Below are positions 1 through 64,000 of a stretch of 64,000 bases of DNA, one piece after another. Under the pieces are notes generated by a model, which did not search any database, had not been told where the DNA came from, and saw only the letters and a program-made list of their open reading frames with translations. The translations under genes were made by a program, and so were the position numbers. Positions within the stretch are counted from its first letter, which is position 1. Every line of letters begins with the position of its first letter. Origin of the DNA: Flavobacteriales bacterium (GTDB lineage: Bacteria > Bacteroidota > Bacteroidia > Flavobacteriales_D > Sanyastnellaceae); assembly GCA_027491075.1 (NCBI GenBank), contig JAIXWX010000008.1, positions 124,001-188,000 of the forward strand. The letters run 5' to 3'.

Positions 1-276
1 AAATTGATTGTTTGGAATAATTTCTTTCGCTAACAAAATGATCAAAGCATTGATCACGAGAAGAAAAAGTCCGAAACTAAATAGGGTTGCCGGGATTGTT
101 AAAAACACAATTAATGGCTTAACGAAGGTATTGAGAAGTGCCAATACTAAAGCAGTAACAATTGCAATCCATGGTGCACTAAAAGAAACACCATCAATCC
201 ACCAATCCCCAACGAGTAAGGCGAGGGCGGTGACCATCATCTCTAACACATGTTTTTTTAATTTGTCCTCTGTCAT
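1..276 (-). CDS. Phage-holin-4 / YvlD-like small membrane protein (3' end outside window)
   Basis: The minus frame starts at ATG 276 and is open to the window edge, so 92 N-terminal residues are visible. They begin MTEDKLKKHVLEMMVTALAL and continue with hydrophobic segments, a polar turn containing WWIDGVSF, and LALLNTFVKPLIVFLTIPAT. The LN-x-F-x-KP-hydrophobic-TIP pattern is typical of the four-helix 'phage holin family 4 superfamily IV' (YvlD) proteins of about 110-120 residues, so only a short C-terminal part is missing. These are inner-membrane proteins of unknown function and are usually not phage genes. It is transcribed divergently from the transaldolase gene. Confidence 0.75.
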   Translation of the reverse strand, partial: MTEDKLKKHVLEMMVTALALLVGDWWIDGVSFSAPWIAIVTALVLALLNTFVKPLIVFLTIPATLFSFGLFLLVINALIILLAKEIIPNNQF

Positions 277-336
277 GGGACAAATCTATGTGAAAAAAGG
301 GCAATAACTTCTTTAGAAAACCAAGAACTCTGATGG

Positions 337-344
337 TAATTTTG
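337..344 (+). promoter_or_regulatory. -7 promoter box upstream of transaldolase
   Basis: TAATTTTG matches the Bacteroidota -7 consensus TAnnTTTG exactly and ends 16 bases before the ATG at 361. No TTG is visible at the -33 distance, so this is a partial match. Confidence 0.45.
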
Positions 345-360
345 TAGCAAAATAGAACCT

Positions 361-1029
361 ATGAAATTCTTCATCGATACAGCGAACTTAGATCAAATTA
401 AAGAAGCACACGAACTGGGAGTTTTGGATGGCGTTACTACCAATCCAAGCTTGATGGCCAAAGAGGGTATTTCTGGCAAACAGCGCGTCAATCAGCACTA
501 TGTTGATATATGCAATATTGTGGGCGAAGGCGATGTTTCGGCCGAAGTTATATCAACGGATTTGGCAGGTATGATAAAAGAGGGAGAGGAGTTGGCCGCG
601 TTGCATCCCAATATCGTTGTCAAGGTTCCGATGATCAAGGACGGTGTGAAAGCACTGAAGTATTTTTCAGACAAAGGCATACGCACCAACTGTACCTTAG
701 TTTTCTCAGCAGGTCAGGCATTGTTGGCTGCCAAAGCTGGAGCTTCCTATGTTTCTCCTTTTATCGGTCGCTTGGATGATGTTTCTACCGATGGTCTAGA
801 ACTCATTGAGCAAATCAGAGTGATTTATGACAATTATGGCTTTGACACGGAGATTCTAGCTGCATCTGTTCGTCATCCTATGCACATCATCAAGTGCGCT
901 GAAATTGGCGCTGACGTGATGACAGGACCGTTGAGTGCGATCATGGCATTGCTGAAGCACCCTTTGACGGACTCTGGATTGGCACAGTTTCTTGCAGATC
1001 ATAAGAAAGCGGAAGAAGCAGCAAAGTAA
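361..1029 (+). CDS. Transaldolase, small FSA/TalC type
   Basis: The 222-residue protein starts [20 protein letters not shown] and carries GVTTNPSL near residue 24, the standard N-terminus of the short (about 215-220 aa) transaldolase/fructose-6-phosphate aldolase subfamily. The Schiff-base lysine is K88 in VVKVPM. Further family blocks are [12 protein letters not shown] and the terminal [15 protein letters not shown] region. In the cytosol it should transfer a dihydroxyacetone unit between sugar phosphates of the non-oxidative pentose phosphate pathway; whether it acts as transaldolase or as fructose-6-phosphate aldolase cannot be decided by eye. The next gene begins on the base after the stop codon, so the two are probably co-transcribed. 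Confidence 0.93.
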
Positions 1030-1665
1030 TTGAATGAGTTGATTGAAATATTTCCGGACAACATCGACCGCCGAAAGCTACAAAAGGTGGTCGATGTTCT
1101 GAAGGCTGGCGGAACTGTAATATATCCCACAGATACTGTGTATACTTTGGGTTGTGCGCTTTCCTCTCAAAAAGGACTCGAGAAAGTGTCGAAGCTGAAA
1201 GGCGTCAAGTTGGAGAAAGCTCGATTTTCTATTGTTTGCGCAGACCTATCCCATATTTCTGATTTCAGCCAACCGGTTTCTAATCCTGTATTTAAATTGA
1301 TGAAGCGATTGCTGCCAGGATCATTTACATTCATTCTCGAGGCCAATCGCAATGTTCCAAGAATTTTCGCAGCCAATCGCAAAACGATAGGCATACGTGT
1401 TCCTGATCATCCAGTTTGCATAGAATTGGTACGGATGCTGGGCGAACCGCTGGTTTCGACGTCAATCCACGACGAGGATGAAATTTTAGAATATTCCGTT
1501 TATGCCTCAGACATCTATGAGAAGTGGGGAGAGAAAGTGGAATGCGTCATCGATAGTGGGCCTGGAGGCTTGATTCCCTCTACTGTATTGGACTGTACTA
1601 CAGGAACTGCCGAGGTCATTCGCCATGGCAAAGGGATAGAATTGGTCCATGAGCTCTTTGATTGA
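1030..1665 (+). CDS. L-threonylcarbamoyladenylate synthase family (YrdC/Sua5/YciO)
   Basis: The 211-residue YrdC-fold protein has YPTDTVYTLGC near residue 36, a KLKGVKLEKARFSIVC segment, PGSFTFILEAN and a PSTVLDC block close to the end. YrdC/TsaC proteins make threonylcarbamoyl-AMP for tRNA t6A37. The KLKG...DLSHISDF spacing is closer to the YciO branch, whose role is less certain, so the precise activity is inferred. No ATG exists in frame at the beginning: the frame opens with TTG immediately after the transaldolase stop, and TTG followed by NELIEIFPDN is the best start. Translational coupling to the upstream gene is likely. Confidence 0.85.
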   Translation: MNELIEIFPDNIDRRKLQKVVDVLKAGGTVIYPTDTVYTLGCALSSQKGLEKVSKLKGVKLEKARFSIVCADLSHISDFSQPVSNPVFKLMKRLLPGSFTFILEANRNVPRIFAANRKTIGIRVPDHPVCIELVRMLGEPLVSTSIHDEDEILEYSVYASDIYEKWGEKVECVIDSGPGGLIPSTVLDCTTGTAEVIRHGKGIELVHELFD

Positions 1666-1752
1666 TAACATTCTTTCGTTCGCAAGTTTCCCATTTTTTT
1701 AATAAACAATATTTGGCTGGGTTTTACTTTGTTCACGGTAAAGTCTGTCCAA

Positions 1753-4700
1753 ATGAAAATTTTGAAAATCATCGGTTTAGTGGCCATGCTATTTTGCGTA
1801 AGCGAGGTAAGCGCCCAAGAACCTACTGCGCTCTATGATAAAACCGCCATCTACAATGAAGGAGTGGGGCTTTTTGATCATGAAAAATATGTAGCCGCAA
1901 AACAGAAGTTTGAGGAATACATCGCTTTGGAAAAAGATCCTCAGCATGCTTTAAGGGTGAATGCAGAATATTACAAAGGCATTTGTGCCTTGTATTTGCA
2001 ACATAAGGACGCAGAATTTCTTCTTGAACAATTCGTAAGAGCACATCCAGATTCTCCTTGGAAGCAAAAAGCATATTTCGAGCTGGCTTCTTTCAGCTAT
2101 AAAAGTAAATCCTACAAAAAGGCTTTGGAGTGGTTTGAGAAAGTGGATAAAGATCAGTTGTCAAACAATGATAAAATTGCCTTTTACTACCGACGAGGGC
2201 ATTCATATTTTGAACAACAAGATTATAAGAATGCTCGCCAAGACTTCGCAGAAATTAAGAATGTAGAGTCACAGTACAAATTGGCGGCAACCTATTACTA
2301 TTCCCATATCGCTTACGAACAAAGTGATCTTCAGACAGCACTCGAAGGATTTAAGTCTTTGGAAAAAGATCCCAATTTCTCACCAGTAGTTCCTTACTAT
2401 ATCACTCAGATTTATTACAAACAAAAAAAGTATGACGAGCTTCTAGCTTATGCACCTGCTGTGCTTGACTCCGCCAAGAATAATACTACCAAGCGTGTTC
2501 CAGAAATTGCACGTCTTATTGGTGATGCATATTTTATAAAAGAAAAATATGCCGAAGCATTGCCTTACATCGAGCAATACCATGAAGGGGTATCCAAGAG
2601 CGAAATCAGTAGACAAGATTTTTATCAATTAGGATATACCTATTACCGCACGGGATCTTATCAAAAGGCAATCGATGCCTTTGGTAATTGTATTGGAGAA
2701 AAGGATGAGCTATATCAATTGGCGACATACAATATGGCCGACAGCTATTTGAAGTTGGGTAATAAAGAGTATGCGAGAAATGCTTTTGCCGAAGCATCCG
2801 CCGTAGATTTTAATCGAGAAATTCAAGAAGATGCATTATTTAATTATTCCAAACTTGCATTTGAACTTTCCTATAATCCTTTTCACGAGGCTATAACCGC
2901 ATTTGAGGATTATCTCAACAAATACCCCAATAGCCCCAGAAGAGATGAGGCTTATGAATTTTTGTTGAATGTGTATATGAAAACTCGCAATTACGAGCGC
3001 GCATTAGCTTCTCTAGATAAAATTAAAAACAAGGATGTTCGAATAAAAGAAGCGTATCAAATCGTGGCATACAATCGTGGAGTTGAACTTTTTCAAGCGG
3101 AGGATTATAGTCGAAGTGAAGAGTTTTTTGATAAAGTAAATATTTATCCGATTAATCCTCTGCTCACCTCTGATGCAAAGTTTTGGAAGGCAGAGATTTC
3201 CTATCGTGCAAAAGAATTTGGTGAAGCCATTAAGCGCTATAATTCTTTTCTAACAGACCAAGGAGCAATCAATAGTGAGTATTATGGACTTGCCAACTAT
3301 GGTCTGGGATACAGCTATTTTAAATTAGCCAATCAGGAAAACAATTTAGAGACGATGCGCGGTTTGTATTCACAAGCCAACGTTGGATTCAGAAAGTATG
3401 CAGACGGTACTGGTAAAAAAGAACAAAGAAAATTGTTTGACGCATACCTGCGTGTAGGAGATTGTTTCTACGTTATAAAAAGCTACGATCAAGCCATTCA
3501 GTATTATGATAAGGTGGCTGATAATAGTCAAGGAAATAAGGACTATGCCATGTTTCAAAAGGCCATGTGCTATGGATATAACGGTCAACAGGACAAAATG
3601 GCTTGGGTAATGAAAAGCCTTTTAACAGAGATACCCGATTCCAAATTTAAAGTAGACGCGAAGTATGAATTGGCAAAGTCCTACTTGCTTCAGAATAGAC
3701 TACAAGAGGCAATTAACTACTATCAGGATATTATTTCTAACCACAGCACTACTCCATACTTTAAGAAGGCGCTTGCAGATATGTGCGTGATTTATGTCCG
3801 TCAGGAGAATGTAGCCCAAGTGAAAGCAACATGGAATAAACTCTACAGCGACTATCCAAATGATCCAATCCTAGTGGATGTTGTAACAGTGGTGAGAAGC
3901 ACTCTGATTGAGGATCCAGAATTTCAGAATCAAATTAGAAACCTGAAGATCATTCAGATTAAAGATGAAGACATCGAGTCGGATGTATTCGCGAAAGCAT
4001 CAGGACCAGCCTATGATGGCGATTGTATCAAAGGAATCGAAAAACTAACGCAATACCTACAACAGTTTCAACCCGCATTTTATGCATTGGAGGCGAATTA
4101 TCTTTTGGCTACCTGTTATTTTGAAAAAAATGATTTTGATAAAGCACTTAACTCATATGATTTTATAATAAATCAGCCTTACAATGATTATTCTGAAGAG
4201 GCACTGAAAGTAGCTGCTACGATTAACTTTAATAAGAAAAATTATCAGCAGGCGATGGATCGTTATCGCAGCTTAGAGAGTGTCGCTTTGATAAAACTAA
4301 ATGTATTGGAAGCTCAAATCGGACTCATGCGATGCAATTACTTTTTAGGAAATAAACAGGAAGCAAAAAGCTATGCGGATAAAGTACTAACAAACCCAAG
4401 TACTCCGGATGAAATAAGAAATACAGCGCACTTATGGAGAGGTCGAATAAGAATGGAAGAGAATGATGATAATGGTGCTACATCAGATTTTAAGGAAGTG
4501 ATTAAAAAAGGAGGATCCAATGCAGCGGAAGCGAAGTACCATATAGCATTCATGCATTACAGAGCTGGAAATTATGCCAAAGCTGAAACAGAAATTGGAG
4601 AGCATATAGATAAGTACAGCGGATTTACAGAATGGAAACTGAAAGCCATATTACTATTGGTAGATGTGTATATCGCGAAGAAAGATTATTTCCAAGCACG

Positions 4701-4857
4701 TGCGTTGTTGAATGGAATTTTGGAGCAAGTCGAAGAGCAATGGGCACTGGATGAGGCAAATGCCAAGTTGCAACAACTTGATGCCATTGAACAGGAAGGA
4801 GCTCGCTCAGGTGGCAGCGCGCCAGTAGAAATTAATCTTGTACCTAACAACAATTAA
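1753..4857 (+). CDS. Large exported tetratricopeptide-repeat protein
   Basis: The open frame extends to a TTG at 1729, but ATG 1753 gives a clean signal peptide (MKILKIIGLVAMLFCVSEVS, cut near AQ), leaving 1034 residues. The whole mature protein is a solenoid of TPR/Sel1-like helical pairs, with recurring A-x-Y-x-x-A/G, Y-x-x-G-x-x-Y-F and YYxxIAYEQ-type signatures from about residue 30 to 1000. The last 20 residues are a low-complexity tail. It is probably a periplasmic scaffold. The next gene, an outer-membrane barrel, begins 4 bases downstream, so the two probably form a functional pair. TPR-plus-barrel pairs are common in Bacteroidota, but I do not recognise a named system. A near-consensus TACTTTG box lies at about 1725-1731. 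Confidence 0.85.
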   Translation: MKILKIIGLVAMLFCVSEVSAQEPTALYDKTAIYNEGVGLFDHEKYVAAKQKFEEYIALEKDPQHALRVNAEYYKGICALYLQHKDAEFLLEQFVRAHPDSPWKQKAYFELASFSYKSKSYKKALEWFEKVDKDQLSNNDKIAFYYRRGHSYFEQQDYKNARQDFAEIKNVESQYKLAATYYYSHIAYEQSDLQTALEGFKSLEKDPNFSPVVPYYITQIYYKQKKYDELLAYAPAVLDSAKNNTTKRVPEIARLIGDAYFIKEKYAEALPYIEQYHEGVSKSEISRQDFYQLGYTYYRTGSYQKAIDAFGNCIGEKDELYQLATYNMADSYLKLGNKEYARNAFAEASAVDFNREIQEDALFNYSKLAFELSYNPFHEAITAFEDYLNKYPNSPRRDEAYEFLLNVYMKTRNYERALASLDKIKNKDVRIKEAYQIVAYNRGVELFQAEDYSRSEEFFDKVNIYPINPLLTSDAKFWKAEISYRAKEFGEAIKRYNSFLTDQGAINSEYYGLANYGLGYSYFKLANQENNLETMRGLYSQANVGFRKYADGTGKKEQRKLFDAYLRVGDCFYVIKSYDQAIQYYDKVADNSQGNKDYAMFQKAMCYGYNGQQDKMAWVMKSLLTEIPDSKFKVDAKYELAKSYLLQNRLQEAINYYQDIISNHSTTPYFKKALADMCVIYVRQENVAQVKATWNKLYSDYPNDPILVDVVTVVRSTLIEDPEFQNQIRNLKIIQIKDEDIESDVFAKASGPAYDGDCIKGIEKLTQYLQQFQPAFYALEANYLLATCYFEKNDFDKALNSYDFIINQPYNDYSEEALKVAATINFNKKNYQQAMDRYRSLESVALIKLNVLEAQIGLMRCNYFLGNKQEAKSYADKVLTNPSTPDEIRNTAHLWRGRIRMEENDDNGATSDFKEVIKKGGSNAAEAKYHIAFMHYRAGNYAKAETEIGEHIDKYSGFTEWKLKAILLLVDVYIAKKDYFQARALLNGILEQVEEQWALDEANAKLQQLDAIEQEGARSGGSAPVEINLVPNNN

Positions 4858-4861
4858 GACC

Positions 4862-6631
4862 ATGCACAAGAATTTAATACTAGCACTTATTGGTATCGTC
4901 AGTTCTTTCTCCTTGATAGCTCAAAGAGATAGTACCATTAACATGGAATCTCAATTTGAAGGGGAATTGCGTTTGTTTTTGCGAGACGCGAATAAGCTAT
5001 CTACAACTCCGCTAATTAAGGAGCAAGTGGTAGAGATGACAGAAATTCGTTATTCGACGTTGCCCACGCGGAAAACCTTTACCATTGAACCTAAACCCAT
5101 TTTGGCCGCTAAAATCAATGTGGAAGAAAAACTACCTCGATTGTACCGAGGATATATTCGCGCGGGTGTAGGAACGTATGGCACTTTTCCAGTGGATCTC
5201 TATTACACTGACGGTAGATCTAAAAAGGGAACCTTCGGCGTTCACTATCATTTCTTGAGAAGTGCAGGCTTGACTCAAAATGATCAGGACTCTATTCCCG
5301 ATAGCTTTAGTGACAATCGCCTAGAATTATGGGGAAAGAAGTTTTTCAAGAAAACATCGTTAGATGCAGCCTTTGATTGGGAGAGAAATGTTACTCATTG
5401 GTTTTCTTTTGACAATGAAACCTACAGAGGCAATGATGTAATATTGGACAGTCTTAGACAAAGGGTAAATACATTCACCGGTAAAATTGGATTCGGTACG
5501 TTTCAACGAGATTCATCGGAGTACAATTATCGAAGCGATTTGGTAGTTCGAGGGACATCGGATTTATATACGGGAAGAGAAACCAACGTTGACTGGTCTG
5601 CAACGGTTTCAAAGTTGATGAATTCAGAATTGATTAATGGCGAACTGGGGGTGAATTACAACAACTTCCAATTCAACGGGCCCAACCTGGGAAAGTTCGG
5701 GGTGCCCTTGCAAGATGAAGGGGAGGTTCGCAATAGACAGTCTGATAATGCGGTCATTCGATTTATACCCACAGTGAATACTGTAAAAGGAAATCTTCGG
5801 GCAAAAGTTGGCTTAGGGATTTTCTTAGAGGCCAGAAGCGACAATCCATTTCATGCCTATCCCATGGTAGAGGCCAGTTATAATTTGTTGGATGGATTGC
5901 TTGTGCCATATGCAGGATTGCGTGGAAGTACAGAGCCTACAACTTATTTATCTCTTTATAGAGAGAATCCGTTCATTACTACTTTCCCCGATCTCAAGAA
6001 TAGAAATAATAAATTGGAAGCTTACGGAGGTGTAGGAGGTGCAATTTCTAAATCGGTAAGTTTTAGTGCAGGAGTGAATTATTTTGACTGGGTGAATTTT
6101 GCTTATTTCGTTGCGGATAGTTTATTCACCAGCGATAGTTCTCAAGCGGTTTTGCGTTCGGTGGGTAACAAGTTTACTGTAGTTTATGATGATCTTCAAG
6201 CATGGAATGTGCATGGAGAGCTCGCAATCAATAAGGGCGGTCAATGGAATGTGAATCTGCGCGGGGATTATTTTCGATATACGGTAGGCGATGAAGCGAG
6301 ACCATGGCATCAGCCTGGTTTGAAGTTTACAGCCTCCGGGCAGTATAATCTCAAGGAGAAGTTAATGATCGGATTGGATGTCTTCTACATCGGGGCACGT
6401 TGGGCAAAAAGCTTTGCTCCCATTGAAGGACAGGAAATGCAAGCTGATGGCTCTTATCACCTGAGACTCAATGGATTTACTGACGTAAATTTAAAGGTGA
6501 ATTACCGTTATAATAAACGCATTTCTGCGTGGGTTCAGTTTAATAACGCACTGGGATTGAGGTATCAGAGATGGGGTACCTATGAGGTTCAACGATTCTT
6601 AGGAACCATGGGCTTCAGTTATGCGTTTTAG
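4862..6631 (+). CDS. Outer-membrane beta-barrel protein paired with the TPR protein
   Basis: ATG 4862 gives a signal peptide (MHKNLILALIGIVSSFSLIA) and a 589-residue product; the longer frame from TTG 4838 overlaps the upstream gene and is unlikely. After a short periplasmic N-region (about residues 20-90, with a T-I-E-P-K-P element) the protein is a run of alternating amphipathic strands, such as YIRAGVGTYGTFPVDLYY and GTFGVHYHFLRS, and ends ...GTMGFSYAF with the aromatic C-terminal residue typical of outer-membrane barrels. No TonB box or plug is obvious. It is most similar in style to TonB-receptor-like barrels encoded beside large TPR proteins in Flavobacteriales. The function is unknown; its partner is inferred from adjacency. 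Confidence 0.75.
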   Translation: MHKNLILALIGIVSSFSLIAQRDSTINMESQFEGELRLFLRDANKLSTTPLIKEQVVEMTEIRYSTLPTRKTFTIEPKPILAAKINVEEKLPRLYRGYIRAGVGTYGTFPVDLYYTDGRSKKGTFGVHYHFLRSAGLTQNDQDSIPDSFSDNRLELWGKKFFKKTSLDAAFDWERNVTHWFSFDNETYRGNDVILDSLRQRVNTFTGKIGFGTFQRDSSEYNYRSDLVVRGTSDLYTGRETNVDWSATVSKLMNSELINGELGVNYNNFQFNGPNLGKFGVPLQDEGEVRNRQSDNAVIRFIPTVNTVKGNLRAKVGLGIFLEARSDNPFHAYPMVEASYNLLDGLLVPYAGLRGSTEPTTYLSLYRENPFITTFPDLKNRNNKLEAYGGVGGAISKSVSFSAGVNYFDWVNFAYFVADSLFTSDSSQAVLRSVGNKFTVVYDDLQAWNVHGELAINKGGQWNVNLRGDYFRYTVGDEARPWHQPGLKFTASGQYNLKEKLMIGLDVFYIGARWAKSFAPIEGQEMQADGSYHLRLNGFTDVNLKVNYRYNKRISAWVQFNNALGLRYQRWGTYEVQRFLGTMGFSYAF

Positions 6632-6700
6632 TGTTGATGAATTGTTAAAAGTAAGACGCATTTTATAGTTCTGAAGTATCAATAATTACAGGCTTTTCAT

Positions 6701-6708
6701 TAAATTTG
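6701..6708 (+). promoter_or_regulatory. -7 promoter-like box upstream of the hairpin before gyrB
   Basis: TAAATTTG is an exact TAnnTTTG match, but no TTG stands at the right distance upstream. A transcript from here would begin about 6713 and run straight into the hairpin at 6717-6745, so this could be a chance match or the start of a gyrB leader. Confidence 0.3.
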
Positions 6709-6716
6709 TGAGCCTG

Positions 6717-6746
6717 AAAAACGGCCCTTTTGTTGGCCGTTTTTTA
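6717..6746 (+). terminator. Rho-independent terminator between the barrel gene and gyrB
   Basis: The stem AAAAACGGCC pairs with GGCCGTTTTT around an 8-base loop and is followed by T-rich sequence. It lies 86 bases after the barrel gene stop and 54 before the gyrB start. Confidence 0.8.
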
Positions 6747-6772
6747 TTGCCTATACAAGATGTCTTTTTTAA

Positions 6773-8761
<1,989 letters not shown>

Positions 8762-8780
8762 TGTTTAAGGTATAAAAAAG

Positions 8781-8812
8781 AAAAACCCCTCACCAACGGT
8801 GAGGGGTTTTTT
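8781..8812. terminator. Bidirectional terminator between gyrB and the M43 protease gene
   Basis: CCCCTCACC and GGTGAGGGG pair around an AAC loop (8786-8806), extended by five A:T pairs with runs of A on the left and T on the right. It sits between two converging genes and should work on both strands. Confidence 0.9.
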
Positions 8813-8828
8813 ATTTGTGACTCTTTGA

Positions 8829-11522
8829 TTATTTTCTAATCATAAGTTTCTTGCTCACAACGTTGTTATCAGTAACGAGTGAAACATTATACATTCCCTC
8901 AGCAAGCGGATTCAAATCCAATCTGTAGTTATTGAACCCTGGCTGAACATTGCGAATGTTATCGGTCATCACCAACTTACCGTTAATATCATAAACATTA
9001 ACAACAACCGAAGGGGCCTGCTTTACAGAGAACTCTAGTTGTGCAAAATCTCCGGCTGGGTTTGGATACATTACGAAAGAATTTTCCGAAGCATTGGCTT
9101 CATCAACTCCAACAGTACCTTGTACTTGGAAGTTGTCAATGTACAAGTTATTGGTGTATTCGCTTGTTTTGAATACAAACTTGAACATTACATTTTCTTC
9201 GTAAAGTGTATTGGGTAATGAGTAAGTCTCAGTTTTCCATTCGTCTACTGAAGCGGGAACGAAATAGTCAGTCACGTTTCCAGCAGATACCAAATTAATT
9301 CCAGCAATAGTACCGCGAAGCTGCCATGTTTGACCACAATTTCTACTTGAATATACTTCAAGGTTGTCAGTCATATCTGCCAAGTTCACCGCCTGCGTTG
9401 CAAAAGCATATCTGAAGCTGAAAGTAGCTCCAGTACCAGTATACATGCTTAAGTCCACACCGGGCATGATAAGCTCATCAATGTCATTTGCACCTTCATC
9501 AATGATAGATTCATCCACGTCATAGGCATTAATAAAAACACAACCTAGGTCATTGTAACCAGTAGTATTGCTCCATTGGAAGCGAGAAGTATTGTCGTCA
9601 AGATTTCTTACGGTGAATTTCTCATTGAATAACTGCTCGTCGCTAAAATTCTCGGTCAAAACACCTCCGAGATATCCAGGGTCACCATTTACATAAATGG
9701 CCTGTTCAGTGGTAGTTGTTTGGCCAAATTCGTTGGTCGCAGTGTAGGTGATACTCTTCCATCCTGGGGTAGAGAAGGTTACATCTGGGAATTGGCTGGT
9801 AGAAGTGCCGCCTTCCCATGACCATAGGTGAGAAGTAGCAGTACCGTTGTGATTATTAGGGATAAGCGTAACTGATTCCCCAACACATGTTACAACTCTT
9901 TCTGGGTAGAAGTCTGCTTGAGGGGCACAACCTGCAACGTCATTATTGAGAAGACCAGTGAAGATCAAGTTTTGCTCAGACCATAAATTATTTCTGCCTG
10001 CAAGTGCAAGATCAAGAGCAATTCTCATGCGCTCAGCTTGACCAATAGTGAACATATTAGAGCAATATGAATACTCCATGTAGTTCTGGATGTTCTCAAT
10101 AGCTCCAAATGTTCCAAGCACTTGTACATTGTCTACTTCGAAAGTACCGTCTGTGTCTTCTGCTTCCCATGCATAGATACGGATAGTGATGGTCGAATTG
10201 TGCTCGTTCACATAATTCGGACCGGTGAATGAAGCACGGCAACCAATGAGATCGGTTGCAGTAGATATGTCATTTACAAATGTCCAAACGTCCGAACCTT
10301 CCAAAGCAAGTTCAGCATTTACAGGCTGGATGGTGGCAGTGGTGTTAGAAGAGAAACCATTTGCACTGGTACGAATGGCGAATTTACGTGGACCAGACTC
10401 ACTTCTTTTCACGTTAAATGCCAAACCAGTGATGGTCATAGACTGACGAAGAGCAGAAGTCACTTGGAACTCATAGTATTTTTCTGTATTTATCATACCA
10501 GATGTTGTCCAGTTTGAAAAAGCAAATTTTCCATCGACAAGAGAGTTTTCGGAAAGACCCACTGCTTTAGCTGGTCCAAATACAATTGTATTGTCATCAA
10601 TTTCATTTAGTACGGTTGGGTCTTGCGAACCTGTATTCGTGGTTACCGCAGTAAAGTCGAAGCGAGCAGAATTCGGAATGGGCTGGCTATCGCAATCGTG
10701 CTCATTGGCGAATAAAGAAAAGCAATTGTCGTGACCTGCTGTAACGGGAGTGTCTTCTACACCGTCGTCGTCGCAGTTGAGAGTAGGATCGTTATTGTCT
10801 CCCCAAGTGTGCTGAAGGTTGATCCAGTGTCCTACCTCGTGAGTAAGTGCTCTTGATAGACCTGGGCTAGAAGTACCAATACTACCGATGTAGTTGTGAC
10901 GGATGATGATACCATCGCGAAGTGCAACTAGTCCATTTGGAACACCTGAAGGATAATATGCGTATCCTGCTACTCCGCCTTCCATGTCACCCACTACCCA
11001 TACATTGAGGTATCGGTCACGTGGCCAAGCATTGAGTTTACTTCCGTCGTCACCAACATAGGTTTCAATCGAAGCGATACGGTCTATACCATTGGTACAG
11101 TTTCCTTCGAAGTCTTTTTGAGCAAGACGGAATTCAATGCGCGAATCAGCCACCAAAGGCTTCCACATATCCAAAACATTGTCCGTGTCACCGTTCAGTT
11201 TTCTGAAGTCATCATTAAGGATGCGCATCTGATCGAAAATCTGCTCATCAGAAATGTTTTCAATACCATAATTATGTATGATATGGAAGACTACAGGAAT
11301 GGTGATAATTGGATCATCTGAAAGATCTCGTCCTTCCGCTCTTCTAGCGGCGATGATTTCTTTGATTTGACGATCATAGTCGGCAGCACGCTGTCTGAAT
11401 TCGGGATCAGCTTGCTCCAATTGTTTGTGCATATGATCTGCTCCACAGCGATGTACAGGCTGTTGAGCGTTTACCATAGTTGAGAGTGCAACCGCAGCGA
11501 GAAAAGTAAAGATTTTTTTCAT
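8829..11522 (-). CDS. Secreted M43 (cytophagalysin-type) zinc metalloprotease with T9SS signal
   Basis: ATG 11522 gives MKKIFTFLAAVALSTMVNAQ, a signal peptide; a GTG 6 bases upstream is in frame but unlikely. The metzincin motif HEVGHWINLQHTWG stands near residue 226, with N-L-x-H typical of the pappalysin/M43 family; the two sites CDDDGVEDTP and NYMEYSYCSNMFTIGQAERM complete the family pattern. Next come a PKD-like domain (about 560-640, LWSWEGG...ITYTATNEFG), a carbohydrate-binding/MAM-like domain with YIDNFQVQG, and a C-terminal type A T9SS sorting domain (FVMYPNPAGDFAQLEF ... GMYNVSLVTDNN ... KKLMIRK). It should be exported through type IX secretion and attached to the surface or released, degrading external protein. 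A TATATTTG box lies upstream. Confidence 0.93.
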   Translation of the reverse strand: MKKIFTFLAAVALSTMVNAQQPVHRCGADHMHKQLEQADPEFRQRAADYDRQIKEIIAARRAEGRDLSDDPIITIPVVFHIIHNYGIENISDEQIFDQMRILNDDFRKLNGDTDNVLDMWKPLVADSRIEFRLAQKDFEGNCTNGIDRIASIETYVGDDGSKLNAWPRDRYLNVWVVGDMEGGVAGYAYYPSGVPNGLVALRDGIIIRHNYIGSIGTSSPGLSRALTHEVGHWINLQHTWGDNNDPTLNCDDDGVEDTPVTAGHDNCFSLFANEHDCDSQPIPNSARFDFTAVTTNTGSQDPTVLNEIDDNTIVFGPAKAVGLSENSLVDGKFAFSNWTTSGMINTEKYYEFQVTSALRQSMTITGLAFNVKRSESGPRKFAIRTSANGFSSNTTATIQPVNAELALEGSDVWTFVNDISTATDLIGCRASFTGPNYVNEHNSTITIRIYAWEAEDTDGTFEVDNVQVLGTFGAIENIQNYMEYSYCSNMFTIGQAERMRIALDLALAGRNNLWSEQNLIFTGLLNNDVAGCAPQADFYPERVVTCVGESVTLIPNNHNGTATSHLWSWEGGTSTSQFPDVTFSTPGWKSITYTATNEFGQTTTTEQAIYVNGDPGYLGGVLTENFSDEQLFNEKFTVRNLDDNTSRFQWSNTTGYNDLGCVFINAYDVDESIIDEGANDIDELIMPGVDLSMYTGTGATFSFRYAFATQAVNLADMTDNLEVYSSRNCGQTWQLRGTIAGINLVSAGNVTDYFVPASVDEWKTETYSLPNTLYEENVMFKFVFKTSEYTNNLYIDNFQVQGTVGVDEANASENSFVMYPNPAGDFAQLEFSVKQAPSVVVNVYDINGKLVMTDNIRNVQPGFNNYRLDLNPLAEGMYNVSLVTDNNVVSKKLMIRK

Positions 11523-11551
11523 AATCACAGGCTATGCAATTTTTAGGAGTT

Positions 11552-11559
11552 CAAATATA
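11552..11559 (-). promoter_or_regulatory. -7 promoter box of the M43 protease gene
   Basis: Read on the minus strand the box is TATATTTG, an exact TAnnTTTG match, 29 bases before the ATG at 11522. Confidence 0.5.
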
Positions 11560-11746
11560 GACAAATCAATGCTCAACTGCATAATTTAAACAGTAAGCTT
11601 AAGAAGATTGAAACAATAGAATATCAAATTATTAATTCGCGCAAAAATCTGAGTAACAGATATTTAAAGCAAGTGACGAGCTTAAATATTGCTCGTAGAA
11701 TGGAAATATTTCACAAAGTTTCAGGAATAGATATGGAAAAAAACCA

Positions 11747-12511
11747 TCAGATCACGAATTCGCGATCTTTTGCGTCCAGCACTTTGGTTTTTTTCTTGAG
11801 GGTTCTCAGTACAAGAAACATGACGAATGATGCTGCTAAACCCACCTGCCAAAAGGGGTGAATCGCTTCTTTCCAATTAATAAAACCAATATGGAATAGA
11901 TTCTTCATGAGGTCGATCAAGGCAAAAGAAAGAAAAATGGCGAAGAATCCATTGTATTCACGCTTGAGCACATTTCGCATACTAAAATGCCAACCAGCAG
12001 ATTGCCAGTTAGATAAAGAAGGCCAAAATGCAGGTGTTTTCTCTGCCCAGTTTAAATAAATCTGCCCAAATTTTTTTCTTAGGAAAAATTCCTCGGCAAA
12101 CATTATCCGCTCGTAGTAAATCCAGAATAGAAAGCAGCAAAGAATAGAGAACCACCAGTTTCCAACGTAGATAATAATTCCCAACCACATGAAGAAGTTG
12201 CCCAAATACAAAGGATGGCGCACGGTAGAGTAAATGCCTTTTGTGTTCAAGGTTTCAGCTACTTGGCCTTCTTTGGTATTTCTTCCACTGGTGCCCTTGG
12301 GCGTGTATCCGATGGTGATTCCTCGAATGATTTGACCTAATAAAGAGATGCCTAGACAGGCGACCGCCCATTGCAAGTCGAATAACTCCATGTGCTCATC
12401 TAATTCTAAAAAGATGACCAACGTTGCCATTACATATAAGGTAAGGGGAAGATAACTTCTCCAGCGGAATAACCAGTTTCCTGATTTGTCTAACTCTTCA
12501 ATGAGTGCCAT
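11747..12511 (-). CDS. Isoprenylcysteine carboxyl methyltransferase (ICMT/PEMT)-like membrane protein
   Basis: The 254-residue protein has about six hydrophobic segments. The family signature is GIYSTVRHPLYLGNFFMWLG (about residues 91-110), followed by a E-x-F-x-R-x-x-FG-x-x-Y-x-x-W block (EEFFLRKKFGQIYLNWAEKT) and a P-A-F-W-P motif. These form the SAM and substrate sites of ICMT-fold integral methyltransferases. Bacterial members methylate lipids, small molecules or unknown substrates; no substrate is indicated here. It has its own -7 box (TAGATTTG at 12543-12550) although it lies downstream of folE and the SDR gene on the same strand. Start ATG 12511. Confidence 0.8.
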   Translation of the reverse strand: MALIEELDKSGNWLFRWRSYLPLTLYVMATLVIFLELDEHMELFDLQWAVACLGISLLGQIIRGITIGYTPKGTSGRNTKEGQVAETLNTKGIYSTVRHPLYLGNFFMWLGIIIYVGNWWFSILCCFLFWIYYERIMFAEEFFLRKKFGQIYLNWAEKTPAFWPSLSNWQSAGWHFSMRNVLKREYNGFFAIFLSFALIDLMKNLFHIGFINWKEAIHPFWQVGLAASFVMFLVLRTLKKKTKVLDAKDREFVI

Positions 12512-12542
12512 AAATGTTAAATGATGGGCAGCAAAGAAAAGA

Positions 12543-12550
12543 CAAATCTA
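12543..12550 (-). promoter_or_regulatory. -7 promoter box of the ICMT-like gene
   Basis: TAGATTTG on the minus strand is an exact TAnnTTTG match, 31 bases before the start at 12511, within the 78-base gap after the SDR gene. Confidence 0.45.
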
Positions 12551-12589
12551 CGAATAAGGGTGTTTTTTCCTTTGAATCTAAAACGGTGA

Positions 12590-13288
12590 TTACAGGAGCT
12601 TCAAAGATGACATGCCTCCATCTACGTGTAATACTTGGCCTGAAATCCATGAGGATTGAGGGGTCAGTAAAAAAAGAACGGCAGAAGTCAAATCTTCTAC
12701 ACTGCCTACTTTATTTAGCGGATGCCTTTTGGCTGAAGCTTCTTTCTTTTCTGGGGAGGCAAGAAGTTTCTCAGCTAGCGGTGTATCTGTAAGGGAAGGT
12801 GCTATGCAGTTGACCCGAATGAAAGGAGCCCATTCCGCAGCAAGACTACGAGTTAATCCCTCCACAGCTCCTTTTGCCATTGAGATGGATGCGTGAAAGG
12901 GCATTCCTGTTTGAACGGCTACGGTGCTAAACAAGACCACAGAGGCTTCTTTTTCTTTCTTTAATAGCGGTAAAGTGGCTCTTAATACTTTCACAGCTCC
13001 TAGCGTATTCACTGTGAAGTCGCTGATTATCTCATCATTGCTGTATCGATGGAAGGGTTTTAACAAAATGGTACCAGGAGCATAAACGACACCGCTCAAT
13101 GATTCGAAAATCGACAAATTAGGATCTTCTCCTTCCGCATTCCATGCTTCAAAGCTCAACATGTCATGAGAGGGCAAATCTCTAGGGTTACGGGCAATTA
13201 CGTGCACCCGATGCCCTTCTTTTAGCAATCTTTCAACGACGCCTTTTCCGATTCCACTGCTACCTCCAGCTACTAAGTAGTTACCCAT
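12590..13288 (-). CDS. SDR-family protein without the catalytic tyrosine
   Basis: ATG 13288, one base after the folE stop, gives MGNYLVAGGSSGIGKGVVER, with the Rossmann glycine motif GGSSGIG at the N-terminus; the longer frame from 13339 would overlap folE and is unlikely. Length 232 aa. Further SDR blocks are VVYAPGTILLKP (the NNAG position), LFSTVAVQTGMPFHAS, TRSLAAEW and the C-terminal SWISGQVLHVDGGMSSL. In the catalytic YxxxK motif the lysine is present (SISMAK, about residue 152) but the tyrosine four residues before it is isoleucine. It may therefore bind NAD(P) without normal reductase activity. The coupling to folE suggests a link to pterin metabolism, which is inference. Confidence 0.85.
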   Translation of the reverse strand: MGNYLVAGGSSGIGKGVVERLLKEGHRVHVIARNPRDLPSHDMLSFEAWNAEGEDPNLSIFESLSGVVYAPGTILLKPFHRYSNDEIISDFTVNTLGAVKVLRATLPLLKKEKEASVVLFSTVAVQTGMPFHASISMAKGAVEGLTRSLAAEWAPFIRVNCIAPSLTDTPLAEKLLASPEKKEASAKRHPLNKVGSVEDLTSAVLFLLTPQSSWISGQVLHVDGGMSSLKLL

Positions 13289-13289
13289 A

Positions 13290-13961
13290 TCACATTCCAG
13301 TGTATTTAAGAAATTCAGCTCTAGTGGCTTCATCGCCAAATTTTCCGCCGTAGTAAGAAGTCACTGTTGAACTATTTACATCTTGAACTCCGCGGCTTGA
13401 AACACACAGATGAACTGCATCGATCAAAACGGCGATGTCTTCTGTTTGAAGAATGCTCTGCAGTTCATTAGCAATTTGCATGGTTAGTCTTTCTTGCACT
13501 TGTGGACGTTTAGCGAAATACTGAACGATTCTATTGAGCTTGGATAAACCGATTACTTGACCATTAGAAATGTATGCTATATGCGCCTTACCAATGATTG
13601 GTACAAAATGGTGTTCGCAATTGCTATAAAAAGTGATGTTTTTCTCCACAAGCATTTCATTGTATTGATACTTGTTTTCGAACAGCTTGACGGAGGGTTT
13701 ATTTGCAGGATTCAATCCGCTAAAAATTTCTTTTACGTACATTTTCGCCACGCGATGAGGTGTTCCATTGAGGCTGTCGTCGGTTAGGTCGAGGCCAAGA
13801 ATATTCATGATCTCCCTGAATTTCTCCTCAATAAGCTCCACTTTTTCCTCATCTGAAATAGAAAAAGCGTCTTCACGAAGCGGAGTCTCCACGGATGTCA
13901 TTACGTGTTGGTCGCCCATTTCTTCTATCTGAATGAGCAAAGTATCAGCATGTACAGACAT
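13290..13961 (-). CDS. folE: GTP cyclohydrolase I
   Basis: The 223-residue protein has the zinc ligands C115 and H118 in CEHHFVPIIGKAHIAY and C186 in HLCVSSRGVQD, plus GLSKLNRIVQYFAKRPQVQERLT, all diagnostic for type I GTP cyclohydrolase. It converts GTP to dihydroneopterin triphosphate, the first step to folate and tetrahydrobiopterin, as a cytosolic homodecamer. The first 35 residues are a variable extension. The SDR gene starts one base after its stop (TGA-T-ATG), indicating co-transcription and probably coupled translation. No clear promoter box is visible in the 109-base gap shared with the divergent protease cluster. Confidence 0.97.
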   Translation of the reverse strand: MSVHADTLLIQIEEMGDQHVMTSVETPLREDAFSISDEEKVELIEEKFREIMNILGLDLTDDSLNGTPHRVAKMYVKEIFSGLNPANKPSVKLFENKYQYNEMLVEKNITFYSNCEHHFVPIIGKAHIAYISNGQVIGLSKLNRIVQYFAKRPQVQERLTMQIANELQSILQTEDIAVLIDAVHLCVSSRGVQDVNSSTVTSYYGGKFGDEATRAEFLKYTGM

Positions 13962-14070
13962 TATTCGGTGTTTTAAATGAATATGAATAGGTCTAACAAG
14001 AATTAAAATAGTTTGTTCGTAATGAAGATTACTTGTTTTTGATTTAATTTCGGTCCCTTAAATAGAAATC

Positions 14071-15531
14071 ATGCGGATTAAAATTTTTCAATTAAAAACG
14101 GTCATCACTTTTGTCTTCATTCTTTCCTGTGTTATAGTGAATGCACAGCGCAACCGCCCGCGTTGCAATATTGAAGGGGCAGTAATGATGTACTCCCAAT
14201 ATGATACCGTTGTGCCAGATGAAACCTACAAAACCAGATCTTCCAGATATCTTTATGTAAAAGCCCCCGGTCATGTTCCGAAGTTTGAAATAATGGATGG
14301 GGAGTATTCCAATATATTAATGGAAGATATTACCATCAAACTAAATGAAGCGCCGAAACGGGTGGATAATTTAAACTTAGCGGTTTCTCAAGTTCGCATC
14401 GATATTGGTGATGGTGCAATGCTCTTGCGGTCCTTTAAAAAGTTAGGCGATATGCGTTCGAAGAAGGTGGATAAGTCTGATTACACTTCAGTAGAGCCAC
14501 TCACCGTAGAGTCGGCGTCTAACCTAGAGTCTGGCTTGTATAGCTTTCTCTTAGAACAGCAGTACATCGATTCAGTAATTCCCTTCTTCTACGATCGAAG
14601 CAATATGCTTGATTTGACCGTAGAAATTTCAAAGGCCAAAATTCACAGCCTTGTTACAGGTTTGTACTTTTCGCTTTCCTTGGAAGGTGTTTTTAAAGTC
14701 ACTGATTACTCCGGTAAGGAAATATTTACGCAGGCATTTAATAAAGAAGGAGAAATTCTGCCGGTTCGTTTCTATTTACAAAATAGTTATTACCTAAGCT
14801 CGTACGAGGTGTCGAATGGCAGCAAAGGTGCATTTCTGTGGAATCACACTCTAGAGCGAGCTTTTCTCGATATGTATTCAAGTAGTGAATTCTTGTCGTT
14901 TATTGAGAATAGAAAGAATGCTTTTCAAGAGAAAGATCGCCTTCCAATAGTTCGTGTAAGTAAGCCATTAAAGTCTGCTACAAATGCCTCTGATGCTTTG
15001 AAATCGATAGTCACCGTAGAAGGAGAAAAGGGACATGGAAGCGGATGTGTTATCAGTGATGATGGTTATATAGTAACTAACTATCACGTACTTGGAGGAA
15101 ATCCAGATAGCTTGCATGTAGTTAGTCACGATGGAAAAAAGTTTAAAGTGAAGGTAGAGCGTGTTGATGAAATTTTTGATTTGGCACTTTTAAAAATAGA
15201 AGAAACAAGTTCCTTAAAAGGAGTTTCACTAACAGAGTCACCTTCTCCGAAATTGGGTGATTTCGCATATGTGATCGGTACTCCAGCCGATACATTCTTG
15301 GGCCAAACGGTCACTCGAGGAATTTTTAGTGCAATCCGTGATGTGGACGGAAAGAGAATATATCAAACAGATGCAGTAGTCAATCCAGGCAATAGCGGCG
15401 GTGGTTTGTTCAATGCAAACTTTAACTTGGTGGGAATTGTCGCTTCTAAAGGAATTGGAAATGTGGTAGAAGGCCTAGGTTTTGCTATTCCAACAAACTA
15501 TGTGTTTCAAAGACTAAGAATTACATATTAA
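14071..15531 (+). CDS. Exported trypsin-like (S1C, HtrA-fold) protease, first of three paralogues
   Basis: The 486-residue protein has a signal peptide (about 1-26, ending VIVNAQ). An N-terminal region contains a conserved module at about 150-275 (LYSFLLEQQYIDSVIPFF ... DYSGKEIF) that recurs in the next two genes. The C-terminal trypsin-like domain (about 305-486) begins GHGSGCVISDDGYIVTNYHV and has an intact triad: H339, D370 in FDLALLKIE and S442 in NPGNSGGG. There is no PDZ domain. It is probably a periplasmic protease. The next gene starts 2 bases after its stop, so the three paralogues form an operon. A weak box (TAATTTCG) lies about 20 bases before the ATG. Substrate and regulation are unknown. 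Confidence 0.85.
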   Translation: MRIKIFQLKTVITFVFILSCVIVNAQRNRPRCNIEGAVMMYSQYDTVVPDETYKTRSSRYLYVKAPGHVPKFEIMDGEYSNILMEDITIKLNEAPKRVDNLNLAVSQVRIDIGDGAMLLRSFKKLGDMRSKKVDKSDYTSVEPLTVESASNLESGLYSFLLEQQYIDSVIPFFYDRSNMLDLTVEISKAKIHSLVTGLYFSLSLEGVFKVTDYSGKEIFTQAFNKEGEILPVRFYLQNSYYLSSYEVSNGSKGAFLWNHTLERAFLDMYSSSEFLSFIENRKNAFQEKDRLPIVRVSKPLKSATNASDALKSIVTVEGEKGHGSGCVISDDGYIVTNYHVLGGNPDSLHVVSHDGKKFKVKVERVDEIFDLALLKIEETSSLKGVSLTESPSPKLGDFAYVIGTPADTFLGQTVTRGIFSAIRDVDGKRIYQTDAVVNPGNSGGGLFNANFNLVGIVASKGIGNVVEGLGFAIPTNYVFQRLRITY

Positions 15532-15533
15532 GC

Positions 15534-17087
15534 ATGAAAACTATTTCAATTATATCAAAATTATTTCTCGTTGTTTTGGTCTTCTCTCTTTCGAGTTGCT
15601 CGATCTTTTTTCAGCAAATGAATATCACTGCTAAATGCAAAGATGAGAAAGCTGGAGTTGCAGTAAATGGCATATACACTGACGATGAGGGAAAGATTAA
15701 AATTCTTCGACGTTCACCACTTGCTATTACGGCGTATCGTTATGGTCATCGTTCGAGTAGTACGTATTACGCTCCGAAAAAATTCAACTTTGGAGTTCCA
15801 CTTACTGCCGCTACTACAATTGGTTTCGGAGCAGCGTTGGGTGATGCATCATCGATGATTGCCGCAGCGGGAATATTTACCACATTGGACTTGGCAATGG
15901 GTATAAAACGCCAAGCAAGAAAATTTGAAATCCCGGCTCCGGTGAAGTTACCTGAAAATACGGATAAGTATTTTGCAGTCTACGCTAGCGACAAATTGCG
16001 TAACGTCAAGCCGAGCAAAATGTTTTTTTCTACGGTTCCAAAGAAAAAATTCATCTCGAAGTTTGACGATAACAGAAGTAAATATATCTCAGGAGAGGGT
16101 GAGAGTTCTGATGAATGGAACTTGGAAGAATGGTTTGATACGAAGTTGGAAGTGATGGGGTATCAAGAAGATCGTCCTTATGTGCTACCGCCTTATGAGA
16201 AAACGCTTCAAATAAATCTAAAGGTGGATGAAGTAGTAAATGTAAATAATGCGAGAGGCCACATTTTCTCTGAACTGGATATGACCTTCATTGCAGAAGA
16301 TTTCTTCGGTAATGAGCTGTTGACCTATAAGAAGAAAGTACGTTCTCAAGTGTTTATGAGTTCATATTATGGGCTGGATTACGATGAGAGTATTTTTGAT
16401 GCTATCCTAGCAGGTCTGATGGAGTTTGTCTCGTCATCGGAGTTTGCCTCATTAAAGCAAAGTGTATTGGCTCGATATGAAATAGCACACAAAGATGATA
16501 GTGAGGTTGTTTTGGCGAATGATAAAAATGCTAAGCGAAATGCGGTGAATGCTGCCGATGCTCAAGTAACCATTAAAAGAGATGGATATCACGGCAGTGG
16601 GTGTGTCATTTCAAGCGACGGTTATATTCTAACCAGTGGACGTGTTGTAAAAAGAGAGGAAAGTAATTCGGTTATCTTTAGTAATGGAAAAACGAAGAAA
16701 GCGGATATCATCAAGATCAACCCGCTGCTCAATATTGCTTTATTGAAAGTAGATACCGTGGGTGTGGGCTACTTGCCTATCGCTAAGAATAGAAGTTACA
16801 AAGTAGGTGATGATGTTATTGCTTACGGTACACCCGTTGATGAAGCATTGTCGCAAACAAGGACTAAAGGAATTGTTAGTGCTGAAAGAAGAGAGAATGG
16901 AGTAAATTTTATTCAGAGTGATGTCAAGATCAGTCAGGGTGGAAACGGAAGTCCTATTATCAATACAAATGGAGATCTAATAGGTGTAGTGAATGACAAA
17001 TACCTCGCTGGCGGTTTGAACGGACTCACGTTTGCCGTTAGCAGCGAAGACATCGTGAGATTGCTAAATCTTAAATTTAAAGACTAA
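15534..17087 (+). CDS. Lipoprotein pseudoprotease: trypsin-like domain with all three catalytic residues replaced
   Basis: The 517-residue protein has a lipoprotein signal (LFLVVLVFSLSSC, lipid Cys 22). Residues about 37-75 look like a small PEGA-type beta domain (GVAVNGIYTDDEGKIKI), followed by a Gly/Ala-rich hydrophobic stretch (88-125). The module shared with its neighbours lies at about 197-310, and a trypsin-like domain at about 340-517 keeps the fold signatures GYHGSGCVISSDGYILT and GDLIGVV. At the triad positions it has R370 for His, N400 for Asp and N471 for Ser, so it should be catalytically dead. It sits between two paralogues with intact triads, 2 and 6 bases away. A regulatory, anchoring or substrate-holding role is inferred. 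Confidence 0.83.
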   Translation: MKTISIISKLFLVVLVFSLSSCSIFFQQMNITAKCKDEKAGVAVNGIYTDDEGKIKILRRSPLAITAYRYGHRSSSTYYAPKKFNFGVPLTAATTIGFGAALGDASSMIAAAGIFTTLDLAMGIKRQARKFEIPAPVKLPENTDKYFAVYASDKLRNVKPSKMFFSTVPKKKFISKFDDNRSKYISGEGESSDEWNLEEWFDTKLEVMGYQEDRPYVLPPYEKTLQINLKVDEVVNVNNARGHIFSELDMTFIAEDFFGNELLTYKKKVRSQVFMSSYYGLDYDESIFDAILAGLMEFVSSSEFASLKQSVLARYEIAHKDDSEVVLANDKNAKRNAVNAADAQVTIKRDGYHGSGCVISSDGYILTSGRVVKREESNSVIFSNGKTKKADIIKINPLLNIALLKVDTVGVGYLPIAKNRSYKVGDDVIAYGTPVDEALSQTRTKGIVSAERRENGVNFIQSDVKISQGGNGSPIINTNGDLIGVVNDKYLAGGLNGLTFAVSSEDIVRLLNLKFKD

Positions 17088-17093
17088 AGACAC

Positions 17094-18380
17094 ATGAAAG
17101 TTTCATTATATCCCAGTGTTTTTTGTATGGTGTGTTTCATTCTTGTTACGCACTCCATTGGATACGCTCAGAATGCTCCTGAGAAAAGAAAGAACAACGA
17201 AAAGTATGTGACCGCTGATGCGATCTTCTTTAACCTGCACGAAGGAGATATCACTGAAACGTACTACAAATCGGAGACTTTGCGTAAAAAAGATCGTTCC
17301 TCAAAGTCTACCAAAAACGACGAAGATATCATTCAACAAAGCGATGGCATTGCTTCTTATTTGCAAGAGTTGCTTTTTGAATTGGAGTATATCGATACTA
17401 CGGGTCGTTTTTTTCCTGATTATAAAAATTCTCTTCATTTGACAATGGCTGTTGAAGAGCTGCACTTCAGGCACATCAAGCCTTCTCGCAAGAGTCCTAT
17501 TTTAAGAACATATGTAGAGATGGTGGCCGATTTTAGCTTGAATTCGTACTATGGGAAAGAACTTTATAAGAATCAACTTGCGAAAGAAGTAGTCATAGAA
17601 ACGAACAAGGAGACCACGTGGCGAGATCAAATGCGGTCTTTGATCAAGGAACTTCTTTACGAGTTTATGCTAGATAATAATGTTCAATCAAGAACAGAAT
17701 CTTCAGAATACTTTGATAAGGAGAGCGGTCAAGACAATACTGTTATCAGATTGAGTACTTCAAACACCAAAGGACAAATGCAGGAGTGGAGGGAAGCAGT
17801 AGTCACAGTGCTCACTAAGGATGGACACGGCAGTGGATGCGTTATTTCCCAAGATGGATATATGGTGACCAACTACCACGTGGTGCAGCAAGAACCTACA
17901 GTGCGAGTGAAGCTTCACGATGGTCGCGTGTTTGATGGAACCGTTTTACGCAAAGCGCCAGAAAGTGATTTGGCATTGATTAAGTTGGAGGCAAAAGGAC
18001 TTTCTTTTGTGACTCCGGGTATTACCAAGAGTGAATTAGGTCTTGAAGTATACACCATCGGTACGCCTGGAGATACCCTGTTGACACAAACCGTGAGCAA
18101 GGGAATTATCAGCAGTAGAAGATCCTTAGATGATTCGGAATATCTGCAGACGGATGCTTTGATCAATCCTGGAAATAGCGGTGGAGCCTTACTCAGTACC
18201 AACGGAGATTTGGTTGGAGTAGTTAGCGCCAAGTACCATGGTTATGGCATTGAAGGCATAGGATTCGCCGTTCCTTCAGAGAAAATCACAGAGTATTTGA
18301 ATGTAGTTTTCGAGAAGCCTGCTCCATTGACACCTCCTCCGAGTAAAGCCGATCCTAAGCCAAAGAAAAAAGGGAAATAA
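17094..18380 (+). CDS. Exported trypsin-like (S1C, HtrA-fold) protease, third of three paralogues
   Basis: The 428-residue protein has a signal peptide ending GYAQ near residue 26. The shared module lies at about 85-195 (IASYLQELLFELEYIDTT ... SYYGKELY), and the trypsin-like domain at about 230-405 has an intact triad: H262 in TNYHVV, D292 in SDLALIKLE and S362 in NPGNSGGA. The C-terminal 25 residues are a Pro/Lys-rich tail (PLTPPPSKADPKPKKKGK). There is no PDZ domain. It is the closest sequence match to the first gene of the trio in its protease half. Ordinary bacterial HtrA proteins have one or two PDZ domains for regulation; here the N-terminal module may take that place, which is inference. 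Confidence 0.85.
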   Translation: MKVSLYPSVFCMVCFILVTHSIGYAQNAPEKRKNNEKYVTADAIFFNLHEGDITETYYKSETLRKKDRSSKSTKNDEDIIQQSDGIASYLQELLFELEYIDTTGRFFPDYKNSLHLTMAVEELHFRHIKPSRKSPILRTYVEMVADFSLNSYYGKELYKNQLAKEVVIETNKETTWRDQMRSLIKELLYEFMLDNNVQSRTESSEYFDKESGQDNTVIRLSTSNTKGQMQEWREAVVTVLTKDGHGSGCVISQDGYMVTNYHVVQQEPTVRVKLHDGRVFDGTVLRKAPESDLALIKLEAKGLSFVTPGITKSELGLEVYTIGTPGDTLLTQTVSKGIISSRRSLDDSEYLQTDALINPGNSGGALLSTNGDLVGVVSAKYHGYGIEGIGFAVPSEKITEYLNVVFEKPAPLTPPPSKADPKPKKKGK

Positions 18381-18424
18381 TAGAATTTTACCTATTATTG
18401 CCACAACCAAAACCAAAATCAATT

Positions 18425-19855
18425 ATGTCAATTTGGAGGAAGAAGCCAATTGCTGCCTATCAGGCGGAGGCAACAAAGAGTGATTTAAAAAGAATACTTA
18501 GTAGATGGGGACTTACATCCCTTGGAATTGGAGCCATTATAGGCGGAGGTATTTTCACCCTTACTGGTATTGCCGCACACGATCATGCTGGGCCAGCCTT
18601 GGCTTTGGCTTTTGTGATTGCTGGTGTAGGCTGTTTGTTCGCCTCTCTGTGCTATGCGGAGTTCGCCTCAGTACTACCCGTTGAAGGTTCTGCTTATGCT
18701 TATGCCTATGGAACCATTGGCGAATTGTTTGCGTGGTTCATAGGTTGGAATTTGATCTTGGAATACATGATGGGAGCCACTACTGTCGCTGTCGCATGGA
18801 GCGGATATTTTAACAAGCTTCTTCATCTCTTTGGAATACACCTTCCAGATAATTTAGTGAATGATCCCGTCACGCATGGCGGAGCAGCATTTAACCTTCC
18901 TGCGTTCTTAATTACATGGGTTATTACTGCTATTCTCGTAAAGGGAATTAAAGAAGCCGCAAGTACCAATAACATCATCGTGGTATTGAAAGTAGCAGTT
19001 GTTCTGTTCGTCATCATCGCTGGAGCATTCTACGTTGATCCTGCAAATTGGCAACCCTTTATTCCTGCAGAAGTGATGGGTGAAGATGGACACCTGCATT
19101 TTGGAGTTGGAGGGGTGCTAACCGCTGCCACCATTGTGTTCTTTGCGTATATCGGTTTTGATGCGGTATCAACGCAAGCAGGTGAAGCCATCAATCCTAA
19201 GAAAGACGTGCCGTTTGCTATCATTGCTTCTTTAATAATATGTACTTTACTTTATGTAGCCGTTTCGTTGGTACTAACCGGTATGGTACGTTACGATGCA
19301 CTTGACTTGAAAGCTCCTGTGGCTAGCGCATTTAGTGGTGCTGGTATCACTTGGGCCGTATACTTAATCACTATTGCAGCAACAGCAGGATTGATGTCCG
19401 TTATGCTCGTGATGATGCTCGGACAAACTAGAATCTTCTTGGGTATGGCAAAAGACGGTTTATTGCCAAAGAGCATATTTGGAAAACTTCACGCTACGTA
19501 CAAAACTCCATATAGAAGTACCATTATTGTTGGAGGAATTATCTCCTTGGTAGCCGCGTTGACTCCTATCGACAGAGTATCTGAAATGTGTTCCATGGGT
19601 ACACTCTTGGCTTTCTCTATGGTGTGTTTGGCGGTATTAATTCTAAGAATTAAAGAACCCAATTTAGAGCGCCCGTACAGAACGCCTTTCATCTATTTTG
19701 TGGCACCGGCTGGAGTTCTCTTCAATATCTTTTTGATGACCCAAGTTAGAGTGCACACTTGGTACACGTTCATTATTTGGGGTGTATTAGGGGTCATTGT
19801 TTATTTCGCCTACAGCAGATACCATTCTAATTTGCATCCAAAGTCAGAGAAGTAA
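18425..19855 (+). CDS. APC-superfamily amino acid permease (CAT type)
   Basis: ATG 18425 gives MSIWRKKPIAAYQ and 476 residues; a TTG 27 bases upstream would add a proline-rich extension and is less likely. The consensus helix-1 motif GIGAIIGGGIFTLTG and about 12 transmembrane segments mark the cationic-amino-acid-transporter (CAT, APC) group. The conserved cytoplasmic segment with FAYIGFDAVSTQAGEAINPKKDVP in helix 6 and the loop GQTRIFLGMAKDGLLPK are diagnostic. It should be an inner-membrane amino acid/proton symporter or exchanger; specificity cannot be read. hemF starts one base after its stop, so they are likely co-transcribed although unrelated in function. Confidence 0.92.
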   Translation: MSIWRKKPIAAYQAEATKSDLKRILSRWGLTSLGIGAIIGGGIFTLTGIAAHDHAGPALALAFVIAGVGCLFASLCYAEFASVLPVEGSAYAYAYGTIGELFAWFIGWNLILEYMMGATTVAVAWSGYFNKLLHLFGIHLPDNLVNDPVTHGGAAFNLPAFLITWVITAILVKGIKEAASTNNIIVVLKVAVVLFVIIAGAFYVDPANWQPFIPAEVMGEDGHLHFGVGGVLTAATIVFFAYIGFDAVSTQAGEAINPKKDVPFAIIASLIICTLLYVAVSLVLTGMVRYDALDLKAPVASAFSGAGITWAVYLITIAATAGLMSVMLVMMLGQTRIFLGMAKDGLLPKSIFGKLHATYKTPYRSTIIVGGIISLVAALTPIDRVSEMCSMGTLLAFSMVCLAVLILRIKEPNLERPYRTPFIYFVAPAGVLFNIFLMTQVRVHTWYTFIIWGVLGVIVYFAYSRYHSNLHPKSEK

Positions 19856-19856
19856 A

Positions 19857-20744
19857 ATGATTCGAGAGGAGGTGGTAGCGTTTCTTCATTGGTTGCAAGA
19901 TTCCATCTGCAGCGGATTAGAGGAAGAGGATGGAACATCAAGATTTGTAGAAGATCAATGGAATCATTCCGGTGGCGGAGGAGGGCGGAGCCGCGTGATG
20001 ACTCATGGAAATGTATTTGAGAAAGGCGGAGTAAATTTTAGTGCTGTAGAAGGACAGCTTCCCGACTTTATAAAAGGGCGTGTGAATCCCGAGGCCAAGA
20101 GCTTTTTCGCGACCGGCGTATCCTTGGTGATTCATCCCTTTAATCCAATGGTTCCGATTGTACACATGAACGTACGTTATTTTGAAACCGATAAAGGAGA
20201 TTCTTGGTTTGGCGGAGGCATAGATCTAACTCCCATCTATATAGACGAGGAACAAGCGCGGTATTTTCATTCCGTATTGAAAGAAGTGTGCGATGGACAT
20301 GACGCCTCTTGGTATGAGCAATTCAGAGACTGGGCCGATCGGTATTTTTACATTCCTCATCGTCAGGAGACCCGCGGTATCGGGGGGATTTTTTACGATT
20401 ACCTACAGCCTGGAGAAAAGAGTGCTGAAGAATTGTTTCAATTCATGCAAGATGTTGGAAATGCGTTTTTGAAAGCCTATCGACCTATTGTGAATGCCAA
20501 TAAAGGGTTGTCATTTACAGAAGAGAACAAAGAGTGGCAGATGTTGAGGAGAGGTCGTTATGTAGAGTTTAATCTCGTTTATGATCGTGGTACCAAGTTC
20601 GGGTTAGAGACAGGAGGTCGTACTGAGAGCATTCTCATGAGTTTGCCCGAGCGAGCAGGCTGGGTGTATAATTTTCAGCCCAAAGAAAACAGCCCCGAAC
20701 AAAAAACCCAATCCCTATTAAGACAAGGGGTGAGGTGGGGGTGA
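19857..20744 (+). CDS. hemF: Oxygen-dependent coproporphyrinogen III oxidase
   Basis: ATG 19857 gives a 295-residue protein; the open frame before it lies inside the permease gene. Family blocks are GGGGGRSRVMTHGNVFEKGGVNFS, MNVRYFET, WFGGGIDLTP, RHQETRGIGGIFYDYL and the C-terminal GRYVEFNLVYDRGTKFGLETGGRTESILMSLP, all diagnostic for HemF. The soluble homodimer decarboxylates two propionates of coproporphyrinogen III to give protoporphyrinogen IX using O2, so the organism can make heme aerobically. The start overlaps no neighbour, and the one-base spacing to the permease gene suggests they share a transcript. About 290 bases without a gene follow. Confidence 0.97.
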   Translation: MIREEVVAFLHWLQDSICSGLEEEDGTSRFVEDQWNHSGGGGGRSRVMTHGNVFEKGGVNFSAVEGQLPDFIKGRVNPEAKSFFATGVSLVIHPFNPMVPIVHMNVRYFETDKGDSWFGGGIDLTPIYIDEEQARYFHSVLKEVCDGHDASWYEQFRDWADRYFYIPHRQETRGIGGIFYDYLQPGEKSAEELFQFMQDVGNAFLKAYRPIVNANKGLSFTEENKEWQMLRRGRYVEFNLVYDRGTKFGLETGGRTESILMSLPERAGWVYNFQPKENSPEQKTQSLLRQGVRWG

Positions 20745-20996
20745 GGATTTATCTAAGGGACCTATTCGGCATTTTTACATTGGTAAACTAGTTACCTATC
20801 ATGAGGATTAGGGACTCATTTTGAGTGCCATTGGTTTTTATCTTTAAAACTGAGGGGATTCTAATACACAGGATGCATCGTTATTCTAAAATTTATCAGT
20901 TTAGAAAGAGGATAGATTTCGATTCAAAAACTCTGTTCAAAAATGTTCTTACATCGGTTTAAATTAATTGGGCACTTGTATTGTTTAGCCTGCTTT
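20745..20996. other. AT-rich non-coding stretch at the left edge of the restriction-modification locus
   Basis: No open frame, RNA gene or strong hairpin was found. The composition shifts from the host-like hemF gene to a more AT-rich sequence, which marks the probable left boundary of the acquired segment. No direct repeat shared with the right side (24458-24545) was seen. Confidence 0.4.
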
Positions 20997-21032
20997 TGTC
21001 CGTAGATTTGTCCGTGTCCGTAAAAATGTCCG
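20997..21032 (+). repeat. Four phased TGTCCG repeats just before the methyltransferase start
   Basis: TGTCCG occurs at 20997, 21009, 21015 and 21027, that is with spacings of 12, 6 and 12 bases, giving the layout site-6-site-site-6-site. The last copy ends 4 bases before the ATG at 21037. The arrangement looks like an operator or a set of arm-type recombinase sites, not like chance. Confidence 0.7.
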
Positions 21033-21036
21033 CAAA

Positions 21037-23262
21037 ATGATAAATGTAAAATTTTACCTTGATAAGGCAGATAAAAGCAAAAGATACCCAATACACTTGG
21101 TTATTAGGCAGAGAGAAGTGCAGGTCAAGGTTGCAACAGGTGAGAAAATACTTAAAAAAGACTGGGATAGTAAACTTCAAATAGTCAAGGATTCTGATGG
21201 TAACTATAAGTCAATAAATAAGTTTTTATCTTTTTTGAGACAAGAAGTTGAGAAGTACTTTAATGCAGTGCCACACGCCAATTTTACAGATAAAAAGGTT
21301 AAAGAAAAGATTTTGTCTTTAGTAAATGGTAGAAAGCTAAATACAGAATTAAAAATCCTTTGTGAAGAGGCTGCAGAATACGAAGGAAAGATCAGAACAA
21401 CATTTGTTGATTTATTCGCTGGCGCAGGTGGCTTCAGTGAAGGATTTTTACAAGCTGAATATGGTAATAGGTATTATGATTTTCTGTTAGGAAGTGATAT
21501 TAATGAGAATTGTGAATTAACCCATTTAGCTCGATATAACTTTCAACTAGGTTTGGAAGCGGACTTTTTACGTCAAGACATAACGGAAATTGATTTTTTA
21601 GATAACCTGTTAGAACGACTTAAAGGTCAGCAAGTAGACGTTGTTTGTGGAGGTCCACCTTGTCAAAGTTTCAGCTTGGCAGGTCGCCGAAAAAAGTTTG
21701 ATAAAAAGGATGACTTGTTTTCTCATTACTTGAACGTAATTCGGGTCCTCAGACCGAAGTATTTTGTTATGGAGAATGTGAAAGGGATCCTAACGAAGGA
21801 AGGGGGGAAAATCAAAGAAATGATTTTGCAAGAGATTAGGTCTATAATAGATCTAAAAGAGTTTCATAAGATCGTTTATTTTTTATCTAACCTACGTAAA
21901 GTTGAGAAGATAAAGACATTTATGCTTGATTGCTATATTCAGAGAATGCAGTTTGAATCAGCTAATGAGAAAGAATTAGAGAAATTTCGCGAAACATATA
22001 TTCAGATGATCGAGAATAGGTTTCGTTTACTAACTCCAAAAATTGTTGATTATAAAACAAGCAAAACCAATATAAGTATAAGCACAATTCGTCATGGTTT
22101 TAATTTGTTAAAACGAAGTAAGGAGTTGTCTTATATCCGGAAAAAAGTCATTCAAGAAAAAGCCCATAGCGATCTAGATAATGATTTTTTTGCAGAAAAA
22201 TTTGATTCGTTTTTATCTACAATTGAATCTGACTCAATTCTCGATCAGATTCGAGTTGCTTTTGAAAATTTGAAACCGTCAGAGGAATATCAAACCGAGA
22301 TTAATGAAATTATTCAAGCACTAGAAATATATAACTTTTCATTTGACGAATGCATAGAAGGTCTTAGACCTTTTGTTAGAAATTTGAGTGTAGAAGCGGA
22401 GTTTGAGGATATTCTATCTCATATAAGACTTTATAGAATTGATCAACCTTTTGTTGCGCTAGCATCAGACTATGGAGTTCCGCAAAATCGAGAAAGAGTT
22501 TTATTTATTGGATGTCGGAAGGATCAGAAGTTAGTCAAGACAGTCCCTGCTACCGTTAGTGAAAAGGAAAAGGTTACAGTTTTTGAAGCCTTGTATGATT
22601 TAGATTTTATTGGAAATGATGAGGAAAAGTACAGTTATGAATTAGTAGACTCAAAATTAAGATATAATGGCACCACAGATAAAATGAAGTCACTAATTAG
22701 AAAGAGGAATGTTGATGGAAAACCTGATGAGAAAAAGGGATTGACTTATGCTGAGTGGTCTAAAAAAGGACGGTTGAATGGAAGATTTTCGAATGCTAAA
22801 AATCCATTTTATGTGCGCTCGTTTGATGAACTTGAGAATAGCTTAGCGCATGTAGTTGCGCCTTTGCACAATCATAAAACAAGCAAGCAAAGTGAGGACG
22901 TTATAAGAAGATTGGACATTATTCGTAGCGCAGGTAATTATGATTTAGCAAAGAAAGAATTGAAAAAAAATGGCCTTGACTCAGAGAAACGGAATTATAA
23001 TGTCTTGAGACCAGATTCACAAAGTCCTACGGTAATGACAATACCTGATGACTATATACATTTTTCAAGTCCCAGAGCTTTGACTGTTCGTGAAATGGCA
23101 CGTTTGCAGTCTTTTGATGATTCATTTGTTTTCCAAGGAAAGCGCTCAACAGGAGGCAGCAAACGTAAATTCGAAGTCCCGCAATTTACTTTAGTGGGTA
23201 ATGCCGTACCTCCTTTAATGGCTCGTGCTGTGGCGTTGGAAATATTAAGGAGTATTAAGTAA
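21037..23262 (+). CDS. Cytosine-C5 DNA methyltransferase fused to an N-terminal integrase-type arm DNA-binding domain
   Basis: The 741-residue protein starts with about 95 residues (INVKFYLDKADKSKRYPIHL ... VATGEKILKKDWD ... NKFLSFLRQEVEKYF) that match the arm DNA-binding domain found at the start of Bacteroidota tyrosine recombinases. From residue 121 it is a C5-methyltransferase: motif I DLFAGAGG (125-132), motif IV PPCQ with catalytic C209, motif VI ENV (246-248), motif VIII QNRERV (483-488) and motif X GNAVPP (721-726), with the target-recognition region at about 510-670. Between motifs VI and VIII lies a mainly helical insertion of roughly 180 residues. No recombinase catalytic domain is present. 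It should methylate the sites cut by the next gene. Codon use is AT-rich, suggesting transfer. Confidence 0.9.
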   Translation: MINVKFYLDKADKSKRYPIHLVIRQREVQVKVATGEKILKKDWDSKLQIVKDSDGNYKSINKFLSFLRQEVEKYFNAVPHANFTDKKVKEKILSLVNGRKLNTELKILCEEAAEYEGKIRTTFVDLFAGAGGFSEGFLQAEYGNRYYDFLLGSDINENCELTHLARYNFQLGLEADFLRQDITEIDFLDNLLERLKGQQVDVVCGGPPCQSFSLAGRRKKFDKKDDLFSHYLNVIRVLRPKYFVMENVKGILTKEGGKIKEMILQEIRSIIDLKEFHKIVYFLSNLRKVEKIKTFMLDCYIQRMQFESANEKELEKFRETYIQMIENRFRLLTPKIVDYKTSKTNISISTIRHGFNLLKRSKELSYIRKKVIQEKAHSDLDNDFFAEKFDSFLSTIESDSILDQIRVAFENLKPSEEYQTEINEIIQALEIYNFSFDECIEGLRPFVRNLSVEAEFEDILSHIRLYRIDQPFVALASDYGVPQNRERVLFIGCRKDQKLVKTVPATVSEKEKVTVFEALYDLDFIGNDEEKYSYELVDSKLRYNGTTDKMKSLIRKRNVDGKPDEKKGLTYAEWSKKGRLNGRFSNAKNPFYVRSFDELENSLAHVVAPLHNHKTSKQSEDVIRRLDIIRSAGNYDLAKKELKKNGLDSEKRNYNVLRPDSQSPTVMTIPDDYIHFSSPRALTVREMARLQSFDDSFVFQGKRSTGGSKRKFEVPQFTLVGNAVPPLMARAVALEILRSIK

Positions 23263-23272
23263 TATTAAGTAA
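23253..23272 (+). repeat. Perfect 10-base tandem duplication across the methyltransferase stop codon
   Basis: TATTAAGTAA is present twice in direct succession (23253-23262 and 23263-23272). The first copy contains the methyltransferase stop; the second sets the distance to the endonuclease start at 23279. Confidence 0.85.
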
Positions 23273-23278
23273 TATGAG

Positions 23279-24457
23279 ATGAGGCAGTTATTCACTTTTG
23301 AAATCGAAAGAATAAAACTTCTGACAGAGAATTCCGTTGAAATTTGTTTCATTGAACCAACAGAAACGGGACTGGGTAAGTCAATTATGGATGCCACTGG
23401 GTCAGTAAGAACGTACTTAAAGTCGCATGGAATTCATGACTATGAGCTGCAAAAGCAAGGACCTGAAAGTAAAGTTCAACTAGACGCTTGTTTCATCGAT
23501 TCAAATAGGTTTATTGACTCTACTGTTTCTTTATATCGACCCAATACAAAAAAAGGTGATCCACGAATTTGGTTCAAAGGTTTAGGAGGTTATTCTCGAG
23601 CAAACGATATACTTGGAATAATAACTTTCGAAAGAAAACTCTATGTTTTGAATATTACTCAACTTGATATAAAGAAGCTAATTGAAAGTGAGTTATTTAA
23701 TCCATTAAGAGAGATTGTAAATGCAATAAATGTATCTTCTAATGAAGTTGCTGATGAGTTGTTGATTTTACTAAAAAGAATAACCGCTAATGGACCTATT
23801 CCAGCAATACTGGATGCAGATACAGCGATCGGAAGGACTCTTGAAACCCTTTTAGGGATAGAAATCAATTCATCTAAAAAGCCAGATTACAAAGGGATAG
23901 AATTGAAGTCATTTCGTGATAATCGCGGAAATCGTAAGAATCTATTTGCACAGGTCCCCGATTGGAATTTAAGCAAATTCAAGAGCTCTTCAGAGATATT
24001 AAATGCATTTGGATATAGTCGCGGGGATGATTTTAAATTGTATTGCACTGTTTCCTCTCTTGTTAGAAATTCGCAAGGATTGAAATTGAAAGTGGATTCA
24101 GAGATAGGTCAATTAATAGAAAATTCAGATAAATCGGATGTAGGAGATTTTATTGTTTGGGGATTAGAAACACTGCATAAGCGACTACTCGAAAAGCACA
24201 ATGAAACGTTTTGGATTGCTGCTGACTCCATTAATATTGACGGAAAAGAACATTTTCTGTACAAGAGAGTTGATCATACTAAGAAACCAATTGTTTCTCA
24301 GTTCGATGTATTAATAGAGCAAGGTATAATAACACTGGATCATTTGATTAAAAGAAAGCCAACGGGCAGTGTGGTTGAAAAAGGCCCGATCTTCAAAATA
24401 AAACCGAATTCTTTAGATCTTTTATTTCCCCCAACTCGAGAGTATTCTTTGTTATAA
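23279..24457 (+). CDS. Type II restriction endonuclease, MvaI/BcnI family
   Basis: The 392-residue protein has an N-terminal region of about 170 residues without a recognised motif and a nuclease domain beginning ADTAIGRTLETLLGIEINSS and KKPDYKGIELKSFR. The expected metal-site residues E189, D203, E208 and K210 are all present as an E...PD-x4-E-x-K pattern typical of MvaI/BcnI-type enzymes. Known relatives cut CCNGG-like sites (MvaI CCWGG, BcnI CCSGG) and act as monomers; the site here cannot be deduced. It follows the C5-methyltransferase with 16 bases between, forming a type II restriction-modification operon. An ATG at 23274 in another frame stops after two codons, so ATG 23279 is used. 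AT-rich like its partner. Confidence 0.85.
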   Translation: MRQLFTFEIERIKLLTENSVEICFIEPTETGLGKSIMDATGSVRTYLKSHGIHDYELQKQGPESKVQLDACFIDSNRFIDSTVSLYRPNTKKGDPRIWFKGLGGYSRANDILGIITFERKLYVLNITQLDIKKLIESELFNPLREIVNAINVSSNEVADELLILLKRITANGPIPAILDADTAIGRTLETLLGIEINSSKKPDYKGIELKSFRDNRGNRKNLFAQVPDWNLSKFKSSSEILNAFGYSRGDDFKLYCTVSSLVRNSQGLKLKVDSEIGQLIENSDKSDVGDFIVWGLETLHKRLLEKHNETFWIAADSINIDGKEHFLYKRVDHTKKPIVSQFDVLIEQGIITLDHLIKRKPTGSVVEKGPIFKIKPNSLDLLFPPTREYSLL

Positions 24458-24545
24458 AGCAAGTTGTCGTTAATAAAAAGAGGCTGGGTCAAACTTTTGT
24501 TTTGACAATGGTTTTCAGAATCCAACCTGTATTCTTATTTCTCTC

Positions 24546-24761
24546 TTAGCCACGGATACTATTGAATTCTAACTCTGGAATACAAAAGTCAGAATAGCCA
24601 ATAGCAGCATTCAAACCTTCAATAAAGGCATCTTTTTCCTGTGGCGTTTGAAATCTGAATTCCTTCTTATAGATTGAAACTTCTTCCTGGGAAAGCTCCT
24701 CATTGCTGTAGACTTTTGCCACAATTTCCCTTCCAAAAAGCACCGTTACTTTAGTTTCCAT
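24546..24761 (-). CDS. Conserved-looking 71-aa protein of unknown function
   Basis: I do not recognise the family. METKVTVLFGREIVAKVYSN begins an N-terminal beta-rich part and is followed by a helical stretch with KKEFRFQTPQEKDAFIEGLN and an AAIGYSDFCIPE end. Composition and charge pattern look like a real soluble cytosolic protein. The ATG at 24761 lies inside the last codons of the upstream small frame (overlap 24751-24761), which argues that both are translated and coupled. It follows lolA on the same strand and converges on the endonuclease gene. Confidence 0.65.
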   Translation of the reverse strand: METKVTVLFGREIVAKVYSNEELSQEEVSIYKKEFRFQTPQEKDAFIEGLNAAIGYSDFCIPELEFNSIRG

Positions 24762-24900
24762 TCGAAGTCAGTATTTGAATTTTATCGGATTGGACCAAAT
24801 GATAAAAATTCTTATAGGCTTCACCTATGAGGACTGTCGGTTCCGTATTTCGAAAGAAATCACCAGGATGTTCTTTGAATCGAAAGAATACTCTATTCAT
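24751..24900 (-). CDS. 49-aa small protein overlapping the start of the 71-aa gene
   Basis: The frame from ATG 24900 reads MNRVFFRFKEHPGDFFRNTE, then PTVLIGEAYKNFYHLVQSDK and ends ILTSNGN before TAA at 24753-24751. It is unrecognised. The balanced composition, lack of rare-looking runs and the 11-base overlap with the following ATG suggest a real gene in a two-gene unit. The 112 bases between the lolA stop and this start hold no obvious promoter or terminator. Confidence 0.5.
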   Translation of the reverse strand: MNRVFFRFKEHPGDFFRNTEPTVLIGEAYKNFYHLVQSDKIQILTSNGN

Positions 24901-25012
24901 GATTATTGCATTTAGCCTGACAATTAAGTGGCTGCAATATCTGAAATTTATATTAAAAGGGCACTATCGATGACTCAAAATTCAAAACATCGAACTAGAG
25001 ATCCAGAAAACC

Positions 25013-25663
25013 TTAAATCCGGTTATCCACCATTTCCACTCCAGGGTATTTCGCTGGATTGAACTTGAATTCCCCCTCTGGTGTATCGGAGTTGGTTTTG
25101 AAGTTTTTCACTTTGTATGATATCTCTGCGTTCTCGCGGGTCTTCACCACGATTTTATTGGCTTCCATCTTGGTCTTATCCACGTACATTACGATGGTGT
25201 GGTAAGGTTTGTTTTTTGGATTATTCGGATACATGTGGATTTCATAACACGCCACGCCATCAACAGTAGCATTCGCGTTTTTCATCTCATGCTTGAAGTC
25301 TTTTTCCCAAATAGTAAACATCTCTGAAGGATCAAATGCACCGTCTTTTACATCGGCCAAATTATCAATGGTGCAAGTGTTGCTTTTCTTATCGTAGCTC
25401 CATACGGTTACTCCGTCTGAAATCACCACGTACTGGGGCAAATTCAAATGATATTTCTGACCCTTAATCTTGATATTGCCTTCTTGCTTTTGATTCACAT
25501 TGGCTTTGGCATCTTTTAAGGTGGAGGTGAAGTCGGAGGTAATGGTTTTCCAAGTTTTGGCTTTAGCAGAAAGCTTATCCAAAATTTCCTTGGAGGTTTG
25601 TCCAAATGATTGGAAAGTAAAAGTAGTGGTTAGAATTAGAACAAGTGCAAGTACTTTTTTCAT
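25013..25663 (-). CDS. lolA: Outer-membrane lipoprotein carrier protein LolA-like
   Basis: ATG 25663 starts a signal peptide (MKKVLALVLILTTTFTFQSF, cut near GQ) in a 216-residue protein; the longer frame from 25738 adds a non-signal stretch and is rejected. The mature part has the LolA pattern: KTWKTITSDFTSTLKD near residue 40, YVVISDGVTVWSYDKKSNT, DPSEMFTIWEKDF and VVKTRENAEISYKVKNFK. LolA is the periplasmic chaperone that carries lipoproteins from the LolCDE transporter to the outer membrane. A TACATTTG box overlaps the end of ftsK, so it can be expressed separately from ftsK as well as with it. Confidence 0.88.
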   Translation of the reverse strand: MKKVLALVLILTTTFTFQSFGQTSKEILDKLSAKAKTWKTITSDFTSTLKDAKANVNQKQEGNIKIKGQKYHLNLPQYVVISDGVTVWSYDKKSNTCTIDNLADVKDGAFDPSEMFTIWEKDFKHEMKNANATVDGVACYEIHMYPNNPKNKPYHTIVMYVDKTKMEANKIVVKTRENAEISYKVKNFKTNSDTPEGEFKFNPAKYPGVEMVDNRI

Positions 25664-25735
25664 GGTATAAATCTTAATTACGGCGCCGAATTTCAAGAAC
25701 TGTTCCAAAATGCATGGCACTCTTAAAATGGTGGG

Positions 25736-25743
25736 CAAATGTA
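25736..25743 (-). promoter_or_regulatory. -7 promoter box of lolA
   Basis: TACATTTG on the minus strand matches TAnnTTTG exactly and lies just after the ftsK stop, 72 bases before the lolA ATG. No TTG was found at the -33 distance. Confidence 0.4.
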
Positions 25744-25745
25744 GT

Positions 25746-28466
25746 TTAAAATTCTGAAGGACCGCCTTTTAGGTTTTTCAGAAAGTGATCCAAACTGATC
25801 TCATCGGAAACAAGAACCTTACGGGCCTTGCTTCCTTCGAAAGGACCGATAATACCCGCGGCTTCGAGTTGATCGATAAGCCTTCCTGCTCTGTTGTATC
25901 CTAGCTTGAGTTTTCTTTGCAGTAAAGAGGCAGAGCCCTGCTGGGTCATCACTACAATTTTTGCGGCTTCCTCGAACAACGAGTCGCGATCTTCTTCAGA
26001 GAAAGTGAGTGTTTCCCCTCCATTTTCGTCGGGCACCTCTGGCAATATTAAGGCACTCGGGTAGGCTTGTTGACTACCAATGTAATCCGTGATTTCTTCC
26101 ACTTCAGGGGTGTCCACAAATCCACATTGAATTCGAATCAAATCGTTACCTGTACTGTATAGCATATCGCCGCGACCGATCAATTGATCGGCTCCTCCTG
26201 CATCTAGGATGGTCCGTGAATCTATTTTAGAGGTTACTCTAAAGGCAATTCGAGCTGGGAAGTTGGCTTTGATGGTTCCTGTAATGATGTTGACGGAAGG
26301 ACGCTGGGTGGCAATGATAAGATGTATTCCAATGGCACGTGCAAGTTGTGCGAGACGAGCGATGGGCGTTTCTACTTCTCTGCCTGCGGTCATAATCAAA
26401 TCTGCAAACTCATCCACCACCAGTACGATATAGGGCAAGTAGCGGTGTCCATTTTCTGGGTTGAGCTTGCGTTCTATAAACTTAGCGTTGTATTCTTTGA
26501 TGTTTCGACACAATGCAGTTTTGAGCAATTCGTAGCGCTCATCCATCTCTATGCACAGGCTATTGAGTGTGCGCACTACTTTACTAGTATCGGTTATAAT
26601 CGCCTCTTCTGAATCGGGGAGTTTGGCCAGAAAGTGACGTTCAATTTTATTGAAAAGCGTGAGTTCTACTTTCTTGGGATCTACCAAAACGAATTTTATT
26701 TGCGAAGGGTGCTTTTTATAAAGCAGAGATACGAGAATGGCGTTTAACCCTACAGATTTTCCCTGTCCTGTGGCTCCCGCCATGAGTAGGTGTGGCATCT
26801 TGCTCAAATCAGCGACAAAGGTTTCATTGGAAATCGTTTTTCCCAATACAACGGGCAGATCCATGTCTGCATTCTGAAACTTATCACTAGCGATCAGAGA
26901 TCGCATGGAAACTACTTCTGGTTTGCTATTAGGTACTTCTATACCTATCGTTCCTTTTCCAGGAATTGGTGCTATAATACGTATCCCGAGGGCTGCCAAA
27001 CTCAATGCAATGTCGTCTTCGAGGTTTTTTATTTTGGAAATTCGAACCCCAGGCGCAGGTACAATCTCATAGAGGGTAACCGTTGGACCGATCGTCGCTT
27101 TTATTTTATCAATATCAATCTTGTAATGATTGAGGGTTTCCACAATTTTGTTTTTATTGGCCTCTAATTCTTCTTGATTGATATTGACGGTACCCGAGCC
27201 ATAGTTCTTTAAAAGGTCAATGGTGGGCGGCTTGTAGCGACTAAGATCAAGTTTTGGGTCATATGGACCAAACTCTTGTAGTTTATTTTCAAGATCTTCT
27301 TCGCTCAAAGTATCTGTTTCTGGCGCCTCTACTTCCATGCCGTCTAGTTCAAACAGGGGAGCTGATTCAACCATATTCATAGGGGCTTCCACTTCAGGTT
27401 GTTGTTCAGCAATGGGCTCACTTACTTCTTCTGGAGCTGTATTCGACTGAACGGGCATTTCGAATTTAATCTCTCGTATAGGAGCCACTACAGGGGGAGT
27501 AATAGAAATAGTGGGTGCTTCCGATTTAGGTTCTTTCGGTTCATCTACAACCACCAAAGGTGGTGCTTCTCGTGTAATCAAATACGGTTCTGCAATCTCC
27601 ACATCATCGTCTTCATCGTTGTGGATGTCGATGGTTTGCGGAATGAAATCTTCGCGAAGTTTGTTGCCTTCCTTCTGATCTGCAGCGTGAGACGGCGGAT
27701 GTATGGGCTCTTCTTCTTGCTGATTTTCTGCTTCTATGGAAGAAACGAATTCAGTTTTTTTTTCTTCCGTTTGGTTTGGTTCTTCCGTTTCTTCTTCTGG
27801 TACAACCGAGCTAGGATCTTCTGGTTGTTTCTTCAGCATATCCGCCAAGCGCGCTCCTGTGGCTTCTACTTTGTGTTGGTGATTGAATAGTAAATAAGCG
27901 GCAAGGACGATCAACAAAAGCATCAGTGTTCCTACCCATCCTAAGGTGTAGGTTGTCCATTCCGTAGCGAAGTGCCCATATCCTCCAACGAATCGGTCGT
28001 TGCAGGTGATTTGAATTTTTCTTTCAAAACCATCAACACGGTCGTGGAAGAAGAATCCAATCGCCAAGGGAAAATACAGCGCGCCAAGGATAGAAAGTCG
28101 AAGGCTTTTAAAGAAGGGGAGTATTTCTTTGGTAAATGTAATTTTCCAGCCCCAGAGGAATAGCATGAAACTCACGAAGAACGCTCCTACTCCAAGATAT
28201 GTGAACATGAAGAAATGGGCGAGATGCGCTCCCATCTTACCCATCCAGTTTTTATAGGGCTCGTTGTCAGAAAAATTGGCTTCGGATGTGCCTTGAATCA
28301 AATGCTGATCATGTCCGCCAGTAAAAAGATAAGCGAGGCAGGCCAAGAATAAATAGGCTCCAAAACTCAGCACCACGATTCCTGTGATTTTAATCACTCG
28401 GGGATCTGTTATGAAGGCCTTCCATCCGCTCGAGGAAGATGAGTTATTTTTCTTACTGGCTGCCAC
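25746..28466 (-). CDS. ftsK: DNA translocase FtsK/SpoIIIE
   Basis: The 906-residue protein has four or five N-terminal transmembrane helices (about 28-195), a long acidic Pro/Glu-rich linker (about 200-400), and the motor domain with Walker A GATGQGKSVGLN (about 560) and Walker B VLVVDEFADLIM. The C-terminal gamma winged helix is SASLLQRKLKLGYNRAGRLIDQLEAAGIIG. It pumps chromosome DNA through the septum and activates dimer resolution at dif. The start is GTG 28466: no in-frame ATG is present upstream, and it is followed by AASKKNNSSSS, a usual basic N-terminus. Its -7 box TACTTTTG (28533-28540) is divergent from that of the DNA alkylation repair gene. Confidence 0.96.
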   Translation of the reverse strand: MAASKKNNSSSSSGWKAFITDPRVIKITGIVVLSFGAYLFLACLAYLFTGGHDQHLIQGTSEANFSDNEPYKNWMGKMGAHLAHFFMFTYLGVGAFFVSFMLFLWGWKITFTKEILPFFKSLRLSILGALYFPLAIGFFFHDRVDGFERKIQITCNDRFVGGYGHFATEWTTYTLGWVGTLMLLLIVLAAYLLFNHQHKVEATGARLADMLKKQPEDPSSVVPEEETEEPNQTEEKKTEFVSSIEAENQQEEEPIHPPSHAADQKEGNKLREDFIPQTIDIHNDEDDDVEIAEPYLITREAPPLVVVDEPKEPKSEAPTISITPPVVAPIREIKFEMPVQSNTAPEEVSEPIAEQQPEVEAPMNMVESAPLFELDGMEVEAPETDTLSEEDLENKLQEFGPYDPKLDLSRYKPPTIDLLKNYGSGTVNINQEELEANKNKIVETLNHYKIDIDKIKATIGPTVTLYEIVPAPGVRISKIKNLEDDIALSLAALGIRIIAPIPGKGTIGIEVPNSKPEVVSMRSLIASDKFQNADMDLPVVLGKTISNETFVADLSKMPHLLMAGATGQGKSVGLNAILVSLLYKKHPSQIKFVLVDPKKVELTLFNKIERHFLAKLPDSEEAIITDTSKVVRTLNSLCIEMDERYELLKTALCRNIKEYNAKFIERKLNPENGHRYLPYIVLVVDEFADLIMTAGREVETPIARLAQLARAIGIHLIIATQRPSVNIITGTIKANFPARIAFRVTSKIDSRTILDAGGADQLIGRGDMLYSTGNDLIRIQCGFVDTPEVEEITDYIGSQQAYPSALILPEVPDENGGETLTFSEEDRDSLFEEAAKIVVMTQQGSASLLQRKLKLGYNRAGRLIDQLEAAGIIGPFEGSKARKVLVSDEISLDHFLKNLKGGPSEF

Positions 28467-28532
28467 TGTTGCGACTTCTACATTGATTTAAGGCCTGGAG
28501 GTTTGTTCCGCCGGCCTACATTTTCTGCGAAA

Positions 28533-28540
28533 CAAAAGTA
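28533..28540 (-). promoter_or_regulatory. -7 promoter box of ftsK
   Basis: TACTTTTG on the minus strand matches TAnnTTTG; a TTG stands 16 bases further upstream, slightly short of the usual spacing. The leader would be about 60 bases. Confidence 0.5.
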
Positions 28541-28606
28541 GGCAGGTCGATTTTCCCAACGGAAAAGGTGAACTTCTATTATTAACAGTCGCATGTGTGG
28601 TTATCT

Positions 28607-28614
28607 TACCTTCG
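28607..28614 (+). promoter_or_regulatory. -7-like box directly before the DNA alkylation repair gene start
   Basis: TACCTTCG differs from TAnnTTTG at one position and ends 4 bases before the ATG at 28619, so the transcript could be leaderless. Confidence 0.4.
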
Positions 28615-28618
28615 CGCA

Positions 28619-29296
28619 ATGAGTCATAAACAGTCCATAGAGTACTTAGCACATATTCTGAGGGATGCCGGTGATGCGGAAATTTCAAAGGGGATGGCGG
28701 CCTATATGAAGAATCACTTCGTTTTTTTTGGTGTGAAAAAGCCAGAAAGGGAGGCTCTAACCAAATCATGGATACAAGAAAGAAAAAAACTTCTTTATGC
28801 AGATTTGGAAGAAATTGTTTTACTCCTTTGGGATCAGCCTCAACGTGAAATGCAATACATCGCTATTGAGCTGATGAAAGCCTCTAAAATTTTTAGACAG
28901 GAAGATTCTCTAATCCTACTTGAGAAAGTAATTACCTCAAAATCGTGGTGGGACACGGTAGACCTCATTGCTTCTGGAATGGTGGGGGGATATTTTCTTC
29001 AATTTCCTGAAAGGAAAACGGAAGTGGCATTAGAATGGTGCAATGGAAAAGATCTATGGTTGCAACGCACGAGTATAATTTTTCAATTGACCTACCGATC
29101 AAGAACCGATGAGGATCTTTTGATGTCTACTATTTTAACACATTTAGAAAGCAGAGAGTTTTTCTTGAGAAAAGCCATGGGCTGGGCGCTACGTCAATAT
29201 GCACGAACAAATCCAGATTTTGTGATTCAGTTTGTAAATGCACATTCTTTTTCTGGGCTGACCGTGAGAGAAGCTTTAAAGCACTTGAATAAATGA
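28619..29296 (+). CDS. DNA alkylation repair protein, AlkD-like HEAT-repeat glycosylase
   Basis: ATG 28619 gives 225 residues; the frame is open upstream to 28595 but that start would precede the promoter-like box. The protein is all-helical with HEAT-like repeats: VFFGVKKPEREALTKSW near residue 33, SKSWWDTVDLIASGMVG near 113 and the conserved FFLRKAMGWALRQYARTNP near 182. The W-D and K-x-x-GW-x-LR-x-Y blocks are the DNA-binding surface of the AlkD/AlkC family, which removes N3- and N7-alkylated purines. The stop overlaps the ATG of the next gene in ATGA, so the two are translated together, although the next gene is an unrelated glycosyltransferase. Confidence 0.9.
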   Translation: MSHKQSIEYLAHILRDAGDAEISKGMAAYMKNHFVFFGVKKPEREALTKSWIQERKKLLYADLEEIVLLLWDQPQREMQYIAIELMKASKIFRQEDSLILLEKVITSKSWWDTVDLIASGMVGGYFLQFPERKTEVALEWCNGKDLWLQRTSIIFQLTYRSRTDEDLLMSTILTHLESREFFLRKAMGWALRQYARTNPDFVIQFVNAHSFSGLTVREALKHLNK

Positions 29297-30726
29297 TACC
29301 TTCATTGTCAAATAGAGTATACGAAGTGCTTCGATTGAACCCAGTGGTGAGCCTTGTCGTATTGTTCTTTGTAATCAGGTTGATTGGTATTACTCATCCA
29401 CCGGTAGAGGCCAATCACCATTGGCGTCAAGTGACAGGTTTGATGGTGGCTCGCAATTATCATGAGAACAAGATCGAGTTATTGCGGCCGCAAATCGATG
29501 AGGTAGGAGTCGGCACCGAGGTGAGCTCAGGAATCATTGGAATGGAGTTTCCAGTATTAAACGCTCTGCACGCGGTAGTTGCGAATATTTTTGGATACGA
29601 CCATTGGTACGGAAGATTGATTGTGCTCGTTCTATCTTCATTGGGTATATGGTGGTTTTCGCGAATTCTTGAGAAGTTCTTTTCTCGTAGCGTGGTAATC
29701 ATGGCCTGTTTACTTTTGACTTGTTCGGTCTGGTTTTCTTTTTCTAGAAAGATGATGCCGGATGTGGTAGCTATATCACTGGCGTTTGGAGCGTTTTTAT
29801 CTCTTTTGAATTTTTTTGAAAAACGGAGAACTACTGATCTTCTTTTTTATACACTATTGGCTTCTTTAGCGCTCTTGGTAAAGGTTTCTTCTGGAGTTAT
29901 TCTCGCGCTTGTTCCTGTTTATTTGCTTTGGAAAAGGAAAGATCTGTCTCAGGTATTGTGGGTGTTTTTTTCGTCATTGGTACCGTTGATAGGATGTGTA
30001 TTTTGGTATGGAGTACACAATGTACATTTATCGGAGGAAAGTGGAATGTGGTACAACACAGGCGAAGGCTTCCATCAAGGTTTTCAAAGTATACAAGACA
30101 ATCTAGAGAACGTCCTGCACTTTTTTTATTTCGAAACGATGATGGGCTTTAGCGCGTCCATTCTTGGGTTGATATTTATGGTATGGCATGTTGTAAAAGG
30201 ACCTCGTTTGTTTCGTACAGCGAGTATAGCAATATTGATTACCTTCATTTGTTACGCAGTTTATTCAGGCAGACATTTTGCCACGCAGCATTACTACATG
30301 ATTCCTCTTTCACCATTGTACGCGACTGCCATAGCCGTAGGATTAGATCAGTGGAGGAAGTATCGTTGGGTAACTGGACTGCTGGTAGTTCTATGCTTGG
30401 AGAGCTTATTGAATCAACAACATGATTTTCGCTTGAAAAAGTCGGAACTATATAAGCTTGAACTCGAATCTTACATGAATAATCTTGCCACTCATTCAGA
30501 CTTAGTAGTTATAAACGGAGAAGGAAATCCTCAAGAGCTATATTTTTCTCACCATAAAGGATGGACAACAACATCTGAAGAATTGAAAGACCAGGAATAT
30601 CTTCAAAAATTAAAAGAATCAGGAGCGCGTTGGTTGATCATCAATAAACACCGAACAGATATTCGGTCTTCATTCGTTGTGTCATTTGAGAATGCGCATT
30701 ACGTTATTTACTCAATGGTCTATTGA
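29293..30726 (+). CDS. Membrane glycosyltransferase, GT39/ArnT-like (GT-C fold)
   Basis: The 477-residue protein has about ten transmembrane helices and a soluble C-terminal part. After the first helix comes HPPVEANHHWRQVTGLMVAR; the acidic residue in this first outer loop is where GT-C enzymes bind the lipid-phosphate sugar donor. GTEVSSGIIGMEFPVLN and the YDHWYGRLIVLV helix fit the dolichyl-phosphate-mannose-protein mannosyltransferase group. The C-terminal LVVINGEGNPQELYFSHHKG block is periplasmic. It would transfer a sugar from a polyprenyl-phosphate donor to a lipid or protein in the periplasm; the acceptor is unknown. Its start overlaps the preceding stop by 4 bases. Confidence 0.75.
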   Translation: MIPSLSNRVYEVLRLNPVVSLVVLFFVIRLIGITHPPVEANHHWRQVTGLMVARNYHENKIELLRPQIDEVGVGTEVSSGIIGMEFPVLNALHAVVANIFGYDHWYGRLIVLVLSSLGIWWFSRILEKFFSRSVVIMACLLLTCSVWFSFSRKMMPDVVAISLAFGAFLSLLNFFEKRRTTDLLFYTLLASLALLVKVSSGVILALVPVYLLWKRKDLSQVLWVFFSSLVPLIGCVFWYGVHNVHLSEESGMWYNTGEGFHQGFQSIQDNLENVLHFFYFETMMGFSASILGLIFMVWHVVKGPRLFRTASIAILITFICYAVYSGRHFATQHYYMIPLSPLYATAIAVGLDQWRKYRWVTGLLVVLCLESLLNQQHDFRLKKSELYKLELESYMNNLATHSDLVVINGEGNPQELYFSHHKGWTTTSEELKDQEYLQKLKESGARWLIINKHRTDIRSSFVVSFENAHYVIYSMVY

Positions 30727-30840
30727 CCGGCAGCTTTTTTCCAATTCAAGTCCGAATTCAAGAAACGATAAATAGAAGAAAGATAGCTGTATGGTGCTTC
30801 TTTCAATGATCTTTGGGACTCTGGAGTTCGACTATCATTA

Positions 30841-30860
30841 ATTCAAAATTGGATTAAATG
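30841..30860 (+). promoter_or_regulatory. Upstream half of a repeated MarR operator candidate
   Basis: CAAAATTGGATTAAATG (30844-30860) repeats with one mismatch 84 bases downstream (30928-30944). It includes an imperfect dyad, ATTCAA-AA-TTGGAT. The 84-base spacing is eight turns of B-DNA. Confidence 0.4.
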
Positions 30861-30895
30861 CCATGTAAAGAAATGCAATTTTGAAGCATAAAACA

Positions 30896-30905
30896 ACTAA
30901 TTAGT
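30896..30905. promoter_or_regulatory. 10-base perfect palindrome upstream of the marR -7 box
   Basis: ACTAATTAGT is self-complementary and ends 11 bases before the TATATTTG box, a place where a bound protein would block RNA polymerase. Confidence 0.3.
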
Positions 30906-30916
30906 ATTAATTTTTT

Positions 30917-30938
30917 TATATTTGATACAAAATTGTAT
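30917..30938 (+). promoter_or_regulatory. marR -7 box with overlapping operator dyad
   Basis: TATATTTG (30917-30924) is an exact -7 box. It is followed directly by the inverted repeat ATACAA-AA-TTGTAT (30925-30938), which covers the expected transcription start and ends 3 bases before the ATG. This is the usual geometry for MarR autorepression. Confidence 0.6.
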
Positions 30939-30941
30939 TAA

Positions 30942-31616
30942 ATGGACGAATTGGTTAAACTAGTCAATAGCTATGCAGCCTATCGCGAAAAGGAGGGTGA
31001 TTTGACCGTGGAAGCCTTTTGTCGACGATATGTTGCGGACATGGAGGTGCAGCAGCATCCCATTCAGTTGAGTGATCAGGAGTTGTCGTTAGAAGCCCGT
31101 CTGGCTAGAGCGGTTGGACGCTTGTCTCGATTCGCAGAGATATACTCTAAAAAGGCTTTGAGTTCACTTCAAGTGAAGAACATTGATGATTTTGTTTACA
31201 TCGGGACCATTGGGCATTTGGGATATCCAAAGAAGATTGAAGTAATACAAGCCCACATGACAGAAGTGACCACGGGCACAGCGATTATTGCCAGGTTGGT
31301 AGAGGCAGGTTGGGTGGAGGAGCATCCCGACGCCAACGACGCTCGTAGCAAGCGTATTCGTTTGACAGCGTCAGGAACAAAGCTGTTGCAGACGGCCTCT
31401 CCTGAAATGCGCAAAGTGGCGCGCACTACATTTGATGCATTGAGCGATTCAGAAGCTCGGACCTTCTTATACATTGCAGAAAAGCTAGAGCGCATCCACA
31501 CAGAAATGTATTCCGACTGCAAGAATTTAGAGATAGAAGCAATTTATCAGAAGATGTATGGAAAGGGCATTCCTGAGAGTATTTCCGTAAGCTCGGATTG
31601 GGGTGACGGGGAGTAA
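30942..31616 (+). CDS. MarR-family transcriptional regulator
   Basis: The 224-residue protein contains a winged-helix MarR core: an N-terminal dimerisation helix region (about 50-75), a recognition segment with IQAHMTEVTTGTAIIARLVEAGWVEE near 105, and the wing HPDANDARSKRIRLTASGTKLL near 128, where DxRSKxIxLT is the diagnostic MarR wing. The extra N-terminal 45 residues and C-terminal 25 residues are longer than the common 140-aa MarR proteins. It should bind a palindrome and respond to a small ligand. The operator-like dyad at 30925-30938 indicates autoregulation. No divergent partner gene exists, so its targets lie elsewhere or in the downstream genes. Confidence 0.88.
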   Translation: MDELVKLVNSYAAYREKEGDLTVEAFCRRYVADMEVQQHPIQLSDQELSLEARLARAVGRLSRFAEIYSKKALSSLQVKNIDDFVYIGTIGHLGYPKKIEVIQAHMTEVTTGTAIIARLVEAGWVEEHPDANDARSKRIRLTASGTKLLQTASPEMRKVARTTFDALSDSEARTFLYIAEKLERIHTEMYSDCKNLEIEAIYQKMYGKGIPESISVSSDWGDGE

Positions 31617-31638
31617 GGAATTTTTTTAACATTGAATT

Positions 31639-31668
31639 TTGCATAAACAAAAAGAAATTGTACATTTG
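31639..31668 (+). promoter_or_regulatory. Promoter of rpmG
   Basis: TTG (31639-31641), 19 bases, then TACATTTG (31661-31668): both Bacteroidota promoter elements match at ideal spacing. The leader would be about 15 bases. Confidence 0.8.
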
Positions 31669-31688
31669 CCCCCCATTTACAAGAAGAT

Positions 31689-31871
31689 ATGGCAAAGAAA
31701 GGTAACAGAGTTCAGGTGATTATGGAGTGCACAGAGCACAAGACATCGGGTATGCCCGGTACTAGCCGCTACATCACTACAAAGAATAGAAAGAATACAC
31801 CTGATCGTATGGAGTTGAAGAAATACAACCCCATTCTCAAGAAAATGACAGTTCACAAAGAAATCAAGTAA
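31689..31871 (+). CDS. rpmG: 50S ribosomal protein L33 (bL33), zinc-free form
   Basis: The 60-residue protein [20 protein letters not shown] ... continues [17 protein letters not shown] and [17 protein letters not shown], a clear L33. It keeps only one cysteine (C14) and has KYNP where zinc-binding L33 has KYCP, so it is the C-minus form that does not bind zinc. In most Bacteroidota the L28 gene (rpmB) directly precedes rpmG; here a MarR gene does, and L28 must be encoded elsewhere. DUF4295 follows after 12 bases. Confidence 0.96.
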
Positions 31872-31883
31872 TAATAAAGTACC

Positions 31884-32039
31884 ATGGCAAAGAAGGTAGT
31901 TGCAACGCTTCAGACAGGTGGTGGTAAGAACCACACGAAGGTGATCAAAATGGTGAAGTCGCCGAAGTCAGGTGCGTACACATTTAAGGAAGAAATCGTA
32001 CACAACGACAAAATCGCTGAGTGGTTTACCAAAGCGTAA
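31884..32039 (+). CDS. DUF4295 small basic protein
   Basis: The 51-residue protein MAKKVVATLQTGGGKNHTKV ... KSPKSGAYTFKEEIVHND ... WFTKA is the Bacteroidota-specific DUF4295 family, nearly always encoded right after rpmG and before ftsY. The high Lys content and the constant ribosomal-protein context suggest a lineage-specific ribosome-associated protein, but its role has not been read from sequence. It is followed by a strong terminator at 32063-32096. Confidence 0.9.
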   Translation: MAKKVVATLQTGGGKNHTKVIKMVKSPKSGAYTFKEEIVHNDKIAEWFTKA

Positions 32040-32062
32040 GTCGTCATTAAGATAATTTCACC

Positions 32063-32096
32063 AAGGGCTTTCTCAAAATGAGAAAGCCCTTTTTTA
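32063..32096 (+). terminator. Rho-independent terminator after DUF4295
   Basis: AAGGGCTTTCTC and GAGAAAGCCCTT form a 12-base-pair stem around AAAAT, followed by a T run. Confidence 0.92.
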
Positions 32097-32102
32097 TATC
32101 CG

Positions 32103-32110
32103 TATCTTTG
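32103..32110 (+). promoter_or_regulatory. -7 promoter box of ftsY
   Basis: TATCTTTG matches TAnnTTTG and lies between the terminator and the ftsY start, 20 bases before the ATG. No TTG is visible at -33. Confidence 0.55.
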
Positions 32111-32130
32111 CGCCTTCTTACTTCACCATC

Positions 32131-33096
32131 ATGAATTTTTTCAAAAAACTATTTTCCTCTGAGAAAAAAGAAAGTCTCGACCAAGGGCTTGAGAAAACCA
32201 GAACTGGATTTTTCTCCAAATTGGCAAAAGTCATCGCCGGCAAGAGCCGCGTGGATGAGGAGGTATTAGACCAACTCGAGGAATTGCTTATTAGCTCTGA
32301 CGTGGGAGTAGAAACCACCATTAAAATCATACGCAAGATTGAGGATAGAGTGGCCAAAGACAAATACATGGGCACTGAAGAGTTGAATACCATTCTCAAA
32401 GAAGAAATTTCAAATCTCTTATCGTCTCATGCAGGCGAAAACTCGGAAGACGTTTTCATTCCTTCCACTGGACAGCCATATGTGATTATGGTAGTAGGGG
32501 TAAATGGTGTAGGGAAAACTACGACCATAGGAAAGTTGGCGCATCAACTTAAATCTCAAGGTAAAAAAGTAATGCTTGGTGCTGCGGATACCTTCAGAGC
32601 TGCGGCAGTGGATCAATTGAAGATTTGGAGTGAAAGGGCTCAGGTACCCATCGTTTCTCAGGGTATGGGGGCTGATCCCGCGTCGGTTGCATTTGATACA
32701 TTGCAAAGTGCAGTAGCTCAGAAAATGGATGTAGTGCTGATTGATACCGCAGGCCGACTTCACAATAAAGTAGGATTGATGAATGAGCTTTCGAAAATTA
32801 AAAAGGTCATGCAAAAAGTTATTCCAGACGCCCCGCATGAAGTATTGCTTGTACTCGACGGCAGCACTGGTCAGAACGCTTTCGAACAAGCCAAACAATT
32901 TACAGCGGCCACTGATGTAAATGCATTGGCAATTACAAAAATTGATGGCACAGCAAAAGGAGGTGTGGTGATTGGAATCTCAGATCAATTCAGTATTCCA
33001 GTGAAGTATATTGGTGTAGGTGAGAAAATTGGAGACCTGCAAGTATTCAACCGATTTGAATTTGTGGACTCTTTATTTAAGCAATCAGAAGCATGA
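32131..33096 (+). CDS. ftsY: Signal recognition particle receptor FtsY
   Basis: The 321-residue protein has the SRP-GTPase NG domain: N-domain helices (about 30-100), G1 GVNGVGKTTT at about 123-132, ADTFRAAAVDQL, DTAGRLHNK, TKIDGTAKGG and the final GVGEKIGDLQVFN. The acidic A domain of E. coli is reduced to a short charged N-terminus, as usual in Bacteroidota. It docks SRP-ribosome complexes at the inner membrane for co-translational insertion. rimO begins inside its stop codon (ATGA overlap 33093-33096). Confidence 0.97.
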   Translation: MNFFKKLFSSEKKESLDQGLEKTRTGFFSKLAKVIAGKSRVDEEVLDQLEELLISSDVGVETTIKIIRKIEDRVAKDKYMGTEELNTILKEEISNLLSSHAGENSEDVFIPSTGQPYVIMVVGVNGVGKTTTIGKLAHQLKSQGKKVMLGAADTFRAAAVDQLKIWSERAQVPIVSQGMGADPASVAFDTLQSAVAQKMDVVLIDTAGRLHNKVGLMNELSKIKKVMQKVIPDAPHEVLLVLDGSTGQNAFEQAKQFTAATDVNALAITKIDGTAKGGVVIGISDQFSIPVKYIGVGEKIGDLQVFNRFEFVDSLFKQSEA

Positions 33097-34403
33097 AAAC
33101 AAAGACGCTGAAGAAGAATAAGGTCAACGTGGTCACCCTCGGTTGCGCCAAGAATATATTTGATAGTGAGGTTATGATGGCGCAGCTCAAAGCCAACGCC
33201 TTTGACGTAGAGCACGAGAGCGAGAAGAAAGACTCAGAGATTGTAATCATCAATACCTGCGGGTTCATTGATAACGCGAAAGAACAGTCCATCAATACGA
33301 TTCTCGCTTGGGCGAAAGAGAAGAAGAAAGGGAATGTAGATCGCCTTATAGTAACGGGTTGTTTGAGTGAGCGATACAAGCCAGAACTAGAAGCCGACAT
33401 TCCTGAAGTGGACGCGTTTTTTGGTACGCGCGATTTGCCTCGATTATTAAAAACCTTGAAAGCCGATTATAAGCATGAGTTGGTAGGAGAGCGATTACTG
33501 ACTACGCCAGCCCACTATGCTTATTTCAAAATTTCTGAAGGATGTGATCGCCCTTGTTCATTCTGCGCCATTCCACTGATGCGCGGTAAGCACTTAAGCA
33601 CTCCCATAGAATCGTTGGTAAGTCAGGCAGAAAATCTGGCCAAAAACGGTACGCGTGAATTGATTTTGATTGCTCAAGACTTGACCTATTATGGTCTTGA
33701 TATTTATAAAGATAGAAAACTTGCTGAACTGCTTCAGCGATTATCAGATGTGAAAGGTATCGATTGGATTCGATTGCAATATGCTTTTCCAAGTGGATTC
33801 CCTATGGATGTGTTGGATGTTATGCGAGAAAGAGAAAACATCTGTAAATACCTCGATATGCCGCTTCAACATGCTTCAACCAGTATGTTGAAGGCGATGC
33901 GAAGAGGAATTACTAAAGAAAAAACTACAGAGCTAATTCATACGATTCGAGAGAAGGTACCAGGTATTGCTATGCGTACGACATTGATTTGCGGTTATCC
34001 TGGAGAAACAGAAGATGACTTTGAGGAAATGAAGGAGTGGGTAGGGGATATGCGATTCGACCGCTTGGGATGCTTTACTTATTCTCACGAGGAAAATACA
34101 CACGCATTTAAGGCGGAGGATGACGTGCCTGCTGAGATCAAGCAAGCTCGGGCAAATGAAATCATGGAAGTACAGTCCGAAATTAGTTTGGAATTGAACG
34201 AGGCCAAAGTGGGTAAGAAGTATAGAGTGCTTGTAGATCGGGTGGAGGGAGATCGTTTCATTGGCAGAACAGAGTATGATTCACCAGAAGTAGATAACGA
34301 GGTAGTAATTGATCCACAAGGTGGCTATTTGCGCATTGGTGATTTTGTTGATGTCGAAATTGATAGCGCAGAACATTATGATTTGTTTGGAAAAGTAATA
34401 TAA
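33093..34403 (+). CDS. rimO: Ribosomal protein S12 methylthiotransferase RimO
   Basis: The 436-residue radical-SAM enzyme has an N-terminal UPF0004 domain with cluster cysteines C18, C56 and C90 (TLGCAKN, NTCGFID, VTGCLSERY), the radical-SAM motif CDRPCSFCAIP with C151, C155 and C158, and a C-terminal TRAM domain (about 370-436). Start VNVVTLGCAKNIFDSEVMM distinguishes RimO from MiaB. It adds a methylthio group to the conserved Asp of ribosomal protein S12. It overlaps ftsY by 4 bases; an unknown gene follows one base after its stop. Confidence 0.95.
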   Translation: MKTKTLKKNKVNVVTLGCAKNIFDSEVMMAQLKANAFDVEHESEKKDSEIVIINTCGFIDNAKEQSINTILAWAKEKKKGNVDRLIVTGCLSERYKPELEADIPEVDAFFGTRDLPRLLKTLKADYKHELVGERLLTTPAHYAYFKISEGCDRPCSFCAIPLMRGKHLSTPIESLVSQAENLAKNGTRELILIAQDLTYYGLDIYKDRKLAELLQRLSDVKGIDWIRLQYAFPSGFPMDVLDVMRERENICKYLDMPLQHASTSMLKAMRRGITKEKTTELIHTIREKVPGIAMRTTLICGYPGETEDDFEEMKEWVGDMRFDRLGCFTYSHEENTHAFKAEDDVPAEIKQARANEIMEVQSEISLELNEAKVGKKYRVLVDRVEGDRFIGRTEYDSPEVDNEVVIDPQGGYLRIGDFVDVEIDSAEHYDLFGKVI

Positions 34404-34404
34404 C

Positions 34405-34947
34405 ATGACACAATTTGGAATAGGTGCAAAAATCAGTCACCCTCAATTTGGAGAAGGTGTGATTTTCGGAATGGACGATTATAAGTACAAGATTTTTTTT
34501 AAAGAACATGGAGATAAAGAGCTAGGGAAGGCATTCGATGGCTACACGCTCCTAGAGCCAGCTCCTGGAGTGGTTTCAACGGTTGAGTTATCAGACGTGG
34601 TGGATGCGGTGAAGAATGTTTTTGATATGTACTATGATGTTTCTGAAATAGTAGAGCTCGGAGATAAATGGGAAGGAGGAACGTTGATCATCCAACCAGC
34701 GGATACTTCCTTGAAAGGAAAGGAAATTCCTGTAGATGTATTCTTTCATAAGATCGTCATGCTCCGAGATCGATTGCGTGTATTGGAACAAAAGATCAAT
34801 GCACATGGGAAATTGACGGATGCAGAGAAAGTGGAAATGCAACAATACATCACGAAGATCTACGGGTCACTCACTACGTTTAATGTACTCTTCAAGAGCA
34901 AGAAGGATTGGTTTGTTGGAGAGAGCTCTAAATCTGATAATGACTAA
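34405..34947 (+). CDS. Unknown 180-aa protein with an N-terminal Tudor-like 'HPQFGEG' domain
   Basis: Residues 1-50 (FGIGAKISHPQFGEGVIFGM, then YKIFFKEHGDKELGKAF) match the small SH3/Tudor-like fold found at the C-terminus of UvrD/PcrA helicases and in CarD-type proteins, where G-x-x-V-x-H-x-x-FG-x-G-x-V is the signature and RNA polymerase is the usual partner. The rest (60-180) is alpha/beta with PVDVFFHKIVMLRDRLRVLE and a helical end. I do not know a named family for the full-length protein. It sits between rimO and queE with 1-base spacings on both sides, so all belong to one operon. RNA polymerase binding is inference. Confidence 0.7.
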   Translation: MTQFGIGAKISHPQFGEGVIFGMDDYKYKIFFKEHGDKELGKAFDGYTLLEPAPGVVSTVELSDVVDAVKNVFDMYYDVSEIVELGDKWEGGTLIIQPADTSLKGKEIPVDVFFHKIVMLRDRLRVLEQKINAHGKLTDAEKVEMQQYITKIYGSLTTFNVLFKSKKDWFVGESSKSDND

Positions 34948-35549
34948 TGGCGTCGGTGTTACCTATAATGGAGACATTTTATACGGTGCAGGGAGAAGGC
35001 GCCTTTGCGGGTACCCCCGCATTTTTCATCCGTTTGGGTGGGTGCGATGTTGGTTGTGTTTGGTGCGATGTGAAAGAGAGTTGGGACGCAGATAGGCACC
35101 CGTTGATAGAAGTAGATACGGTGGCCTCGATGGTGGAAGAGAGTGGCGCAAGAGTGGTGGTGGTAACAGGAGGAGAACCGACCATGTATGATTTGTCAGA
35201 ATTGACCCATGCGCTAAAGGAAAAAGGTGTTCGAACGCACATTGAAACATCTGGTACCAATGAACTAACAGGAGTTTGGGACTGGATCACATTTAGTCCG
35301 AAGAAATTTAAAGCTCCAGTGGACTCTATTTACAATCAAGCGCATGAGTTGAAGATTATAGTTTTTCACCCTTCTGATTTGGAATGGGGTAGTGGCCATG
35401 CGTCAAAGGTCAACGCAAATTGTAGTTTGTATTTTCAAGCGGAATGGGATAAACGCGAAACGAATTATCCCTTAATTATTGATTTCATTAGAAAAAATCC
35501 ATCTTGGAAAATTTCTGTTCAAACCCACAAGTATTTGGGAGTGGACTAA
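34947..35549 (+). CDS. queE: 7-carboxy-7-deazaguanine synthase
   Basis: The 200-residue radical-SAM protein starts MASVLPIMETFYTVQGEGAF and has the CxxxCxxC cluster motif with C33, C37 and C40 (GGCDVGCVWCD), then VVVTGGEPTMYDL, HIETSGTNEL and the C-terminal VQTHKYLGVD. QueE turns 6-carboxytetrahydropterin into 7-carboxy-7-deazaguanine on the way to queuosine. The two-base insert CxxxCxxC and short length fit the Bacteroidota QueE group. Its ATG overlaps the previous stop by one base (TAATG). The pathway begins from the folE product; folE itself lies at 13290-13961. Confidence 0.93.
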   Translation: MASVLPIMETFYTVQGEGAFAGTPAFFIRLGGCDVGCVWCDVKESWDADRHPLIEVDTVASMVEESGARVVVVTGGEPTMYDLSELTHALKEKGVRTHIETSGTNELTGVWDWITFSPKKFKAPVDSIYNQAHELKIIVFHPSDLEWGSGHASKVNANCSLYFQAEWDKRETNYPLIIDFIRKNPSWKISVQTHKYLGVD

Positions 35550-35550
35550 A

Positions 35551-36480
35551 TCACCAATCTTTGGCTTCTTTTTTCCTCACTACAGTAAATACTCTAGAGA
35601 TATTGAAACCGAAATGAATATCTCCATTCATCCAATCTCCAACGGATTCTGTGACAAAACCTGGTTCTACCATGGAAGTACTGTTGGTGAGATGCAATTG
35701 GAAAACATGACCTCCAGTTTCTATATCTACTCCTAGAGAAAGAGAGTTTCTAAATTGATCTGCCAGTTGATTAGGAAGCACATAGAAATACTCAGCGTTG
35801 AGTGAAAGTCTTTGAGTGAGTTTATATCTTCCTAAACCTCCTAGGGCCATTACCGTGTTTGCTTCTGCCTTGGTGCGCACAAGGTTTCGATGCACTGCAG
35901 TGGGAGAAAGTTGAAGCGTTAATTTGTCGTTGAATTTTCTTGCAATTAAAAGTTGGTGAGTATAGAATAGACGTGAGCTAAAATAGTTTTCTCTTTCTGG
36001 GAATTGCCATTTGATGGTATTGCATACAATAGACGAGAACCAGGAGAGGGAAATAGGCATGTTTTTCTTGCCTGTACTTTGACGAAGAATTTTGTATTTG
36101 AAGAAAGCATCATATGCTTTATTAAAACTTGATCGTCCAGCTCCTATCATAAGGCGATCATTGACGCCATATTCTAAACCTAGACGAATCGTAGCGCCAT
36201 CAAGACCAAATGCTTCATAGAAGCCCGTATTAATGAATCCAAAGCGGTGAGAAATTCTGAAATCGAGTACGCCAGATGCTACATTCTCAATGCTGTGTCC
36301 ATTGATGACCCGAGTGGATTTGAATGCCGCAGAAGAGTAGTTTATCTCCTCCTCTTCTCCCAGCAAAGAAAGCAAGTCAACTTCTGAAGTGTCAGATTGT
36401 GCTGTAGTTGCTTGATTGAAAATAAAGAAAAGGAATGCTATAAGCATTCCTTTTCTTAGTGTTTTTGGTGTACAATTCAT
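35551..36480 (-). CDS. DUF5777 outer-membrane beta-barrel protein
   Basis: The 309-residue protein has a signal peptide ending TTAQ near residue 28, a short acidic linker (SLLGEEEEINYSSAAFKSTR) and then RVINGHSIENVASGVLDFRISHRFG, the hallmark start of the DUF5777 family. The remaining sequence is alternating beta strands ending GFNISRVFTVVRKKEAKDW. These barrels are typically encoded with YceI and cytochrome-like lipoproteins, as here. Function unknown. It is the last gene of the minus-strand cluster and ends tail to tail with queE, one base apart. YceI is 4 bases upstream. Confidence 0.85.
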   Translation of the reverse strand: MNCTPKTLRKGMLIAFLFFIFNQATTAQSDTSEVDLLSLLGEEEEINYSSAAFKSTRVINGHSIENVASGVLDFRISHRFGFINTGFYEAFGLDGATIRLGLEYGVNDRLMIGAGRSSFNKAYDAFFKYKILRQSTGKKNMPISLSWFSSIVCNTIKWQFPERENYFSSRLFYTHQLLIARKFNDKLTLQLSPTAVHRNLVRTKAEANTVMALGGLGRYKLTQRLSLNAEYFYVLPNQLADQFRNSLSLGVDIETGGHVFQLHLTNSTSMVEPGFVTESVGDWMNGDIHFGFNISRVFTVVRKKEAKDW

Positions 36481-36484
36481 TGAT

Positions 36485-37039
36485 TTATTTCTTGAGTTCT
36501 TCTAAGTTGGCCTTAAAAGTAATTTCAATTTTTGAGGCAATATTGTCTCTTACTGTATTTGGAATGGTGATGTTGTACTCTTCAGGAACAACGAAGAACT
36601 TAGACTCGCAAGTGACTTTGCCTTGAGCTACTTTAAAGATTCCATCAACGGTCACTTTTTTAGTTACTCCGTGCATCGTCAAGTCTCCTGTCACTTTGGA
36701 ATTGTAAGTTCCATCTTTAGTAAAATTCACCGCTGCAAGATTGTCAATCTTTCCCTTAAAAGTCGTTTTCGGGAATTTATCCGACTCCATATAGTTTTCA
36801 TTGAAGTGCTCTTGCATTAATGCTTTTTCAAATTCAAAAGATTTTACCAAACCTGAAATCTCAATTGCACCGGTAGGAACATCAAGCACCACATTGGCTT
36901 TATTGTTATCAGCTTTGATGTCTTCCATCTTAGTGTTGCTGTAAAAGCCAAGATAAGCCGCTCGGGAAAAGAGCTTCTGCGCATTGATTACGCTTGCGGT
37001 ACAAATCAGCGCTGTAAGGGTGATGATTATTTTTTTCAT
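36485..37039 (-). CDS. YceI-family periplasmic lipocalin-like protein
   Basis: ATG 37039 starts a signal peptide (MKKIIITLTALICTASVINA); 184 residues in all. The mature part shows the YceI signature FSRAAYLGFYSNTKMEDIKA, VEFEK-like KSFEFEKALMQEHFNENYME, SDKFPKTTFKGKI and GDLTMHGVTKKVTVDG. YceI proteins form an eight-strand barrel that binds long isoprenoids or amphiphiles in the periplasm. It follows the OB-fold gene and precedes the DUF5777 barrel, a conserved association. Confidence 0.92.
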   Translation of the reverse strand: MKKIIITLTALICTASVINAQKLFSRAAYLGFYSNTKMEDIKADNNKANVVLDVPTGAIEISGLVKSFEFEKALMQEHFNENYMESDKFPKTTFKGKIDNLAAVNFTKDGTYNSKVTGDLTMHGVTKKVTVDGIFKVAQGKVTCESKFFVVPEEYNITIPNTVRDNIASKIEITFKANLEELKK

Positions 37040-37066
37040 AATGGTAAATTTAAAATCGCATGGCAA

Positions 37067-37474
37067 TTACTGCACCAAACTACATTCTTTTAAAACGACA
37101 TCTGTGAGAAAACCATCGCAGATTCCTTTGATTTTTATTTCTTGGCCAGGAGAAGCATTGGAATTTTTGTCTTTTGAAAATGTACAGCTTACGGTGCCCA
37201 ACATATCGGCTGTCTCGAGATATACTACCTCGAGTCCTGCTGCGTCTGTGTCAATCAGGGTGATTTTTCCGGAAACCTCAACCACTTTATTCAAATAAGC
37301 GGTGTTGGCATTGGTTTCATTTTCTGAAAACTGTTGAAACAAGTCGGCTGCCTCTAACGCCGCTGCAGGCTTTTCATCCTCGGAAGTTCTTTTGGGCTTA
37401 TTCCAGGCATAAAGACCGTAGCCAATTCCTACTACGAATAAGACGCCTACTACAAGAAGAATATTTTTTTTCAT
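37067..37474 (-). CDS. Membrane-anchored OB-fold protein (tRNA_anti-like)
   Basis: The 135-residue protein has one N-terminal transmembrane helix (about 4-23, NILLVVGVLFVVGIGYGLYA) with the rest predicted outside. From about 45 it shows ANTAYLNKVVEVSGKITLID, VYLETADMLGTVSCTF and QEIKIKGICDGFLTDVVLKE, the pattern of the small OB-fold 'tRNA_anti-like' family. In spite of the name, nucleic-acid binding is not established for the exported members. It sits in the YceI/cytochrome cluster. Confidence 0.8.
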   Translation of the reverse strand: MKKNILLVVGVLFVVGIGYGLYAWNKPKRTSEDEKPAAALEAADLFQQFSENETNANTAYLNKVVEVSGKITLIDTDAAGLEVVYLETADMLGTVSCTFSKDKNSNASPGQEIKIKGICDGFLTDVVLKECSLVQ

Positions 37475-37480
37475 ACCAAG

Positions 37481-37858
37481 TTAATTTTCGGGATAGCCTT
37501 TATCTATCCAATTTTGAAGATTATTAATGTCACAGTCGCTAAGTTTGGGTTGGTTCTTGGGCATGGGCGAGCAACCATCGTGACGAATGGAACACATCAC
37601 TTGACCATTCATAATCTCATTTTTGAGATTGACATAGCCTTGAAGAATAATTCCCGCGCTACCCACGGCTTGCTCATGACAACCGGGAAGACAGCTGGTT
37701 CCAATTATTTCTTGAATGCGTCCGTTGTATACATTTCGTGTGGTGTCGCATACCGCCTGATTGGGGTATAATTCTTCTTCGTTATCGAAATAACAAGATT
37801 GAATGCTAGTCAACCCAAACAAGCTGAACACTAAGGAGTAAATAGTCCACTTCTTCAT
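37481..37858 (-). CDS. Cytochrome c-like lipoprotein with a CX3CH motif
   Basis: The 125-residue protein has a lipobox with lipid Cys 22 (LTSIQSC), then one cytochrome-c-like domain: IIGTSCLPGCHEQ gives C56-x3-C60-H61, one residue longer than the usual CxxCH, and the distal methionine is probably in CSPMPKNQPKLSD. The ending INNLQNWIDKGYPEN is typical of the short Bacteroidota cytochrome domains. Whether heme is attached cannot be told. It is next to a two-domain relative and upstream of YceI. Confidence 0.75.
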   Translation of the reverse strand: MKKWTIYSLVFSLFGLTSIQSCYFDNEEELYPNQAVCDTTRNVYNGRIQEIIGTSCLPGCHEQAVGSAGIILQGYVNLKNEIMNGQVMCSIRHDGCSPMPKNQPKLSDCDINNLQNWIDKGYPEN

Positions 37859-37867
37859 ACCTCAAAT

Positions 37868-38575
37868 TTAATTATTAGGAGATCCTGCATTTACCCATGA
37901 CTGTATTTGTTGCTTTTGACAATCAGAAAGCGGATTGCTTTGAAAGGGCATCTGCGTTATTCCTCCAGTACCATTTATAGCATGCATTAACCTTCCATCT
38001 GCTGCAATTGTTTGAATCTGTTCGTAATTGATAAGGGTGAGTCCGGCATCGGGATTTGTACCGCTATGACAACCTTGGCAATAATTGGTTAGTGTAGGAT
38101 GAATGGTTGTGTTAAACGTAAATGCAGAAGGATTGCAGCTATTTGAACAACTGTTATTCAAAGCTCCTTGATTGATCCATTGTGTGATTAGATTGATTTG
38201 TTGATCGGACAAGGGGTTTTCGCCAACGGGAGGCATTCTGTCCTCAGCATCATCGTCCGTAATGACCTCCCATAGGTCGCTTGTGTTTGGGTTTCCAGGG
38301 GTTACTTCTTGCATGATAGAGGCGTAATTGCTTAAGTTCACGTTGCTTTCTGGATCAGTGGCATCGTGACAGTCGGGTTGTGCACACGAAGAAGCTAGGA
38401 TTGGTAAAATTTGTTGCTCGAAGTAAACCACATTCGGGTCACATGTATTTTCTCCTCCATTGTTTGGGTTAGAAGGCAGGAGAGTATCTTCCGAAGAATC
38501 GTGTTGGCAAGCTAAAACAGCTAGTGCCATAGTAAGAAAGATAAACAACCGCGTTGAGCGCAGAGAAAGCAGCAT
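37868..38575 (-). CDS. Two-domain cytochrome c-like lipoprotein
   Basis: ATG 38575 gives a lipoprotein signal with lipid Cys 23 (ALAVLAC) and 235 residues. Domain 1 has SSCAQPDCHDA, a CX4CH spacing (C64, C69, H70), with the likely Met ligand in DRMPPVGENPLS; domain 2 has the regular NYCQGCHSG (C166, C169, H170) with QMPFQSNPLSDC. Both domains end in the ITQWINQGA / IQSWVNAGS pattern. It is probably a surface or periplasmic electron carrier. A TATATTAG box with TTG 20 bases upstream lies at 38595-38602 on the minus strand. Confidence 0.82.
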   Translation of the reverse strand: MLLSLRSTRLFIFLTMALAVLACQHDSSEDTLLPSNPNNGGENTCDPNVVYFEQQILPILASSCAQPDCHDATDPESNVNLSNYASIMQEVTPGNPNTSDLWEVITDDDAEDRMPPVGENPLSDQQINLITQWINQGALNNSCSNSCNPSAFTFNTTIHPTLTNYCQGCHSGTNPDAGLTLINYEQIQTIAADGRLMHAINGTGGITQMPFQSNPLSDCQKQQIQSWVNAGSPNN

Positions 38576-38629
38576 TGAACAGAGTTTTACTACGCTAATA
38601 TACGAAAGTTGGGTGAGCAAGGCAATGTA

Positions 38630-38929
38630 TTACTCATCCCAAGAAATCTTCACGAACTCAGATGTGGGATGCGATTGACAGGCAAGTATATATCCTTGTT
38701 TGATTTCTTTCTCTGTAAGTGCGTAATTCACGGTCATTTTCGCTGATCCTTCAAGTACTTTGGCTCTGCACGTAGTGCAGATACCTCCTTTGCAGGAAAA
38801 GGGAGCATCAACTCCCATACTTAAAGCTCCATTTAAAATGGAGTCTCCATCTGTTGGTAAATCGAAAGTTGTTTCAGTATCATCAATGATCGCGGTTATC
38901 TTGGCGATTCCATTAAATTCATTGCTCAT
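38630..38929 (-). CDS. 2Fe-2S ferredoxin of the plant/PaaE type
   Basis: The 99-residue protein has the cluster cysteines C46, C51, C54 and C84 in SCKGGICTTCRAKV and ILACQSHP, the C-x4-C-x2-C...C pattern of plant-type ferredoxins. It resembles the stand-alone form of the C-terminal domain of PaaE-type reductases. It is cytosolic, with no signal peptide. The thioredoxin gene ends one base upstream. The electron-transfer partner is not evident. Confidence 0.92.
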   Translation of the reverse strand: MSNEFNGIAKITAIIDDTETTFDLPTDGDSILNGALSMGVDAPFSCKGGICTTCRAKVLEGSAKMTVNYALTEKEIKQGYILACQSHPTSEFVKISWDE

Positions 38930-38930
38930 A

Positions 38931-39413
38931 TTAAGGATTGAAAATTGATTTTAATTCTTGTTCCATCTCCGAGGAATTCCATTGAATTTCTCCGATTTCT
39001 TTTTTTAAAATTTCGTTGCTGTTCACAAAGTAGGTTGCAGGAATGGTGTAGATGTTTTGATCTTTCAAAGACTCTACTCGTCTTACCATAATAGCTCCTT
39101 CTCCCATCCGGATTACACGGTGGAGTTTATTAGCGTCGTCGTCGGTGATTAAAACGAAGTTGTATTCTTCTTGATGATTTTTTGCAAAATCGATGAGTGC
39201 GGGAAGTTCTTTTACGCAAGGGCCACACCATGAGGCATAAAAATGAACGATCGACGGTCCTTTTGTAAGAGCTGACAAGCGCGCCACGTCGCCGTTGACA
39301 TCAATTACCATCACTTCCTCCATTTTAATATTCTGCGCTCTGCCGTATTTCCACCAATAAATTGCACCTACTCCAAAAAGAATGGCTAACAAAATCAAAC
39401 TATATTTTTTCAT
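38931..39413 (-). CDS. Membrane-anchored thioredoxin-like protein (TlpA/ResA type)
   Basis: The 160-residue protein has an N-terminal membrane helix (about 4-21) and a thioredoxin fold with HFYASWCGPCVKELPAL (C63, C66), FVLITDDDANKLHRV and the cis-proline region YTIPATYFVN. It should be a periplasmic thiol-disulfide reductase. In this cluster, cytochrome maturation is a reasonable substrate, by inference from the adjacent heme-motif proteins. Confidence 0.88.
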   Translation of the reverse strand: MKKYSLILLAILFGVGAIYWWKYGRAQNIKMEEVMVIDVNGDVARLSALTKGPSIVHFYASWCGPCVKELPALIDFAKNHQEEYNFVLITDDDANKLHRVIRMGEGAIMVRRVESLKDQNIYTIPATYFVNSNEILKKEIGEIQWNSSEMEQELKSIFNP

Positions 39414-39416
39414 GAG

Positions 39417-40085
39417 TTACTCTCCGATGGTAGGATAGGATTGCTGAAATTCTGCCTCGGTTTTTAAAGTGTAGCCTTCAGGGATGGTGAATTCTGTATC
39501 ACTTACGTTGCCTTTTGTCACAGAAACAGTGGTGTATTGCAATTGCATTCCTTCAACTTCAATAAGATATTCCATGAGCATACCCGGTATAGGGGAAGAA
39601 GGGTCCATTTCTTGAATTTGATCTGTGTACCACACCTCCATTTTCAATTCCTCTTGTCCTTCTTCTTTTTGTGAAACGATTGCTTTCTTACACAAATAAC
39701 CAGAAATGCTTTTGGTTTCTTTTGTGAAAGAGACATTGGTGCCTTCGAAATTCATGAATCCATTTTGAGAATTTTCTTCTGGTCCTAGGATTTTCTTCAT
39801 TGCAATTTTTTGCCCCATCATATCATTCATTACGATGTACTCCCGTGAAAGCGTATCATAGATAAAAGTATTGGATCCCATGAAGTTTTTGAGCTCTGTT
39901 TTTGCTTTTGCTCCTTTGAGCGTTATGCTAAGTTCTTGGGTGAGCATACTCTCCATTCCTTGCATTTCAGCGGGTACCTTCAGCGCCTTCACGCTTCCTT
40001 TGATGACTCCGCTGAAGCTTTGAGACTGACCTGCTAAAGAGGTTAGTACTAAAGCTATAAATAAAATGACTTTGTTGATTTTCAT
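39417..40085 (-). CDS. Exported GLPGLI/DUF4412-like protein
   Basis: The 222-residue protein has a signal peptide ending LAGQSQ near residue 22. The mature region is beta-rich with TLSREYIVMNDMMGQKIA, GYLCKKAIVSQK, MEVWYTDQI and ALVEVEGM-like EYLIEVEGMQLQYTTVSV, a pattern of the DUF4412/GLPGLI group of secreted Bacteroidota proteins. The defining GLPGLI string is not present in exact form, so family placement is uncertain. It is downstream of the E1 gene (19-base gap). Confidence 0.6.
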   Translation of the reverse strand: MKINKVILFIALVLTSLAGQSQSFSGVIKGSVKALKVPAEMQGMESMLTQELSITLKGAKAKTELKNFMGSNTFIYDTLSREYIVMNDMMGQKIAMKKILGPEENSQNGFMNFEGTNVSFTKETKSISGYLCKKAIVSQKEEGQEELKMEVWYTDQIQEMDPSSPIPGMLMEYLIEVEGMQLQYTTVSVTKGNVSDTEFTIPEGYTLKTEAEFQQSYPTIGE

Positions 40086-40104
40086 GAGTGTGGTATTATA
40101 GGGT

Positions 40105-42189
40105 TTAAAATTGCAATACTTCCGCCATTTTTTGTGCCACTTTTTCAGCGTTAGGAAGCATTGTTGATTCCAGAATCGTATTCAATGGAATGGCTGGAAC
40201 ATTCACAGATCCAATGGTCATTACTGGTGCATCCAAAAATTTGAAGCAGTTCTCTGAAATCCTTCCTGCGAGTGATTGAGCGAAACTGTTGATGACCGGC
40301 TCTTCCGTCACAACAAGACATCGATTGCACTTCTGAACGGCAGAATAAATGGCTTCTTCATCCAGAGGGACAATGGTTCTTAAGTCGATAATCTCAATTT
40401 GACCGGGGAATTGTTCGGCTGCTGCAAGCGCCCAGTATACGCCCATTCCATAAGTGATTACGGCAAGTTTTTCTTCTGATGAAATAGCGGAAAGAACAAC
40501 GCGCGCCTTTCCAAAAGGCAACACATAGTCTTCTGAAGGTTCTATGGTTCGAGCTCCTTCTGTTCCTTTTACTTTACTCCAATAAAGTCCCTTGTGTTCA
40601 AGCATTACTACTGGGTTGGGATCGTAGAAAGCCGCTTTCAAAAGACCTTTTAAGTCAGCACCTGTGGAAGGGTAGGCTACTTTGATTCCGCGAATATTAG
40701 CAAGCACACTTTCGACACTGCTGCTGTGATATGGTCCTCCTGAGCCGTAAGCTCCTATAGGAACACGTATCACACTGCTCACTGGCCACTTTCCATTGCT
40801 GAGGTAGTAACTTCTTGCCGCCTCAGTAAACAACTGATTCAAGCCAGGCCATATATAATCAGCGAATTGAACTTCTACGATAGGTTTCAATCCCGCAGCA
40901 CTCATCCCGACCGTACTGCCTATGATGAATGCCTCTTGTATAGGGGTATTGAATACACGATTGTCGCCAAACTTTTCTCCTAGTGTAGCTGCTTCTCTGA
41001 ATACTCCGCCTAATCGTTTGCCTACATCTTGTCCATACAACAGAGCCTCAGGATGTTTAGCGAGTATTTCTTGCATTGCAAAAAGCGCACAATCCACCAT
41101 TACTGTGGCTTGTTTGCCTTGAGGCTCGCGTTCGCCTTTCTCTTCGGTGATAGGGGTGGGAGCATAATCGTGCAATAGAAGATCAGAAGGCTGCGGATCT
41201 TCAGCATTAAGAGCCTTGGTATAATCCAATTCAATTTGTGCTTTGGAGGATCTTGTAATTTCCGCCAAAGATTCTGCTGCAAAACCAAGCCCCTCGAGCT
41301 GTTTGATGAATTTTGGTAGCGGATCTCTTTTTTGAGCGGCTTCAAGATCATCCCTATACCATTCCTTTCGGACCCCGCTTGTATGATGACCGAGCAGAGG
41401 TACTTTGGCATGTATGAGCCATGGCCTGCGACTTCTTCTTACATCCTCGAATACCTCGCGTACTCCATTGTAGCATTGTATGAAATCAGTTCCGTCTAAT
41501 GACTTCACTTTTATTCCTGGAAAAGCCCTTGAAAAAGTGACTGCATCACCAAAGCGAATTTCTGAGGAATGCGCGCTAATATCCCACTCGTTGTCTTGAA
41601 CAAAGAAAACGATCGGTAGCTGTTTGAGGGCAGCCATATGAAATGCTTCGCTTACCTCCCCCTCTGTCATAGCCGCATCACCGATTGAGCATACCACCAA
41701 TGGTTTGTCTTCATTGGATGTATATTCTACCAACCCTTGTTTTTCTTTATAAGAAATTCCCATAGCAATACCAGTAGATGGAATGGCTTGCATCCCTGTA
41801 GCGCTGGATTGATGGGGTATTTTGGGCATGTTCTCTCTCTTCAATGAAGGGTGAGAATAATAGGTTCGACCTCCACTGAAAGGATCATCACGTTTGGCCA
41901 TGAGCTGCAGCATGAGCTCATAAGGCGTAATTCCGATGCCCAATAAAATACTATCATCGCGATAATAAGCGCTAAGAAAATCTTGAGATTTGAGTTGAAG
42001 CCCTAAAGCTAGTTGGCAAGCCTCATGACCTCTGGAAGTTGCATGAACATATTTGGAGGTTATTTTGGCATTCTCCTCATAGATGTCGGAAAGGTTTCGC
42101 GCCGTGCTCATTAGCTCGAAAGCCTTAAGGAGCAGGTCGCTGCTGAGAGAGCCAGCCTTCCCTGTGTCTGTTTTTTCCAAGGTTGACAT
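40105..42189 (-). CDS. 2-oxoacid dehydrogenase E1, fused alpha and beta subunits
   Basis: The 694-residue protein joins an E1-alpha part (about 1-330) with the thiamine diphosphate motif GDAAMTEGEVSEAFHMAALK ... VQDN and an E1-beta part (about 360-694) with LYGQDVGKRLGGVFREAATL, TPIQEAFIIGSTVGMSAAGL and EVQFADYIWPGLNQ. Fused E1 proteins are widespread in Bacteroidota and are annotated as branched-chain 2-oxoacid dehydrogenase E1. With E2 and E3, not encoded here, they would convert branched-chain 2-oxoacids to acyl-CoA, precursors for iso-fatty acids; substrate is inferred from the family. A TATATTCG box (42208-42215, minus) is close to the divergent dapF promoter. Confidence 0.93.
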   Translation of the reverse strand: MSTLEKTDTGKAGSLSSDLLLKAFELMSTARNLSDIYEENAKITSKYVHATSRGHEACQLALGLQLKSQDFLSAYYRDDSILLGIGITPYELMLQLMAKRDDPFSGGRTYYSHPSLKRENMPKIPHQSSATGMQAIPSTGIAMGISYKEKQGLVEYTSNEDKPLVVCSIGDAAMTEGEVSEAFHMAALKQLPIVFFVQDNEWDISAHSSEIRFGDAVTFSRAFPGIKVKSLDGTDFIQCYNGVREVFEDVRRSRRPWLIHAKVPLLGHHTSGVRKEWYRDDLEAAQKRDPLPKFIKQLEGLGFAAESLAEITRSSKAQIELDYTKALNAEDPQPSDLLLHDYAPTPITEEKGEREPQGKQATVMVDCALFAMQEILAKHPEALLYGQDVGKRLGGVFREAATLGEKFGDNRVFNTPIQEAFIIGSTVGMSAAGLKPIVEVQFADYIWPGLNQLFTEAARSYYLSNGKWPVSSVIRVPIGAYGSGGPYHSSSVESVLANIRGIKVAYPSTGADLKGLLKAAFYDPNPVVMLEHKGLYWSKVKGTEGARTIEPSEDYVLPFGKARVVLSAISSEEKLAVITYGMGVYWALAAAEQFPGQIEIIDLRTIVPLDEEAIYSAVQKCNRCLVVTEEPVINSFAQSLAGRISENCFKFLDAPVMTIGSVNVPAIPLNTILESTMLPNAEKVAQKMAEVLQF

Positions 42190-42207
42190 TTAATGAATTT
42201 CTATGGG

Positions 42208-42215
42208 CGAATATA
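42208..42215 (-). promoter_or_regulatory. -7-like promoter box of the E1 gene
   Basis: TATATTCG on the minus strand has one mismatch to TAnnTTTG and lies 18 bases before the E1 ATG at 42189. Confidence 0.4.
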
Positions 42216-42222
42216 CGATGAA

Positions 42223-42253
42223 TTGAGGCGTTCGAGGGCTTGTCGTACCTTTG
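42223..42253 (+). promoter_or_regulatory. Promoter of dapF; probable leaderless transcript
   Basis: TTG (42223-42225), 20 bases, then TACCTTTG (42246-42253), both matching the consensus. Only 4 bases separate the box from the ATG at 42258, so transcription would begin at or next to the start codon. Confidence 0.75.
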
Positions 42254-42257
42254 CAAT

Positions 42258-43037
42258 ATGAATATTTCATTTTCGAAGTATCACGGTGCAGGCAATGACT
42301 TCATAGTCATCGATAACAGAACGGAAAGGTATGTTTTATCGCCTTCTCAGGTTCAGTTTTTATGCGATCGCCATTTTGGAATTGGATCGGATGGATTGAT
42401 TCTTATCGAAAATCCATCGAAAGCGGAAGTCGCTTTCGATATGGTTTTTTATAATCCAGACGGTTCTCAATCATTGTGTGGAAACGGCAGCAGATGTGCG
42501 GTTTCTTTCGCGCATTCATTAGGTATCATTGGAAATAATGCGCATTTCTTGGCCTACGATGGTGTTCATACCTCGGGTATTTCTGAAGAAAGTATATACG
42601 TATCCATGAAAGAAGTCCAAGAGATAGTGGAGTATCAAAATGGAGATTACTTTATAAATACTGGAAGTCCACACCATATTTGTTATCAATGGCCGCAAGA
42701 GGATGAATTTCTAGAGAGATCGATGCTGATCAGGCATTCGGAAATCTACGAACCAAGTGGAACGAACGTAAACTTTGTGAGAGAAATTGATGCTCAAACC
42801 ATAGAAATTCGAACCTTCGAACGTGGAGTAGAGGCAGAAACCCTTGCTTGTGGCACAGGAGTGACTGCTGCGGCTCTCTCTTTTGCTTATAGAAAACAGG
42901 AGTTAAATGAAGTGAACGTTCTCGCAAAAGGCGGGTCTCTGAAGGTCAGATTTGTTCGTAAAGGACCTAAATACTTTTCTGATATCATACTAAGCGGCCC
43001 TGCAAAATTCGTATTTTCGGGTCAGATTGAATTATAA
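42258..43037 (+). CDS. dapF: Diaminopimelate epimerase
   Basis: ATG 42258 gives MNISFSKYHGAGNDFIVIDN, the standard DapF N-terminus; a TTG 18 bases upstream lies inside the promoter. The 259-residue protein has the catalytic cysteines in SLCGNGSRC (C74) and ETLACGTGVTAAA, plus NPDGS and FERGVEAETLACGTG. It interconverts LL- and meso-diaminopimelate for peptidoglycan and lysine. It is the first gene of a gap-free run that continues to 50687. The DUF4105 gene starts 2 bases after the stop codon. Confidence 0.97.
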   Translation: MNISFSKYHGAGNDFIVIDNRTERYVLSPSQVQFLCDRHFGIGSDGLILIENPSKAEVAFDMVFYNPDGSQSLCGNGSRCAVSFAHSLGIIGNNAHFLAYDGVHTSGISEESIYVSMKEVQEIVEYQNGDYFINTGSPHHICYQWPQEDEFLERSMLIRHSEIYEPSGTNVNFVREIDAQTIEIRTFERGVEAETLACGTGVTAAALSFAYRKQELNEVNVLAKGGSLKVRFVRKGPKYFSDIILSGPAKFVFSGQIEL

Positions 43038-43038
43038 T

Positions 43039-44229
43039 ATGCGCATCATCTTAGCCAACATATCGCTGCTCTTATCTTTTCTTGTGAGCTTCTCTGATAA
43101 AGCTACGGGTCAATTACCGGCATTATCACAAAATGCTCAATTCTCTATTATAACCTGCACTCCTGGGCCTGATTTGTATAGCATCTTTGGACATACTGCG
43201 ATACGTTTTCAAGACGTTATCAATGAGAAACAAGTGGATTGGGTCTACAATTATGGAACATTTGAGTTTGCAGACGATTTTTATTGGAAATTCTCGAGAG
43301 GAAAATTAGACTACTTGCTGAGCAAAAGTCACTTTGGTGAATTTCAGTACGAATACATTATGACCGGCAGAGGGGTTTACGAACAAGTGCTTCAACTTTC
43401 TTATGAAGAAAAAACGGAGCTGTTTCGTCTGTTAGAAGAGAATTATTTGCCAGAGAACAGGACTTATCGTTATGATTTTTTTCTGGACAACTGTGCGACA
43501 CGTGTGAGAGATATGGTAGTAAAGGCAAGTTCCTCCCCTGTGCAGTTTAATTATGTCTATGCGCAAGCCTACACCTTCCGTGAAGCCATTCAGAACTATT
43601 TGGACTATATGCCTTGGAGCGATTTCGGTATCGATTTGGCTTTGGGCTTACCTTGTGATCGGGTCATGCAACCCGGTCAAGCGATGTTCTTACCTGATAG
43701 TTTAATGAATGAGTTTGCGAGTGCATCGAAAGCGAATGGTCTTTTAGCAACTCCTACGGATGAACTTTTGCCCGCGGAATTCGAACTTTCCTCAGACGAA
43801 TGGTTAACTCCTATCAATGTTTTTTTTGCGTTATTCCTTATTCAGCTTGGAGCGGCATTTTGGTATGCGAGAAGAGGTCGTTTGATAACACCAGTGGATA
43901 GATTTGTGTTGTTTCTAACGGGGGTGATTGGATGCATGGTTGTATTTCTGTGGTTTTTCACAGATCATACCGCAACCAAAGGCAACTTGAATATTCTTTG
44001 GGCGAATCCCTTGCAGCTGTTATTGGTCTTTCTGAACATGAATAAACGATGGGTTCATTTTTACTGGAAAATGCAAACTGCAATATTGGTGCTTGCTATT
44101 GGAGGCTGGTTTTTCTTGCCACAGCGCATGCATTTAGCTTCTCTTGCATTGGCTTGTGGAGTATTGCTCATTGCGATACGACAAGTTCGCCCAAGTTTGA
44201 TTAGTAAGATAGCAACAACAAATGGTTAG
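43039..44229 (+). CDS. DUF4105 (Lnb N-terminal-like) membrane protein
   Basis: ATG 43039 gives 396 residues starting with a signal peptide or anchor helix (MRIILANISLLLSFLVSFSD). The DUF4105 domain follows: FSIITCTPGPDLYSIFGHTA, WVYNYGTFEFADDFYWKF, GRGVYEQVL and TYRYDFFLDNCATRVRDMV, with the C-H-N type residues (H in FGHTAIR, NC in DNCATR) of a papain-like NlpC/P60 relative. Four to five membrane helices make up the C-terminal third. It is a common Bacteroidota envelope protein with unproven hydrolase activity. It overlaps the next gene by 8 bases. Confidence 0.87.
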   Translation: MRIILANISLLLSFLVSFSDKATGQLPALSQNAQFSIITCTPGPDLYSIFGHTAIRFQDVINEKQVDWVYNYGTFEFADDFYWKFSRGKLDYLLSKSHFGEFQYEYIMTGRGVYEQVLQLSYEEKTELFRLLEENYLPENRTYRYDFFLDNCATRVRDMVVKASSSPVQFNYVYAQAYTFREAIQNYLDYMPWSDFGIDLALGLPCDRVMQPGQAMFLPDSLMNEFASASKANGLLATPTDELLPAEFELSSDEWLTPINVFFALFLIQLGAAFWYARRGRLITPVDRFVLFLTGVIGCMVVFLWFFTDHTATKGNLNILWANPLQLLLVFLNMNKRWVHFYWKMQTAILVLAIGGWFFLPQRMHLASLALACGVLLIAIRQVRPSLISKIATTNG

Positions 44230-45796
44230 ACAGCATATTTGGGCATATCTCTTTTGTATAACTTCACTTTTTTCTTGTAGAAAAGAAGAAACACGTTGGG
44301 ATACTCAAGTCGTCACACCCTTGGCTTCTGGAAGATTAGGTGTGGAAGATCTCATTCCAGATAGTCTTTTGCAAAGTGAACAGGGAGTTTGGCACTTGGT
44401 ATTTGAAGAAAGCCTGACCGACATCAACGTTGACTCTTTGGTTACCATTCCGGATACACTGTTCGTTCAATCTTATAAATCTCCTTTCGGGGCGGGGAGC
44501 ATTACCCTTCCTGCAGGAGCAACTATATTTAATATTTCCGAAGATATTGTACTAAATGTTCCTCAAGCGTCATTGCGCCAAATAAAGATTAAATCTGGAA
44601 CCTTAGAATACAAGGTAAAGAGCTTTATCAATGGTTATATGACAAGTGTTTATACATTGCCTGGAGCAACTTTAAATGGGGCGCCTCTTCAACTAATTGC
44701 AAACACAACACCATCTACAGGTGACCTGCCTTCTGAAGTTTCAGGAATCATTGATTTAACGAGTTACGAAATAAATTTGACTGGAGCGAACGGTTTTCAA
44801 ACTAACTCTATAGGATCGACTGCTGTTATTTCTGTTACTCAGGATGCTCCTGTTTCAGCAATCATCAGCGCTCAAGATAGTGTCGTCGTGGAGCTCAATT
44901 TTATTGAGGCAAAGGTGGCATACGCTAAGGGGTATTTTGGACAACATGCTATTTCTTTCAATGAAGAGTTGGATTTTTTTTCTGGATTGAATCTACCTGA
45001 TGGATTGCTGAAGTTAAATCAGGCCACTCTTTCATTGGATGTCACAAATAAGATTGGAGTGGATGCAAGCATCGATATTGGTTATTTAGAAACCTTAGAT
45101 GAAAACAGTATCAGTCTATCATCGTTATCGGAATCACCAATGTTATATCCCCTAAACATCAGTAGAGCCATGGATAATAATGGAGAAGTTATACCAAGTA
45201 ATTATTCTGTTTTTATCAATAACACCAATAGCAATCTCCCTCAACTAATCGAACAGCTGCCAACGGCAGCAAAGTTTAATGCCCAGGTATTCATTAACCC
45301 ACTGGGAAATATAAGTGGATCAAACGATTTTATTTATACCGATCGTGCGCTAGAGGCCAATATGAAATTAGATATACCTCTGAATATAGGTTTATCGGGC
45401 TTGACCGTTCGGGATACTTTTGAAATTAAATTGGAAGAGGAATTGCCTGTTTCAGGAAGTATAGATATTTATTTTGAAAATAGATTTCCGTTCAGTGGTG
45501 TTATCCAAATGGCTTTAATTGACTCTTTGGATCAAGATTATTTTCCAGTAGTATCGGATGGATTTTTAGCTCAAGGAATTACAGATGAGAATCAAGTGGT
45601 AGTCACCTCTACAAACACAAGGTTATCTGTTCCTGTTACCCCCATGTTATTGAATAGACTGCGTAAGGGTTACCGAATAGTTGTTCGGGCAGAATTTAAT
45701 ACGTCTAATTATCCTTCCACTTTTCCATTGTTAGACAGCTATTATATCGATTTTAAAATTGTGGGAAATGGAAATGTCGAAATAGAAGTGAATTAA
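44222..45796 (+). CDS. Large lipoprotein of unknown function
   Basis: The 524-residue protein has a lipoprotein signal with a Cys at position 19 (SLFSCRKEE). It is beta-rich with repeating 60-100-residue units such as LNVPQASLRQIKIKSGTLEY, SGIIDLTSYEINLTGANGFQ and LNQATLSLDVTNKIGVDASI; the succession looks like a chain of immunoglobulin-like or barrel-bound beta domains. I do not recognise the family. The ATG lies inside the DUF4105 gene and the next gene starts on the base after its stop. The following gene encodes an outer-membrane barrel (DUF5723), so a lipoprotein-barrel pair is likely. Confidence 0.65.
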   Translation: MVRQHIWAYLFCITSLFSCRKEETRWDTQVVTPLASGRLGVEDLIPDSLLQSEQGVWHLVFEESLTDINVDSLVTIPDTLFVQSYKSPFGAGSITLPAGATIFNISEDIVLNVPQASLRQIKIKSGTLEYKVKSFINGYMTSVYTLPGATLNGAPLQLIANTTPSTGDLPSEVSGIIDLTSYEINLTGANGFQTNSIGSTAVISVTQDAPVSAIISAQDSVVVELNFIEAKVAYAKGYFGQHAISFNEELDFFSGLNLPDGLLKLNQATLSLDVTNKIGVDASIDIGYLETLDENSISLSSLSESPMLYPLNISRAMDNNGEVIPSNYSVFINNTNSNLPQLIEQLPTAAKFNAQVFINPLGNISGSNDFIYTDRALEANMKLDIPLNIGLSGLTVRDTFEIKLEEELPVSGSIDIYFENRFPFSGVIQMALIDSLDQDYFPVVSDGFLAQGITDENQVVVTSTNTRLSVPVTPMLLNRLRKGYRIVVRAEFNTSNYPSTFPLLDSYYIDFKIVGNGNVEIEVN

Positions 45797-47068
45797 ATGA
45801 AGATTGTTTTTGTAAATATCATTTTTGTTTTTCTAATGCTTGATTCGGCATTTGCGCAAGTGCCTACGTGGTGGTTGCTCCGTGGAGATAGAATGTGGAA
45901 GGAAGCAGCATTGGTTGGAAATGTGTCTGGACAAGCGAATTGGGGTTCCAATGCGTTGAACAATGAATGGCTGAGTGATATGACCATCGGGGGACGAATC
46001 ACTGATGAAGAAAAATTGCGAATGCGACAATCCATGATTTCGCAAAATCGGGTGGGAGGCATGTCTGGTTTAAATGGGGAACTCTATAATTTTAGTGATA
46101 GCATCTTTGGGGCAAAACATATTGGATTAATGGTTGGCGTGGAAGATAAACGCCATTTTCATATGAACTTTTCTAGGGACATGTTTGACCTGATCTATTT
46201 TGGTAATTATAATCGACAAGGGGATACCATGAGCCTTGGTCCTCTGAATGCAGAATATCAGTGGTATCAGAAAATTGGTTTTGGCTTTTTTGATAAAAGG
46301 ACTTTTAGCAGCATAAAGCTTTCCATCGTGAATGGAAGAGATATGCAAGCGCTTGATTTAAGAAGAGTCTCTTTGTACACTCCATATGCCAATTCTGATG
46401 ATGATATGTCCCTGCGTTATCAAGGAGATTTTTGGAGAGCTGATACTTCGCGTGCAGGAAATAGCAGTAAAGGTGTGGGAGTGTGTGTGGACGCAGATTT
46501 CAATATTCCGTTAAAGAATGACAGAGGATTTATTTCTGTTTCACTGCGTGATGTGGGTTGGGTCAAGTGGAATGAGCAGACCGAGTATTTTCGGTTTGAT
46601 ACCACTTTTACCTGGTCAGGAGTTTCCATTAATGATCTGGCAGGTATAGATTCATTGAATTTTGGTATTCCGAACTGGCAAGATACTTTGGGTATTCAAT
46701 CCTCAAGTGGAGAAGGCCAATGGAGGGCATTGCCTTCTACTATCATGATTCGTACACTCAGGAAAAACAATGAGCGCTCGTCTATAGAAGCTACGGTATT
46801 GTTGCAACCCAATCTTTCTTCAATTCCATTTGTTTCATTGGGATGGAATCAGTTTGTAGCGTCGAATATGATGCTCAGTGAGCGCATAACGTATGGCGGG
46901 TACAGAGGATTTGGAGTAGGAGCAGAGCTACAATGGCTGATAGCAGAATCAACTTTTTTGAGAATAGGATCAAACCATTTATTTGGTTTTAGGAATAGAG
47001 CGACGGGTGCAGATGTATTTATAGGATTATCAGCACAATTAACAAGTAAGAAAAGAACAAGACCATGA
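45797..47068 (+). CDS. DUF5723-like outer-membrane protein
   Basis: The 423-residue protein has a signal peptide ending SAFAQ (residue 21). Start VPTWWLLRGDRMWKEAALVG and features such as KDRMWKEA, HFHMNFSRDMFDLIYFGN, GVGVCVDADFNIPL and WVKWNEQTEYFRFD recall DUF5723 barrels; the C-terminal ADVFIGLSAQLTSKKRTRP is a final strand. Function unknown. It abuts the lipoprotein gene and overlaps kdsA by 4 bases, so all are on one transcript with dapF and kdsA. Confidence 0.65.
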   Translation: MKIVFVNIIFVFLMLDSAFAQVPTWWLLRGDRMWKEAALVGNVSGQANWGSNALNNEWLSDMTIGGRITDEEKLRMRQSMISQNRVGGMSGLNGELYNFSDSIFGAKHIGLMVGVEDKRHFHMNFSRDMFDLIYFGNYNRQGDTMSLGPLNAEYQWYQKIGFGFFDKRTFSSIKLSIVNGRDMQALDLRRVSLYTPYANSDDDMSLRYQGDFWRADTSRAGNSSKGVGVCVDADFNIPLKNDRGFISVSLRDVGWVKWNEQTEYFRFDTTFTWSGVSINDLAGIDSLNFGIPNWQDTLGIQSSSGEGQWRALPSTIMIRTLRKNNERSSIEATVLLQPNLSSIPFVSLGWNQFVASNMMLSERITYGGYRGFGVGAELQWLIAESTFLRIGSNHLFGFRNRATGADVFIGLSAQLTSKKRTRP

Positions 47069-47880
47069 GTGATACATTAAAGTCTCTTCCAAACATAAAA
47101 TATACTGAAAGCGGCAATTTTTTTCTAATAGCTGGACCATGTGTAGTGGAAAGTGAAGAGTTGTTGTTTGAGGTAGCAGAAAAAGTGAAGGGCATAACAG
47201 ATCGATTAGAAATCCCATATATTTTTAAGTCATCATATCGTAAGGCCAATCGTTCACGCGGAGACTCATTTAGTGGAATCGGTGACGAAAAGGCTCTTCA
47301 ACTTTTAAGGAAAGTGGGAGATCATTTCAAGCTTCCTGTGACAACGGATTTTCACAGCGCGGAGGAGGCATTTATGGCTGCGGAGTACGTAGATATTTTA
47401 CAAGTACCGGCCTTCTTATGTCGTCAAACGGATATCCTGAATGCGGCGGCAAAAACCGGACGGGTGGTCAACGTGAAGAAAGGACAATTCCTATCTCCAG
47501 ACTCCATGGTGCATGCGGTGAATAAAGTAAAGGAGTCGGGAAATGATAGAATCTGGTTGACTGAGCGCGGAACTACGTTTGGATATCAAGATTTAGTAGT
47601 CGATTTTAGAGGTATTCCAATTATGAGGGGCTTTGCTCCAACTATCATGGATTGCACGCATAGTTTGCAGCAACCAAATCAAAGTAGCGGCGTTACCGGT
47701 GGTAAGCCGGAATTAATAGAAACTATTGCGAAAGCAGCTATAGCGTGCGGAGCGGATGGTTTATTTATTGAAACACATCCGAATCCTGCCGTTGCGAAAA
47801 GTGACGGTGCAAACATGTTGCGTTTGGATCTCTTAGAAGAATTGCTTGAGAAATTAGTTAAACTCCGAAAAGCACTTTAG
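47065..47880 (+). CDS. kdsA: 3-deoxy-8-phosphooctulonate synthase
   Basis: The 271-residue protein has FFLIAGPCVVESEELLFEVA, FKSSYRKANRSRGDSFSGIG, VTTDFHSAEEAFMAAEYVDI, VNVKKGQFLSPDSMVHAVNK and MDCTHSLQQPNQSSGVTGG, the conserved blocks of KdsA. It condenses arabinose 5-phosphate with phosphoenolpyruvate to KDO-8-phosphate for lipopolysaccharide, in the cytosol. The ATG overlaps the upstream stop (ATGA). The next gene starts on the base after its stop. Confidence 0.97.
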   Translation: MSDTLKSLPNIKYTESGNFFLIAGPCVVESEELLFEVAEKVKGITDRLEIPYIFKSSYRKANRSRGDSFSGIGDEKALQLLRKVGDHFKLPVTTDFHSAEEAFMAAEYVDILQVPAFLCRQTDILNAAAKTGRVVNVKKGQFLSPDSMVHAVNKVKESGNDRIWLTERGTTFGYQDLVVDFRGIPIMRGFAPTIMDCTHSLQQPNQSSGVTGGKPELIETIAKAAIACGADGLFIETHPNPAVAKSDGANMLRLDLLEELLEKLVKLRKAL

Positions 47881-49269
47881 ATGAAATTATTGGCTTTGTT
47901 TTTTTCTGTATTCTATTCTTTCTTCGCGTTTAGTCAAGAAGCGGAGGTGGTAGTCTTGTCTTCAGCAGGAAATGAGGAAGCTAGAAAAGTACTCAGTATT
48001 CCCGATGGATATTATGTGTTGGGAGTGGCTCCAGCATTGGATGCATCTGGGTCTCATGTTGTTATTCAAAAGGTTTCATTGAGTCTAAACTGTGTTTGGA
48101 CGAAGAAAATACTTCTTACACAAGCAAACTCTTTAGAGGATGCAGTACTGGATAGCGAAGGAAATATTTTCATTACTGGAATGGCGTATCAAGAGGGCGA
48201 TTACAATGTATATGTCGCAAAGTTTGATACGGACGGTGATTTAATCAACATTGGACTCTACGGTTCACCCGACTTTTGGGAATCTTCTACTTGTCTTTTA
48301 ATTCAAGAAAACACCTTGGTAGTTGGTGGCTGGACCTTTGAACATCCAATGGGTTTTAAGTCGGCAATGGTCTTAGAAGTGTCAACAAATCTCGAGTGGC
48401 AAAGTACCTTTATTTCAAACAATGAGTCCGTTTCTACTGAATTGATAGATGTTGCTAAGGATGAAACTGGAGGCATACTTTTTATTGGCAATCGTGGAGA
48501 AGTAATCAATAATAATTTGTGGTTTGCTGAATGGACGGAAGAAGGTTTGCAAACAAAGTGGATAGATGCTACATATAGCAATTGGTTTGCTGCAAGTTTG
48601 TTCTTTGATGGAGCATCTTGGCTGGTTGGCTGCAATCGCAATAATCCGAGTGGTGATTGGGATTGGCTTGCGCTGCGCTACGATTTGAATGGAGTTTATT
48701 TATGCGGTTATGATGCTTCAACCACGCATGATTATCACGTGGTACAAGTGCTGGGTGGAGAAAAAACGTTTATGATTGGTTATCAATTTGAGTATGGTCT
48801 AGGTGAAGGAGATATTATGCTTCAGCAAATCAACGAGGACTGTTCTTGGCTTGCTGCGATGAGCTATGGTGATCCGAAATCGGACATTGCTGCTGATGCG
48901 GTATATGATATTTTGAATAGAATTGTCATGGTAGGCGCGCGTGAGCGTGCGGATGGTACTACAGATATGGTTCTCATTCGGTGGAATTTACCTGAGCTTC
49001 TGGTGGATTATACATTCTCAACAGATATTCTTGCATGTCAATCGATTGTCGCAACGATGGATTTAGAGTCAGAAAATTTTGGGCCTTATATCGTGGAGAA
49101 TACGCTTTATTCTGAGCACACCACATCATTTGTAGTACTGGATTTAATGGGTAGAAAGGTCTTGGATTGGAGTGAAGAAAGTACCTCTTTTGACCTAAGT
49201 ACGCTACCAACGGGAATTTATCTTTTTCTAGATAAGAAGTCTGGAGTTTCCTACAAACTTTTCCGATAA
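47881..49269 (+). CDS. Secreted beta-propeller-like protein with C-terminal T9SS-type signal
   Basis: The 462-residue protein has a signal peptide (MKLLALFFSVFYSFFAFSQ). The body (about 40-380) resembles SBBP/delta-60 beta-propeller proteins with repeats such as AVLDSEGNIFITGMAYQEGD, NVYVAKFDTDGDLINIGLYG and DVAKDETGGILFIGNRG. The end, VVLDLMGRKVLDWSE ... FDLSTLPTGIYLFLDKKSGV, is a reduced type A sorting domain, giving outer-membrane export by T9SS. Function unknown. It sits between kdsA and a DUF2079 gene with no spacing on either side, so it is co-transcribed. Confidence 0.75.
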   Translation: MKLLALFFSVFYSFFAFSQEAEVVVLSSAGNEEARKVLSIPDGYYVLGVAPALDASGSHVVIQKVSLSLNCVWTKKILLTQANSLEDAVLDSEGNIFITGMAYQEGDYNVYVAKFDTDGDLINIGLYGSPDFWESSTCLLIQENTLVVGGWTFEHPMGFKSAMVLEVSTNLEWQSTFISNNESVSTELIDVAKDETGGILFIGNRGEVINNNLWFAEWTEEGLQTKWIDATYSNWFAASLFFDGASWLVGCNRNNPSGDWDWLALRYDLNGVYLCGYDASTTHDYHVVQVLGGEKTFMIGYQFEYGLGEGDIMLQQINEDCSWLAAMSYGDPKSDIAADAVYDILNRIVMVGARERADGTTDMVLIRWNLPELLVDYTFSTDILACQSIVATMDLESENFGPYIVENTLYSEHTTSFVVLDLMGRKVLDWSEESTSFDLSTLPTGIYLFLDKKSGVSYKLFR

Positions 49270-50687
49270 TGCAATTCAAAGCGAGGAGCATTCCAATTGA
49301 ATTCATTGTTATTGGCGTTATAGCTTTTGTACTTGCGCTGATCACATTTCCCAACCATTATTTTTTTCGCACACACGCGTTGGATTTAGGAATGTTCAAC
49401 CAAGCATTGTATGCATTGTCAACTGGTAATTCTCCTGTTTTCACGCAAGGGCTTGACGGAAAGTTAGTGCCTTATTTTGGGGATCACTTCTCGGTATTAC
49501 TAATTCTTTTTGTGCCGTTTCAATGGATCTTTGGTTCATACGCTTTGCTAATAGTACAATGGATCACGGCGATTTTTTCATTTTATTTTTTGAGAAAATT
49601 GTGCTTGCATTTTGAATTCAAGGATCTGGTCAGATACGCTATCCTCTTATTGTATGGCTTTTCTTACGGGCTGATCGCGGCATTTGGTTATGATTTTCAC
49701 ATGAATGTGATTGCCGCACTATTACTAGTTCCTTTGTGGTATGCATTTATTGCGAGGAGAAACACACTGTTCTTTATTCTTTTATCGGCCATTTTATTTT
49801 CAAAGGAGAATACAAGTCTTTGGATGATCTTTGTTGCTTTAGTATTGTTTATAGAATATTTTAAAGACAGAGAACGACGCGTTATTGCATTATTGACTGC
49901 CCTGATTTCGCTCTCTTACTTTTTATGTGTTGTCCTATGGTGGATGCCAGCAATCAATGAAGGACAGATAGCAAAGACCATTTCAGATCATTATTCCATA
50001 GGAAGTCAAGTTACGTCTAGCGGTGACTTTCTTCTTCAAATGGTAAAGTCCCCAGACATTGTCTTTCATAAACTGACGAACACAGTGGTCGATGGACAAC
50101 GGCATAGCAAATTTACTTCGTTGTTTTTCTTCTTGATGGGGGGAGGGATACTGCTGCTTTTCAAACCACATTTCTTACTGCTTGCCTTTCCTATTTTCTT
50201 TCAGAAATACATGAGCGATAATGTATTGATGTGGGATGTGAAATATCATTATAGTGCAGAGTTTGCTCCTATATTGGTCATGGGTACTATTTATTTTCTA
50301 GTACGCTTTAGACAAAGCAAGTGGTCGATTTATCTAGTTTCATTCATCACGGTTCTTTCCACGTACTATTCGGTTCGTGAAATTATAAGAAAGGACGTTC
50401 GTACGAATGTTTTCGCAAGTCAGCATTATAAATCAGAAATTGACCGTTCTGATTTCAAAGAGATTCAAGAATTAGTAGAGAATGATGCCAGCATCGCTTG
50501 CAGTTCGAACCTCGCGCCTCATTTGAGCAATCGTAAGAAAGTGTTTATTCTACCTCAATTTATCGATGCAGAATCGGTAGTAGTCAATATCAAAGTAGAT
50601 TCTTTACTTACGACGGACAGCCTTTTTTTAAAGGAGTATCACCGCGTATTCCAAACGACAGAACTTTCTGTGTATAGAAAGAACTAA
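49269..50687 (+). CDS. DUF2079 integral membrane protein
   Basis: The 472-residue protein has about ten to twelve transmembrane segments. The DUF2079 signature is ALDLGMFNQALYALSTGN followed by PVFTQGLDGKLVPYFGDHFS and VPFQWIF. A later FGYDFHMNVIAALLLVPLWY block is also typical. The fold is GT-C-like, suggesting a polyprenyl-phosphate-dependent transferase, unproven. It is the last gene of the dapF run; its stop overlaps the stop region of the convergent pyrophosphohydrolase gene (50684-50687). Confidence 0.85.
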   Translation: MQFKARSIPIEFIVIGVIAFVLALITFPNHYFFRTHALDLGMFNQALYALSTGNSPVFTQGLDGKLVPYFGDHFSVLLILFVPFQWIFGSYALLIVQWITAIFSFYFLRKLCLHFEFKDLVRYAILLLYGFSYGLIAAFGYDFHMNVIAALLLVPLWYAFIARRNTLFFILLSAILFSKENTSLWMIFVALVLFIEYFKDRERRVIALLTALISLSYFLCVVLWWMPAINEGQIAKTISDHYSIGSQVTSSGDFLLQMVKSPDIVFHKLTNTVVDGQRHSKFTSLFFFLMGGGILLLFKPHFLLLAFPIFFQKYMSDNVLMWDVKYHYSAEFAPILVMGTIYFLVRFRQSKWSIYLVSFITVLSTYYSVREIIRKDVRTNVFASQHYKSEIDRSDFKEIQELVENDASIACSSNLAPHLSNRKKVFILPQFIDAESVVVNIKVDSLLTTDSLFLKEYHRVFQTTELSVYRKN

Positions 50688-51094
50688 ATTCCCATCACCT
50701 TTTTAATATCCGGTTTGAAGTAGCGCGCTGACTTCATCACTTTTCCGTCTTCACGATAGATAGGCTTACCGTTTTCATCGAGTTTGGACATGTTGCTTCG
50801 GTGAATCTCTTCAAATACCTCCACTATTTTGTGTTGCATTCCATGTGCATTGAGTGTTCCTGCTAGGATATATAACATATCTCCCAAAGCATCCGCAACC
50901 TCGATTAAATCACCGTTTTTGATTGCTTCCAAGTACTCTTCATTTTCTTCTTTCATCAAGTTGTAACGAAGGGTGAATTCCTTTTCAGATAGCTCAACTG
51001 TTGGCTCGTGGCGAACGGGTAGTCCAAAAGAAGTATGGAACTCAGCTACAGCTTCGATGGGACGGGAGAAAGGGTATGTTTTGTTTTCTGACAT
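50684..51094 (-). CDS. MazG/PRA-PH-type nucleoside triphosphate pyrophosphohydrolase
   Basis: The 136-residue all-helical protein carries the metal-binding pattern of the MazG/HisE superfamily: MKEENEEYLEAIKNGDL with E-E-x-x-E, and EVADALGDMLYILAGTL with D-x-x-D. PVRHEPTVELSEKEFTLRYNL is the usual N-terminal block in the stand-alone group. It would hydrolyse a noncanonical or regulatory NTP to NMP and diphosphate; substrate unknown. It starts 5 bases after the TlpA-like gene stop and is probably co-transcribed with it. Confidence 0.85.
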   Translation of the reverse strand: MSENKTYPFSRPIEAVAEFHTSFGLPVRHEPTVELSEKEFTLRYNLMKEENEEYLEAIKNGDLIEVADALGDMLYILAGTLNAHGMQHKIVEVFEEIHRSNMSKLDENGKPIYREDGKVMKSARYFKPDIKKVMGI

Positions 51095-51099
51095 AATTA

Positions 51100-52449
51100 T
51101 TATTTGAAAAAGTCTTCAAGTATATCTTCTAATTTGCTTCGCATGATCAATCGGTGAATGATTTTTCCTTCTTTATCCACAGCAATTAAGGTTGGGGTGC
51201 TGGGTACAGGGAAACGCTTACTAAAGTCTTTTCTCGAGTCATAGGCCAAAAAGACATTTGGCCAAGGATAAGAGTGTTGAGAACAGAAATTTCGCCAGGC
51301 TTGCTCTTCTTTATCCACGTTGATAGCATATACTGAAAATCCTTTAGATCGATATTTCTCGTAGAGCTTCTCCAGTTCAGGTTCAAACTCTCTGCAATGA
51401 TTGCAGCTTGATCTCCAGAAAAGGATTGCGGTGAACTCGGATTGTTGGTATATTTTTTCAAGCGGTACTCTAGTTCCTTCCAGGTTTGGTAAAATTAAGG
51501 ATTCGATTTTCTTTCCGGGTGCACAGTGCTCTAGTGCGGTAATAAGATTCTTAGTAGCATCGGCCAATTGATTATTCTCGGTGCAGTCGGAGGCATACCA
51601 AGTGAGCAGATATTCTAGTCCTTGTTCGTGTTTATAGTCAACCATTTTATCAAGAATGAATCGGAATAAAAACGCTTCCACTGTGTCGTTTTGCAACCCC
51701 ATCTTCATTTTGCTGTCGATGTAATCAGCCGCAATGTTTTGATCATGATAGTAGTAGAAATCAAAGTTTAGTTGACGGACGAGGACCGAAGATCTGAGAA
51801 ATCGGGAATCATTCCATTGATTGTTCTGGAAGCGCGCTTTGGCAATAGCCTCTATTGAATCGTCGAGGTTAGCGACGTTAGAGCCGATGTCTGCAGGGCA
51901 GTGGAGGAGAGGACAAATAAATTGAGCCGTAAATGTTTTAGGGTATGCGTGAGAAATTCTACTTGCAGTTTTCGAGAGAGCTAATTCCGATTCTATCACC
52001 AACGGATGCTTGTATTTTAATGAATCTCTCAATTTCCAGAAGTACTCTGCTTCTGTCATTATTTCTTGATATGCTATTGACTCTTCCGTTTGATCTATAG
52101 CGAGAACTGATCCGTTAAGCACTTGGTCGTTAAGCAGGATGTTCAGACTTCCTTTTTGAATTTCTTTATTAAATAAAAAATGGGCTTGTTTGTTTGGAGG
52201 TCCAGAAATTCTTAGACGGTATTGTCCAGATTTGATAAGAGGCTTGGAAAAGTTAAATGTTCCGTTGTTAGCAAAGGGCAAGGATTCGAAATTTTTCCAA
52301 GAGTCCTCCTCCCAAAACTCAAGAATGAGGGTCGTATTCGCTTCAGGGTTTTTACCAGAGTACGAGCCTGATAGCAATAGCTGAGCGTGGCTGCACGTGC
52401 TTGTTGCGAAGTAAACAAGGGATAGGAAAAGGGGTAGCCAGGGCTTCAT
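51100..52449 (-). CDS. Exported TlpA-family protein with thioredoxin domain
   Basis: The 449-residue protein has a signal peptide ending CSHAQ near residue 23. Residues about 25-120 form the beta-rich DUF4369-like N-terminal domain common in Bacteroidota TlpA proteins, 130-310 a helical middle, and 320-449 a thioredoxin domain with AILFWRSSCNHCREFEPELE (CxxC = CNHC), VYAINVDKEEQAWRNF and VPSTPTLIAVDKEG with the cis-Pro. It should act in the periplasm as a thiol-disulfide oxidoreductase of unknown partner. Confidence 0.85.
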   Translation of the reverse strand: MKPWLPLFLSLVYFATSTCSHAQLLLSGSYSGKNPEANTTLILEFWEEDSWKNFESLPFANNGTFNFSKPLIKSGQYRLRISGPPNKQAHFLFNKEIQKGSLNILLNDQVLNGSVLAIDQTEESIAYQEIMTEAEYFWKLRDSLKYKHPLVIESELALSKTASRISHAYPKTFTAQFICPLLHCPADIGSNVANLDDSIEAIAKARFQNNQWNDSRFLRSSVLVRQLNFDFYYYHDQNIAADYIDSKMKMGLQNDTVEAFLFRFILDKMVDYKHEQGLEYLLTWYASDCTENNQLADATKNLITALEHCAPGKKIESLILPNLEGTRVPLEKIYQQSEFTAILFWRSSCNHCREFEPELEKLYEKYRSKGFSVYAINVDKEEQAWRNFCSQHSYPWPNVFLAYDSRKDFSKRFPVPSTPTLIAVDKEGKIIHRLIMRSKLEDILEDFFK

Positions 52450-52490
52450 TGATCTGTTAACGGTATAAAATTAGGCCAAAATCAATCTTC

Positions 52491-52520
52491 TTGGAGGTAG
52501 GATGGAAAATACTATATTTG
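52491..52520 (+). promoter_or_regulatory. Promoter of tRNA-Ala
   Basis: TTG (52491-52493), 19 bases, then TATATTTG (52513-52520), both exact. The tRNA begins 14 bases after the box. Confidence 0.85.
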
Positions 52521-52533
52521 CCACCTCAAAAAT

Positions 52534-52607
<74 letters not shown>

Positions 52608-52611
52608 CTAG

Positions 52612-52643
52612 AAAAGGTCCTGATTATTTCTGGACCTTTTTTT
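52612..52643 (+). terminator. Rho-independent terminator of tRNA-Ala
   Basis: AAAAGGTCC and GGACCTTTT pair around an 11-base loop, followed by T7. Confidence 0.85.
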
Positions 52644-52650
52644 ATGTCAT

Positions 52651-52709
52651 CTGGCTAGAGCGTCCCGATGGGATCGGGAAGGTCATCGGTTCGACTCCGA
52701 TTATCTCCA
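52651..52709 (+). pseudogene. 5'-truncated tRNA-like unit (partial copy of tRNA-Ala)
   Basis: CTGGCTAGAGCG (52651-52662) and a 33-base block from the T arm to past the discriminator (52680-52712) are identical to tRNA-Ala at a constant offset of 102 bases. The acceptor 5' strand and the 5' half of the D arm are missing. The anticodon arm is rewritten to TCCCG-ATGGGAT-CGGGA, which would present GGG (proline). It cannot fold as a normal tRNA but keeps its own downstream terminator. Confidence 0.75.
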
Positions 52710-52717
52710 CTAAACTC

Positions 52718-52748
52718 AACTCCTGCGCATCGCGCGGGAGTTTTTTCT
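52718..52748 (+). terminator. Rho-independent terminator after the tRNA-like unit
   Basis: AACTCCTGCGC and GCGCGGGAGTT pair around ATC, followed by T6. Confidence 0.85.
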
Positions 52749-53156
52749 CTCATTTTTCCTTGTGAATTCTGTCCTTTTTACTAAAAAAAGAAAATTTCTT
52801 TACAATTGGTGCAACATATTTAGAAGCACTCTCGTTAAAGAGGATAAGTTCTCACATCTCATGGAGAATTTGGTTTTGGTTAAGGAATAGAAATTTCGCC
52901 CTCAACGGAGGGCGATTTCTTTTTAATACCATTCATTGATTGGTTTTTTCGAACGTTGGTGGATTCCCCAAGACCGCAATCGTGCAGTAAGATAGCTTCT
53001 TTGGGGGTGTGGTACTAGTTATGGCAATTCAATTAACTTCAGAGGACAGCAGGAATAGAGTGGTTGCTAGAAGCAGAAAACCCGCTGTTAATAGTTCGGT
53101 GATCCAATAAAGAGAATGATTTAGATACGGGAAACTCCTGTAAGTAGATGACTTGA
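52749..53156. other. Non-coding stretch with a free-standing terminator
   Basis: No gene is supported in these 400 bases. The plus strand holds a 9-codon frame at about 52861-52890 (MENLVLVKE) and a 29-codon frame at 53021, neither with supporting evidence. A terminator hairpin stands at 52889-52925. The remainder shows no repeats or promoter pair. Confidence 0.4.
52889..52925 (+). terminator. Strong terminator hairpin with no gene directly upstream
   Basis: TCGCCCTC and GAGGGCGA pair around AACG, with a further AGAAA/TTTCT pairing across a 2-base bulge and T5 downstream. It implies a transcript ending here, perhaps a small RNA from the region after 52749. Confidence 0.75.
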
Positions 53157-53966
53157 TTAGGGTTTGAAGGCGCAAAAATTCAAACCGAAGAAAAAGCGTT
53201 CTTTTAAAAAGCGATTGCTTCTCCAAATACGTTGCTCTTTTGCTACAATGCTTTCTGTAGCTCCTTTGAAAAGCATAGGAGGATAAAGCCTCACATAATG
53301 AACGCTATCATCCACCATTTTAAATCCTTCTTTCTCAAATAGGCTTTTCCAATGCGCATATGAACGAATATTTTCGTTGCCTAAAAGGATGGTTTTTCCT
53401 AGGCGCTCGTCATGATATTCGATGATGCGCTTGTTTCCACGTTGCTTGTAGAGCTTTAATGATTGAATCCAGTTGTTTCCGTTTTCTTCAACGGCAATTA
53501 CTTTTCCATTCTGCTCCAAGCAGCTTTTTATAATTTTCAATGCTTCATCAATAGGCTCAGTGTGATGAAGTGTGTCTTGGACAATCACTGCTGCGTAATG
53601 TTCCTTTGGTGGAGTGCTGTCATAAAGATTTTCGTAGTCAAAAGTAAAACCAGAAATATCTCCGTATTTTTTCCAAAACTCCAACCGTTGAGGTATTTCG
53701 CTGAAATAGTATTCTAGAGTGCTACCGTGGACTTTGTAGCCGTTGAGTGCTAAGAATATTGCTGTTGTGCCATAGCCGCAGCCAATGTCCCAAATCGGAC
53801 CATTCACATTTTTTACTTGCTGCTCTATGTATTCAAGCCTTTGAACATAATAGGCTTTTCTAAATTCGAAAGATTTCGAATCATTGAGAAAACGGTAGTA
53901 TCCCTTAAGCGTTGGATGAGATTCCAATTCTTCCAATAGGTGCTTAAAAAACTGCTCTACCGTCAT
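53157..53966 (-). CDS. Class I SAM-dependent methyltransferase
   Basis: ATG 53966 gives MTVEQFFKHLLEELESHPTL and 269 residues; an alternative ATG at 53993 adds nine residues. The SAM-binding motif is IWDIGCGYGTTAIFLALNGY near residue 68, followed by VHGSTLEYYF, motif IV-like AAVIVQDTLHHTEPIDEAL and motif VI VIAVEENGNNW. The substrate is unknown. The gene is divergent from thrS across a 167-base gap that holds the thrS promoter, and it is followed by the non-coding region at 52749-53156. Confidence 0.82.
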   Translation of the reverse strand: MTVEQFFKHLLEELESHPTLKGYYRFLNDSKSFEFRKAYYVQRLEYIEQQVKNVNGPIWDIGCGYGTTAIFLALNGYKVHGSTLEYYFSEIPQRLEFWKKYGDISGFTFDYENLYDSTPPKEHYAAVIVQDTLHHTEPIDEALKIIKSCLEQNGKVIAVEENGNNWIQSLKLYKQRGNKRIIEYHDERLGKTILLGNENIRSYAHWKSLFEKEGFKMVDDSVHYVRLYPPMLFKGATESIVAKEQRIWRSNRFLKERFFFGLNFCAFKP

Positions 53967-54067
53967 CAAAAAAATTTTTGCAAAAGAAAGCATGATTTTC
54001 TTTTATACAAGAAAAGGGCTGATTTATTGGGTAAATTGATTCTTAAAGTGTTGTTAATCAGTGATTT

Positions 54068-54097
54068 TTGTGGTTTTATAAGCATTTTGTATCTTTG
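54068..54097 (+). promoter_or_regulatory. Promoter of the thrS-infC-rpmI-rplT operon
   Basis: TTG (54068-54070), 19 bases, then TATCTTTG (54090-54097), both exact. The leader to the thrS ATG at 54134 is about 30 bases, too short for a T-box. Confidence 0.85.
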
Positions 54098-54133
54098 CAC
54101 CCCTTTTTTAAGGAACACAACACCTAAGAATGT

Positions 54134-56068
54134 ATGATTAATATTACCCTACCGGATGGGTCCGTGCGACAAGTAGAACTAGGAACCAGTGCGATGCAGA
54201 TAGCGATGTCTATCAGCGAAGGATTGGCCAGAAATGTTCTTGCAGCGGAAGTAAACGGAGAAGTTCGTGACGCTTCGCGCCCAATTGAGTCGAATGCCAC
54301 CTTGAAATTACTCACGTGGAATGATGATTTGGGTAAGTCAACGATGTGGCACAGCAGTGCTCATTTGATGGCAGAGGCGCTAGAGTCACTCTATCCTGGT
54401 ATTAAGCTGGCTATTGGTCCGCCTATCGAAAGCGGATTTTATTACGATGTAGATTTCAATGGTCATTCTTTTTCTCAAGATGACTTTGTGAAAGTGGAGA
54501 AAAAGATGTTAGAGTTGGCTCGCAACAAGAGTGAGTTTGTGCGAAAGGAAGTGAGCAAATCCGACGCGTTGAGTTATTTTACAGAGAAAGGAGATCCATA
54601 CAAGGTAGAACTTATTCAGGATTTAGAGGACGGAAATATTACTTTTTACACCCAAGGAGAATTTACAGATTTATGCCGTGGCCCGCACATTCCAAATACT
54701 GGTTTTATTAAGGCAGCAAAGCTTTTGAATGTTGCAGGAGCTTATTGGAGAGGAGATGAGAAAAACAAAATGCTCACTCGGGTGTATGCAGTTACCTTCC
54801 CTAAGCAAAGTGAATTGGAAGAGTACTTAGTACAATTGGAAGAGGCGAAGAAGCGCGACCACAGAAAGCTAGGTAAAGAATTGGGATTGTTTCACTTTTC
54901 ACAGAAAGTAGGATCAGGATTGCCCTTGTGGCTTCCGAAGGGAGCGGATTTGCGCGGAAGATTGCAGAGTTTTCTTCAGAATGCTCAGAGGAAAATGGGG
55001 TATTTGCAGGTCATTACTCCTCATATTGGGTCCAAAGAATTGTATGAAACCAGTGGTCACTGGGCAAAATACGGTGCGGATAGTTTTCAGCCTATATCTA
55101 CTCCTCAAGAAGGCGAGATGTACATGTTGAAACCAATGAACTGCCCACATCACTGTGAAATATATAAGGCCGAGCCCAAGTCATATCGTGATTTGCCGTA
55201 CCGATTAGCGGAATTCGGAACTGTTTATCGCTACGAGCAGACTGGCGAGCTCCATGGTCTAACCAGAGTACGTGGGTTTACTCAAGACGATGCACATATT
55301 TTTTGTACAGCAGATCAGGTGAAGCAGGAAGTAGGAAATGTGATTGATCTTGTGTTATACATCTTCAAGACGCTTGATTTCACTGACTTCCTGGCACAAG
55401 TAAGCTTGCGAGATCCTGGCAATCCGACCAAGTATATTGGAAGCGATGAAAACTGGGAAAAGGCCGAGCGAGCGATTCAAGAAGTAGCGCAGGAAAAAGG
55501 ACTAAAAACTGTTGTTGAATATGGAGAAGCTGCATTTTACGGACCGAAGCTCGACTTTATGGTCAGAGATGCGATCGGAAGAAAGTGGCAATTAGGTACC
55601 GTTCAAATAGATTATAATTTGCCCGAACGCTTTGAGTTAGAGTACACAGGGTCTGATAATCAAAAACATAGGCCAGTTATGATCCACCGTGCGCCCTTTG
55701 GTTCAATGGAGCGCTTTGTGGCCATTTTAATTGAACACTGTGCGGGTCAATTTCCGATTTGGCTCACACCAGAGCAAGTGAGAGTGCTTCCAGTGAGTGA
55801 AAAATTCAATGATTATGCAAAGAAAGTATCAACCGAACTAAATAATTACGATATTCGCGCCCTCGTTGACGAGCGCAACGAAAAAGTAGGCAAAAAAATC
55901 CGCGATGCGGAGATGGAAAAAGTTCCTTACATGTTGATTGTTGGAGAAGAAGAGCAAGCGGCAAACAGCGTTTCCGCGAGAAAGAAAGGAGAGGGAGATG
56001 TTGGAGTGATGACCATTGAGAATTTTGCTGAGAGGTTGAATAAAGAAATAGCACAAATGCTGGCTTAG
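54134..56068 (+). CDS. thrS: Threonyl-tRNA synthetase
   Basis: The 644-residue class II synthetase has the N-terminal TGS domain ([20 protein letters not shown]), the editing domain with [11 protein letters not shown] and [12 protein letters not shown] (zinc-type HxxxH and C), and the catalytic core with motif 2 [30 protein letters not shown], and motif 3 [18 protein letters not shown]. The catalytic zinc ligand Cys is in [12 protein letters not shown]. The C-terminal anticodon-binding domain begins [15 protein letters not shown]. It charges tRNA-Thr. First gene of the operon with infC, 42 bases before the infC start. Confidence 0.98.
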
Positions 56069-56096
56069 GTTGGCAAATGAATAGAAACCCTTTAAA

Positions 56097-56113
56097 AAGG
56101 AGGCAACATTATT
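56097..56113 (+). promoter_or_regulatory. Canonical Shine-Dalgarno with AUU start codon of infC
   Basis: AAGGAGG (56097-56103) is followed at 7 bases by ATT (56111). Most other genes in the window have no Shine-Dalgarno. Only this arrangement gives a full-length IF-3. Confidence 0.85.
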
Positions 56114-56650
56114 AAGAAAGAAATAAGAGGTCGCAGGATACAAGAGCCTGAGCATCGCATCAACGAGCGCATCACCGCGAATGAGGTGAGATTGGTTGGA
56201 GAAAACATTGAGCAGGGCGTGTATACCAGAGCAGAAGCATTACGTCTGGCTCAAGAACAAGAAATAGACCTCGTAGAGATTTCACCCAACGCCGTTCCAC
56301 CGGTTTGCCGAATCATCGACTACAAGAAATTCTTGTATGATCAGAAGAAGAAGCAGAAGGAAATGAAGGCAAAGCAAGTGAATGTTACCGTTAAAGAAAT
56401 TCGATTCGGGCCCAATACCGACGATCATGACTTCGACTTTAAATTGAAGCATGCCATTAACTTCTTGAAAGAGGGAAGTAAAGTGAGGGCACATGTATTC
56501 TTTAAAGGTCGCTCCATTGTTTTTAAAGAAAGAGGTGAGATCCTTCTTTTGAAATTCGTTCAGGAACTCGCAGAATACGGAGTGCCAGAGCAGTTGCCGA
56601 AATTGGAAGGAAAGAAAATGTTTGTGGTGATAAACCCCAAGAAGAAGTAA
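56111..56650 (+). CDS. infC: Translation initiation factor IF-3, AUU start
   Basis: The frame is closed by TAA at 56093-56095 and has no ATG, GTG or TTG before GTG 56186, which would remove essential residues. From ATT 56111 the product is 179 aa and begins with the conserved IF-3 N-terminus: [59 protein letters not shown]. The linker and C-domain follow ([39 protein letters not shown]), ending [14 protein letters not shown]-3 checks start codons on the 30S subunit; AUU starts in infC make it repress itself in other bacteria, and the sequence here fits that. rpmI is 25 bases downstream. Confidence 0.95.
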
Positions 56651-56675
56651 GTAAATACGTTTAATTTTTATAACA

Positions 56676-56876
56676 ATGCCAAAAGCGAAAACCAAATCCG
56701 GCGCTAAGAAGCGTTTCACAGTGACCGGTAGCGGTAAGATCAAGCGTAAGAGTGCGTACAAGAGACACATTTTGACCAAGAAGGCTACCAAGCGTAAGCG
56801 CCATCTTAGCAATGATTCTCTCGTTCACAAGTCAGACGTGAAATCTATCAAGGCACAGTTGCTCGCCTCCGCGTAA
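56676..56876 (+). CDS. rpmI: 50S ribosomal protein L35 (bL35)
   Basis: The 66-residue basic protein starts [20 protein letters not shown] and contains [20 protein letters not shown], the L35 signature. It is in the conserved thrS-infC-rpmI-rplT order. A 94-base spacer, long for this operon, separates it from rplT. Confidence 0.97.
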
Positions 56877-56970
56877 TTGAAAGAGCACGGTAAGTTTAAC
56901 CCGACCACTGGTGCACCAAGTTCAGGTGAGTTGACCTCGATCTGACACCACAGTCAAAAAACAAATTAAA
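56877..56970 (+). promoter_or_regulatory. Possible L20-type leader RNA between rpmI and rplT
   Basis: GGTG and CACC alternate four times (56910, 56914, 56925, 56946), allowing mutually exclusive hairpins, and AGGT/ACCT (56924, 56934) adds another. L20 represses its own operon through leader structures in Firmicutes and Gammaproteobacteria; conservation here has not been tested. Confidence 0.4.
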
Positions 56971-57315
56971 ATGCCAAGAGCAAAAAATTCAGTAGCCTCC
57001 AAGGCCCGGAGAAAGAAAATCTTAAAGTTGGCCAAAGGGTATTTCGGTTCTAGAAAGAACGTTTATACCGTAGCAAAAAACTCTGTTGAAAAAGCCCTCA
57101 CCTATGCTTATGTAGGTCGTAAGTTGAAGAAGCGTGACTTTAGATCTCTTTGGATCGCGCGTATCAATGCAGGAGCGCGTCAACACGGGATGTCTTATTC
57201 AGAATTCATGGGTCGCATCCATAAGAATGGAATCGAACTCAATCGTAAGGTATTGGCAGATTTGGCTCTCAACAACCCAGATGCTTTCAAAGCAGTGGTT
57301 GAACGAGTGAAATAA
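56971..57315 (+). CDS. rplT: 50S ribosomal protein L20 (bL20)
   Basis: The 114-residue protein starts [20 protein letters not shown], continues [20 protein letters not shown] and [20 protein letters not shown], ending [13 protein letters not shown]. The positively charged extended N-terminus and globular C-domain are those of bL20. It is the last gene of the operon; a strong terminator follows at 57336. Confidence 0.98.
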
Positions 57316-57335
57316 GATATTCCTAACAATATTGT

Positions 57336-57368
57336 AAGGCCCTTCTGAAAAGAAGGGCCTTTTTTTTG
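57336..57368 (+). terminator. Rho-independent terminator of the thrS-rplT operon
   Basis: AAGGCCCTTCT and AGAAGGGCCTT form an 11-base-pair stem with a GAAA tetraloop, followed by T8. Confidence 0.93.
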
Positions 57369-57401
57369 TATTACTTTAGACCACCAATTCTTTAAGAATC
57401 T

Positions 57402-59270
57402 ATGAGAGTACTTTTGTTGTTTTTGTTTTGTTCCGTTTTAGCCAATTTCAGTTTTTCTCAAAATGAACTTTCGGAATTTCCGAATGGCACCTATTGGGTG
57501 AATAGCCCCTATAAGCTGAGTCCAGAAACTTTTAGGGATAAATTCACTGTGGTAGTTTTTTGGCAAAGAGAAGATCCAATAGGTCATTTCATTGTTGCAA
57601 AACTTCAGCAATGGGCACGGAAATATCCAAAAATGCAGTTGATCTCCATCATTAAAGCGGATTTCGCTCATCCTATTCCATTGAGCGAACTCACAGCCTT
57701 TGTTCAGGAAAGAGATATCGATTTTCCATTGGGTATAGCTGGTACATTCCTTCCATTTTACCAAGAAGAAGAGAAAATAACGACAAAGATTTTCGTCTAC
57801 GAAGGGTCTCTTGAACCCACTATTTCGTCCAACGATGGAAAAGGTTTGGAAGAACTCATGGCGATTATTGGAAAGAAAGTAACCAATTCGTCTGAGATGG
57901 CAGTTTATGGTGCTTGGCAAATGAGAACCGAGAATAATCCAAAGTACTACGCCAATCCTCTTCTAGAGCATCCTTCGGCTATGGCGAGTTCTTCGCAGTC
58001 TGGTCCGTATATGATTGCTGAAAATGCACATCACAGAATTGCTATTTACAATGGAACTGGAGATTTAATATCATATGTTGGAGGAGTTGATTCAGGAGAT
58101 AAAGACAACAATTTTACAGGAGCACGATTGGGATATGTTTCAGGCTTGGACTATGATGAAGGTACGGATCAAATCTACTTCGTGGATTTACTAAGCCAGA
58201 AAATCAAAGTGGCAGATATTCGTTCAGAATTGGTATATACTTTTTTGGGAAGTGGAGAGCTTCAGAAAAAGGTTGTAGCCACAACGGATAGTATGAACGT
58301 GCCACTTTCATATGCAAGCGATTTGGCAGTGAGAAATGGTCAGTTATATGTTTTGATGTCGGCTCCAGCTCAATTATTGAAAATTGATTTAAAGAATAGA
58401 AAACTTTTGTCAAACGCAGTTATTGAAGATAAACTCAACGGCGACACTCCTGTGCGAATTTCAGAGGGACAAAATGGGATTCTTATAGTCACATTGTCAG
58501 GCAGTATTTATCAATTGCCTTATGAAGGCGATATCTACAAGCCAGAACTTATTTACTCTCCAGCATCTTGGACAGATGTAGTGTACGATGCGGTGCAGAG
58601 AAAAGATGAAATTTTTGTGTCGCTTCCATACAAGCACTGCATTGGTTCTATACGAAAAGGAAAGCTCACGTTAATTGCTGGAACACCAGTTGGGTCTATG
58701 GTTTCTCAAGGCGGTGACAGAGGCTATGTGAACTCTAAGGAAGGAAAGTCGGTGAAGTTTAATCTTCCAACAGGTTTGATATTACTAGCCAATAGACTTT
58801 TGGTGGCAGATCAAAACAATCACCTATTGCGTTGGGTTGATCCGAAATCTGGGGCTACTAGTGCATTCCTTCCCAATTACTCATTCGAGCAAACGGTAAC
58901 AGCCGATGCTATAATCGTGGGGGAGCCTATTTATTTTGAGTCGGTGATTTTGGGAGAAGGTCCGAATACCATTCAGGTGGATTGGAATCTAGAAGGCTGG
59001 GAGTTGATAGAAGGTGCGCGAAATGAGTTGTACACCGATGAAGGTATCGGAGTAGAGCCGCTTTTGGTGGAAGCAAAAGGATGCAGTTTTAATATTGACA
59101 CGGATTTACCCGAAGGAGATTTAATGATTGAAGTATATCTCTGTCTTCAGAAGGTAGAAAATCCAGATATGAAAGTGATCAAGAAGGCAGTCTTTCATAT
59201 TTCCTACAGCACACTTCCCGGAGAAGATACTAAGCAGACTTTGGAATGTAATTTTTTACTATTGCCTTGA
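57402..59270 (+). CDS. NHLRC2-like protein: thioredoxin-like domain without cysteines plus NHL propeller
   Basis: The 622-residue protein has a signal peptide (MRVLLLFLFCSVLANFSFS). Residues about 35-160 resemble the thioredoxin-like domain of NHLRC2 proteins (VVVFWQREDPIGHFIVAKLQ ... KYPKMQLISI), but the CxxC usually found after the VVFW segment is absent. A beta-propeller with NHL-type repeats spans about 190-490 (GPYMIAENAHHRIAIYNGTG, GLDYDEGTDQIYFVDLLSQK, LPTGLILLANRLLVADQNNH), and a C-terminal beta domain (about 505-622) ends the protein. It should be periplasmic. It ends directly beside the stop codon of the convergent TPR gene. Confidence 0.8.
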   Translation: MRVLLLFLFCSVLANFSFSQNELSEFPNGTYWVNSPYKLSPETFRDKFTVVVFWQREDPIGHFIVAKLQQWARKYPKMQLISIIKADFAHPIPLSELTAFVQERDIDFPLGIAGTFLPFYQEEEKITTKIFVYEGSLEPTISSNDGKGLEELMAIIGKKVTNSSEMAVYGAWQMRTENNPKYYANPLLEHPSAMASSSQSGPYMIAENAHHRIAIYNGTGDLISYVGGVDSGDKDNNFTGARLGYVSGLDYDEGTDQIYFVDLLSQKIKVADIRSELVYTFLGSGELQKKVVATTDSMNVPLSYASDLAVRNGQLYVLMSAPAQLLKIDLKNRKLLSNAVIEDKLNGDTPVRISEGQNGILIVTLSGSIYQLPYEGDIYKPELIYSPASWTDVVYDAVQRKDEIFVSLPYKHCIGSIRKGKLTLIAGTPVGSMVSQGGDRGYVNSKEGKSVKFNLPTGLILLANRLLVADQNNHLLRWVDPKSGATSAFLPNYSFEQTVTADAIIVGEPIYFESVILGEGPNTIQVDWNLEGWELIEGARNELYTDEGIGVEPLLVEAKGCSFNIDTDLPEGDLMIEVYLCLQKVENPDMKVIKKAVFHISYSTLPGEDTKQTLECNFLLLP

Positions 59271-60311
59271 TTACTTCCCTTTTAAAAGACGATCCAAAGA
59301 GCGCGCTGCTTCGGTGTAATCTGGTTTAATGTTTAAAGCCATTCTGTAGTCACTTTCTGCTTCTTGTCTTTTATTCATGCTTTCGTTGGAAAGACCTCTG
59401 TTATAATAGGCTTGATAATATTTAGGGAAAAGATCGATCGACTTAGAGAAGTAATATGCGGCGGAGTCATATTGCTGAAGGTACTCTAGATAGATGTACC
59501 CTTTATTAAAAGGTGCTGCTGCGAATTGCGGATCTATTTTTAGAATACTGTCATAGCAAGCAAATGCTTCTTTGTAATTAGTATTCTTTTTATATCCTGT
59601 TTCTTGTAGGAACATCGCAAGGTTGTACCACGGTTCAATAGAAGTAGGTCTTACTTCTATTGCACTGCGGTAGTATTCTTTGGCGAGTTCGTGCTTGCGG
59701 TTGTGAAAAAGAAGTCCCGCCTCAATGTACGCTTCGTAATAGGTGGGATCGACTTCAATAGCCGTTTGATAGGAGGAGCAAGCAAGTGTTGTGTCCCCTG
59801 TTTCCTTATAGAGTTTACCTTTAAGGTAATAGGCATAAGGTAACGTTTCATTTATTTTCAAAGCATCATTGATCAAAGAAAGAGCGAGGGGATAGTTTTT
59901 TAAGACAATATCCAGGTAGGCCTTTTTCAATAAGCAGTCGGTATTTTTTGGTTCAAGAAGAATGCATTGAGAATAGTCTTTGTATGCTTTTTTCTCATCA
60001 AGCATTTTGGAATGAATGTCACCTTTTTTCAGGAAAATTTCTCCTTGAGTGCTGTCGATAGCCATGGCTCTTTCAACGTCCCTTAGCGCGTCTACGAAGT
60101 TTGAAATTTGAGAGAAGTATTCTGCTCGTTCGAGATAATTTTTGAAGTTATTGGGATCTGCTTCGATTCGGGCGTTGATGGAAGACAACGTGCTATCGAA
60201 CTTTACCTGAGGCGCTGCGGGTTCGTTGGCAGCTACTTGCGGATTATTTTCATTGCATGCCCCGATAAATAGGGCAGAGGTCAATACAAAGAAAAAGTAT
60301 ACGTATTTCAT
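59271..60311 (-). CDS. TPR-repeat lipoprotein
   Basis: ATG 60311 gives a lipoprotein signal (MKYVYFFFVLTSALFIGAC, lipid Cys 19) and 346 residues; the longer frame runs through the recA terminator and is rejected. Eight to nine TPR units follow: YLERAEYFSQISNFVDALRD, GEIFLKKGDIHSKMLDEKKA, PYAYYLKGKLYKETGDTTLA, EAYIEAGLLFHNRKHELAKE and so on to the C-terminus. It is probably an envelope scaffold. A TACTTTTG box ends 5 bases before the ATG. Confidence 0.85.
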   Translation of the reverse strand: MKYVYFFFVLTSALFIGACNENNPQVAANEPAAPQVKFDSTLSSINARIEADPNNFKNYLERAEYFSQISNFVDALRDVERAMAIDSTQGEIFLKKGDIHSKMLDEKKAYKDYSQCILLEPKNTDCLLKKAYLDIVLKNYPLALSLINDALKINETLPYAYYLKGKLYKETGDTTLACSSYQTAIEVDPTYYEAYIEAGLLFHNRKHELAKEYYRSAIEVRPTSIEPWYNLAMFLQETGYKKNTNYKEAFACYDSILKIDPQFAAAPFNKGYIYLEYLQQYDSAAYYFSKSIDLFPKYYQAYYNRGLSNESMNKRQEAESDYRMALNIKPDYTEAARSLDRLLKGK

Positions 60312-60316
60312 TGGGT

Positions 60317-60324
60317 CAAAAGTA
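60317..60324 (-). promoter_or_regulatory. -7 promoter box of the TPR lipoprotein gene; possibly leaderless
   Basis: TACTTTTG on the minus strand is an exact TAnnTTTG match, five bases before the ATG. No TTG at -33 is visible because the recA terminator lies upstream. Confidence 0.5.
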
Positions 60325-60338
60325 AGCAGTAAGAGAAT

Positions 60339-60371
60339 AAAAAAGCCCATGTTTCCTTGGAAACATGGGCT
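60339..60371 (-). terminator. Rho-independent terminator of recA
   Basis: On the minus strand AGCCCATGTTTCC and GGAAACATGGGCT form a 12-13-base-pair stem followed by T6. It separates recA from the TPR lipoprotein gene. Confidence 0.9.
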
Positions 60372-60388
60372 CAAAAAGTTTTGATTTA

Positions 60389-61396
60389 TTACGCTTTAGC
60401 TTTCGCAGCGATGGCTTCTCTAACTTTCGTTTCGATTTCTTCTGCCAATTCGGGATTATCGTCCAGTAGTTGTTTTACTGCTTCGCGGCCTTGACCCAAT
60501 TTGGTATCACCGTAGCTAAACCAACTTCCGCTTTTCTTTACAACATTAAGGTCCACGCCGAGGTCAATCATTTCACCGACCTTGCTGATTCCGTGACCGA
60601 AGATGATGTCAAATTCTGCTTGACGGAATGGAGGTGCTACTTTATTCTTGATGACTTTTACTTTGGCTCTATTTCCTACTGCTGTTTCGCCATCTTTGAT
60701 CTGTTGGGTTCTTCTGATATCCAAACGCACAGAGGCGTAGAATTTTAGAGCATTACCACCAGTGGTAGTTTCAGGATTGCCGAACATCACACCAATTTTC
60801 TCACGAAGTTGGTTGATGAAAATGCAGCAACATCCTGTTTTGCTAATGGTTGCAGTTAACTTTCGCAGCGCCTTAGACATCAAACGTGCTTGAACACCGA
60901 CGTTAGAGTCGCCCATTTCTCCTTCAATTTCAGAGCGAGGGGTAAGAGCGGCTACAGAGTCAATTACAATAAGGTCGATGGCTCCCGAGCGAATGAGGTT
61001 ATCAGCGATTTCAAGACCTTGTTCACCGTGATCGGGCTGAGAGATAAGAAGGTTTTCAGTATCCACGCCGAGGGCTTCAGCATAGAATTTATCAAATGCG
61101 TGTTCAGCGTCGATAATCGCGCAAATACCGCCTTGTTTTTGGCATTCTGCAATGGCATGGATGGCCAGAGTTGTTTTACCAGAGGATTCAGGACCGTATA
61201 TTTCAACAATCCTTCCTTTTGGATAACCACCAATTCCAAGGGCCATGTCCAGTCCGATTGAGCCAGAAGGGATTACTTCTACCTGCTCTTGGGCATTATC
61301 GCCCAGTTTCATCACCGCACCTTTGCCATAGGTTTTCTCCATCTTGTCCATTGCAAGTTGCAATGCCTTGAGCTTTTCTTTATTAATTTCTGCCAT
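60389..61396 (-). CDS. recA: Recombinase A
   Basis: The 335-residue protein has Walker A GPESSGKT at 68-75, Walker [11 protein letters not shown], the [20 protein letters not shown] and [20 protein letters not shown] (loop 2) blocks and [13 protein letters not shown]-like [13 protein letters not shown]. It polymerises on single-stranded DNA for recombination and SOS. A LexA-box is not obvious in the upstream 79 bases; a TACCTTGG near-consensus box lies about 40 bases before the ATG. Terminated by the hairpin at 60339-60371. Confidence 0.98.
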
Positions 61397-61475
61397 GGTT
61401 TTCTGAATTTTTGGCCAAGGTATGCCAAGCCAATTGTAACCTATTTACAAGGTTGAAAAGTTTGTATATTGTTGA

Positions 61476-61706
61476 TTACTGTGACTTTTCTACTTTGTAC
61501 AGATCCCTAATGACTAGATATGCACCAAGGTAGATTGCACAGAATATACTCGCGTATATCAGCGGCTTATTATTCGACTGATGGGTAATTTGACCTTCAG
61601 CCAAGCTCATAAAGCGAATTTGAATGCGATGAGAGATATACCAGCTTAAGCCAAACCACAGTGGGGTCAAGGCAAGGTAGATCATCGTAAAGCGTTTACT
61701 CAACAT
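61476..61706 (-). CDS. Small two-helix membrane protein
   Basis: The 76-residue protein has two transmembrane segments (FTMIYLALTPLWFGLSWYIS and YASIFCAIYLGAYLVIRDLY) joined by a short polar loop with MSLAEGQITHQSNNKP. I do not recognise the family. It starts 10 bases after the UspA stop on the same strand, which argues for a real gene. A gap of 79 bases separates it from recA. Confidence 0.6.
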   Translation of the reverse strand: MLSKRFTMIYLALTPLWFGLSWYISHRIQIRFMSLAEGQITHQSNNKPLIYASIFCAIYLGAYLVIRDLYKVEKSQ

Positions 61707-61716
61707 GTTTTTATTA

Positions 61717-62526
61717 TTATTTCGGGAAAATCAACACGGGAACCTTCGTGGTGAAGGTGAGTTCCGCGGATTTACTCGGTAAAAAAAGACTCTCGAAGAA
61801 GGACTTATTTCTCTTTGTGAACATAACCAGCATGTCCGGCTTTTGTTTGCGAACATAACCGTTGATGCAATCCACTAGGGTAGCTGTTTTCTTGTTGTTG
61901 ATCACATTTAAGGAGGCTCCCTTCTCCAAAGATTTTTTTGCTTTTTCTACTTCTTGCTTGTCCAATCCGAGCATTGAAATGTGAGCGATATCTAAAGCAG
62001 CTTTTATCTTATCTGAAAAGTTACTGGCTTTATTCCATTCCTTTTTAAGGTTTTCCAAATCGGACAGATAGGTTACCGACTTAATGGATTTGCTTTTGAA
62101 GGTAGAAGGCACTGCACATACAGGAACAAGAGAATTGTTGACCAAATATTCAGTATTCGTACCCAATAGTTTTCTTAAAATCCCAGCACCTCTTGTCGAA
62201 ATGCAAATCATATCGCATTTGAGTCGCTTTCCTGCCTCGGAAATGGCAGAGGTTGATGTCACAGAATTTTCTACTACGAATTGGATGTCCAAGTTCTTTT
62301 TACTAAAAACCGATTTACTAAACTTTTTGAGCTCCTCAATAACGTGGGTTCTTTCTCCCTCCAAGTATTGTTTAAAGTGCTTATCACTCCATGTAGAGGG
62401 TTTCATCACTTGAATAGCATGATACACGATTAACTGCGTGTCTGGTGTTTGAGACTTTATCAACTCAGCGAATTTCATTGCAGAGCGCGAATTGGGAGAA
62501 AAATCAGTAGTGACTAGTATGCGCAT
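61717..62526 (-). CDS. Universal stress protein, tandem UspA domains
   Basis: The 269-residue protein starts MRILVTTDFSPNSRSAMKFA, the beta1 strand and ATP-binding Asp of a Usp domain. Domain 1 (1-145) keeps the phosphate-binding segment as ISTRGAGILRKLLGTNTEYL; domain 2 (about 146-269) is degenerate (SVTYLSDLENLKKEWNKASN, KPDMLVMFTKRNKS) without the Gly-rich loop. Double-Usp proteins like this are common in Bacteroidota. It is probably a cytosolic stress protein; ligand unknown. It precedes the small membrane-protein gene. Confidence 0.87.
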   Translation of the reverse strand: MRILVTTDFSPNSRSAMKFAELIKSQTPDTQLIVYHAIQVMKPSTWSDKHFKQYLEGERTHVIEELKKFSKSVFSKKNLDIQFVVENSVTSTSAISEAGKRLKCDMICISTRGAGILRKLLGTNTEYLVNNSLVPVCAVPSTFKSKSIKSVTYLSDLENLKKEWNKASNFSDKIKAALDIAHISMLGLDKQEVEKAKKSLEKGASLNVINNKKTATLVDCINGYVRKQKPDMLVMFTKRNKSFFESLFLPSKSAELTFTTKVPVLIFPK

Positions 62527-62591
62527 AAGACTTAATTTGAGGTTAAATTTAGCTTAAAAGACTTGTTTCTTCTTTTAAAAAAAGATAAATA

Positions 62592-63257
62592 CTATCTAGT
62601 GCCAAAAATGCTTGAGCCAATGCGTACCATTGTACTACCGTGTTCTACAGCAATGGGCCAATCAGCGCTCATTCCCATAGATACTTCCTTAAAGCTTTCT
62701 GTATTTGAAAAATACCGCTGCTTGAGATCTAGGAAAATATTCAATAAGGTGTTGAATTCACTTTCGAGCTGCTTTTGATTCTCTACGAAAGAGGCCATTC
62801 CCATTACCCCAGCAATCTTTAAGTGCGGAAATCCTTCCCAGGATATTTGGTCTAATACTTCTTGATAATTATGGGCTCTAAATCCAAACTTACTTTCTTC
62901 CGTAGCAATATGGAATTGGAGAAGACAGTTGATTATTCGATTATTTTTTTCCGCTTGTTTTTCTAGCTCAACCAATAGTTTTTCGCTGTCCACGGAGTGA
63001 ATGTAATGAATGAAAGGAGCTACAAATTTCACTTTATTAGTTTGAAGGTGTCCGATGGCGTGCCACACGATGTCGGATGGCAAGTGAGGCACCTTTTCGA
63101 GCATTTCCTGAACGTAATTTTCTCCAAAATCTCTTTGACCGGCATCATATGCCAATTGAATATCAGCAACGCTTTTTGTTTTCGATACAGCGATGATTCT
63201 CACTCTGGGTGGAATCATTCTTCTAAGTTCAGCAAGATTGTTTTTTATAGCGGACAT
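62592..63257 (-). CDS. YggS/PROSC-family PLP-binding protein
   Basis: ATG 63257 gives a 221-residue protein; an ATG 24 bases upstream would overlap the DUF1015 gene. The N-terminus MSAIKNNLAELRRMIPPRVR precedes IIAVSKTKSVADIQLAYDAG with the PLP lysine K26, then RDFGENYVQEMLEK, HAIGHLQTNKVKFV, HSVDSEKLLVELE and MGMSADWPIAVEHGSTMVRI with the RIGSSIFG end. YggS binds pyridoxal 5'-phosphate and balances its supply; it has no known catalysis. It starts 10 bases after the DUF1015 stop. Confidence 0.95.
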   Translation of the reverse strand: MSAIKNNLAELRRMIPPRVRIIAVSKTKSVADIQLAYDAGQRDFGENYVQEMLEKVPHLPSDIVWHAIGHLQTNKVKFVAPFIHYIHSVDSEKLLVELEKQAEKNNRIINCLLQFHIATEESKFGFRAHNYQEVLDQISWEGFPHLKIAGVMGMASFVENQKQLESEFNTLLNIFLDLKQRYFSNTESFKEVSMGMSADWPIAVEHGSTMVRIGSSIFGTR

Positions 63258-63267
63258 AAACCAATAG

Positions 63268-64000
63268 TTAGGATAACTCATAAACCACCAAACCGCTTCG
63301 AAGTTTAGGTTCTACCCAAGTACTTTTGGGTGGCATGGTTCCATTTTGATCTGCTATAGATTTTAGTTCTGAAAAGCTCACAGGAAAAAGTCCAAAGCCC
63401 ACAGCGAATTTGTCTTTATCAACCGCTTGCTTTAGTCCTTCGAGTCCTTTTGGACCGTCAATGAAAGAGACTCTTTTATCCTTTCTTAAGTCGTGAATTC
63501 CCAGAATTGGGGATAAAATTTTATCACTTAAGACTTGAGCGTCGAGTTCTTGAGTATGCACTTTTATGGTCAAACAATACCATTCTTTTTCTAAATAGAC
63601 GACAAACTCTCCTTTTTGAATCGGTTTGTACAAGGGCGGGCATTCATTGATGTAGAAGTCTTTTTCAAGTGCCTTGAGAAATGCTTCTTTGGACATGCCG
63701 TTTAAATCTTTAACAAGTCTATTGAATTCGTAGATACGGACGGTATTTTCATCGAGGATGTATGCAAGAAAATAATTCCAAGGAGCATCTGGCTGATGGT
63801 TGTTTTTATTTCTTTTTTCACACAAACTCGCACTGGAAGCACTGCGGTGATGACCATCAGCGATATAGAGCGCGTCCATACCGGCGTAGATCTTGGTCAC
63901 TTTTTCGATGTCTTCTTTTTTTTGAATCAACCACAATTGATGTCGATCTCGGTTGGTGGTCGTAAAATCGTATTCTGGTTTTTCAGAGAGATAATCTGCA
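63268..64000 (-). CDS. DUF1015 family protein (5' end outside window)
   Basis: The C-terminal 244 residues are visible; the frame is open to the right edge without a start, and the family is about 400 aa. Blocks include TTTNRDRHQLWLIQKKEDIE, LYIADGHHRSASSASLCEKR, FIDGPKGLEGLKQAVDKDKF and the end GTMPPKSTWVEPKLRSGLVV. Family function is unknown; in Bacteroidota these genes often stand next to serine-biosynthesis genes. It is transcribed towards YggS, which starts 10 bases after its stop. Confidence 0.88.
   Translation of the reverse strand, partial: ADYLSEKPEYDFTTTNRDRHQLWLIQKKEDIEKVTKIYAGMDALYIADGHHRSASSASLCEKRNKNNHQPDAPWNYFLAYILDENTVRIYEFNRLVKDLNGMSKEAFLKALEKDFYINECPPLYKPIQKGEFVVYLEKEWYCLTIKVHTQELDAQVLSDKILSPILGIHDLRKDKRVSFIDGPKGLEGLKQAVDKDKFAVGFGLFPVSFSELKSIADQNGTMPPKSTWVEPKLRSGLVVYELS

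Follow-up and report, generated by a model that had tools for sequence, protein, structure and literature searches.

Organization of the locus

Why should a DNA methyltransferase begin with a domain that resembles the DNA-binding arm of an integrase, and what could such a domain do there? The question is raised by a gene at positions 21037–23262 (+ strand) of the window, that is, of the whole 64 000-nucleotide stretch of DNA analysed here. The encoded protein of 741 aa consists of an arm DNA-binding domain (residues 1–105; 21037–21351, +), which was assigned by PF17293, by a structure model and by a profile–profile match to integrase arms, followed by a C5 cytosine methyltransferase. The first half of the methyltransferase, with the PPCQ and ENV motifs (residues 120–268; 21394–21840, +), is separated by ∼200 residues that are nearly all helical (21844–22446, +) from the second half, with the QNRERV motif, the target recognition region and the last motifs (residues 471–741; 22447–23259, +). 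Both conserved halves were assigned by PF00145, motifs and fold; the stretch between them was assigned by the helices of the model and the division of the PF00145 match.

In a Pfam search with the 741-aa protein, DNA_methylase PF00145 was matched in two stretches with an E-value of 4e-53, and neither Phage_integrase PF00589 nor SAM-like PF13102 was among the listed matches up to E 10. The preliminary description, in which a complete cytosine methyltransferase without a recombinase core had been read from this gene, was thus borne out. The PPCQ, ENV and QxRxR motifs were invariant in 77 methyltransferase sequences. When the catalytic fold of the structure model was compared with known structures, Z scores of 21.9 to DNMT1 and 19.6 to M.HaeIII were obtained. 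Helices run through residues 250–463 of the model, and its confidence is low across much of residues 665–722.

The open reading frame that begins 16 bases past the stop codon (23279–24457, +) encodes a restriction endonuclease of 392 aa of the MvaI/BcnI family. Its family domain is located at residues 165–383 (PF15515, E 5.3e-73), and REase_II PDLC03584 and R.MvaI (2oa9, E 0.0011) were matched as well. Because a methyltransferase gene is followed here by an MvaI/BcnI endonuclease gene, the two constitute a type II restriction-modification pair.

The N-terminal domain

The first 95 residues had been described as the arm domain of Bacteroidota integrases, and a profile search, a structure prediction and a search for the same architecture elsewhere had been named as checks. 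Arm-DNA-bind_5 (PF17293, gathering score 22.6) was matched by residues 9–77 with an E-value of 8.9e-5 and 23.4 bits when the whole protein was submitted to Pfam, and with 1.3e-6 and 29.2 bits when residues 1–118 were submitted alone. Four of the first five N-terminal fragments of the family were above the gathering score (the window with these 29.2 bits, L003 with 27.9, L005 with 35.9 and L006 with 34.6), and the arm of L004 (genome G296) was under it with 19.7 bits. At E ≤ 0.01, a looser limit than the gathering score, PF17293 was matched by 76 of 77 aligned arms.

An AlphaFold2 model of residues 1–118, made with the 77-sequence alignment, exhibited strands at residues 4–8, 17–25 and 28–38 and helices at residues 57–77 and 85–104, with a mean pLDDT of 85.3. 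The predicted order of three strands and then a helix is that of the arm family. The profile search and the structure prediction were therefore both in line with the assignment.

For a direct comparison with integrases, 26 sequences were extracted from 30 integrase loci (L109–L138, without L123, L132, L135 and L138), and 21 arms were aligned after dropping L109 (no start codon), L126 and L137 (fragments), and L134 and L136 (weak or atypical arm). The methyltransferase arms were matched by hhalign to the profile of these 21 Bacteroidota integrase N-termini with a probability of 99.0 and an E-value of 6.8e-18 over 94 columns, a result that is not independent of Pfam, since the comparison integrases had themselves been found with PF17293. 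The nine of the 21 integrases that were scanned with Pfam all carried the arm, the SAM-like domain (PF13102) and the catalytic domain (PF00589), with the arm match ending at residues 81–96. This boundary and domain order indicate that the methyltransferase takes the place of what comes after the arm in an integrase.

The comparison with solved structures was less clear. When the PDB was searched by Foldseek with the arm model, nothing was matched at E ≤ 0.001. Two arm-type domains, 3rmp and 3jtz, were aligned to the model with Z scores of 3.0 and 2.9 (rmsd 2.8–2.9, 54–55 residues), tied with unrelated PX domains, and an AP2 domain reached a higher Z score of 4.2; these scores are too low to name the fold by themselves. 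Searches of NCBIfam, PHROGs and PDB sequences gave no arm match of weight. By profile, profile–profile comparison and predicted secondary structure, the assignment of the N-terminal domain as an arm domain holds.

Distribution and conservation of the fusion

In a scan of one genome per species, 232 relatives were found at a tblastn E-value ≤ 1e-3, and the best 80 of these 232 were kept. A single complete open reading frame including the arm was present in 76 of the 80 kept loci, at identities down to 57%. As for the others, the frame of L051, which has the arm, runs off its contig, L062 and L083 are truncated by the start of theirs, and L106 is broken. L062, L083 and L106 were left out of the upstream counts below, and these three together with L051 were left out of alignments A3 and A4. 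Since complete fusion frames were encoded in so many related loci, an assembly error or chimera joining two genes was ruled out, and the search for the same architecture elsewhere gave a positive answer.

Full-length relatives were found in 5 of 395 Bacteroidota genomes, namely the genome of the window and four others with 56–81% identity. The loci and the genomes are not separate samples, since L033 is the place in G016 and L060 that in G296. The genera with an arm-methyltransferase include Flavobacterium, Pedobacter, Mucilaginibacter, Sphingobacterium, Flectobacillus, Arcicella, Chitinophaga, Tenacibaculum, Roseivirga and others; the family is sparse (5/395 genomes) and wide across the phylum, from Flavobacterium to Chitinophaga. 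In 118 genomes, the only PF17293 matches in open frames longer than 700 aa were arm-methyltransferases (737, 744, 754 and 757 aa), the next longest frame being 547 aa. With the arm of the family as query, 35 matches were obtained in the 395 genomes, of which 5 were the methyltransferases and the other 30 lay in frames of 230–475 aa. As judged from these frames, the fusion is specific to the methyltransferase family at hand within the sample.

Carriage by phages or plasmids was considered and rejected. No full-length relative was found in the plasmid, phage and viral collections PLSDB, INPHARED and IMG/VR; three PLSDB records and one INPHARED record matched, each over only 36–40% of the query. 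In IMG/VR, 46 stretches fitted the peptide pattern, and none of them was confirmed.

It could be supposed that the arm is left over from a fusion with an integrase gene and has no function today. The arm indeed diverges faster than the two conserved catalytic stretches, with a mean pairwise identity of 0.574 versus 0.839 and 0.878 for the latter. Nevertheless, an arm with an unbroken frame was found in 77 of the 80 kept loci, and eleven of its positions, the start methionine included, are invariant in 77 sequences. In the same 77 sequences, D9 (77/77), H20 (76), Q29 (70), K31 (77), E36 (72) and K37 (77) are invariant or almost so, and the 21 integrase arms mostly differ at these positions, K37 being lysine in 2 of 21. 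These conserved polar residues are thus specific to the methyltransferase family, whereas P18 and N61 are common to the methyltransferase arms and the integrases. In the model, H20, Q29, K31, E36 and K37 are carried by strands 2 and 3. A functionless arm was regarded as extremely improbable. The pairwise distances of the arm tracked those of the rest of the protein (r of 0.89–0.92 for three regions and 0.40 for the last region), as expected of an old fusion that was inherited in one piece.

GTCCG repeats upstream of the gene

Directly before the start codon of the window's gene, four GTCCG half-sites are arranged as direct repeats with a spacing of 12-6-12 (starts at 20998, 21010, 21016 and 21028), which constitute a candidate operator at 20997–21032 (+). 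The upstream regions of 78 loci with a readable start, the window counted in, showed little similarity except for these repeats directly before the start codon. GTCCG-N7-GTCCG was found within 100 nt upstream of the start in 76 of the 78 loci; four copies at 12-6-12 were present in 46 loci and the 12-spaced pair alone in 14. The two exceptions were L031, which has no repeats and whose start is 130 nt from the contig end, and L061, which has a mutated copy.

The pattern was not found in 15 600 shuffled upstream regions, nor elsewhere in the same loci (937 424 bases), nor at 16 loci (15 genes) of C5 relatives whose similarity is restricted to the catalytic part. When up to two mismatches were allowed, the pattern occurred twice in the 3.02-Mb host genome, both times within the promoter of the arm-methyltransferase. 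Among the 395 genomes, the exact pattern was found in 4, all of them among the 5 carriers of the arm-methyltransferase and each time immediately upstream of that gene; the fifth carrier, G045, has a variant with a one-base change of the spacer. The backwards control pattern was matched in 5 of the 395 genomes, so chance matches of the real pattern would be expected at about the same rate, yet none of its four matches lay anywhere other than at this gene. In both samples the repeats are tied to the arm-methyltransferase gene.

Conservation of the repeats was assessed at positions that had not been set by the search. In 75 aligned loci, 8 such positions in the core of the operator were 89% identical on average, and 26 such positions in the full 36 nt were 73% identical. 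For comparison, the 39 nt that precede the operator were 38% identical, and the third codon positions of the arm 43%. The identity of the operator is well above both values, which indicated that shared ancestry alone is insufficient as an explanation. In IMG/VR, the operator pattern was found in 18 contigs, each with two TCCG in the 40 nt counted and without an open reading frame of more than 172 aa starting within 120 nt; several of them carry one and the same sequence, and these matches were taken as chance.

The single genomic place bears on what the arm may do. The preliminary description had proposed that the arm binds short repeats either for control of the operon or for targeting of methylation. 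In the latter case, the arm would direct or enhance methylation at arm-type sites in the genome, or tether the enzyme to DNA. Arm domains are reported to bind DNA (PMC8138268), and the invariance of the catalytic motifs in the 77 sequences would suit such a role. Against it, the host genome has a single place with these repeats even when two mismatches are allowed, and targeting of methylation through the arm was for this reason judged very unlikely. The other half of the proposal, control, gained support from the position of the repeats, which were found in 76 of 78 loci, on either side of the predicted –7 box.

The same data were weighed against the possibility that the repeats are the operator of a regulator encoded by the host, and that the arm serves otherwise, for instance by giving extra DNA affinity. 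L031 and L061, which keep the arm in the absence of intact repeats, are consistent with this. A host regulator would nevertheless be expected to have other targets, and the restriction of the repeats to the arm-methyltransferase promoter in the host, and of their exact form to carriers among the 395 genomes, speaks against one. Nor was an upstream gene common to the loci found: an open reading frame of at least 45 aa within 1.5 kb upstream recurred in 2 of 67 loci at most. What the loci do have in common as a DNA-binding module, apart from the catalytic domain, is the arm. A host-encoded regulator thus seemed unlikely, though less so than targeting. Alternatively, a tiny regulator may be encoded by a small downstream open reading frame.

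The predicted promoter and a model of autoregulation

The –7 consensus of flavobacterial sigma-A is TAnnTTTG at –12 to –5 according to PMC9723704. In the window, a –7 box of this form (TAGATTTG) is located between half-sites 1 and 2 (21003–21010, +), and a candidate –33 element TTG, assigned from the sequence, is located 19 nt before it (20981–20983, +). Across 76 aligned loci, TAnnTTTG is formed by the spacer of the first pair and the G that follows it in 68 and is imperfect in 8. A TTG 17–23 nt before the TA of the –7 box was present in 55 of the 76 and missing in 21, compared with a share of 0.177 in shuffled sequences. From the positions of the boxes, transcription is predicted to start near 21015. 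With this start, the first two half-sites would span about –17 to –1, and the other two would fall at the very beginning of the leader. A protein occupying half-sites placed in this way on the predicted –7 box and start should block RNA polymerase.

Because half-sites 3 and 4 are predicted to lie in the leader, they could also act there. That the repeats as a whole act on translation or on folding of the leader RNA, rather than on transcription, would agree with the location of these two half-sites downstream of the inferred start. The best-conserved pair (sites 1 and 2), on the other hand, brackets the –7 box and lies upstream of that start, and the 14 loci with sites 1 and 2 alone (of 78) have no pair in the leader; an action on RNA was considered hardly credible.

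We propose instead that the methyltransferase very probably represses its own promoter through the arm domain, which would bind the GTCCG repeats. The arm, related to those of CTnDOT-type integrases, would bind the direct repeats over the –7 box and the transcription start. As the methyltransferase accumulates, it would occupy the repeats and exclude RNA polymerase, and its level would thereby be limited. Where a co-oriented endonuclease gene is located directly behind, as in the window, expression of the whole operon would probably be limited too. If autoregulation of this kind is correct, a known control problem has been solved with a domain of a mobile-element integrase and direct repeats on a Bacteroidota promoter, and an arm domain works outside recombination. 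D9, H20, Q29, K31, E36 and K37 together with the conserved operator would then expose the recognition code of CTnDOT-type arms, and the locus would offer a simple system for how Bacteroidota integrase arms select repeats. The model makes the testable prediction that the arm binds the 36-bp DNA already identified.

Relation to known systems

It has been reported that methyltransferases repress their own promoter through an N-terminal helix-turn-helix; in a second route, a promoter site is methylated (PMC3874152). For M.SsoII, autoregulation is described as being exerted by the N-terminal domain on an operator over its own promoter (PMC3978073). The protein studied here resembles M.SsoII and M.Ecl18kI, as these are described in the two papers, in that a C5 methyltransferase is extended at its N terminus by a DNA-binding domain and has an operator (here a candidate one) on its own promoter. 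It differs from them in having an arm domain in place of the helix-turn-helix, direct repeats in place of the inverted repeat of their operator, and ∼200 mostly helical residues that interrupt the catalytic domain.

Arm domains of integrases are reported to recognize accessory DNA sites (PMC8138268). With the CTnDOT-type tyrosine recombinases, the protein shares Arm-DNA-bind_5 at the N terminus, with a similar length and boundary; in contrast to them, the methyltransferase replaces the core-binding and catalytic domains, and the repeats are located on a predicted promoter. An integrase that lowers its own expression is described in PMC2951348: for IntS of KplE1, the att region overlaps the promoter of the integrase gene. 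There, a recombinase acts on its att site, whereas here the protein has no recombinase part. According to PMC12255303, type I restriction-modification islands are repressed by RptR, a small protein that binds a TAGCTA palindrome, and their promoter contains direct repeats. In having such repeats on the promoter of a restriction-modification unit the two cases are alike, but RptR is a separate protein and the candidate regulator here is within the methyltransferase.

No fusion of an arm domain with a methyltransferase was found among the listed matches of a search of the open-access literature, most subscription papers being outside its scope. An autoregulating methyltransferase is already known; as far as this search goes, the combination of an arm domain with a direct-repeat operator is new.

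Endonuclease partners and the target site

The downstream partners were read at 81 loci, the window counted in; the family names were tested on one or few members each, and the glycosylase was named by eye. A full-length partner of the MvaI/BcnI type was found in 52 loci (co-oriented in 50 and opposite in 2), and a partial one in 1. A convergent partner protein of ∼314 aa was present in 15 loci. The other partners were EcoRII-C (2 loci), a GmrSD fusion alone (3), Mrr (1), DzbA and DzbB alone (1) and a glycosylase-like protein alone (1). In 5 loci, nothing was recognized downstream or the contig ended. The GmrSD fusions and the MvaI type were observed to have an N-terminal stretch in common.

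The repeat pair is also kept with other partners: 14 of 14 loci that have the convergent 314-aa protein carry it, and so do 2 of 2 loci with EcoRII-C. We lean towards the reading that an integrase arm, cut at its domain boundary, was captured and became a dedicated repressor domain on a fixed operator, and that this module was later combined with several endonuclease families. The operator in this reading has up to four GTCCG, as two 12-bp pairs set 18 bp apart, on the Bacteroidota –7 box.

Endonucleases of the MvaI/BcnI and EcoRII-C families cut CCWGG, CCSGG or CCNGG. Since partners of both types occur with the arm-methyltransferases, these family specificities suggest that the target of the methyltransferase is of the CC-N-GG kind. 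None of 78 loci has CCNGG in the 70 nt upstream of the start, and 3 have it within 150 nt, so control via methylation of CCNGG near the start would be unlikely if CCNGG is the target. In genome samples, low observed/expected ratios of CCWGG occurred both with and without the unit: the ratio was 0.73 in the host genome, where CCWGG was the most avoided of 32 patterns, 0.62, 0.77 and 0.86 in three other carriers, and 0.67 and 0.87 in two non-carriers.

Domains of the methyltransferase and the endonuclease

The MvaI/BcnI-family endonuclease of the window has an N-terminal stretch of 164 residues (23279–23770) for which no strong Pfam match was found. In other loci (e.g. 8852–10378 of the related locus L074), a related stretch was observed to follow a GmrSD_N domain. 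Because of this second context and the lack of a strong Pfam match, the stretch looks like a mobile domain.

The methyltransferase domain was split between its two conserved halves by ∼200 mostly helical residues (21844–22446), and this insert was found to vary as fast as the arm domain. At the start of the gene, a four-codon mini-ORF (21026–21040) was noticed by eye; its own ATG overlaps half-site 4, the fourth GTCCG repeat of the candidate operator, and its stop overlaps the methyltransferase start codon as ATGA. By the same inspection, the mini-ORF was absent where half-site 4 was CGTCCG.

Neighbouring genes

In 15 of the 81 loci, the arm-methyltransferase was adjoined by a convergent protein of about 309–328 aa. 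The L032 member (8223–9164, minus strand), which was searched, gave no match in Pfam, NCBIfam or PADLOC and no convincing match in the PDB. Judged from its position beside the arm-methyltransferase, the protein perhaps represents an undescribed restriction endonuclease family.

Another convergent gene, of about 220 aa, adjoined 10 of the 81 loci (e.g. L081 and L056). It resembles, by eye only, an HhH-GPD glycosylase, and the putative enzyme may act as a partner in the repair of deaminated 5-methylcytosine.

The defence genes DzbA and DzbB, named by PADLOC on L026 (9685–11893), were located in the methyltransferase–endonuclease gap of L026, L028, L036, L070, L087 and L096; in L054 and L082 they followed the methyltransferase, with no endonuclease gene in the same orientation. 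Elsewhere in the window, at 14071–18380, there were three tandem genes whose C-terminal halves resembled trypsin-type serine proteases by eye.
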